Source: Fidelibacterota bacterium (GTDB lineage Bacteria > Fidelibacterota > Marinisomatia > SCGC-AAA003-L08 > TS1B11). From it: a stretch of 32,741 nt of DNA. Position 1 is the first letter of the stretch; every line of letters starts with the position of its first letter. The translations under genes and the position numbers were made by a program. Below are positions 1 to 32,741 of this stretch, in pieces. The notes under the pieces are model-generated. The model searched no databases and was not told the DNA's origin. It saw only the letters and a program-made list of their open reading frames with translations. The stretch is taken from assembly GCA_030640955.1 (NCBI GenBank), contig DAOWIJ010000065.1:1-32741 (forward strand), given 5' to 3'.

Positions 1-438
1 ATGCGTACCACCGGTGGTGTCAATGCGGTGGCCGAAATCCTGAATAATGCCAGCCGCTCGGCGGAAAAGGGTATTTTGGATCATCTCCGCGAACGGGACC
101 CCGAACTGGCCCTGGAAGTTACCAATCTGATGTTCCTGTTCGAGGATATAGCCAATATGGCTGACGACAACATTCAGAAGATCGTCAAAGAGGTCGATTC
201 CAAGACTTTGGCGCTGGCCATGAAAGCCACCAGCGATGAACTGAAAGACAAGATCTACTCCAACATGTCCGATCGTGCCGCCGGCATGCTCAAGGATGAG
301 TTGGAATACCTGGGTCCTGTCAGGGTACGTGAAGTGGATGAGGCCCAGGCCGGTATCCTGGAAATCGTCAGGCGCTTGGATGAGGCCGGTGAGATAACCA
401 TCTCCAGAGGCGAAGCGGCTGAAGAGATTATTGAATAA
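1..438 (+). CDS. fliG: Flagellar motor switch protein FliG, C-terminal part (5' end outside window)
   Basis: Rotor protein of the cytoplasmic C-ring that receives torque from MotA/MotB. The reading frame is open from base 1, so the gene begins upstream; the 145 residues seen match the C-terminal portion of a protein usually about 330-340 residues long. Visible features are the GGVNAVAEIL linker, the LMFLFEDI helix, and the torque-helix charges known from E. coli FliG: K75 (in AMK), R92 (in SDRAAG), D99 and E100 (in KDE), and R108 (in GPVRVR), in window-local numbering. The family usually has Asp-Asp at the D99/E100 pair, so this is a conservative change. The leading ATG is an internal Met codon, not the real start. 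The stop codon overlaps the fliH start by one base. Confidence 0.96.
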   Translation: MRTTGGVNAVAEILNNASRSAEKGILDHLRERDPELALEVTNLMFLFEDIANMADDNIQKIVKEVDSKTLALAMKATSDELKDKIYSNMSDRAAGMLKDELEYLGPVRVREVDEAQAGILEIVRRLDEAGEITISRGEAAEEIIE

Positions 439-1097
439 TGGCTACCAGTTCAACATTAAACCTTAACCAGCCTGTCCAGGGTTTATGGGTAAAAACGAGT
501 ACCAAGGATACTGAGCCGGATGCCAAAGCCCGGGCACAACTCCAGGAGCGTAAAATCGCCCGGCTACAGAAGATGGCTAAAGATCTGGACGGGGAAATCC
601 AAAAGACCAGAGAAGAATCCTATAATTTAGGATTTGAGGATGGTCTGGCAGCTGAGAAAGAGAAGCATGAGCAAGCATTAGAAGCTCATGCGCGGCAAGT
701 ACAGGACCTGGCACAACGACTCGAAACTGGGGTCGGTCAGGCCTTGGAATTAATGGAGGAGCCCCTGCTGCGTATGAGCTTCAATATTGCTGAGAAAATC
801 CTCCGGGCGCCCCTCCCGGACGAGCTCAGAACTCAGTCAATTAAAACAAGTTTAAGCACATTCCTGAAGGAGGTGCTGCATGCCACCAGCGTAACGGTCT
901 ATGTGGCTCCTGCTGATATGGAGATATTCCAGGCGCCGGACGTCGGCGAACAACTGGATTACCCAACGCCCGAAAAACTCCGCTTTGTGGCGGATGCCAA
1001 ACTGGTACCTGGCGAGTGCAGCGTGGAAACACCGGAACACGTGATTGATGGGCGCTACGATATACAATTGGCCAAACTGGCAAAGGACCTGGCGTGA
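438..1097 (+). CDS. fliH: Flagellar assembly protein FliH (export ATPase regulator)
   Basis: 219 residues. FliH dimers bind the FliI ATPase, hold it in check and dock it to the C-ring protein FliN during type III export. The sequence shows a variable N-terminus, a charged helical stretch (about residues 35-95) rich in Lys, Glu, Gln and Arg that fits the FliH coiled coil, and a C-terminal globular part with the family-like pattern FNIAEKIL and later VTVYVAP. Length is normal for the family. The assignment rests on weak family patterns plus position between fliG and fliI, the conserved order in many phyla. The ATG shares one base with the fliG stop, and the stop overlaps the GTG start of fliI (GTGA), suggesting translational coupling. 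Confidence 0.93.
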   Translation: MATSSTLNLNQPVQGLWVKTSTKDTEPDAKARAQLQERKIARLQKMAKDLDGEIQKTREESYNLGFEDGLAAEKEKHEQALEAHARQVQDLAQRLETGVGQALELMEEPLLRMSFNIAEKILRAPLPDELRTQSIKTSLSTFLKEVLHATSVTVYVAPADMEIFQAPDVGEQLDYPTPEKLRFVADAKLVPGECSVETPEHVIDGRYDIQLAKLAKDLA

Positions 1098-2440
1098 CGC
1101 TATCCGACCATATCTATCCCCAGCTAACCGAACGGCTCGAACGCCTGGAAGGCGTCAGTGGCCATCGCGTCGATGGCCGCGTGACCCAGGTAGTGGGCAT
1201 GGTGGTGGAAGCCAGCTGTCCACACAGCTCGGTGGGTGATATTTGCACTATAGATATTGAGCAGGGCAGCCCTATCAGGGCGGAGGTCATGGGATTTCGT
1301 GAGGGCCGCACGCTGTTGATGCCCCTGGAATCGACCGTGGGGGTAGCAATCGGGAACCGGGTGGTGCTTTCAGCGGAACCGCTGGCCGTGTCTGTAGGTA
1401 TGCAGCTGCTGGGCCGGGTTATCGATGGAATGGGCCAGCCTCTTGATGGCAAAGGCCCTATTCATACCGAAAAGCTGCAACCGGTGCACAGTACTCCCCC
1501 CGACGCCCTGGAGCGAAAAATCATATCCGAACCTTTCTCCACCGGTATCCGGTCCATTGATGGCCTCCTGACCCTGGGCAAAGGACAGCGGGTGGGCATA
1601 TTTTCGGGGTCCGGTGTCGGTAAGAGTGTTCTACTCGGGATGATGGCGAGACATACGGATGCCACTGTAAATGTGATCGGCCTGATCGGTGAACGGGGAC
1701 GCGAAGTTCGTGAATTTATTGAACGGGACCTGGGCGAGGGAGCTTTGAAGAAGTCGGTGGTTGTGGTGGCTACTTCAGATCAGGCGGCACAGATCAGGGT
1801 GAAAGCAGCCCATCTGGCCATGGCGATTGCGGAATACTTTCGTGACGCGGGCAAGGATGTGATGTTCATGATGGATTCCTTGACCAGGATTTCCATGGCC
1901 CAACGGGAGATCGGTCTGGCAATTGGCGAACCACCTACCACCAAGGGATATACACCATCAGTTTTTGCCCAGCTGCCTAAACTGCTGGAACGGGCAGGTA
2001 CCGATTCGGCCGCAAGCATTACCGGGCTATTCGCCGTACTGGTGGAAAGCGATGATCTGAATGACCCCATCGCCGACGCCGCCCGCTCCATACTGGATGG
2101 TCATATCGTACTTTCCAGGGACCTGGCCAACAGAGGCCAGTACCCGGCCGTTGATATATTAGCCAGTGTGAGTCGATTGCGGTTGGGGATAACCAATGAT
2201 GAACAGAAAAAGAATGTGCAGAAAGTCATCGAAGTACTGTCCGTGTATCGGGACGCGGAAGATCTTATCAATATCGGGGCGTATAGCCCCGGCTCTAATC
2301 CCAAAATTGATTTTGCCATCGCGAATATTGATCTGATCAATGCCTATCTGCGCCAGGAGGTAGACGAAAAAAACGGCTTCGCCGAAGCCCATGAAGATCT
2401 GGCCAAGCTCTGCCAGGTGATGGAGCAAGCCAATGGCTGA
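1094..2440 (+). CDS. fliI: Flagellum-specific export ATPase FliI
   Basis: 448 residues, normal FliI length. A hexameric F1-beta-like ATPase that unloads export substrates from chaperones at the flagellar type III gate. Residues 171-178 are the Walker A loop SGSGVGKS; E200 in GLIGERGREV is the expected catalytic glutamate; the Walker B strand ends at D261 in VMFMMDSLTR. The N-terminal beta-barrel covers roughly residues 1-100. GTG is the start, in a GTGA overlap with the fliH stop. The 3' end overlaps fliJ by eight bases. The motifs and the gene order fliH-fliI-fliJ make it FliI rather than a V- or F-type ATPase subunit. Confidence 0.98.
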   Translation: MTLSDHIYPQLTERLERLEGVSGHRVDGRVTQVVGMVVEASCPHSSVGDICTIDIEQGSPIRAEVMGFREGRTLLMPLESTVGVAIGNRVVLSAEPLAVSVGMQLLGRVIDGMGQPLDGKGPIHTEKLQPVHSTPPDALERKIISEPFSTGIRSIDGLLTLGKGQRVGIFSGSGVGKSVLLGMMARHTDATVNVIGLIGERGREVREFIERDLGEGALKKSVVVVATSDQAAQIRVKAAHLAMAIAEYFRDAGKDVMFMMDSLTRISMAQREIGLAIGEPPTTKGYTPSVFAQLPKLLERAGTDSAASITGLFAVLVESDDLNDPIADAARSILDGHIVLSRDLANRGQYPAVDILASVSRLRLGITNDEQKKNVQKVIEVLSVYRDAEDLINIGAYSPGSNPKIDFAIANIDLINAYLRQEVDEKNGFAEAHEDLAKLCQVMEQANG

Positions 2441-2897
2441 AGTATTCAGGCATGAGCGGTTGCTGAATGTGAGGGAACTGCAATTGCAGTTGAAGGCCGT
2501 TGATTTACGCAATCTGGAAGACGAACACCGGCGGCGGCAGGATCTTCTGGATAACCTGCGACTGGTGAAACAAACACACCTCAAAAAGGATGAGCCATTC
2601 TTACTACTGGAGCATGAGGGCCTGAGTTCACGTGACCTGCAGGTACTGGTCTGGTATACGCAGCAGCTCAATGCCGAATTACAGGCCGGACTTAGCGAGG
2701 TACGACAAGCAACGGACGAAGTTGCACGGCAAAGAACCGTTGTAGAAAAAGCCGTCGTGGATAAGAGAATCCTTGAAAAACTAAAGACACGCCATCTGTT
2801 GCGAGCCCAATTGGAAGAGTCCCATCGGGACCAGATTATTAATGACGAGGTGGCGGCCAGACAATATTTAGCTAATAAAAATACGGTTAATTCATGA
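2433..2897 (+). CDS. fliJ: Flagellar export protein FliJ
   Basis: 154 residues, almost wholly helical and charged, fitting the two-helix antiparallel coiled coil of FliJ, the stalk-like partner of the FliI hexamer that also contacts FlhA. Family-like features are the N-terminal FRHERLLNVRELQLQLK pattern and the second long helix (about residues 80-145), which carries the usual run of Arg, Lys and Glu. Sequence identity in FliJ is low in general, so position directly after fliI with an eight-base overlap carries much of the weight. The stop overlaps the next gene by four bases (ATGA). Confidence 0.92.
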   Translation: MAEVFRHERLLNVRELQLQLKAVDLRNLEDEHRRRQDLLDNLRLVKQTHLKKDEPFLLLEHEGLSSRDLQVLVWYTQQLNAELQAGLSEVRQATDEVARQRTVVEKAVVDKRILEKLKTRHLLRAQLEESHRDQIINDEVAARQYLANKNTVNS

Positions 2898-3445
2898 AGA
2901 ACATCGTAATAGCGGTTTTGGGCGCGCTGATGCTGTTTTTTATCCTTGTAGTTGTTTTCAGCGTCGCGATCATATTTTACAGCGAAGAGCCCGACTTGAC
3001 GGAGTTGGGTGAGGATGGCACTATTCCATTGGTGCCTCGGAAAGAATTGCTCGTGGTTACCCAGGAGCGGGATTCATTGACTGCGGAAACACAGTTTTTG
3101 GATTCCGAAGTGGACCAAAGAAACGCCCAACTGGATAGTCTCCAGGAATTACTGGCGTTCAAGGAAGCCACAATCAAAACCCTGGATGACCAGGTGCAAA
3201 GCAGGGAGACGGCAATCGCCGACCTGCAAACAGTTGGAGTGAACGCACAACAGATGGCCAGGACCTTTGCAACCATGTCAGTGGAGGAGCTTACCCCCAT
3301 CGTGGCCCGGTTGAATGATAAGGTGGTTCTGGACATCTACAAGCAGACCTCCAACAAACGACGGAAGTTCCTGTTGACAGCACTCGGCGACGAACGCGCC
3401 GCGTCCATGACCGACAGGATCGTAACACAGAAAGGTAATGAATGA
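2894..3445 (+). CDS. MotE-like flagellar protein (membrane-anchored coiled coil, MgtE-N-like tail)
   Basis: 183 residues. One transmembrane helix lies near the N-terminus (about residues 4-27), then an acidic spacer, a coiled coil (about residues 50-105, with heptad-like ERDSLTAETQFLDSEV), and a C-terminal helical segment with MARTFATMSVEELTPIVARL, typical of the MgtE intracellular N-domain fold found in MotE. MotE is known in some bacteria as a periplasmic chaperone or stabiliser of the stator protein MotC; in Firmicutes the equivalent slot is held by ylxF. Its place between fliJ and fliK matches that arrangement. The exact role here is inferred from family and context. It overlaps both neighbours by four bases. 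Confidence 0.8.
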   Translation: MKNIVIAVLGALMLFFILVVVFSVAIIFYSEEPDLTELGEDGTIPLVPRKELLVVTQERDSLTAETQFLDSEVDQRNAQLDSLQELLAFKEATIKTLDDQVQSRETAIADLQTVGVNAQQMARTFATMSVEELTPIVARLNDKVVLDIYKQTSNKRRKFLLTALGDERAASMTDRIVTQKGNE

Positions 3446-6400
3446 AGAACAGTGGCGTGGCTCAGCAGCTCGCTACTGCACCCTCAAACCTGGCAGCAAT
3501 ACTGTCGGGTCTTGGTAAAGCTGGTAAGGCTCCCAAGGGGAGTGGCATAGGTGCCCTGTTAGCTCAGCTAAAGGGGCAACAGAAACCTGGCAAGTTTACC
3601 GGTGATTTCGCCAAAATGAGGGGCAAGCGAACTCTGGGTCAGCAAGTAACTCAAAAGCCCATTGTGCTCGGCCGCCTGACCAGGCGGCAGACACAGGCCG
3701 GGAAGGGTAATCCTTCCCCGCAGGCTGGTGAGGCAACTTGGCTCAGCCCGGCCGGTATTGTGGCGGGATCTAACCTGCCAATCGCAATAACGGCCACGGA
3801 GCAAGCCACCGCTGAAATTTCAGCGAAGGCCGAGAGCCCCACAGGTTCTTCAATTCCTGTTTCCCCGTTTAGCAGCAACAAGGCGAAATCTGACAATACC
3901 GGACCCGGTATACTCAGGAGTGCTACTGCTGTTCGGCAAACCGTCAAGGCAATAACTGGAAATGTGCCCAAGGCACAGTCGGTTCCCAAAGGAACCGGCA
4001 TTTCCGGTATACATCTTAACGGTGCTAAAGCCGAAAGCGTCGGCACTCGTGTTATCCAGGATAAAATTCCTGGGGCCAAGGTCTCGGTGGCAGCTCAGCA
4101 ATCGCCAACGCAAAAGGCTGGAGGAAGGTCTTTCTCCTCGCAGGTTAAGGCGCAAGTACCTCTCGATCAAAAAGCCGGGCCCTATCAAGGCAAGGTTGGA
4201 TCGCGAGTAATACCTGCTGTCACCAAAGTGGCCAGTGAGAGTAATAAGACCACCACACCTGGCAAAGCAGCCATCTCCCAAAATGGTGTGCCGGCTACAG
4301 CCCGTCGCGTAAGTACGGCTGCTAAACAAACTGAAAGCAGTATCCGTACAATACCCAAGGAAGCTAATGGTACCAGCGTTACAGGTAATTCCGCCAAAAT
4401 CACCGCACGGAATGACAGCGGTGAGGTAGAAAGCCTTGTAACGGCCAATAGCGCAGGTAGCAAGATCCGTACGAAACCACCTGGTACACAGGAGGGGAGT
4501 GAAGCTGCCAAAATCACCACGGAAAAAGGTGGTGGCGAGGCAGTGAAAGTCAACCGAACAGCTGGTACGCAGGTGGGGAGTGAAGCCGCCAAAATCACCA
4601 CGGAAAAAGGTGGTGGCGAGGCAGTGAAAGTCAACCGACCAGCTGGTACGCAGGTGGGGAGTGAAGCCGCCAAAATCACCACGGAAAAAGGTGGTGGCGA
4701 GGTAGTGAAAGTCAACCGTAAGGCTGGTATCAGTTCGACGGTCTCGGCCAAAGGATCATCACCGGCCGCGGGCAGTTCTGAAGCCAATCTGCCAAAAGAT
4801 TCGGCTATCGGCACTGACTTCGGCCAGAAGAGAAGCGGTAACCTCAAAGCGGTTGAGCCTGCTGCCAATACGGTAGTTAAACCTCAGCCAACTAAAGAAG
4901 GCGCCGCCTTACCTCAGGGTGATGCTACTATATCGAGTAAAGTGCGGAGTGCGGCTACAAACATACGCCAATATCCTGGATTAGCCGACAAAACCACTGC
5001 AGTTGACGCTGCCGTTGGCTCCAAGAAGGTTGATCAGGGGGATATCGCCGGCAAAAGTTCAGTGCAGTTGAGTACTGGCGCTCCAGCTAATAGGGTGCGC
5101 AACGTACAAAATGCTGTCAACTGGATGAAGAATGCCAATGTGTCTGAGGTGAAAAATGGCAAAGTCATAATGACCGAGCCTGTCAAGCCGCAGACTTCCC
5201 CGGCCATCAAGTCCAGCGGGAGACCGGATCAACCGGTCATTCGTGCAAACTCGATGGGCATGGAACTGAATAAGACTGTCCCAATGGGCAGTCCGGTACA
5301 AACAGACCTGAAAGCCAGGATTGGTACGGTTCGGCGCGCAACACGCTTGCATGCCGACGCCATCAGCGAAGGCCGACTCGCTTCAAACGTCTTGAAGCGG
5401 GTAGCCAAAACTGCAGGCGCCGATACCTCGAAAGCCGGCTTGTCTCAGGTGAAAAGTACACGGCAGGCAATCAGGCCGGCGAAACAGATACAAATCGACC
5501 AGCAAGCTGAAACGAGCGGCGCCAAGGTGTCCCGGACCGTTGATCTACCGTTGCCCAAAGAGCCGGTAGGCTCGGTCCTGAATGCCAAAGTGCCAATTGA
5601 AGTGGCTATGACCGGCGAAAGAGTATCTGGTAATGGCGTGACTACCAATATACCAGGGAAACAGGAACAAGTTAAGACAGCGCCGGCAAAAGACGCGCGT
5701 CCGGTAGTAAAAAGCAAAACCGGAAAGCATCATGTTAGCCGTTCAGCAGCTAAAATCACAAATGCGGGATCTGAGGCAGCGTCAATACGCCGCTCCAATC
5801 CGCAGGCTGAACAGCACAGCGCTGTAAACAAAGAACCTGTAAACGCCCTCACCGGCAAAAGCAGTGTGCCGACGGACTCCTCCCTGAAGGGAGAAGATCC
5901 GGGTGCACTTGCCAAGTCGGCAGGTATGGTCAAATCAGGCAATTCTGCTGAAGCTGCCACCGGGCAACCGCTCATGGCAGAAGTACCGGCAATGTCTGCT
6001 CCAGCGAACAAGGCTGCACCTGTAATGCCGCCATCCTTACCAGCTCAGCTGGCCAGGGAGACGAGCAATCAGTTTCAGTCGATGATCAGGAGTGGTCAGA
6101 CCAGTGGCGAATTCAGCTTTCAAGGTGGAACTCTAGGTACGGTCCGGGTTACTTTCACCGAAAGTAATCTGGGTACCGCCCTCCAGATAACGGTGGAGAC
6201 AACTGAGGTGCAGCACGCGCTTCAGAAATCCCTGCCAACCGTGGAGCAGGAGTTGAACCTGCAAGGGCTGCAATTCGCAGAGGTCAGAGTTGCGGTAGGC
6301 AACAGCGGTGAGCAAAAAGGATTCTCATCCGCGGGAGCGCCTGCTGAAGAAACGGCCGTGCCTGAAGAAGCAGCTGATCAGGCTGCTGAGAATAATGAAG

Positions 6401-6447
6401 AAGGCGCCAGAGACTACGGTTATAACACCGTGGAATTTGTTGCCTAG
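3442..6447 (+). CDS. fliK: Flagellar hook-length control protein FliK, unusually long
   Basis: 1001 residues, about twice the usual 400-600. FliK is secreted through the growing hook as a ruler and then switches export specificity by touching FlhB. Residues 1 to about 870 are low-complexity and rich in Lys, Ala, Ser, Thr, Gly, Val and Pro, as expected for the extended ruler part. The C-terminal region (about 875-965) is recognisable as the FliK specificity-switch domain: GTLGTVRVTFTESNLGTALQ followed by a helix with ALQKSLPTVEQEL and then LQGLQFAEVRV. An acidic tail ends the protein. Three 27-residue tandem repeats occupy residues 348-428. ATG overlaps the motE-like stop by four bases. The C-terminal domain makes the family call secure; the length is the odd feature. 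Confidence 0.93.
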   Translation: MKNSGVAQQLATAPSNLAAILSGLGKAGKAPKGSGIGALLAQLKGQQKPGKFTGDFAKMRGKRTLGQQVTQKPIVLGRLTRRQTQAGKGNPSPQAGEATWLSPAGIVAGSNLPIAITATEQATAEISAKAESPTGSSIPVSPFSSNKAKSDNTGPGILRSATAVRQTVKAITGNVPKAQSVPKGTGISGIHLNGAKAESVGTRVIQDKIPGAKVSVAAQQSPTQKAGGRSFSSQVKAQVPLDQKAGPYQGKVGSRVIPAVTKVASESNKTTTPGKAAISQNGVPATARRVSTAAKQTESSIRTIPKEANGTSVTGNSAKITARNDSGEVESLVTANSAGSKIRTKPPGTQEGSEAAKITTEKGGGEAVKVNRTAGTQVGSEAAKITTEKGGGEAVKVNRPAGTQVGSEAAKITTEKGGGEVVKVNRKAGISSTVSAKGSSPAAGSSEANLPKDSAIGTDFGQKRSGNLKAVEPAANTVVKPQPTKEGAALPQGDATISSKVRSAATNIRQYPGLADKTTAVDAAVGSKKVDQGDIAGKSSVQLSTGAPANRVRNVQNAVNWMKNANVSEVKNGKVIMTEPVKPQTSPAIKSSGRPDQPVIRANSMGMELNKTVPMGSPVQTDLKARIGTVRRATRLHADAISEGRLASNVLKRVAKTAGADTSKAGLSQVKSTRQAIRPAKQIQIDQQAETSGAKVSRTVDLPLPKEPVGSVLNAKVPIEVAMTGERVSGNGVTTNIPGKQEQVKTAPAKDARPVVKSKTGKHHVSRSAAKITNAGSEAASIRRSNPQAEQHSAVNKEPVNALTGKSSVPTDSSLKGEDPGALAKSAGMVKSGNSAEAATGQPLMAEVPAMSAPANKAAPVMPPSLPAQLARETSNQFQSMIRSGQTSGEFSFQGGTLGTVRVTFTESNLGTALQITVETTEVQHALQKSLPTVEQELNLQGLQFAEVRVAVGNSGEQKGFSSAGAPAEETAVPEEAADQAAENNEEGARDYGYNTVEFVA
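4483..4725 (+). repeat. Three in-frame 81-base tandem repeats inside fliK
   Basis: Units at 4483-4563, 4564-4644 and 4645-4725. Each encodes 27 residues of the form GTQ-x-GSEAAKITTEKGGGE followed by xVKVNRxA. Units 2 and 3 differ at only a few bases, including a GCA to GTA change and the last codons; unit 1 has ACACAGGAG where the others have ACGCAGGTG. A decayed relative lies upstream (4384-4443, AKITARNDSGEVESL) and a fragment downstream (5743-5784, SAAKITNAGSEAAS). The near identity at DNA level points to recent duplication. The frame is kept, so the effect is to lengthen the ruler region. Confidence 0.95.
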
Positions 6448-6448
6448 G

Positions 6449-6455
6449 AAAGGAG
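6449..6455 (+). promoter_or_regulatory. Strong ribosome binding site of flgD
   Basis: AAAGGAG lies seven bases before the flgD ATG at 6463, in the 15-base gap after the fliK stop. It is one of the clearest Shine-Dalgarno sequences in the window and supports independent initiation of flgD where most neighbours rely on overlaps. Confidence 0.75.
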
Positions 6456-6462
6456 TGATTCC

Positions 6463-7155
6463 ATGATAGATGCCACAACACCAGCCAATGGTACAGGTGG
6501 CAGCAATGTTGCCCTTGGCGAGAGCGAGACCCGTCGGGTCGGCTTTCTCGATCAAGACCAGTTTCTTACGTTACTGGTAGAGCAATTGAAACATCAGGAT
6601 CCACTTGCACCAATGGAAAGTCAGGAATTCGCGGCGCAAATGGCACAGTTTGCCAGCCTGGAAAGCCTGAACAGCATAGATGACAAGATGGGCTTCAACC
6701 TTGATGCGACAATGTTATCTACCCGCGCGATCAACAATACCATGGCAGCTAGCCTGATTGGTAAGGAAGTGACCGCCGCCGGGGACCTCGTATTGTTGCA
6801 GAACGGGTCGGCTAATATCCATATGACTCTAATGCAGGATGCCAAGGAAATGGAGATCATCATCTTCGATGAAAATGGCACCGCCGTTCAGACAATCAGG
6901 AGCGCGGATCTAATAGCAGGTGATCAGAAGATAGTATGGGATGGCAGCAGCTATGAAGGCATTAGTGCCCCTGACGCCGTCTATACTTATTCTGTCTCTG
7001 CCACCGATGGGGATGGCGACGCTGTTGATGTTCTCCAGACTGCGTCTGGAATTATCACCGGTGTGAGCTATGAAGGCGGCAACGCCACCTTAATGGTGGG
7101 AGACCTGATGTTCCCAATGGGTGATGTGAGGTCAATCCGGTTACCGGAGGAATAA
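6463..7155 (+). CDS. flgD: Hook assembly scaffold protein FlgD (hook cap)
   Basis: 230 residues, usual length. FlgD is exported and sits at the tip of the growing hook, where it helps FlgE subunits assemble. The conserved N-terminal block is clear: FLTLLVEQLKHQDPLAPMES followed by EFAAQMAQFASLESL (residues about 30-68). The C-terminal half (about 100-225) has the expected tudor/FnIII-like beta pattern, including IVWDGSSYEG and DAVYTYSVSATDGDG. The start is well supported by AAAGGAG upstream. It sits between fliK and the flg_new gene, the arrangement seen in Firmicutes-type fla/che operons, with one base between it and the next gene. Confidence 0.97.
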   Translation: MIDATTPANGTGGSNVALGESETRRVGFLDQDQFLTLLVEQLKHQDPLAPMESQEFAAQMAQFASLESLNSIDDKMGFNLDATMLSTRAINNTMAASLIGKEVTAAGDLVLLQNGSANIHMTLMQDAKEMEIIIFDENGTAVQTIRSADLIAGDQKIVWDGSSYEGISAPDAVYTYSVSATDGDGDAVDVLQTASGIITGVSYEGGNATLMVGDLMFPMGDVRSIRLPEE

Positions 7156-7156
7156 G

Positions 7157-7591
7157 ATGGAACTGGAAAAACTCAACGTGAATCACCGTTTGCAACCGCT
7201 CCAACCGTCAAAACCGGTTCAAGGGCCGGATACAGCTTCACGAGCCAATCGTAGTGAGAAGGCCAACGACTTCTCGCAATTATTGGCCAACGAGCTGGCC
7301 GCCCGAACCGATCAAGCAGCGCAAGGGAAGCCCGCCAATGGACTGGAATTTTCAGCCCATGCAAAAGGGCGGCTTCAGGAGCGCGATATTGAGCTCACCA
7401 CCGATAGCCTGGCTCGTCTGGGTCACGGTGTACAGCTGGCGGATCAGAAAGGCAGCGTCAATTCCCTGATACTCATGGATGAGACCGCCTTTATCGTGAG
7501 CGTCAAGAACAAAATGGTGGTCACTGCCATCACAAGGGATGCTGCTGTCGATAATGTGTTTACACAGATCGATAGCGCAACCATAGTTTAA
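7157..7591 (+). CDS. Small flagellar operon protein, 'flg_new' (TIGR02530-type) family
   Basis: 144 residues. The C-terminal two thirds carry the signature of the small protein family found between flgD and flgE: LEFSAHAKGRLQERDIELT, then LILMDETAFIVSVKNK and VVTAITRDAAVDNVFTQID. The N-terminus (about residues 1-60) is polar and probably disordered. No molecular role is firmly established for the family; its constant position suggests a part in hook assembly or in flgE expression, which is inference. It starts one base after flgD and is followed by a 110-base gap before flgE. Confidence 0.88.
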   Translation: MELEKLNVNHRLQPLQPSKPVQGPDTASRANRSEKANDFSQLLANELAARTDQAAQGKPANGLEFSAHAKGRLQERDIELTTDSLARLGHGVQLADQKGSVNSLILMDETAFIVSVKNKMVVTAITRDAAVDNVFTQIDSATIV

Positions 7592-7617
7592 TCAATAACG
7601 GCTACAGGCTGGCCCCA

Positions 7618-7632
7618 GGCTGCTGAGCAGCC
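7618..7632 (+). other. Perfect short hairpin upstream of flgE
   Basis: GGCTGC-TGA-GCAGCC is a perfect six-base-pair inverted repeat with a three-base loop in the gap between the flg_new gene and flgE. No T-run follows, so it is not a standard intrinsic terminator. It could slow decay or processing of the mRNA between the two genes; the function is unknown. Confidence 0.5.
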
Positions 7633-7646
7633 ACCAGGGAAGCCGA

Positions 7647-7674
7647 GATCACGTGGAACGACTGAAGCGTGATC
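7647..7674 (+). other. Inverted repeat GATCACG...CGTGATC just upstream of flgE
   Basis: Perfect seven-base arms (7647-7653 and 7668-7674) are separated by 14 bases, ending 27 bases before the flgE ATG. As DNA this could be an operator; as RNA a hairpin in the leader upstream of the ribosome binding site AAAGGGGA (7687-7694). The right arm contains a GTG codon in frame with flgE, which is why a start ten or so codons too early can be called. Confidence 0.45.
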
Positions 7675-7701
7675 AGCCAAATCCTGAAAGGGGATTATAA
7701 A

Positions 7702-9330
7702 ATGCTGAAATCATTAACATCAGCAGTAACAGGGTTGAAGAACTTTACGATCCAATTGGACGTATTGGGTAACAACCTCGCCAATGTACGAACCCTGGGC
7801 TTCAAGTCCAGCCGGGTTACGTTTGCTGAAGCCTCATCGCAGGCCCTGTCGGGCGTGTCAAAAGGTTTCGGTGGCGGATTCGGTAAGATCAAACAAGTCG
7901 GACTCGGTGTGGGCATCAGTTCCACCGATATGAACTTTGAGCAAGGCAGTCTGGAATATACCGGACAGGCCACCGATCTTGCGGTCCGTGGTAAATCGTT
8001 CTTTGTGGTGAGTGACGGCGAAAAGAACCGCTTCACCCGCGCCGGGAACTTCTTTTTCAACGATAAGGGGTTCATGGTAAGCGCCACCGGTCTGGCGGTG
8101 CAGGGCTGGTCCGCGAACAGTGAAGGCGAAATAGACCAGTATGCTGCCTTGCAGGAGGTCTATATGGATACGACCCTCACGTCGCCAGCGGCGGAGACTA
8201 CCGAGGCAGTGTTGTCTGGCAACCTGGACGCCGGACTTTCGCCTGTCGCGAATGTGCTGGCAACGGGGATCGCCTTCACCCTGGCTTCAGACGGCAGTGA
8301 CGCCGTAGCAGCCACGGCGTTGAACGATCTGACGCAGACGAGTACGACCCTGGTTGCAGGTGATGTCATCAATATCATCGGCACCAAGCAGGATGGTACG
8401 GCGGTGACTGATACCTTTACGTATGCCACCGATGGTACAACTCTGGGCGATCTTGCTTCCACTATCGAAGCCGCGTTTGGGACCGATGTCACAGTGGCTG
8501 TCGTGGCCGGCAAGTTGGTAGTAACCGATGTGACGCCCGGTGATTCGGAGACTTCATTAGGGCTGGCCACCAGCGCCGGTATCGCTCTGCCCACCTTTGA
8601 GGTGTCGGCGGAGGGATTTACCGGTACGGTAACAACCTCCCGGATAGTCTACGACAGTCTTGGTGAAGCACACAACCTGATCTTAACCTTCACCAAGGAA
8701 GTACCCGATGGCGAATGGACCTGGGCAGCTTCGTTCACCGGTGACGAAATCATAACGGATGGCGGCACTGGCACCATCACGTTTGACGAAGACGGCCAGG
8801 TAGTTTCCTTTGGTGTTGATGGCGCCGCCACTGGTGTCACCATCGACCCGGGAAATAGCGCCGGCAACTTCACGGTGCAGATGAATGTACAGGGTGAAGG
8901 CGGCATCGGCGGGGTGACGCAATACGCTTCAGATCCCACGGTAATCTTCCGTGAGGTTGACGGGCGTCCCCTGGGTGATCTGTTAAGGTTCGCCATTGAT
9001 ACGGACGGTGTTATTACCGGTGTATTCTCGAATGAGGAGAACCTGACGCTGGCGCAGATCGCTCTGGCGGAGTTCTCCAATCCGGCAGGTCTGCTGCGGG
9101 CAGACAGTGGGCTGTTCGATACGACCTCAGGGTCCGGCAATCCCATCATCGGGAAAGCCGGTGAGCAGTTCACATCGGCCGTAATATCCGGGTCACTGGA
9201 GACGTCCAATGTGGATCTGGTGAGACAGTTTACTGACATGATTACCACCCAGCGCGGCTTCCAGGCCAATGCGCGCGTGGTAACTACTGCCGACCAGATA
9301 CTCGATGAAACCATGAGGCTCAAGCGATAA
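7702..9330 (+). CDS. flgE: Flagellar hook protein FlgE
   Basis: 542 residues from ATG 7702, chosen because AAAGGGGA lies seven bases upstream and the protein then starts MLKSLTSAVTGLKNF like other hook proteins; an in-frame GTG at 7669 sits inside an inverted repeat and has no such site. FlgE polymerises into the curved hook joining rod and filament. The N-terminal rod-type signature LGNNLANVRTLGFKSS and the C-terminal helix (SNVDLVRQFTDMITTQRGFQ) are clear. The central part is longer than the Salmonella protein (403 residues): about residues 178-296 form an extra surface domain with a pattern (DGTTLGDLASTIEAAFG, then VVTDVTPGDSETSLGL) like the flagellin hook-IN motif. The D1/D2 pattern resumes at IVYDSLGEAHNLILTF. 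Confidence 0.96.
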   Translation: MLKSLTSAVTGLKNFTIQLDVLGNNLANVRTLGFKSSRVTFAEASSQALSGVSKGFGGGFGKIKQVGLGVGISSTDMNFEQGSLEYTGQATDLAVRGKSFFVVSDGEKNRFTRAGNFFFNDKGFMVSATGLAVQGWSANSEGEIDQYAALQEVYMDTTLTSPAAETTEAVLSGNLDAGLSPVANVLATGIAFTLASDGSDAVAATALNDLTQTSTTLVAGDVINIIGTKQDGTAVTDTFTYATDGTTLGDLASTIEAAFGTDVTVAVVAGKLVVTDVTPGDSETSLGLATSAGIALPTFEVSAEGFTGTVTTSRIVYDSLGEAHNLILTFTKEVPDGEWTWAASFTGDEIITDGGTGTITFDEDGQVVSFGVDGAATGVTIDPGNSAGNFTVQMNVQGEGGIGGVTQYASDPTVIFREVDGRPLGDLLRFAIDTDGVITGVFSNEENLTLAQIALAEFSNPAGLLRADSGLFDTTSGSGNPIIGKAGEQFTSAVISGSLETSNVDLVRQFTDMITTQRGFQANARVVTTADQILDETMRLKR

Positions 9331-9366
9331 TGTTCGCATGATGCCTTCATGAAGGAATGACGGAAC

Positions 9367-9397
9367 ACCGCCCCGCCTGGTTTAGGGGTGGGGCGGT
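9367..9397 (+). other. GC-rich hairpin between flgE and motA (possible attenuator or processing site)
   Basis: ACCGCCCC (9367-9374) pairs perfectly with GGGGCGGT (9390-9397), and the inner bases extend the stem with G-T wobbles. It lies 36 bases after the flgE stop and before the motA ribosome binding site. No T-run follows on the + strand, so it does not meet the usual intrinsic-terminator rule. It could protect the 3' end of the abundant flgE message or reduce read-through into motA. Confidence 0.55.
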
Positions 9398-9422
9398 AAT
9401 TCCGCGAGAGATTAAACTTACG

Positions 9423-9428
9423 AAGGAG
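9423..9428 (+). promoter_or_regulatory. Ribosome binding site deciding the TTG start of motA
   Basis: AAGGAG lies five bases upstream of TTG 9434. This, with the MotA-like N-terminus (MDFATIAGIV) that results, fixes the rare TTG as the start codon. Confidence 0.8.
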
Positions 9429-9433
9429 CCAGA

Positions 9434-10213
9434 TTGGATTTTGCCACCATAGCAGGAATCGTCGCCGGTTTTGGACTGATCATAGCTACCATAATGAGCC
9501 GCGAGGGCGCCCTGGCCTTTTTAGACTTTCCATCGATGATGGTTGTCTTCGGAGGTTCAACTGCGGCAACCCTGGTGGCCTTTCCCATGGAACAGATTGT
9601 ATCGGCATTTAAAGTAGCGGCCAAAACATTTCGCAAGCAGGAAACGAAAGAACTTGATGCGGTGCAAAAATTCGTCGAGCTTTCACAGATGGCGCGTCGC
9701 GATGGTATCCTGGCCCTGGATCGTGCCATGAAAGAAGTTGAGGATCCGTTTATGCGCTCGGGGTTGGAAATGGCAGTGGACGGAACCGAACCGGACACTA
9801 TCAGGGATATTATGGAGACCGACCTGCAATCGCTGCTGGCACGGCATGCGGTTGGCCAAAGTATTTTTAACTCGGCAGGCGCCTATGCCCCCGCTTTTGG
9901 AATGATCGGAACGCTTATCGGCTTGATCCAGATGCTGCGTTCACTGGATGATCCCTCTACTATTGGCCCGGCTATGGCGATTGCGCTTATCACTACTTTC
10001 TATGGGTCGATTCTGGGGAATCTGGTATATCTGCCCATGGCGGTTAAGTTGGGCACTAAGTCGAGGCAGGAAGTCCATGGCAGAACCATGGTAATTGAGG
10101 GAGTGCTGGCGATTCAGAAAGGCATACACCCCAAGAATCTTGAACGAAAACTAATGAATTACATGCCGCCCCACCTTCGTGTATCGGAAGAGGAAGGCGG
10201 CGCTACCACGTGA
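9434..10213 (+). CDS. motA: Flagellar motor stator protein MotA (PomA-type)
   Basis: 259 residues with a TTG start. Cytoplasmic-membrane stator subunit that forms the ion channel with MotB and pushes on FliG. Four transmembrane segments are visible: about residues 3-20, 33-50, 149-170 and 181-203. The two prolines needed for torque are present as P153 (YAPAFGMIGTLIG) and P201 (LVYLPMAVKL). The cytoplasmic loop has the charged patch SQMARRDGILALDRA (residues 84-98) that contacts FliG. It is short like PomA/MotP-type proteins (about 250-260), compared with 295 in E. coli. It is followed 15 bases later by motB. Confidence 0.97.
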   Translation: MDFATIAGIVAGFGLIIATIMSREGALAFLDFPSMMVVFGGSTAATLVAFPMEQIVSAFKVAAKTFRKQETKELDAVQKFVELSQMARRDGILALDRAMKEVEDPFMRSGLEMAVDGTEPDTIRDIMETDLQSLLARHAVGQSIFNSAGAYAPAFGMIGTLIGLIQMLRSLDDPSTIGPAMAIALITTFYGSILGNLVYLPMAVKLGTKSRQEVHGRTMVIEGVLAIQKGIHPKNLERKLMNYMPPHLRVSEEEGGATT

Positions 10214-10228
10214 TAAGGCGGTTAGACT

Positions 10229-10942
10229 ATGGCCCTGAAACCACCTGAAATAATCGAGGGACCCAAAGCGCCGTTCTGGCTGACCACGTATGGTGATATG
10301 GTCACTTTGCTGCTTACTTTCTTTGTTCTCATGTTCGCCATGTCAACGATCAACGAACGTAAATTTCTCCAGGCATCGTATTCCTTGCAGGCTGCGTTGG
10401 GTGTTTTAGAAAAAAATATCAGTGTTATCGGTGAGGAGTCTATGGCCATCGGCACAACCGGTCTCAACGAAGACCAGATCGATTTATTGCGTAGCCTGGA
10501 TGCCATTGCCGAGTTGTTTGAGGATGTGGTTCTCCAGGAAGTGGCGTCCATGGAAGTGGTGGGCCCCGGTCAGGTCGTAGTACGATTAGGGGATGAACTG
10601 CTTTTCGACCCCGGGAGAGCAAATCTTAAACCTGAGGCTCGTCTGGTATTGCGGGGGATCGTACAATCCATAGTGGGTAAGACCGACCAAGTATGGGTGG
10701 AAGGACATACCGATAATTTGCCCATCAATAATGTTGAATTCTCCTCTAATTGGGAATTGTCAACAGCTAGAGCGGTATCTGTGGTACGGGTTTTGCAGAA
10801 AGAAGGAGTACCAGCTGAGCAGTTAGCAGCCGTGGGACATAGTGAGTACATCCCCCTTGGCCCCAACAGCACTGCTGCCGGCAGGGCCTTAAATCGTCGG
10901 GTAGAGTTATACATAAGTTGGAGTGACCAGGGATATGAGTGA
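10229..10942 (+). CDS. motB: Flagellar motor stator protein MotB
   Basis: 237 residues. Stator subunit that binds peptidoglycan and carries the ion-conducting aspartate. The N-terminus has PFWLTTYGDMVTLLLTFFVL (residues 15-34); D23 is the expected ion-binding aspartate at the start of the single transmembrane helix. The C-terminal OmpA-like domain (about residues 110-232) has VWVEGHTDNLPI and NRRVELYI, the peptidoglycan-binding pattern. Whether protons or sodium drive the motor cannot be told: the YGDMVTLLLTFFVL helix shares features with both proton and sodium types. The stop overlaps fliL by eight bases. Confidence 0.97.
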   Translation: MALKPPEIIEGPKAPFWLTTYGDMVTLLLTFFVLMFAMSTINERKFLQASYSLQAALGVLEKNISVIGEESMAIGTTGLNEDQIDLLRSLDAIAELFEDVVLQEVASMEVVGPGQVVVRLGDELLFDPGRANLKPEARLVLRGIVQSIVGKTDQVWVEGHTDNLPINNVEFSSNWELSTARAVSVVRVLQKEGVPAEQLAAVGHSEYIPLGPNSTAAGRALNRRVELYISWSDQGYE

Positions 10943-11513
10943 AGTTGGTGATCAGGAAACACAAGATGTGATGAAAGAGGGAGACTTTGCTGGCGAAGGA
11001 AATAAGCCCCCGTTTCCATACCTCAAGTGGTCCCTGCTATTGCTGGTTATAATCTTGATGGGCTTGGGCGCTTTTATTCTGACACAGAGAGTGATTGTGC
11101 CGAAACTGACAGGCCTGGACCGGATCGGTGAAAAAGTCAGAGCGATTAAGGAAAACGTGGATCGTGAAAAGCTTGAAAAGGATGAAAAGAAGAAAAAATT
11201 GAAAAAGGTGCCTGTGATTTCACACGCGATAGAGGGTGTTGTCGCCAACGCGGCCGGGTCTCGGGGACGGAGGTTTGTAACCTTTGATATTATTGTGGAG
11301 ACCAAGTACCAGGAAGCTCAGCAGGAAATGACGGCCAAGGAATATCAGATCAGGGACGCTCTGATCAACTATTTTGGAGGCCGCTCCGTAACCGAATTGT
11401 CTACCCGAGAATTCCTTTATACGGCCAAAGATACGATACGGGGAATAATCAACGGATTGTTGGAAAACGGCGAGGTTGATACGGTCTTTTTCAACAAATT
11501 TCTGATTCAGTAA
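10935..11513 (+). CDS. fliL: Flagellar basal body-associated protein FliL
   Basis: 192 residues from ATG 10935, preferred over GTG 10923 because GGAG (10920-10923) then stands at a usable distance, whereas it overlaps the GTG. FliL is a single-pass membrane protein that forms a ring around the stator. The transmembrane helix is at about residues 30-52; a Lys-rich stretch follows (about 80-95); the periplasmic domain ends with the family pattern IRDALINYFGGRSVTELST and the C-terminal VFFNKFLIQ. It lies between motB and fliM, as in many clusters. Confidence 0.94.
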   Translation: MSEVGDQETQDVMKEGDFAGEGNKPPFPYLKWSLLLLVIILMGLGAFILTQRVIVPKLTGLDRIGEKVRAIKENVDREKLEKDEKKKKLKKVPVISHAIEGVVANAAGSRGRRFVTFDIIVETKYQEAQQEMTAKEYQIRDALINYFGGRSVTELSTREFLYTAKDTIRGIINGLLENGEVDTVFFNKFLIQ

Positions 11514-11523
11514 GGAGAAGACT

Positions 11524-12522
11524 GTGGCCAAGATACTCAGTCAGGATGAAATTGATGCTCTACTTTCGACTGTCTCGGAGGAGTCCAGCGAGCTAGAGTC
11601 TATCGAAGGCGGGGGGCCAGCTAAAAGAATAGTCCTCTATGACTTCAAGCATCCGAACCTTATTTCCAAGGAACAGATGCGCATGCTGGAGAATATCCAT
11701 GAGAATTTCGCCCGAAACTTTGGCGTTTTTCTTTCAGCTCAGCTACGCATGATAGTGGAAATCGAATTGCTGGCAATCGATCAGCTCCTGTATTCAGAGT
11801 TTGTGATGTCCATTGCGCCTCCTGGTTGCTTGTATGTACTCACCATGGAAAATCCGGAAGGCCAGACAATCCTGGAGCTGGCGCCGGGGCTGGTTATCTT
11901 CATAGTGGAAAAATTGTTTGGTGGCAAAGGCATCTTCACAGCCGCCACGTCCAGACCGATCTCTGCTATCGAACAGCGCATAATGCGCAAAGTAATTGAC
12001 CGGGCTGCCAGCGAAGTCGCCAATGTCTGGAGTCCCGTCACCCAGTTAAGAGCCACCATTACCAGATTCGAGAGCAATCCGGAGTTCGTTCAAATCATTC
12101 CCTCAGCGGAGCCGGTGGTGGTTATATCGCTGCAGGTGAAGATCCATGACAACAAGACTCTGATGAATTTCTGTTATCCGTACCGCTGGCTTGCAGAGAT
12201 GGTGGGCCATCCGGAGATTCAGGAAAAACTGCAATTTGGCGTAGGGGAAGCAACTAAAGAAGAGCGAGCTATCGTGGGCAAACAGATTAAAAAAATGGCG
12301 TCTGAAGTACGGGCAACGGTAGGAGAGACATCGATCTCGATACAGGATTTTATAAGTCTCCAGGTAGGGGATCTGCTACTGCTGGATTCCAAACCCAACG
12401 AGGAGAATACGATTTTTGTGAGGGAGAAGCCAACATTCAAAGGTTTGATCGGGCGGCAGGAGAAGTATCGAGCCGTTCTGATAACCGATGTGATTCAAGA
12501 GGAACATACCAATGAAGTATGA
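11524..12522 (+). CDS. fliM: Flagellar motor switch protein FliM
   Basis: 332 residues, usual length; GTG start with AAGGAG-type site just upstream (11512-11517). Middle C-ring protein that binds phosphorylated CheY and transmits the switch to FliG. The N-terminal CheY-binding peptide LSQDEIDALL (residues 5-14) is intact, so the motor should respond to CheY although no che genes are in the window. The middle domain has VEKLFGGKGIF, with the GGxG motif that contacts FliG, and the C-terminal SpoA-type domain has GVGEATKEERA-to-LQVGDLLLLD features. The last 11 bases overlap the next gene. Confidence 0.97.
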   Translation: MAKILSQDEIDALLSTVSEESSELESIEGGGPAKRIVLYDFKHPNLISKEQMRMLENIHENFARNFGVFLSAQLRMIVEIELLAIDQLLYSEFVMSIAPPGCLYVLTMENPEGQTILELAPGLVIFIVEKLFGGKGIFTAATSRPISAIEQRIMRKVIDRAASEVANVWSPVTQLRATITRFESNPEFVQIIPSAEPVVVISLQVKIHDNKTLMNFCYPYRWLAEMVGHPEIQEKLQFGVGEATKEERAIVGKQIKKMASEVRATVGETSISIQDFISLQVGDLLLLDSKPNEENTIFVREKPTFKGLIGRQEKYRAVLITDVIQEEHTNEV

Positions 12523-13672
12523 AGAATTAAACCAGAATTACCAAGCCCTGGCCCAGGAAATGCTCGAAGCACTGGGACAAGCCAGCGGTCAAGCTTTACA
12601 AGGTGAGGTCAAGGTTACGGCCGGAACGCCAGCCGAACTGGGAGCCGACTACGCCCCTGGCCTGGAATATCCGCTGTTGAGCGTGACTGTGAGTACAGCC
12701 GGGAAAGAGCAATACGAGCATATTATACTGGTAGAGCGGTCGCTGGCTGGTCACATCTTCAGCTGGATGGTAGGTGGTGATCCACCGGAGGAAGTTGCTG
12801 AGGAGCACCTTGATGCCGTCAAGGAGACAGCTGGTCAGATCCTTGGGCAGTTGCAAGCCGCCTTCGATGGAGAGGACTCAGCGTTTACCCCGGGCGAAAT
12901 TGCTATTTCTGAGATTGCTGCATCGGACGACCTGACGCTCCCTGGAGCTGGTCTGGTGGCTGAATATCAGTTCACCCGCGGTGATGTCGAGGAACAATAT
13001 AAAGTAACCCATATTATTCCGGGTGAGGCAGCGTCCGAAGATGATCCGGCAGTGGAAACAGAGACTGCCGAGGAAGGCGCGCCAACAGCTGAGGCGGAAG
13101 CAGCGGAGGAGGGTGCTGAAGAACCAGCCGGTGAAGTAGCAGATGCCGGCGATGATGAACTCACCAGTCTCGAGGCCGATGATGCGTTTGGGGCACTTGA
13201 GGCCGAGATGCAGCCCGACGAGGAGGAAGGACTGCAGGAGGAAAGCGCCTTCGACGATATTACAGGTGAAGAGCCTGCAGGTGGGGACATTGATGATATC
13301 TTTGGAGAGGAAATACCCGAAGTAGACGTTGGCATAGAAGAAACTGTGGAAGCCAGCCCGGTACAATTTGATGAGTTCGCCCAGCAGAGTCCCAGCAACG
13401 GCAAGGGCCGCAAAATCGATATGCTCCTGGATGTGGAGCTGGATGTAACCGTTGAGCTAGGACGCAAAGTGATGCTGGTCGAGGATATCCTCAGGCTTGG
13501 CAAAGGCTCCGTTGTGGAACTCAATAAACTGGCCGGCGAACCCGTCGATATCCTGGTAAACGGACGGAAACTCGCTGAAGGCGAAGTGGTAGTGGTTGAG
13601 GATCATTTCGGTGTGCGCCTCACCCACCTTATCGATCCCAAGGATCGCATCCGCAGCCTGGGTAAGGGATGA
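12512..13672 (+). CDS. fliY: Flagellar motor switch protein FliN/FliY type (CheC-like N-domain, acidic linker, SpoA domain)
   Basis: 386 residues, far longer than E. coli FliN (137). Three parts: residues 1 to about 170 resemble the CheC/CheX/FliY fold; residues about 171-292 are a strongly acidic Glu/Asp/Ala linker; residues about 300-386 are a FliN SpoA domain (MLLDVELDVTVELGRK, then GSVVELNKLAGEPVDILVNG). The C-terminal domain forms the base of the C-ring and docks FliH. In CheC-type phosphatases the helix reads D/S-x3-E-x2-N; here it is D101-AVK-E105-TA-G108, so the Asn is missing and CheY-P phosphatase activity is doubtful. It overlaps fliM by 11 bases and fliO by four. Confidence 0.92.
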   Translation: MKYEELNQNYQALAQEMLEALGQASGQALQGEVKVTAGTPAELGADYAPGLEYPLLSVTVSTAGKEQYEHIILVERSLAGHIFSWMVGGDPPEEVAEEHLDAVKETAGQILGQLQAAFDGEDSAFTPGEIAISEIAASDDLTLPGAGLVAEYQFTRGDVEEQYKVTHIIPGEAASEDDPAVETETAEEGAPTAEAEAAEEGAEEPAGEVADAGDDELTSLEADDAFGALEAEMQPDEEEGLQEESAFDDITGEEPAGGDIDDIFGEEIPEVDVGIEETVEASPVQFDEFAQQSPSNGKGRKIDMLLDVELDVTVELGRKVMLVEDILRLGKGSVVELNKLAGEPVDILVNGRKLAEGEVVVVEDHFGVRLTHLIDPKDRIRSLGKG

Positions 13673-14160
13673 TCTCCAAGGAAAAGTATAGCCTTGCCAA
13701 AATACTCGCTCTGACCGTTGCGGTTACCTTACTTATCATCGGAATCAGTATGCGCAGCAGGGCGATTGAGGATAGGTCCCAGCCAGCTCCGGCCGTTGAA
13801 GCCGTTGCCGGCAGCCAAGACCAGGATTTGCCCGCTCCTTCGACTGCCGACGATCTGACCTCAGCCCTGTGGAAGACGGTGACCGTTACCGCCATTCTGC
13901 TGGCCATGATTCTAATTGGGGCCCGGACCATGAAAAAATACTGGGGTGGCAAACTGGGGCAGGTCCCGGATTCCAATATCAAAATCATAGGCCGGAAATA
14001 TCTCAATCCCAAACAATCCCTTGTGATGGTAAATGTACGTGACCGCGATCTGCTCATTGGTGTCACGGATCAAAATATCAACCTTATATGTGACCTGTCA
14101 ACCGGTGAAGAACTTGACGATACAGCCGAGTTTGGCGAACTGGTTAAATCAGGTATCTGA
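13669..14160 (+). CDS. fliO: Flagellar biosynthesis protein FliO
   Basis: 163 residues. FliO helps assemble the FliP ring of the export gate. An N-terminal hydrophobic segment (about residues 9-27, possible signal anchor), a Pro/Ala/Gln-rich spacer, a second transmembrane helix (about 68-85), and a cytoplasmic tail with the FliO-like pattern IKIIGRKYLNPKQSLVMVNV and LLIGVTDQNI are visible. FliO is poorly conserved, so the tail pattern and the position before fliP carry the call. Start overlaps fliY by four bases, stop overlaps fliP by one. Confidence 0.92.
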   Translation: MISKEKYSLAKILALTVAVTLLIIGISMRSRAIEDRSQPAPAVEAVAGSQDQDLPAPSTADDLTSALWKTVTVTAILLAMILIGARTMKKYWGGKLGQVPDSNIKIIGRKYLNPKQSLVMVNVRDRDLLIGVTDQNINLICDLSTGEELDDTAEFGELVKSGI

Positions 14161-14915
14161 TGCGTTCGAGGACCACAATTAAAATACTCAGTCTGCTGGC
14201 ACTATGCGGTATTCCGGGTCTCATCCTGGCCCAGACCACTGGTCTGCCCAGCATTAGTTTATCAGTCGATTCGACCACGGCTCCCGCCCAGCTTGGCACG
14301 ACGATCCAGATCGTTCTATTGATGACCGTTCTGGCCCTGGCCCCGTCAATACTGGTCATGACGACCGCCTTTACCAGGATCGTAGTCATTTTCCACTTTC
14401 TGCGGCAGGCCATCGGTACCCAGAATACCCCTTCCAACCAGATCCTGATCAGTCTGGCGTTGTTTCTTACTTATTTTGTCATGAGCCCGGTCTTTAAGGA
14501 GGTCAACAGCAACGCCCTGCAACCCTACCTGGATGACCAGATCGAACAGGAAGTGGCGCTGCAGAACGCGGTTCAACCGATGAAAAGCTTTATGCTGGAT
14601 CATACCAGAGAAAAAGAATTGGAACTTTTTGCTAGCTATTTCAGTGAGACCCGGCCAACCTCGCCTGAGGCCCTTTCCATGTCCATCGTCATACCGGCTT
14701 TCATGATCTCCGAACTCCGGGTGGCCTTCCAGATCGGCTTTATGCTTTACCTGCCCATGCTGTTAATTGATATGGTGGTGGCGGCTGTACTCATGTCAAT
14801 GGGTATGATGATGTTACCACCGGTGATGATATCAATGCCTTTTAAGATTCTCTTGTTCGTGCTGGTGGATGGCTGGTACCTGGTGGTTGAATCAATAATA
14901 AATGGATTACGCTGA
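14160..14915 (+). CDS. fliP: Flagellar export gate protein FliP
   Basis: 251 residues, usual length. Core pore subunit of the flagellar type III export gate. A cleavable signal peptide is likely (about residues 1-24, ending LILA before QTT), as known for FliP. The family signature MTTAFTRIVVIFHFLRQAIG (residues 67-86) is intact, followed by GTQNTPSNQ. The periplasmic loop (about 118-165) and the C-terminal helices with FQIGFMLYLPMLLIDMVVA and SMGMMMLPPVMIS match FliP closely. Confidence 0.98.
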   Translation: MRSRTTIKILSLLALCGIPGLILAQTTGLPSISLSVDSTTAPAQLGTTIQIVLLMTVLALAPSILVMTTAFTRIVVIFHFLRQAIGTQNTPSNQILISLALFLTYFVMSPVFKEVNSNALQPYLDDQIEQEVALQNAVQPMKSFMLDHTREKELELFASYFSETRPTSPEALSMSIVIPAFMISELRVAFQIGFMLYLPMLLIDMVVAAVLMSMGMMMLPPVMISMPFKILLFVLVDGWYLVVESIINGLR

Positions 14916-14916
14916 G

Positions 14917-15186
14917 ATGACAACCGATTTTGTTGTATTCATAAGTCATCAAACGCTGCTTACCGCCCTGTATATTCTGTTCCCGATCCTGGGCAGCGCC
15001 CTGCTGGTCGGGGTCTTGGTAGGTTTATTCCAGGCGGTGACCTCCATCCAGGAGATCACCCTTACTTTCATTCCCAAAATAGCGGTGGTGGGCATGGTCA
15101 TACTTTTGCTGATACCGTGGATGTTGGATATTGTTCTGCGGTATGCTCTATTAGTTTTTGACCATATTGCCCAATTAGGGTTGTGA
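14917..15186 (+). CDS. fliQ: Flagellar export gate protein FliQ
   Basis: 89 residues from ATG 14917, exactly the length of E. coli FliQ, and the sequence then aligns with that protein from residue 1 without gaps through LTFIPKI. An earlier in-frame ATG at 14902 would add five residues (MDYAE) and overlap fliP by 14 bases; neither start has a strong ribosome site. Two transmembrane helices (about residues 12-38 and 52-75) flank the conserved QAVTSIQEITLTFIPKI loop. FliQ packs around FliP/FliR in the export gate. Confidence 0.96.
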   Translation: MTTDFVVFISHQTLLTALYILFPILGSALLVGVLVGLFQAVTSIQEITLTFIPKIAVVGMVILLLIPWMLDIVLRYALLVFDHIAQLGL

Positions 15187-15968
15187 CACTCGATCTATAT
15201 GATCTGCTCAGCGGGTGGGCGATACCATTCATGCTGGCTCTTACCCGGATTGGCGCCATGGTCTACGCTTTCCCTTTCCTGGGTTCGCCCGCCGTGCCCA
15301 ACCGTGCTAAAATCGCCTTTACACTTGTTCTAGCTTTTTCCATTCTACCGATTATCGGCACCGAGAATCTGGGTCGCGATTGGGGCCTGGCTCAGCTGAC
15401 TTTGGCCTTGGCTACCGAAACAGCAGTGGGGCTGGTGATCGGTTTCGGCTCGAAATTCCTGTTTGAAGCGTTTTCAATAGCGGGTACTTTCGCTGGTCGT
15501 CAGATGGGCTTTGCCATCGCTGATCTGGTTGACCCAATAACTGCCGCACCGCAATCGATGGTTGGTCAGTTCTGGGCCCTGGTTGCCATTTTACTTTTTG
15601 TGGTATTGGATGGCCATCTGTTTCTCATCTCATTTCTGATCGAAAATTACCAGGTTGTACCTATGGGCGGAGCCGCGTTGACGGCTGCTACCGGTCAGAC
15701 CCTTGTCACCGGGTCCGCTGATATGTTCCAGGTGGCGTTGCGGTTAGCAGCTCCGGCGTTGATCCTGACTCTGATGATGGATGTCGGAATTGCGGTGATG
15801 GCCCGTGCCATGCCCAAATTTCAGATATTTTTTGTGGCACTACCGCTGAAACTGCTGGTCGGAGTTTTTTCGCTGGTAGTCTCACTGCAACTGTTCCAGG
15901 CCGTGTTCTCCACCATGTTCGATGAATTCCGGAACTACCTTATGAACCTGCTGGTAACCATGGGGTAA
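15183..15968 (+). CDS. fliR: Flagellar export gate protein FliR
   Basis: 261 residues; GTG start in a GTGA overlap with the fliQ stop. Polytopic export-gate subunit, one copy per FliP5FliQ4FliR1 complex. The N-terminal ALTRIGAMVYAFPFLGSPAVP and the segment GFGSKFLFEAFSIAGTFAGR, followed by QMGFAIADLVDP, are the family hallmarks. About six hydrophobic helices can be traced. Length is normal, and there is no fusion to FlhB, which follows as a separate gene four bases later. Confidence 0.97.
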   Translation: MTLDLYDLLSGWAIPFMLALTRIGAMVYAFPFLGSPAVPNRAKIAFTLVLAFSILPIIGTENLGRDWGLAQLTLALATETAVGLVIGFGSKFLFEAFSIAGTFAGRQMGFAIADLVDPITAAPQSMVGQFWALVAILLFVVLDGHLFLISFLIENYQVVPMGGAALTAATGQTLVTGSADMFQVALRLAAPALILTLMMDVGIAVMARAMPKFQIFFVALPLKLLVGVFSLVVSLQLFQAVFSTMFDEFRNYLMNLLVTMG

Positions 15969-15972
15969 AAAA

Positions 15973-17043
15973 ATGGCGGAACGACCGGCACAAGACCGCA
16001 CCGAAGAAGCGACCCCGAAACACCTGCAGGAAGCCAGGGAGCGTGGCGAGGTTGCCAAGAGTATGGAGCTCAATTCGGCAGTCATTCTGCTTTCCGCGGT
16101 GATATTTTTCTATTTTGTAGGCGAGACGTTCATCTCCCGGCTGGCGGTAGTCATCAAAGACACCTATATGTCGCTGGAGACCATCAATATTAATCCCCGC
16201 AACCTGCCGGCACTGATACAGTGGATAATGATGCGTGGCCTGGGTGTCGCCGGTCCCATTCTGACACTGGTACTGGTCATGGCGCTATTGGTGAATTATT
16301 TACAGGTAGGGGTAATTTTTGCCCCCAAAGCTATCGCGCCCAAATGGGAACGCGCAAGTCCCATCAACGGTCTGAAGCGAATTTTCTCGTCGAAAGGCCT
16401 GGCCGAGTTGATTAAGGGAATCCTTAAGATGGTACTGATTGGCACGATTATTTATGTCTATCTGGCTGAAAGGGTAAAAGACTATCCATTTTTAGCTTAT
16501 ATGACACCCATGCAGACCATCGGATTTCTTGCTACTGATCTGTTCAAGATCGGTGTCTACGTGGGGATTGCCTTCATGGTTATGGCTATAGCTGACTACG
16601 CCTTCCAACGTTGGGAGTACAAGCGCAAATTGCGTATGAGCAAGCAGGAAGTGAAGGACGAGTCAAAACAGTCTGAAGGTAGCCCGGAAGTGCGGGCTCG
16701 AATCAGGGCCATGCAGCGGGAAATGAGCCGCAACCGCATGATGGCCGAGGTGCCACGTGCAACGGTAGTTGTGACCAACCCGACTCATGTGGCGGTGGCG
16801 CTGCGCTACGGCGAGACCGATGGCCTGGAAGCTCCCATAGTGGTGGCCAAGGGTCAGCGTAAGATCGCCGAACGGATTAAGGTCATTGCGGCTGAAAATG
16901 GTGTGCCGATCAAGGAACGGCCAGCCCTGGCCAGGGCCCTGTTCAAAAGTTGTGAAGTTGGTTCGGCTATTCCCGATGATTACTACCGGGCAGTGGCAGA
17001 ACTTCTGGCGGAACTGTTCTGGGAAGAATACGGCGCGGCTTGA
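15973..17043 (+). CDS. flhB: Flagellar export switch protein FlhB
   Basis: 356 residues, usual length. Export-gate protein that changes substrate class from rod/hook to filament after contact with FliK. The N-terminus has the typical cytosolic RTEEATPKHLQEARERGEVA; four transmembrane helices follow; the cytoplasmic domain has the autocleavage motif N269-P270-T271-H272 (coding bases 16777-16788), numbered as in Salmonella. Cleavage between N269 and P270 is therefore expected. The linker (about 215-250) is strongly charged. A 43-base gap separates it from flhA. Confidence 0.98.
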   Translation: MAERPAQDRTEEATPKHLQEARERGEVAKSMELNSAVILLSAVIFFYFVGETFISRLAVVIKDTYMSLETININPRNLPALIQWIMMRGLGVAGPILTLVLVMALLVNYLQVGVIFAPKAIAPKWERASPINGLKRIFSSKGLAELIKGILKMVLIGTIIYVYLAERVKDYPFLAYMTPMQTIGFLATDLFKIGVYVGIAFMVMAIADYAFQRWEYKRKLRMSKQEVKDESKQSEGSPEVRARIRAMQREMSRNRMMAEVPRATVVVTNPTHVAVALRYGETDGLEAPIVVAKGQRKIAERIKVIAAENGVPIKERPALARALFKSCEVGSAIPDDYYRAVAELLAELFWEEYGAA

Positions 17044-17086
17044 TTTGACGATGGACAAAATGCACGAATTAACAGGTTAAGAACAG

Positions 17087-19132
17087 ATGCGAGGCATACG
17101 CATAGCAGACATTGGATTGGGCGCCATGATCGTCACGATCCTGGGTGTGATGCTCGTTCCCCTGCCCACCTTCCTTATGGACGTGTTTCTCGCCATGAAT
17201 ATCCTGGGCGGTCTGGTCATTCTTTTCGTGGCCCTCTACATTATCAGGCCACTTGATTTTGCCGTTTTCCCCAGTCTTCTGCTGATCGTTACCCTGTTCC
17301 GGTTGGCCCTTAATGTGGCAACCACCCGTTTAATCCTCGGGCGTGGTTATGCCGGTGAGATCATTCAGGGCTTCGGCAGCTTTGTTGTTGCTGGAAACTA
17401 CGTTGTCGGCTTCATCATATTCCTGATACTGGTCCTGATCAATTTCCTGGTCATCACTAAAGGCGCCACCAGAATCGCCGAAGTGACGGCCCGCTTCACA
17501 CTGGACGCCATGCCGGGTAAGCAGATGGCCATCGATGCGGACCTGAACTCGGGTCTTGTTGATGAGAATGAGGCCCGGGCGCGGCGTCGTGAAATATCCG
17601 TTGAGGCCGATTTTTACGGAGCCATGGATGGTGCCGCCAAGTTTGTCCGCGGTGACGCCATCGCGGCCTTGCTGATCACCGGTATCAATATTATTGGCGG
17701 CCTGGTAATCGGTACGTTGCAGGTGGGAATGACCTTAGGTGATGCCGCCAGGAAATACACACTACTGACAGTTGGTGACGGCCTGGTTGCACAGATACCG
17801 GCGCTGATTATTTCCACGGCTGCCGGTCTGATTGTCACCCGTTCCACCTCCGAATCAGACCTGGGACGGGACGTTGCCTCCCAGATTTCCGATCAGCCTG
17901 TCGCTATTTATATCTCAGCTGGTGTCCTTTCCTTGATCGGTCTGATCCCGGGCATGCCGTTCCTGCCGTTTTTTGTGTTGGCGATTATGCTGGCTGGGGC
18001 AGGATATATTAAATCCAGGGCTAAGGTACTGGAAGAACAAAAAATTAAAGAGGCTGAAGAAGCCAAAGTGGAAATACCGGAGGAAAGAATAGAATCCTTC
18101 CTGCACCCCGACCCCTTTGAGATCGAGATTGGCTATGGTCTCATCAGCCTGGTCGATACGAACCAGGGGGGTGACCTCCTGGGACGCATTTCCTCTATCC
18201 GCAAAGCCATTGCCCTGGAATTGGGGATTGTAATACCACCCATCAGAATGCGCGATAACATCAACCTGGACGCCAACGAATATTTATTCAAGGTCTATGG
18301 GATAGAAGTTGCCCGTGGTGAAGTGATGGTTGGCTATAATCTGGTGCTGAATCCCGATCCATCGGTTGGGCTGGTGGGTATTGAAACCGAGGAGCCCACC
18401 TTCCATCTTCCGGCGTTATGGGTGTCCGGTGAGCAGAAGGCCAAAGCTGAGGCTGGCGGCTATACCGTTGTTGAACCGGCCGTGGTGGTTGCCACCCATC
18501 TGATGGAAATCCTGAAAGCCAATGCCTATAAGCTGTTGGATCGCCAGGAAGTGCAGAAGATGTTGGACGATCTTAAAGATGAGAAGGCAGCGGTGGTAGA
18601 GGGGCTGGTACCTGATATGATACCACTTGGTGTAGTCCAGCAGGTGCTGCGAAACCTTCTCAGAGAGGGTATTCCCATCAGGAATCTGATTACTATCCTG
18701 GAAACCCTGGCCGATTACGCCATGCTGACCAAAGATGCCGAGGTATTGACGGAGAGTATCCGCAGCGCCCTGGCTGATACTATTACCAATATGTTCCGTA
18801 TCGATAGCCAACCCATACCGGTGGCCACTCTGGATCCCCGTCTCGAGGACCACATTATACAGACCTCCAAGCAGGGCGAAGCATACGTGGGCAATCTTGG
18901 CTTGGCGCCAAACCAGGTGAAAGATGTACTCACATCTATTAGTAAGCAGGTAGAAAAGATTGTGCATAGTGGCGGCAAGCCGGCGTTGCTGGTCTCGCCG
19001 TCAATCAGACGCAGTGTAAGGGTATTCACGGAGAATGTGCTGCCCAATGTTGCGATCCTGTCATTCGCGGAATTATCTCCGGTCGTACAATTGCGATCGG
19101 TTGGAACAGTGAGGTATCCTGATGTTCATTAA
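17087..19132 (+). CDS. flhA: Flagellar export gate protein FlhA
   Basis: 681 residues, normal length. Nonameric gate component that docks chaperone-substrate complexes and uses the proton-motive force. The hydrophobic half (about residues 1-310) has eight predicted transmembrane helices and the strongly conserved region with RLALNVATTRLIL, ITKGATRIAEVTARFTLDAMPG and KQMAIDADLNSG, then ARARRREISVEADFYGAMDG (the FHIPEP loop). The cytoplasmic ring-forming domain starts near 335. The ribosome site is weak (AAGAACAG). The 3' end overlaps flhF by 11 bases. Confidence 0.98.
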   Translation: MRGIRIADIGLGAMIVTILGVMLVPLPTFLMDVFLAMNILGGLVILFVALYIIRPLDFAVFPSLLLIVTLFRLALNVATTRLILGRGYAGEIIQGFGSFVVAGNYVVGFIIFLILVLINFLVITKGATRIAEVTARFTLDAMPGKQMAIDADLNSGLVDENEARARRREISVEADFYGAMDGAAKFVRGDAIAALLITGINIIGGLVIGTLQVGMTLGDAARKYTLLTVGDGLVAQIPALIISTAAGLIVTRSTSESDLGRDVASQISDQPVAIYISAGVLSLIGLIPGMPFLPFFVLAIMLAGAGYIKSRAKVLEEQKIKEAEEAKVEIPEERIESFLHPDPFEIEIGYGLISLVDTNQGGDLLGRISSIRKAIALELGIVIPPIRMRDNINLDANEYLFKVYGIEVARGEVMVGYNLVLNPDPSVGLVGIETEEPTFHLPALWVSGEQKAKAEAGGYTVVEPAVVVATHLMEILKANAYKLLDRQEVQKMLDDLKDEKAAVVEGLVPDMIPLGVVQQVLRNLLREGIPIRNLITILETLADYAMLTKDAEVLTESIRSALADTITNMFRIDSQPIPVATLDPRLEDHIIQTSKQGEAYVGNLGLAPNQVKDVLTSISKQVEKIVHSGGKPALLVSPSIRRSVRVFTENVLPNVAILSFAELSPVVQLRSVGTVRYPDVH

Positions 19133-20279
19133 AAGTTTTAGCGGTTCAACTCAGCGCGACGCGTTGAATAGCGCGAAAGTCGAGTTAGGCGAAGATTTCA
19201 TGATCCTGGATATGCGGAAAACGCCCGGTTCATCCGGCCAGACGGGCCAGTATGTAGTCACGGTGTCACCTGCAGTGGATTCCGTGATGAATGCAAAGCA
19301 GCCCAGCGCACCAAAAGTACCTGGACCCAGATTCCAGAGGTCTTTGGCAAATTCGGCTGGACGCGAGAAGATACTGGGTGAATCTGAAATCGCTGAATTG
19401 TTTGCACTGCGTAAGCAGATGAGAAATCTGAAAGCCCGGGTCAGGGCAGGCAAACACGCGCCCTTTGAGGAACCCTTCAAATTCTGCTTTGGATTGCTGG
19501 TGGAGGCCGGTGTACCTGAGCAAATGGCTGAGGCATTAGTCCAGCGGACTGAACGCCGGCTAGCGGAAGACGCCTTCAGTGCCATGATTGATATGCAAGA
19601 TGTGACCCGGTCGCAGGCCATGGAAGAGTTGAAAGACCAGATCAGGCAGCTGTTCATACCACAATACAGCAAATCCCGCCGGAAACAGGAAGTTATTGCG
19701 GTGGTGGGACCCTCCGGCGCCGGCAAGACCTCCCTAATTACCAAGCTCGCGGCCCACAAGGGGGTCTACCGGGAGCGACAGGCTGCTATTATTTCCACCG
19801 ATATTTACAGGGCCGGGGCCAACGCAGGCCTGAAGTCACTCGGTAGCATCATGTCGGTCCCAGTGATCGAGATTAAGAATCTGGATGATATACCCAGAGC
19901 GCGTAAGAATTTATCAGATTATGACGTTATCTTAGTCGACACGCCAGGCCGAAGTCCACTGGGCAAGGGCAGCCTGCCCGAACTGCAAACGCAGCTGGCT
20001 GTGATCGAACCCACCGAGACATTACTGGTCCTTAGCGCCAATATGGGTATAGAGGAGCTATGGCTGTTCCTGGGCTTGTACCAGGGATTGCAGCCCACCG
20101 GATTAGTAGTCACCAAGCTGGATGAAACCAGCCGCCCGGGCAAAGTGCTGGGATTGGCGGATGATCCAAATCTACCACTCAAGTATATAAGTACGGGACA
20201 ATCGGTACCTCACAGCCTGGAGCTGGACGCGGGAGAAGCCGTTATTCGTCATCTGCCACTCAGTACCAGGAGGGATTGA
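19122..20279 (+). CDS. flhF: Flagellar SRP-type GTPase FlhF
   Basis: 385 residues. SRP-family GTPase that marks where flagella form, usually at a pole. N-terminal basic B domain (about 1-85), helical N domain (about 85-185), and G domain from about 190. G1 is GPSGAGKTS (196-204), the DIYRAGA segment lies near 227-233, G3 is D273-TPGRS (DTAGRS in most FlhF proteins, so Ala is replaced by Pro), and G4 is TKLDET (331-336). Start overlaps flhA by 11 bases; flhG follows four bases downstream, the usual pairing. Confidence 0.96.
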   Translation: MFIKSFSGSTQRDALNSAKVELGEDFMILDMRKTPGSSGQTGQYVVTVSPAVDSVMNAKQPSAPKVPGPRFQRSLANSAGREKILGESEIAELFALRKQMRNLKARVRAGKHAPFEEPFKFCFGLLVEAGVPEQMAEALVQRTERRLAEDAFSAMIDMQDVTRSQAMEELKDQIRQLFIPQYSKSRRKQEVIAVVGPSGAGKTSLITKLAAHKGVYRERQAAIISTDIYRAGANAGLKSLGSIMSVPVIEIKNLDDIPRARKNLSDYDVILVDTPGRSPLGKGSLPELQTQLAVIEPTETLLVLSANMGIEELWLFLGLYQGLQPTGLVVTKLDETSRPGKVLGLADDPNLPLKYISTGQSVPHSLELDAGEAVIRHLPLSTRRD

Positions 20280-20283
20280 TTTA

Positions 20284-21165
20284 ATGCCTCAAACCCAAAT
20301 ACTACAGGCTGAAGCGCAACCGCGAAAGGATCGGACGCCGTTCCAGCGCTATTTGCCGGAAATAATTACCATCACCAGTGGTAAAGGGGGGGTAGGCAAG
20401 ACCAACCTGGCTATTAACATGGGTATTTCACTGAGCCGGCGCAAGCAGCGTGTGCTGGTTTTGGATGCCGATCTTCATCTGGGTAAACTGGATATTGTTC
20501 TGGGCGCCTCTCCGCGCTATACGCTGGCAGACCTGGTGGAAGGCAAGCAACCGGTTGAAAAAATAATTATGAAGCATCCTTCAGGGATCGATATTCTGCC
20601 TGCCACTTCAGGTGAACTTGACCTGATTGATGCTGATGATCGCATGCTCAAGATACTATCCGAATCTTTTGCCTCTATCCAGTCATTATATGATTACCTT
20701 CTAGTCGATACCGGGGCCGGATTGTCGCCAACTGTGTTGACTATGGCCATGGGTGCTGATAAAGTGATACTGGTGGTGACCCCGGAACCCGCTTCGGTGG
20801 CCGATGTATATGCCATGATCAAGGTGATCAGCAGCAAGTCGCCCGAGCTGCCTCTGATCCTGGTCCCCAACCGGCACGCGCGGCTGGAAGACGGAGTGGA
20901 ATTGCACAAGAAATTGAACTTGATCACACAGAAGTTTTTAAAGACGAATATCTATTATGGAGGCTCAATCGTAGAGGATAATGCGGTCCGGCAAGCCGTG
21001 ATCAGGCAGCAGCCTTTCGTACTGGAATTTCCAAACAGTCAGGCCACGAATAACTTGCAGATGGTATGCCACCGGTTATTAAAATTCCCAGCGCAGGAAT
21101 TTGAAAAGAGATCCAATATTTTTGATCGGTTGAGAGAAAAGCGAAAGGAGATCGACTCGGCCTGA
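20284..21165 (+). CDS. flhG: Flagellar number regulator FlhG (MinD-like ATPase)
   Basis: 293 residues. MinD/ParA-type ATPase (FlhG, FleN or YlxH) that stimulates FlhF GTP hydrolysis and limits flagellar number. Deviant Walker A SGKGGVGKTN (32-41), A' strand VLVLDADLHLGKLDIVLG, and Walker B region LLVDTGAGLS are all clear. The C-terminal part ends in a basic amphipathic stretch (EKRSNIFDRLREKRKE) that could be the membrane-targeting helix. The N-terminal FlhF-activating motif DQAxxLR of other FlhG proteins is not recognisable; the nearest text is LQAEAQPR. Start chosen at ATG 20284 after the GGAGGGATTG site. Confidence 0.95.
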   Translation: MPQTQILQAEAQPRKDRTPFQRYLPEIITITSGKGGVGKTNLAINMGISLSRRKQRVLVLDADLHLGKLDIVLGASPRYTLADLVEGKQPVEKIIMKHPSGIDILPATSGELDLIDADDRMLKILSESFASIQSLYDYLLVDTGAGLSPTVLTMAMGADKVILVVTPEPASVADVYAMIKVISSKSPELPLILVPNRHARLEDGVELHKKLNLITQKFLKTNIYYGGSIVEDNAVRQAVIRQQPFVLEFPNSQATNNLQMVCHRLLKFPAQEFEKRSNIFDRLREKRKEIDSA

Positions 21166-21166
21166 G

Positions 21167-21406
21167 ATGAATACCGCAATCTACCAGTTGGCCCTGATTA
21201 TCGGTATGGGAACCCTCGCGATTCTCCTGATGCGAGGTATGTCTCTCCTGACTGCTCTTTATCGGAGTGCATTGGTTTTGGGAATCATGCTTGCCATCCT
21301 GGTTGTTTCCGGGATAGTGATCAGCTGGGCTACAACCAGAAGGCCTGAGACGCGTGATATTGACGAGGCCTCCGATGAGGTCGCTGAAGTCGAGGAACCC
21401 AAATGA
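21167..21406 (+). CDS. Small two-helix membrane protein of unknown function
   Basis: 79 residues, not recognised as a named family. Two hydrophobic segments (about residues 4-22 and 30-53) are followed by a short Arg-containing turn and an acidic C-terminal tail (about 58-79, rich in Glu and Asp). It starts one base after flhG and overlaps fliA by four bases (ATGA), so it is translated as part of the operon. Small membrane proteins occur between flhG and fliA in some flagellar clusters, but no function can be given. The tight coupling on both sides argues that it is a real gene. Confidence 0.75.
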   Translation: MNTAIYQLALIIGMGTLAILLMRGMSLLTALYRSALVLGIMLAILVVSGIVISWATTRRPETRDIDEASDEVAEVEEPK

Positions 21407-22176
21407 GTGCTACCACATCCCCCGGAACGATCCACAACGGTGAAACACTGTTGAAGGAGTATTACGCGACCAAGGACCCTGTTTTACGCGAAAAAGCCGT
21501 CAAAGAATTCCTGCCGCTGGTATACTACGTTGTGAACCGTGTGACCCTGCCGGTTACTGATGCCATTACCCGGGAGGACCTGGAGCAGAGCGCCATCCAC
21601 GGTTTGCTGGAAGCCATTGATCGGTTCGATGAGGATCGGAAAGTAAAATTCAAGACCTTTGCCTATAAACGGATCTATGGGGCGGTCATAGATGCGATCC
21701 GGCAGGTGCGCATTGTGAGTCGTACGAAATTGGAGCGGCTGATGAAGGTCCAGAAAATTTCTGAGAATTTGGCACAAAAGCTGCACCGTGATCCTACAGC
21801 GGAAGAAATTTGTGAAGAAGCGAAAATTTCTATGAATGAGTATTCGAATTTATTGGTTGCTGGCCAGTTAAGCTATGCAACTTTTTCCCTTGAAGATCCC
21901 GTATCGTCCGATCAGGAAGAGGCGTCAAGACACGTTGATTTACTGGCGGACACGGCTGCAGAAGATCCGGAGAAAGTGTTTATGATGGAGAACCTGAAGG
22001 TGAGGCTGGTAAATCTACTCAAGGAACTTCCCGAACGGGAGAGACTGATTCTGGCTTTGTATTACTATGAGAATCTCACATTGGTTGAGATCGGGCAGGT
22101 ATTGAACATATCCGAATCTCGCGTATCCCAAATCATGAGCAAATCCCTTGATGCGCTCAGGTCAAAGATCCAATGA
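21403..22176 (+). CDS. fliA: RNA polymerase sigma-28 factor FliA
   Basis: 257 residues, usual length. Sigma factor for late flagellar genes such as flagellin. Region 2 is seen as REDLEQSAIHGLLEAIDRFD followed by VKFKTFAYKRIYGAVIDAIR; region 3 as LHRDPTAEEICEEAKIS; region 4 as LPERERLILALYYYENLT with the helix-turn-helix EIGQVLNISESRVSQIMSKS. It overlaps both neighbours by four bases. No FlgM anti-sigma gene is recognisable in the window. Confidence 0.97.
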   Translation: MSATTSPGTIHNGETLLKEYYATKDPVLREKAVKEFLPLVYYVVNRVTLPVTDAITREDLEQSAIHGLLEAIDRFDEDRKVKFKTFAYKRIYGAVIDAIRQVRIVSRTKLERLMKVQKISENLAQKLHRDPTAEEICEEAKISMNEYSNLLVAGQLSYATFSLEDPVSSDQEEASRHVDLLADTAAEDPEKVFMMENLKVRLVNLLKELPERERLILALYYYENLTLVEIGQVLNISESRVSQIMSKSLDALRSKIQ

Positions 22177-22466
22177 TCGATATTCTCGATCCCAATGTGA
22201 ACCTGCCGCCTGCGCCGGTTCCCACTACGGCCCAGCCGGTGGAACCTGTAGAAGCCGATACGGTGAGTGTGCAGGACAACAGACTTGAGGAAGAAAAAAG
22301 ATTTCAGGAACAGGACCTTGAGGAAAAACGGAAGAGAGCGCAGAAAGATAGCGTAGAACTGTCAGATCAAAAGGATTCTAATGAGGGTGAGAAGGACGAG
22401 GACGAGGAACCTGAAACCGCCGTTGAGGCAGATGATGAACACAAGATCGACATTATCATCAAATAA
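22173..22466 (+). CDS. Hypothetical highly charged 97-residue protein
   Basis: Not recognised. The N-terminal third is Pro/Val/Ala-rich (about residues 8-30); the rest is dominated by Glu, Asp, Lys and Gln, with a likely short helix (about 37-58) and an acidic stretch (about 68-88), ending HKIDIIIK. No membrane segment or signal peptide. The ATG overlaps the fliA stop by four bases, which favours it being translated, but the composition gives no functional clue. The 3' end overlaps the next gene by about 32 bases, more than elsewhere in the cluster. Confidence 0.6.
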   Translation: MIDILDPNVNLPPAPVPTTAQPVEPVEADTVSVQDNRLEEEKRFQEQDLEEKRKRAQKDSVELSDQKDSNEGEKDEDEEPETAVEADDEHKIDIIIK

Positions 22467-23265
22467 ATTCATCTTAACCGCGTTGGTTATGCTGTTTTCC
22501 AGCTTTGCCTGGGCAGCTTCAGAGCGCTATATCGCTTTCTTTTCAGCAGAACAGGAGAATTATCGCCGGTTACTGATTGACGGGGTTGCCAATCGCCGCG
22601 TCAACGTGGAGCTGGATACTCTGGGCCGCGTCGAAGTACTTATCCGGGGTGTTAATGAGCGTGAGTATGTAGGCCTGCGGGATTACGAACGGGGCTATCT
22701 GGTGCCGGTAAATATTAATGTAAGTTTTCCTCAGAAGGACCATATGTCCATTGTTCTGACCGGCAGCCGCTTCAAGGAGATGGTGCGCTATCGGGAGATA
22801 AGTACAGGAATATACATTGTGGATCTTTATGTGCAACATCTTCCGCAGGAGAGCGTCTTTCGTGAGCAGACTATCAGCGCCTTGTGGCCGGGAGATCGAT
22901 TTACCCCAGACATCAGTACTGCCGGGGAACGGCTGCAGCTTGCCTCCTCAACGGATCTAAGCCTGCCGGCATTAATAATTGCTAAACTGACCCCTTACCG
23001 GCATGTCATTTATCGCGCTATGTTCTGGGCCGCCGCGTTGTTTATCATTATAATTGCCGCTGCTGTACCCATATTGCTGATCCAGCGGAATCTGCAGGCA
23101 GCTCGTTTCCAGCCTGTGGATCGGCAAAAGCGTAGCAGATCGCACCAGAACAGGCTGGATGGTTCGGCGAAAGCTCATGATATCATGCGCAAGAATGGCG
23201 GAGTGAGTTTCGAGGAAGCTTCGCTGCTGGCTGACCTGGAAGGAGACGGTCTCAGTCGCGCCTGA
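22435..23265 (+). CDS. Hypothetical exported protein with C-terminal membrane anchor
   Basis: 276 residues from ATG 22435 (ATG 22432 is an equal alternative); GAGG at 22425-22428 and the signal peptide favour this over an upstream ATG at 22381 that would place 18 very basic residues before it. Signal peptide: residues 1 to about 27, ending SSFAWA before ASE. Residues 29-165 look beta-rich (VELDTLGRVEVLIRGV, then MSIVLTGSRF and GIYIVDLYV), perhaps AMIN-like, but this is only an impression. A transmembrane helix spans about 193-216, then a basic cytoplasmic segment and a short helix (VSFEEASLLADLEGDG). The predicted topology places the N-domain in the periplasm. I do not recognise a named family. 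Confidence 0.8.
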   Translation: MNTRSTLSSNKFILTALVMLFSSFAWAASERYIAFFSAEQENYRRLLIDGVANRRVNVELDTLGRVEVLIRGVNEREYVGLRDYERGYLVPVNINVSFPQKDHMSIVLTGSRFKEMVRYREISTGIYIVDLYVQHLPQESVFREQTISALWPGDRFTPDISTAGERLQLASSTDLSLPALIIAKLTPYRHVIYRAMFWAAALFIIIIAAAVPILLIQRNLQAARFQPVDRQKRSRSHQNRLDGSAKAHDIMRKNGGVSFEEASLLADLEGDGLSRA

Positions 23266-23279
23266 TACGGGGCTTGGGA

Positions 23280-24080
23280 ATGATTAGCCTCGAGTTTCTG
23301 CAAAAATTCAGTTCCCTCCTGCAAAAGAGCTTATCCAGAGCGGAAACATACGCCGCAGTCTTCGATATTCTTGATGAAACCATCGAGTATGATTCGGCGA
23401 GCCTCTTCGTCGTATCTCAGCATTCGGATGAACTTGAGGAGGCATTCACTCGTGGCCCGGCAAAAGTGGATCTCGTCTCAGAAGTAGCCTTCAGCCAGGG
23501 TGGGGGGCTGAGCGGCTGGGTGGCAGGCCAGAAATTCCCCTTCATTTTTCCCGAGCTGTCTGACGAGGGCGGCAAACGGGATTTCAAATCCCTGGTTTCA
23601 ATACCCTTATGGATAGAAAGCAAGTTGCTCGGCGTCCTCAATCTGGGCCATAAGGAAGCGGGGCATTTCAAGCCGGACGACCAGCATGGTTTTGAGCAAC
23701 TGGCCCTGGAGCTTGCCATAATTTTAGAGCAACTGGCCCTGCGGACTGAAGTCCAGGAAAAAAATCAGCAACTGGAGGCCTTGCTGAAGGAGCTTCAAGA
23801 GGCCCAGCAGGTGCAGATCGAAAAAGAACGGTTGGCGGCCATCGGTGAGGTGGTTGTAAAAATCAATCATGAGATTAACAATCCCCTGGCCATCATCATC
23901 AGTGTGGCGGATCTGATGGACATCAAGGCCAGTGAGGAGCACCCCGAATTCTGCGAATCCCTGGCTAAAGTAAAGGCCGCCGCCTACCGGATTCGTGACC
24001 TGGCCCGCGCCCTCGAAAATCTGGAATCTTCCCAGGTGGAAGAGTATGTCGGGGGTGTTTCCATGCTTAAAATAGACTGA
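23280..24080 (+). CDS. GAF domain protein with histidine-kinase phosphoacceptor (DHp) domain but no ATPase domain
   Basis: 266 residues from ATG 23280 (an in-frame TTG lies two codons earlier). Residues about 18-148 form a GAF sensor domain (SASLFVVSQHSDELEEAF, GGGLSGWVAGQ, LVSIPLWIESKLLGVLNLGH). A coiled coil (about 150-185, Gln/Glu-rich) leads to a HisKA-type dimerisation domain with the H-box VVVKINHEINNPLAIIISV; H197 is the predicted phosphorylation site. The protein ends about 50 residues after the H-box (EYVGGVSMLKID) with no N, G1 or G2 box, and the following 221 bases contain no such domain in any frame. It may be a phosphotransfer or decoy partner of another kinase. It is the last gene before the sigma-54-like promoter. 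Confidence 0.88.
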   Translation: MISLEFLQKFSSLLQKSLSRAETYAAVFDILDETIEYDSASLFVVSQHSDELEEAFTRGPAKVDLVSEVAFSQGGGLSGWVAGQKFPFIFPELSDEGGKRDFKSLVSIPLWIESKLLGVLNLGHKEAGHFKPDDQHGFEQLALELAIILEQLALRTEVQEKNQQLEALLKELQEAQQVQIEKERLAAIGEVVVKINHEINNPLAIIISVADLMDIKASEEHPEFCESLAKVKAAAYRIRDLARALENLESSQVEEYVGGVSMLKID

Positions 24081-24250
24081 CCGATATATCCTGGCTGGGG
24101 AATTTATTCCTACCTTATAAAGTCTAATTTCCTGTTTTTATTTCTCTCGCGCCATCCTCACATAAAAATACCGGTAAGATTCCCTCGATTCCGAAGAATA
24201 TTGCTGTTCTCGTCGATGTTCACGATCAGTATCACCTTTTCCGGAGGCTT

Positions 24251-24266
24251 TGGCACGGCATTTGAA
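24251..24266 (+). promoter_or_regulatory. Putative sigma-54 promoter upstream of flgF
   Basis: TGGCAC-GGCAT-TTGAA fits the sigma-54 consensus TGGCAC-N5-TTGCA/T, with the -24 box perfect and one mismatch in the -12 box (GA in place of GC). It lies 35 bases before the flgF ATG, in the largest non-coding gap of the window (24081-24301), a sensible distance for a start near 24278. Sigma-54 control of rod, ring and hook genes is known in several phyla. No rpoN or enhancer-binding regulator is in the window. Confidence 0.6.
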
Positions 24267-24301
24267 GCAATATATGGCGGAGCACAAAATACGAGGTTAG
24301 A

Positions 24302-25015
24302 ATGGATTTTAATCTAGGGCGGGTAGCCCGCAATATGACCCGTAATCTGTACGGCACCGACATTCTTGCCAATAACCTGGCGAATGTCGGCACTACCGGC
24401 TTTAAGCGAGATGATGCTTTTACTGACTGGTTCGTTGAAGCGGTCAGGGAAGGCGGCTATAAGAGCTACACCAGCTTTTCTCAAGGCGAATTAATTCGGA
24501 CAGATAATCCCCTGGATTTGGCTATCAGCGGGAATGGCTTTTTTGCCGTAGAAACCCGGACGGGTGTCCATTTCACGCGTAATGGCCATTTTACAGTCGA
24601 TAATGACGGCTTCCTGGAAAACAGTGAAGGCCATCGTCTGCAGGGGGAAAATGGACCAATATCGGTTATCGGGACGACCGGTAATATTGGCGCAGTAGAA
24701 ATTACAAGAACCGGAGAGTTATATGTCGACGGTAACCTGGTGGATCGCCTGGCGATAGCATCAATCCCGGACATTCGGCGGCTGCAGAAAATCGGCACCA
24801 ACCTGTTCAGAGCGCCGGATGATATACTTGTGACCCAACTCGATCCAGATGCAGTCGACATTCGGCAGGGCATTCTGGAAGGATCGAACGTGCAGCCGGT
24901 TTCAGAAATGGTAAGTCTGATCGAGCTGCAGCGCAATTTTGAATCAACACAGCGGGTCGCGCGGGCCATGGATCAAGTTTTAGGACGAGCAACACAGCTC
25001 AGCGATTATCGTTAA
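24302..25015 (+). CDS. flgF: Flagellar distal rod protein FlgF
   Basis: 237 residues. Rod protein of the basal body, exported without cleavage. The N-terminal rod signature ILANNLANVGTTGFKRDDAF, the middle segment LDLAISGNGFFAVETRTG followed by FTRNGHFTVDNDGFL, and the C-terminal SNVQPVSEMVSLIELQRNFE helix are typical of the FlgF/FlgG group. Being shorter and first of the pair, with the start MDFNLGRVARNMTRNLYG, it is FlgF. ATG 24302 has ACGAGG five bases upstream. flgG follows after nine bases. Confidence 0.95.
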   Translation: MDFNLGRVARNMTRNLYGTDILANNLANVGTTGFKRDDAFTDWFVEAVREGGYKSYTSFSQGELIRTDNPLDLAISGNGFFAVETRTGVHFTRNGHFTVDNDGFLENSEGHRLQGENGPISVIGTTGNIGAVEITRTGELYVDGNLVDRLAIASIPDIRRLQKIGTNLFRAPDDILVTQLDPDAVDIRQGILEGSNVQPVSEMVSLIELQRNFESTQRVARAMDQVLGRATQLSDYR

Positions 25016-25024
25016 GGAGCAATC

Positions 25025-25813
25025 ATGATTAGATCACTAAGAACCGCGGCCCTCGGAATGGGCGCTCAGCAGCTGCAGCTGGATGTGATCGCCAATAACC
25101 TGGCGAACGTCAATACTACCGGTTTTAAGCGCAGCAGCGTTGAATTTCAGGACGTGCTTTACGAAACAATTGTCTCGGGGGCCGGTGAGGGTGGACCCGG
25201 TCAGGAGAAGCCCTCCGAGATCCAGGTCGGACACGGCAACCGGGCGGTCTCTACTTTCAGGACCTTTGCTCAGGGGGCCGTTGAACAGACGGAGAATCCA
25301 TTGGACTTGGCCATAGATGGCGACGGCTTTTTCCAGGTACTCCGTCCTGACGGCAGTTATGCTTACTCCCGGGATGGATCCTTCCGTATCAGCTCGGATG
25401 GGTACATTGTTTCGGCTTCCGGTCTGCGCCTGGGATCTGAGATAAGCCTGCCGGCCGAGACCGGAAGCGTCAATATCAGTCAGGATGGGATTGTCTCGGT
25501 ACTTTTATCCGGTGAAATAGAGCCCAGCGAAATTGGGCAGTTGGAATTAGCCAAGTTTGTGAATCCGGCCGGTCTGTTGGCTATTGGCGGCAATCTTTAT
25601 GAAGAGACGGTCGCCTCAGGCCCTCCATCGCTGGGATTCCCCTCTGATGAAGGCTTTGGCGTAACGTTGCAGGGTTTCCTGGAAAAGTCCAATGTGGATG
25701 TGGTCCAGGAAATGATCAATATGATCGTGGCCCAGCGAGCTTACGAGATCAACTCCAAGGCCGTTAAGAGCGCCGACGAAATGCTGGCAGTGGCTAACAA
25801 TATCAGGCGATGA
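25025..25813 (+). CDS. flgG: Flagellar distal rod protein FlgG
   Basis: 262 residues, matching the 260 of E. coli FlgG. Major distal rod protein. It begins MIRSLRTAALGMGAQQLQLD with VIANNLANVNTTGFKRSSVEFQD, has the FlgG-specific VGHGNRAVSTFRTFAQGAV segment, and ends SNVDVVQEMINMIVAQRAYEIN with SADEMLAVANNIRR. AAGGAG (25014-25019) lies five bases upstream of ATG 25025. Overlaps flgA by four bases. Confidence 0.98.
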   Translation: MIRSLRTAALGMGAQQLQLDVIANNLANVNTTGFKRSSVEFQDVLYETIVSGAGEGGPGQEKPSEIQVGHGNRAVSTFRTFAQGAVEQTENPLDLAIDGDGFFQVLRPDGSYAYSRDGSFRISSDGYIVSASGLRLGSEISLPAETGSVNISQDGIVSVLLSGEIEPSEIGQLELAKFVNPAGLLAIGGNLYEETVASGPPSLGFPSDEGFGVTLQGFLEKSNVDVVQEMINMIVAQRAYEINSKAVKSADEMLAVANNIRR

Positions 25814-26556
25814 GCGCGCGAAACACATTAATACGGTTTCCTGAACCTTTGATCGCCGTTGTGGCCCTCCTGATAGGGCTGCCGGGTTTTGTCATGCCTG
25901 CGGCCAATAGCCCCAAACAGCTGACCTTTGAGGAACGGCTGGAGGCTGTTGTAGTAGATGAGGTCAACACGGGGCTACGGCGTGAGGGGCTCACGGGCGA
26001 GCTGGTAGCCCTTAATCTCCCAGCGAACCTGCCGGACTACAGTCCATCATCTGAGATCAAGGTCATGCGGCAGTTCGTGCCGTCCAAGGCTGCCGGACGC
26101 TGGGTCCTGCCGGTCGAAGTGACCCCCCCCGGAGGTAAGTCGGTCAAAGTGAATATCACACTGGAGACCATGGCCCTGATTCACGTCTGGGAAGCAATCA
26201 TGCCTGTAAAACGGGGTGATCCCCTCGACGAGGAAAATTTCCGGCGCAAGCTGATCCGCGTAAACCGCCGTGAACGGGATTACTATACCGAGAACGATTT
26301 TCCCGGCAGGTATCAATTAAACCATTCTATCAGCGCCGGGCAATCCCTGCACCATCATCATATCAAAAAGGAGCCCGCTGTCCATAGGGGGGAGGCGGTA
26401 ATGATCCATTACCAACGCAATAACCTGGCCCTGATAATGCCGGGTAAGGCGCGTCGGGATGGGCAGATCGGTGATGTGATTCCCGTAATAGCGGGAAGCA
26501 CCGGTAAAAGAATTTATGGACGCCTGGATGCGCCAGGTGTTGTAATAGTGGAGTAA
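25810..26556 (+). CDS. flgA: Flagellar P-ring assembly chaperone FlgA
   Basis: 248 residues. Periplasmic chaperone for P-ring protein FlgI. An N-terminal signal segment (about residues 13-32, cleavage near MPAAN) is preceded by an Arg-containing n-region. The C-terminal SAF domain (about 125-245) carries the family pattern VKRGDPLDEENF, then NHSISAGQSL and the closing GSTGKRIYGRLDAPGVVIVE. Residues 181-184 are four consecutive histidines at the point where the family usually has a variable turn. It overlaps flgG by four bases; flgH starts four bases after it. Confidence 0.93.
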   Translation: MSARNTLIRFPEPLIAVVALLIGLPGFVMPAANSPKQLTFEERLEAVVVDEVNTGLRREGLTGELVALNLPANLPDYSPSSEIKVMRQFVPSKAAGRWVLPVEVTPPGGKSVKVNITLETMALIHVWEAIMPVKRGDPLDEENFRRKLIRVNRRERDYYTENDFPGRYQLNHSISAGQSLHHHHIKKEPAVHRGEAVMIHYQRNNLALIMPGKARRDGQIGDVIPVIAGSTGKRIYGRLDAPGVVIVE

Positions 26557-26560
26557 CACA

Positions 26561-27223
26561 ATGAGATTTTCGTGTAATAATATCACCCTGCCCTTGATAT
26601 TGCTGACCCTGTCCAGCACCTTGTCTAACTTACATGGGCAGACATCGCCGCCAACCCTGTACGCCGATCATAAGGCCCGCTCCATCGGTGAAATGGTTAC
26701 TATTCTGGTTACCGAGAGCGCCAATGCCAAACGAGAGTCCAAAGCAGACCGGGTTGATGACAATGCCGTGGATGTTGAAGGATCAGTTGATGGTAACCTT
26801 TTGCAGTTTCTGCCGGTTTTTGGACTGCGCTCCAATTTGAAAGCGGATTCCAGGACCCATGAAGGGAGTTCTCAGAAAGACCAGTTAACGGGCCGCATAT
26901 CAGCCGTCATCACGGATGTCACGCCTGGCGGTTTGTTTGTTGTATCAGGCTCGAAATTGATCAATATCAACGGAGAACGCAACTTGATGACAATCAAGGG
27001 CCAGGTCCGGCCCAGGGATATCCTCTCTAATAACACGGTATATTCATATAATATCGCCGATTCAAGAATTTATTACAGCAAGCCGGGTGTTACCGGCAAG
27101 TACATCAGACGTGGTACGTTCCCCCGCATGGCAAACCTGATCATGGGCGGCGCAGGTCTGGCTCTGATCGGATATGTTGGTGGAATCAGCGCCCTGTCAA
27201 TTATCAGGAGCTTCGCTTTATAA
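26561..27223 (+). CDS. flgH: Flagellar L-ring protein FlgH, without lipobox
   Basis: 220 residues, usual length. Forms the L-ring in the outer membrane around the rod, so it marks a diderm cell. Features are LYADHKARSIGEMVTILVTESANAK (two parts of which are typical: ARSIGE and VTILVTES), ITDVTPGGLFVVSGSKLININGE and LTIKGQVRPRDILSNNTV-type segments towards the C-terminus. A signal peptide is present (about 1-26, LSNLHGQTS), but there is no cysteine after it; E. coli FlgH is a lipoprotein. The only nearby Cys is residue 5, in the n-region. Overlaps flgI by one base. Confidence 0.95.
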   Translation: MRFSCNNITLPLILLTLSSTLSNLHGQTSPPTLYADHKARSIGEMVTILVTESANAKRESKADRVDDNAVDVEGSVDGNLLQFLPVFGLRSNLKADSRTHEGSSQKDQLTGRISAVITDVTPGGLFVVSGSKLININGERNLMTIKGQVRPRDILSNNTVYSYNIADSRIYYSKPGVTGKYIRRGTFPRMANLIMGGAGLALIGYVGGISALSIIRSFAL

Positions 27224-28350
27224 TGATTAAAAAATTCGCATTTATCACAGCTGCTTTAATTCTGCTCCAGCAGGTTTCAGCCCAGGGCCCCAGCCGCATA
27301 AAGGACATCACTACGTATAGAAATGTGCGTCAGGTGCACCTGGTCGGTTACGGTCTGGTTGTGGGCCTCAACGGTACCGGTGACCGGGCTATTGGAAGCC
27401 GTGGCACGCTGTTTACCGTCCAGAGTATCGCAAACATGCTGGAAGAGTTCGGCCTGACGGTTGAAAGTGAGCACCTTCGGACTCGCAATGTAGCCGCCGT
27501 AATGGTAACCGCCTCTACGCCCCGCTTCGGCAAGCCGGGTACCACATTCGACGTTAATGTAGCTTCCCTGGGAGACGCCAGCAGCCTGGAGAACGGTGTG
27601 CTGCTGATGGTACCCCTGAGGGACGCTCGCGGAGTATATTACGGCCTGGCCCAGGGACCGGTTTCTGTGGGCGGCTATAATATTACTACTTTAGGTGGCG
27701 AGCGCCTGCGGAATAATTATGCCCTGGTCGGACGGGTTCCCAACGGTGCATCATTGGAACGACAGATGCTGGGCTCGGAATTAAGGACCGATCAACCGCT
27801 GGAACTTTTGCTGAAAGAACCCAATTATACTACGGCCACACGAATTGCCAACGTGATCAATCAGTATTCTCCCTCGCCCACTCCGCTGGCGCAAACCATG
27901 GACGCGTCTCTGGTCAGGGTAACCTATCCCCCTGCTTTAGCCCAGGTTTATGAGCTGGTCCAGTTTGTGGCCAGCATTGAAACACTTACGGTCATCAAGG
28001 ATATTGAAGCTCGCGTGGTAATCAACGAGCGGACCGGAACAGTCGTAGCTGGTGGCAATGTAACTATCGGGTCGGTCATGGTATCCCATGGCGCCTTGCA
28101 GATCCACACCACAACCACACCATATGTTTCCCAGCCAGGGGGATTTTCGACCGGCAGGACAGTTACAGTACCCATAAGCCAGACGACCGTGACCGAGGAA
28201 GCCGGTGAAGCGGCCGTACTTTCGGCGGCTACTGTGGCCGAATTGTCTGCTGCTCTGAACGGTATGGGATTCAAACCGCGGGATGTGATCGCAGTCTTTC
28301 AGGCCATTAAAGAAGCTGGCGCGCTCAATGCCAAACTTATTATAATGTAA
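27223..28350 (+). CDS. flgI: Flagellar P-ring protein FlgI
   Basis: 375 residues, usual length. Periplasmic protein forming the P-ring around the rod. Signal peptide about residues 1-21 (ending QVSAQG). The family core is plain: RIKDITTYRNVRQVHLVGYG, LVVGLNGTGD, FDVNVASLGDASSLENGVLL, and the C-terminal AALNGMGFKPRDVIAVFQAI. Follows flgH with a one-base overlap and precedes flgJ by eight bases. Confidence 0.98.
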   Translation: MIKKFAFITAALILLQQVSAQGPSRIKDITTYRNVRQVHLVGYGLVVGLNGTGDRAIGSRGTLFTVQSIANMLEEFGLTVESEHLRTRNVAAVMVTASTPRFGKPGTTFDVNVASLGDASSLENGVLLMVPLRDARGVYYGLAQGPVSVGGYNITTLGGERLRNNYALVGRVPNGASLERQMLGSELRTDQPLELLLKEPNYTTATRIANVINQYSPSPTPLAQTMDASLVRVTYPPALAQVYELVQFVASIETLTVIKDIEARVVINERTGTVVAGGNVTIGSVMVSHGALQIHTTTTPYVSQPGGFSTGRTVTVPISQTTVTEEAGEAAVLSAATVAELSAALNGMGFKPRDVIAVFQAIKEAGALNAKLIIM

Positions 28351-28358
28351 CTCATCTC

Positions 28359-28754
28359 ATGAAGATCGATAAACCAGGCCAAGTCTTTATTCCCGTCAAA
28401 ACGGATGCAACCGGTTCCACTAAATTGGCTCGCGGCGCCGGTAAAGAAAACCCGGAATTGTGGAAAGCTTCACAAGATTTTGAGTCCCTGTTCATGAGCC
28501 AGCTCTTAAGGGCCATGCAGAAAACGTTACCCGAAAACTCACTGGCTAAAGATGGAATGAGCAGCTACTTGTTTGATAAGGTGATGGGCGAAGCACTGGC
28601 CAAAAACGGTGGCATGGGACTGGCCGAAATGCTCTACCGCGACATGCAGGCTAAAGGCATTTCAGATTCTGCCGAAATAGATAGTATGGTACCGGAAACA
28701 GAGCGAATTCCACCTGGAAATGGAAAGGATAATGATGTCGACGCATCCAAGTAA
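28359..28754 (+). CDS. flgJ: Rod-binding protein FlgJ, N-terminal domain only
   Basis: 131 residues. Rod-cap domain needed for rod assembly. The core ASQDFESLFMSQLLRAMQKT, followed by FDKVMGEALAKNGGMGLAEML, is the rod-binding domain. The muramidase domain that forms the C-terminal half of E. coli FlgJ is absent, as in many non-gamma bacteria, so peptidoglycan opening must be done by another enzyme not seen here. A polar tail of about 25 residues follows the core. The 3' end overlaps flgN by 20 bases. Confidence 0.92.
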   Translation: MKIDKPGQVFIPVKTDATGSTKLARGAGKENPELWKASQDFESLFMSQLLRAMQKTLPENSLAKDGMSSYLFDKVMGEALAKNGGMGLAEMLYRDMQAKGISDSAEIDSMVPETERIPPGNGKDNDVDASK

Positions 28755-29256
28755 TGATCGCCTGATCACCAGGCTGATCACTGTGCTGTCCGAAGAGATG
28801 CAGATGTATAATGAGCTGCTCCTGGCGCTCCGCGAGAAGCAGGCCAGCATCATCGAAGGGAAAGTACAGGAACTCAGGGAGGCCGTTGAGAAAGAGCAGT
28901 CCATCATATCCCGTACCAAGGCGGTATCGGAGACCAGGGAAGCTTTCTTCAAGGAAGTCAGCGAAGCGCTCAGTCAGGAAGGCGATATTAAAAACCTGGG
29001 TCAGTTGATTCAGGTTGTGGAATCGACATACGCTGAAAGGTTGTCTGATATACACAAAAGCCTGCAGGAAATTGTTCAGAAGGTTATGCTGGCGAACGAG
29101 GAAAACCGTTATCTGTTGAACTACTCAATAAAATTTGTCCGGGAAGCCGCACGGGAACTGATACGCTCATCCGATCAATTCAAGGTCTACTCTGCCGAAG
29201 GAGCAGGCACCAAGACACCCGCTGCCACGTCATCGTTTGTGGAGGGTAGAATCTGA
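28735..29256 (+). CDS. flgN: FlgN-type export chaperone for FlgK and FlgL
   Basis: 173 residues from ATG 28735 (ATG 28732 is next to it), chosen because AAAGGA at 28724-28729 then has a workable five-base spacing; an ATG at 28720 lies on top of that site. Cytoplasmic chaperone for the hook-filament junction proteins. The whole protein is helical: LITVLSEEMQMYNELLLALREKQ, split over helix 1, a second helix (REAVEKEQSIISRTKAV), and a C-terminal helix (NEENRYLLNYSIKFVR-like) as in the FlgN family. Directly before flgK, overlapping it by one base, as usual. Confidence 0.9.
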   Translation: MSTHPSNDRLITRLITVLSEEMQMYNELLLALREKQASIIEGKVQELREAVEKEQSIISRTKAVSETREAFFKEVSEALSQEGDIKNLGQLIQVVESTYAERLSDIHKSLQEIVQKVMLANEENRYLLNYSIKFVREAARELIRSSDQFKVYSAEGAGTKTPAATSSFVEGRI

Positions 29257-30617
29257 TGGCTACGCTGAAGGCATTATCGGAACTTGGTCGTATTGGCATG
29301 CTCAATTCCCAGGCGCAAATGGCCGTTACCGGTAAAAATATAGCCAACGTCAATACGGAAGGCTACTCCCGCCAGCGACTGGACATCACTCCGCAGCTGC
29401 CTTTTGTGCTGGCCGGCTACGCCGGAGCCAGTGCTCTTTCGACCGAGTCTCACCGTCAAATCCGCGATGAATTTACCGATCAGCAGTTCCGCAGTCAGAA
29501 CTCTCTGTACCACCTGTATGACACTACCGATTCGATACTGACTCAGTTGGAAGGTATTCTGCCTGCCGATAACGAATCGGGTCTCAGGAGTATGCTGGAT
29601 GAATTCTGGATGGCCTGGGACAGCCTCTCCAACGATCCGGAAAGCAATGTAGCCCGAGAAATCGTCTTCAATACGGCCGATACATTGGCTACCACGTATC
29701 GCCGCTTGCACCGGGAAGTAGTCAACTTACAGACCGGCGTCAGTAATGAAATTGAAGCTACGGTAACCAAAATAAATAACGTTGCCGCGGAGATTGCGGC
29801 CCTGAACGAGGCCGATCCCGGGGACAATCTCGATATCACCGACCAGCGCAACCGGCTGATCGATGAACTCTCCAAGCTGACTAATATTGAAGTCGCGAAT
29901 GAGGGCCCAAATATTTCCGTTTCCGTATCGGGACTAATGATCGTTGCAGGGATTGACACCTTCGAGATGTCCATCGCGCAAACCAGCGATAGCCAGGGTG
30001 TCGGTTCCATATCCATTAACATCGGGGACAAGAATGCTAAGACTATCAATATCACTGGAGGTGTCCTGGGCGGGTTGATGAACGTGTATAACGATGACAT
30101 CACCAATCATATCGATATGATGGACATCCAGGTATTGACACTGGTTGACGAGGTCAATGCACTGCATCAGACCGGTTTTGCCCTGGACGGTACCACCGGT
30201 CTCAATTTCTTCAAGCCTAGTTCGGTAGGCGCGGCAAATATTGATTTCGATCCAATTATAGCAGGGGATCGTAACAAGATCGCCGCCAGTGACACGTTAG
30301 GAGTACCCGGTAATGGCGGGATCGCCAGGGCCATCGCCGAGCTGCGGGACGAGCAACTCATCGGGACTGAAACAATCAACGAGCATTACCGGACTATGAT
30401 TGTACAATTGGGAAGCAGAATTCAGCAATCGGCCTTCCTTAAATCCAGTCAGGATAAGGTTGTTGGCCACCTTCAATTAAAGCGTGATTCAGTAGCCGGT
30501 GTCAGCATGGAAGAGGAGATGACACTAATGATGCAGTTGGAGCAATCATTCGCGGCGGCCGCCAAGATGGTCCAGATTGCCGATGAAATGACCCGAACAC
30601 TGCTGGCACTGATCTAA
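29256..30617 (+). CDS. flgK: Hook-filament junction protein FlgK
   Basis: 453 residues, about 100 shorter than Salmonella FlgK (553), mostly through a small central domain. First junction protein between hook and filament. The N-terminus has MLNSQAQMAVTGKNIANVNT followed by EGYSRQRLDITPQ; the D1 segment ESGLRSMLDEFWMAWDSLSN is typical; the C-terminus ends MTLMMQLEQSFAAAAKMVQI with MTRTLLALI. Start overlaps flgN by one base. flgL follows after 17 bases. Confidence 0.96.
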   Translation: MATLKALSELGRIGMLNSQAQMAVTGKNIANVNTEGYSRQRLDITPQLPFVLAGYAGASALSTESHRQIRDEFTDQQFRSQNSLYHLYDTTDSILTQLEGILPADNESGLRSMLDEFWMAWDSLSNDPESNVAREIVFNTADTLATTYRRLHREVVNLQTGVSNEIEATVTKINNVAAEIAALNEADPGDNLDITDQRNRLIDELSKLTNIEVANEGPNISVSVSGLMIVAGIDTFEMSIAQTSDSQGVGSISINIGDKNAKTINITGGVLGGLMNVYNDDITNHIDMMDIQVLTLVDEVNALHQTGFALDGTTGLNFFKPSSVGAANIDFDPIIAGDRNKIAASDTLGVPGNGGIARAIAELRDEQLIGTETINEHYRTMIVQLGSRIQQSAFLKSSQDKVVGHLQLKRDSVAGVSMEEEMTLMMQLEQSFAAAAKMVQIADEMTRTLLALI

Positions 30618-30634
30618 ATGAGTTAGGAATTGTG

Positions 30635-31504
30635 ATGCGTATTACCAGCACCATGAGGCAAGGCGATATAATCAGGTCACTGAACGAAGGCCAGGAAAAA
30701 CTTTACGAGGCCCAACGCAAGCTCAGTACAACCAAAGAAGTGGCCGCCTCATCCGATAATCCAGCCCTTTATGACCGGGCCTCGAGACTGAAAACCCTGC
30801 TGAGCAAAAACGAGCATTATCAGGAAAACCTGGAAGATGGTCTGGGCTGGGCGCGAACCGGCTCCGATACCATGCAGGTAATGTACCAAACCTTGATGGA
30901 TATCCAGTTCAACGGCGTCAGGGCGCGGGGTAATGTAGATCAAAATGCCCGGGCCATCGCCTATGAGACGGTTAAGTCCTTAATCGAGGAATTAGTAGAC
31001 CTGGGCAATGTTACTCATCTGGGCAAATATCTTTTTGGCGGCACGGTAACAAAAAATACACCGCCATTTGAATACGACGGCAGCAGCGTCACCTACAATG
31101 GCAACGATGAAGACCTGAGTCGCAAAGTTGGCGCCGGGACTTATATCAGTATCAATACGGTAGGTTCGGAATTTGAAGGTATTTACAGCTCTAGCATCAG
31201 TCTCCGTGACGCCATACTGGCCGATGACGGCGACGCTATCGAGGCCGCCATGGGTAACTTCGAGGTTGCCTCGAATGATCTGATAAACGCCATGGCCTCA
31301 TCGGGGCACAGGCAGCGCAAAATGGAGCTTACCAGGGATAACCTGGAAATGGCCTCGGTAAACCTGCAATCGCATATCACCAATGCTGAGGACGCCGATT
31401 TGACAGAGGCAATCATGCGCTATAATTCACAAGAGTTGGGCTTCCGCGCGGCCTTGGAATCCAGCGCAAGAATACTTAGCTTAAGTATTCTTGATCATAT
31501 GTGA
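30635..31504 (+). CDS. flgL: Hook-filament junction protein FlgL
   Basis: 289 residues from ATG 30635 (AGGA at 30625-30628 is six bases away); a GTG three bases earlier is in frame. Second junction protein, related to flagellin. N-terminal helix MRITSTMRQGDIIRSLNEGQ, then LSTTKEVAASSDNPALYDRA, and the C-terminal helix DADLTEAIMRYNSQELGFRAAL match the flagellin-like coiled-coil ends. The short central domain and position after flgK indicate FlgL rather than flagellin. Confidence 0.95.
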   Translation: MRITSTMRQGDIIRSLNEGQEKLYEAQRKLSTTKEVAASSDNPALYDRASRLKTLLSKNEHYQENLEDGLGWARTGSDTMQVMYQTLMDIQFNGVRARGNVDQNARAIAYETVKSLIEELVDLGNVTHLGKYLFGGTVTKNTPPFEYDGSSVTYNGNDEDLSRKVGAGTYISINTVGSEFEGIYSSSISLRDAILADDGDAIEAAMGNFEVASNDLINAMASSGHRQRKMELTRDNLEMASVNLQSHITNAEDADLTEAIMRYNSQELGFRAALESSARILSLSILDHM

Positions 31505-31506
31505 TA

Positions 31507-31956
31507 ATGACTGATAAGACAGCCGATACGCCTCAAAGTCAATCTTCTACGGTGTCCGTCCCCGCTAACTTTCCAGGGGGCATCCCCGGATTTGAAGAGC
31601 ACAAGTCTTTTGTTATTGAGAGCCGCGAAGATTTGCACCCCTTTCAGTGGTTGAAGTCCACTGAAGATTCCAGTGTCTCACTGCCCATAATTAACTGTCT
31701 GTTGCTTCACAAGCGGGTAGTACCCAATCTTACTAAGGATCATCTACGGCTGCTGGGTAATCCCGAAAATACGCAAGTAGAAGTATATTGCGTATTGCAC
31801 GTTGACCAGGAAGCGGGGACCATTACCGTAAATACCAAAGCCCCGGTGATCATCAGCATTGAAACTCGTGTGGGTTATCAGATATTCCAGGATCGGCCGG
31901 ACCTCCTGATGGATGAACCGCTGGCCGCCCTTGTGGCCGACAGTGAGGAGCAGTGA
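31507..31956 (+). CDS. fliW: Flagellar assembly factor FliW (CsrA antagonist)
   Basis: About 149 residues from ATG 31507; an in-frame GTG at 31501 in a GTGA overlap with the flgL stop is equally possible. FliW binds CsrA and, in turn, flagellin: when flagellin is exported, FliW is freed and blocks CsrA, allowing more flagellin translation (known in Bacillus and Campylobacter). Family features: [48 protein letters not shown]. Followed immediately by csrA, the usual partner order. Confidence 0.95.
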
Positions 31957-31958
31957 TC

Positions 31959-32225
31959 ATGCTGGTACTGACCCGCAGGCATGGCGAGAGTATCCGCATC
32001 GGTGACGGTATCGTAATTACGGTCCTGGAAAGTTCTGGCGGCCAGGTCAAGATCGGGATTGACGCGCCGTCACAAATACCGGTGCACCGCGAGGAAATTT
32101 ACCGGCGTATCAGGGAGCAGAACCTGGCCGCGGCCAACACTGGTGACGCCGAACAGGTACTATTGAGCAATGCCCCCGAGGCTCTAAAGCAGCTAATCCG
32201 TAAGAATCATCCTGCCGGTCGATAG
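31959..32225 (+). CDS. csrA: Translational regulator CsrA
   Basis: 88 residues from ATG 31959, since nearly all CsrA proteins begin MLVLTR; GTG 31953 would add two residues. RNA-binding dimer that blocks translation of target mRNAs, flagellin being the expected target next to FliW. The RNA-contact residues L4 and R44 are present ([30 protein letters not shown]), with V42 two residues before R44. The C-terminal tail of about 34 residues is longer than in E. coli CsrA (61 residues total), as found in FliW-linked CsrA proteins, where the tail helps FliW binding. Confidence 0.96.
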
Positions 32226-32242
32226 CCGGTGCTAATCCGTAA
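32192..32242 (+). repeat. 12-base direct repeat around the csrA stop
   Basis: GCTAATCCGTAA occurs at 32192-32203, inside the last codons of csrA, and again at 32231-32242, just after the stop. The copies start 39 bases apart. It may be a trace of a small duplication; no function is apparent. Confidence 0.6.
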
Positions 32243-32260
32243 TATGCGCTGAGTTGAGAC

Positions 32261-32741
32261 ATGCCGGGTTTCAAAAGCCAGATACAGCCGATTGCTGAGA
32301 TCGAAAAATGGTTCGAGCAATCCGATCCCTGGGATTACGAAAAGCATCCCGACGACACCAAGCGGCGGGCCATCCTGAAGTCGGTGATTCCCCGGCGCGA
32401 ATACCACCGGGTACTGGATATCGGCTGCGGGGACGGCTATATCACAGGCCAATTGCCCGGTAATGAAATTATTGGTGTCGATATAGCGCATAACGCCATT
32501 AAGCAGGCCCGGGAAAAATGCCGGGAGTTGAAGCATATCACGTTTGAAACGTATTCCTTGTTCGATCTTCCCCAGCCTGGATATGAGAATAATTTTGATC
32601 TGATCATCATCACGGGCGTGCTTTATCCCCAGTACCTGGCCCAGGGCGGCCAGCTGGCTGCTATCATCCTTGACAGCATGCTCAAGCCCGGTGGCTGCCT
32701 GGTGAGTTGCCACATCGATGAGTGGTATGATCTACGCTTCC
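32261..32741 (+). CDS. SAM-dependent methyltransferase, class I (3' end outside window)
   Basis: 160 codons are visible before the window ends with no stop. Class I fold: motif I VLDIGCGDG (residues 51-59), acidic residue D74 at the end of strand 2 (IGVDIA), FDLIIITGVLY (112-122) as the motif IV strand, and LKPGG (141-145) before strand 5. The start has PWDYEKHPDDTKR, like NodS-type and other small-molecule methyltransferases that have PWDYE-like beginnings. Substrate is unknown. It begins 35 bases after csrA on the same strand, so it could be part of the flagellar locus (for example flagellin or glycan methylation) or the first gene of an unrelated region. Confidence 0.88.
   Translation, partial: MPGFKSQIQPIAEIEKWFEQSDPWDYEKHPDDTKRRAILKSVIPRREYHRVLDIGCGDGYITGQLPGNEIIGVDIAHNAIKQAREKCRELKHITFETYSLFDLPQPGYENNFDLIIITGVLYPQYLAQGGQLAAIILDSMLKPGGCLVSCHIDEWYDLRF

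Follow-up and report, generated by a model that had tools for sequence, protein, structure and literature searches.

In the flagellar two-component systems FlrB/FlrC, FleS/FleR, and FlgS/FlgR, a kinase and an NtrC-type regulator are combined with sigma-54 sites in flagellar gene clusters. We know of none with a third component like the one described here, a GAF protein that carries the DHp helices of a histidine kinase without an ATPase domain (GAF-DHp), and in the literature covered, mostly open-access papers, we found neither such a component of a flagellar two-component system nor a description of a flagellar GAF-DHp module. A DHp-like helical pair with a conserved histidine and no ATP hydrolysis is also present in Spo0B and ChpT, which keep a vestigial ATPase-like C-terminal domain. 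In GAF-DHp, the helices are followed not by such a domain but by a tail that is about 16 residues long; it additionally carries a sensory GAF domain.

The roles of single transmitter residues are known from CrdS of Myxococcus, a kinase for an NtrC-type regulator. Here, the glutamate following the histidine (H+1) is needed for kinase but not for phosphatase activity, the asparagine at H+4 is needed for phosphatase activity, which even an exchange to glutamine abolishes, and the histidine itself matters little for the phosphatase; furthermore, the DHp alone of NtrB or EnvZ is enough for phosphatase activity (PMC3510030). NtrB and CrdS resemble GAF-DHp in their HExxNPL H-box, in the phosphatase activity of the NtrB DHp alone, and in targeting sigma-54 activators, whereas the DHp described here occurs by nature on a GAF protein of its own that has no ATPase domain at all. 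RetS of Pseudomonas aeruginosa does not autophosphorylate, possesses a HExxT/N phosphatase motif, and modulates the pathway of another kinase (PMC5992135). However, RetS is a large hybrid with receiver domains and an ATPase domain that is degenerate rather than absent, while GAF-DHp comprises 266 aa with a GAF domain only. In the split kinase CheA3/CheA4 of Rhodobacter sphaeroides, acceptor/phosphatase and ATPase functions reside on different proteins of one system (PMC3591291), although these proteins are of the CheA family. Functionally, the closest precedents for GAF-DHp are RetS and CheA3/CheA4.

The window analyzed here, a stretch of 32,741 nucleotides from a Fidelibacterota genome, begins with the 3' part of fliG (1..438, +) and contains the GAF-DHp gene (23280..24080, +) in a flagellar neighborhood. 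This includes the sigma-28 gene fliA (21403..22176, +; FliA_WhiG, 2.5e-60), the uncharacterized conserved gene orf294 directly upstream of GAF-DHp (22381..23265, +), and flgF (24302..25015, +), with which the rod/ring operon downstream begins. Three genes around fliA, encoding 79, 97, and 294 aa (21167-21406, 22173-22466, and 22381-23265), show no clear Pfam family; their position is kept across the window's family, and they are recognizable in other families. A FliN-type protein encoded at 12512-13672 has a CheX-like segment upstream of FliMN_C (CheX E = 1.3e-5, just under the cut-off), which recalls FliY.

The open reading frame of GAF-DHp starts with ATG, as do the orthologues, and a TTG is found two codons upstream. 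The encoded protein comprises a GAF domain, a coiled coil, a complete HisKA/DHp region with H197, and the short tail before the stop. The GAF domain (residues about 19-151; 23334..23732, +) is matched by Pfam GAF_2 (3.6e-9, residues 19-150), GAF_3 (2e-8), and GAF (1.4e-7). Its exit helix leads as a coiled coil into DHp helix 1 (residues about 132-185; 23673..23834, +), followed by the two-helix DHp/HisKA region (residues about 183-250; 23826..24029, +). AlphaFold2 was applied to the window protein and a Zixibacteria relative only; the weak model (mean pLDDT 59), used for helix boundaries only, places an unbroken helix of low to moderate confidence at residues 132-212 and a second helix at 222-246, as a DHp would predict. 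The H-box NHEINNPL (23865..23888, +) holds H197 (codon 23868-23870), E198, and, at the H+4 phosphatase position, N201, which together form the HE/DxxT/N transmitter-phosphatase motif (H197-E198-x-x-N201). The HisKA match of the window protein (1.5e-5, residues 194-250) reaches 25.3 bits against a Pfam cut-off of 26.9; orthologues of other families exceed the cut-off, e.g., with 1.2e-11. HATPase_c was matched by Pfam neither in the window protein nor at the C-terminus of any orthologue, and in the 221 bases between the GAF-DHp stop and flgF, none of the frames shows a remnant of an ATPase domain (best match to the partner-kinase profile, E = 1). Where the ATPase domain would be, we find a short conserved tail (24039..24077, +) with Y256 and M262, each kept in 33 of 36 orthologues. 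Pfam, downstream DNA, and orthologues thus bear out the preliminary description of a GAF domain, a coiled coil, and a HisKA H-box without a following ATPase domain. Judged by its domains, GAF-DHp falls outside the kinase family, as it possesses the DHp with an acceptor histidine but no HATPase_c domain. Another contig of the same genome (G000:C57; L002:1-1824) encodes a GAF-PAS-HisKA protein of at least 607 aa that apparently ends after the H-box SHEFNQPL, with no ATPase domain and with a short tail, YLKGDSIIDLDE, like that of GAF-DHp; the window's genome may thus have more DHp-only proteins.

An alignment-model search identified GAF-DHp orthologues in 36 of 245 genomes of the phylum, all of constant length and none with a C-terminal ATPase domain. 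Almost the entire model is spanned by 35 of the 37 matches, the other two being contig-end fragments, and each genome has a single orthologue except G008 with two near-identical contig copies. These copies (L062:1067-1867 and L063:11353-12153) lie on different contigs of one draft with 94.5% nucleotide identity, reflecting a strain mixture or a recent duplication. Ten loci from nine genomes of the window's family (f1) hold the gene in the same slot, flhA-flhF-flhG-(TM)-fliA-orf97-orf294-GAF-DHp-flgF-flgG-flgA-flgH-flgI, with 48-56% identity to the window protein, and the slot fliA-...-(kinase)-GAF-DHp-flgF is found again across 16 families. H197, E198, and N201 are conserved in 34, 35, and 34 of 36 orthologues, respectively. 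Two genomes keep the gene without the histidine, which is replaced by lysine in G016, while G063 lacks both H and N. The dN/dS values (0.02-0.22 in the phylum; about 0.21-0.22 inside the window's family) indicate that the genes are under purifying selection. Outside the phylum, a contig scan with a single-protein query, by which the distribution is poorly sampled, revealed one distant relative in Candidatus Zixibacteria; read from translations, its neighbors are a FapA-like gene and two response regulator ORFs of the size of a receiver domain. Homologous loci of the phylum share the truncated architecture, with no full-length kinase homologue at the locus. The truncated form is genuine and conserved phylum-wide, and the existence of the module is well supported.

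The link to flagella drawn in the preliminary description held across the phylum. FlhA is present in all 36 GAF-DHp genomes, and GAF-DHp never occurs without it; FlhA itself exceeds the cut-off in 42 genomes of the same 16 families. Fisher's test for this co-occurrence (3e-37) ignores shared ancestry, and the family-by-family agreement is the sounder statement. A few flagellated genomes lack GAF-DHp. This clearly applies to G002 (single contig, 95% complete), in which the gene is cleanly missing between orf294 and flgF and the sigma-54 site is intact. FlhA without a GAF-DHp match was also found in G009 (70% complete, cluster rearranged after flhF), G202 (57% complete), and G216, where the match is missing for no other reason than that the contig ends within the kinase gene. 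G143 and G144 were dropped as flagellated genomes without the gene, since a 227-aa ORF in the slot is a degenerate GAF-DHp without the H-box, and the adjoining kinase has degenerate ATPase motifs. In these two genomes, flagellar genes are kept despite the co-degenerate pair of kinase and GAF protein. G015 has a cluster head (kinase-NtrC-flgB-flgC-fliE-fliF-fliG; G015:C34, L190) in a genome without an FlhA match; this cluster extends in the direction of the contig end, and FlhA may just be missing from the assembly.

Outside the window's family, a kinase lies directly upstream of GAF-DHp in nearly every locus uncut by a contig end, in most families between the orf294 counterpart and the GAF-DHp gene. 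This partner kinase has a PAS-HisKA-HATPase architecture and about 410 residues in most cases, and 253 residues without PAS in G016. In G194, the GAF-DHp gene has other immediate neighbors but is flanked by genes for kinases and regulators. Elsewhere in the genomes of the window's family, we found generic kinase matches only, none at orthologue level, and by these searches the partner kinase is lost throughout the family. About ten other kinases are encoded in the window genome, any of which could be the partner of GAF-DHp there. The kinase on contig C232 (see below) was rejected as a partner-kinase orthologue because of its identity of about 21% and its different H-box class. The earlier idea of a partner of a separate kinase agrees with the operon kinase found in most other families.

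The partner kinases keep their own histidine (21/21) but carry Q or H at H+4 (21/21), and H+1 is E in only 14 of 21, i.e., the phosphatase residue is lost throughout and the kinase-side glutamate in a third of cases. By the CrdS rule, GAF-DHp appears phosphatase-competent (N201 in 34/36) and the partner kinases do not. Kinase and phosphatase, or kinase and acceptor, are therefore apparently located on two polypeptides. The DHp face from H+5 to H+16 of GAF-DHp shares 53% identity with the kinase adjacent to NtrC in the window's family, compared to 31% with the partner kinases, which suggests that contact with NtrC would be made by GAF-DHp. The conservation of E198 argues that H197 would also be phosphorylated in trans; as this glutamate is dispensable for the CrdS phosphatase and yet kept in 35 of 36 orthologues, a pure phosphatase is probably not the whole story.

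Orthologues of an FlrC/NtrC-type regulator were identified in 33 of the 36 GAF-DHp genomes. Wherever the cluster head could be read, the regulator gene lies just before flgB (G008, G006, G016, G022, G200, G229, and G218) or near it (G230), a position seen in f1, f4, f5, f26, f29, and f30. In the window genome, contig C232 encodes a REC protein, an FlrB-like kinase, and an FlrC/NtrC-type regulator, followed by flgB-flgC-fliE-fliF and the 5' part of fliG; its pair before flgB thereby resembles the known flagellar systems. The fliG end of C232 overlaps the window start imperfectly, and from this overlap and synteny in G008 and G006 we infer that C232 adjoins the window. A complete kinase adjoining an NtrC-type regulator, as in FlrB or FleS, is therefore represented by the C232 pair and not by GAF-DHp itself. 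The NtrC-type regulator and HATPase-bearing kinase for which the preliminary description proposed to search the genome were thus found within the same flagellar cluster. In f1, G016, and G015, a second kinase gene is flanked by the genes of a receiver-domain protein and of the regulator, whereas, f1, f5, and f4/g10 excepted, the families examined have no kinase next to NtrC on its upstream side. The NtrC-adjacent kinase of the window's family carries HEIRTPL, and thus its own phosphatase motif, in all ten readable members, and two receiver-domain proteins (267 and 458 aa) adjoin the kinase-NtrC pair at the cluster head. On C232, a FapA-REC-REC run (L105:6784-10423) lies directly upstream of the FlrB-like kinase and the regulator; it resembles the response regulator/FapA-like run beside the Zixibacteria GAF-DHp (L031).

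A sigma-54-type promoter element, TGGCACGGCATTTGAA (24251..24266, +), is located 51 bases before the flgF ATG and forms the sole conserved island in the otherwise drifting flgF upstream region of the window's family. With a cut-off of a score of at least 21 of 25 within the region tested, a site near the flgF start was detected in 29 of 33 genomes, compared to 0.2 expected from shuffles, which supports the sigma-54-like site after GAF-DHp noted previously. A few sites fall just past the assumed flgF start codon, which in these cases was probably called too far upstream. Canonical TGGCA-N6-TTGC sites are present in other families, at about -39 to -52 of flgF. The -12 element reads TTGA in the window's family versus TTGC elsewhere (GA versus GC), while GG and the spacing of GG-N10-GC are retained. 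On C232, flgB is likewise preceded by a comparable site, TGGCACGACTATTGTC, at a distance of about 50 bases. The window genome also contains rpoN; this gene is present in most non-flagellated relatives as well and is therefore not diagnostic.

Based on these comparisons, we consider it probable (roughly 0.6) that GAF-DHp serves the flagellar kinase-NtrC-sigma-54 circuit as an accessory and kinase-less transmitter subunit. The GAF domain would read a cytoplasmic cue, and the coiled coil would pass its state to a DHp four-helix bundle, either homodimeric or shared with the flagellar kinase and lacking an ATPase domain of its own. By means of N201, GAF-DHp would dephosphorylate the flagellar NtrC-type regulator; additionally or alternatively, H197 would be phosphorylated by a separate kinase and the phosphate exchanged with the regulator. 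The outcome would be a tuned timing of sigma-54 promoter firing, e.g., at the flgF promoter. Our inferences concern the physical contact of the proteins, the activity of GAF-DHp as phosphatase or acceptor, its signal, and NtrC as its target. In its mode of action, GAF-DHp would come closest to an NtrB-type transmitter phosphatase that stands alone, or to one half of a split kinase. The observed losses fit a decay of the old kinase/GAF-DHp pair where NtrC has its own adjacent kinase, as in the window's family and f5: the partner kinase is lost in f1, GAF-DHp is lost in G002, and G016 shows the exchange of His to Lys and the loss of PAS. This coupling is imperfect, as the G218 kinase lacks the G2 box next to an intact GAF-DHp, and the ATPase motifs of the G063 kinase look intact next to a GAF-DHp without H and N, which leaves room for a structural role in mixed dimers.

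A split transmitter is a tentative but serious option. The operon kinase would then provide the ATPase, and GAF-DHp the DHp recognized by NtrC, with H197 phosphorylated in trans and a phosphatase gated by GAF, and kinase and phosphatase would be separately signaled. The residues lost from the operon kinase DHp are in line with such a division, and a linked kinase exists outside the window's family, but this kinase keeps its own histidine in all 21 cases. Rather unlikely is a phosphotransferase relay of the Spo0B/ChpT type, as considered in the preliminary description, in which phosphate would pass from a kinase via a stand-alone receiver protein to H197 and on to the NtrC-type regulator. The conservation of H197 and E198 stands in its favor, and the receiver proteins beside the kinase-NtrC pair could be the intermediate; response regulators also adjoin the Zixibacteria relative. 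However, GAF-DHp lacks the vestigial ATPase domain of Spo0B, HExxN fits a phosphatase or an in-trans acceptor equally well or better, G016 and G063 retain the gene minus its histidine, and a relay is unnecessary in the window's family, where the transmitter of the NtrC-adjacent kinase is normal. A strict Spo0B-like relay consequently has less support than the transmitter-subunit reading.

We regard it as improbable that GAF-DHp is an inhibitory pseudokinase, whose DHp would form mixed dimers with the flagellar kinase and block its autophosphorylation whether or not the catalytic residues of GAF-DHp are intact, in the manner of RocA or of RetS mechanism 3. Such kinase-kinase inhibition is documented for RetS-GacS (PMC5992135), and the operon pairing survives the loss of catalytic residues in one partner (G016, G063, G218, and G143/G144). 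Nevertheless, H, E, and N are conserved in nearly all members, which points to chemistry rather than dimerization alone, and the window's family keeps these residues at all ten loci without the partner kinase. There is only a slight chance that GAF-DHp is a functionless, decaying remnant in the window's family, with the FlrB-like kinase and NtrC as the real circuit. The loss of the partner kinase throughout f1, the absence of GAF-DHp in G002, and the missing match in the incomplete G009 would agree with decay, but a full open frame with HExxN at 10/10 family loci and the dN/dS values there speak against it. Loss of the ATPase domain by frameshift or assembly error has nothing in its favor and is practically negligible, given the same endpoint in 36 genomes and no remnant downstream.

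For separating the kinase, acceptor, and phosphatase roles, the phylum offers natural variants: f1 (kinase lost), G016 and G063 (His lost), G143/G144 (H-box deleted), and G002 (gene lost). Descriptions of flagellar two-component systems mostly involve a single bifunctional kinase and a single regulator. If the transmitter-subunit reading is true, a phylum-wide, single-copy, ATPase-less DHp partner with a GAF domain would mean that a flagellar sigma-54 checkpoint combines two cytoplasmic inputs received by two different proteins; according to split-kinase theory, such a separation can yield switch-like or bistable output (PMC3591291).
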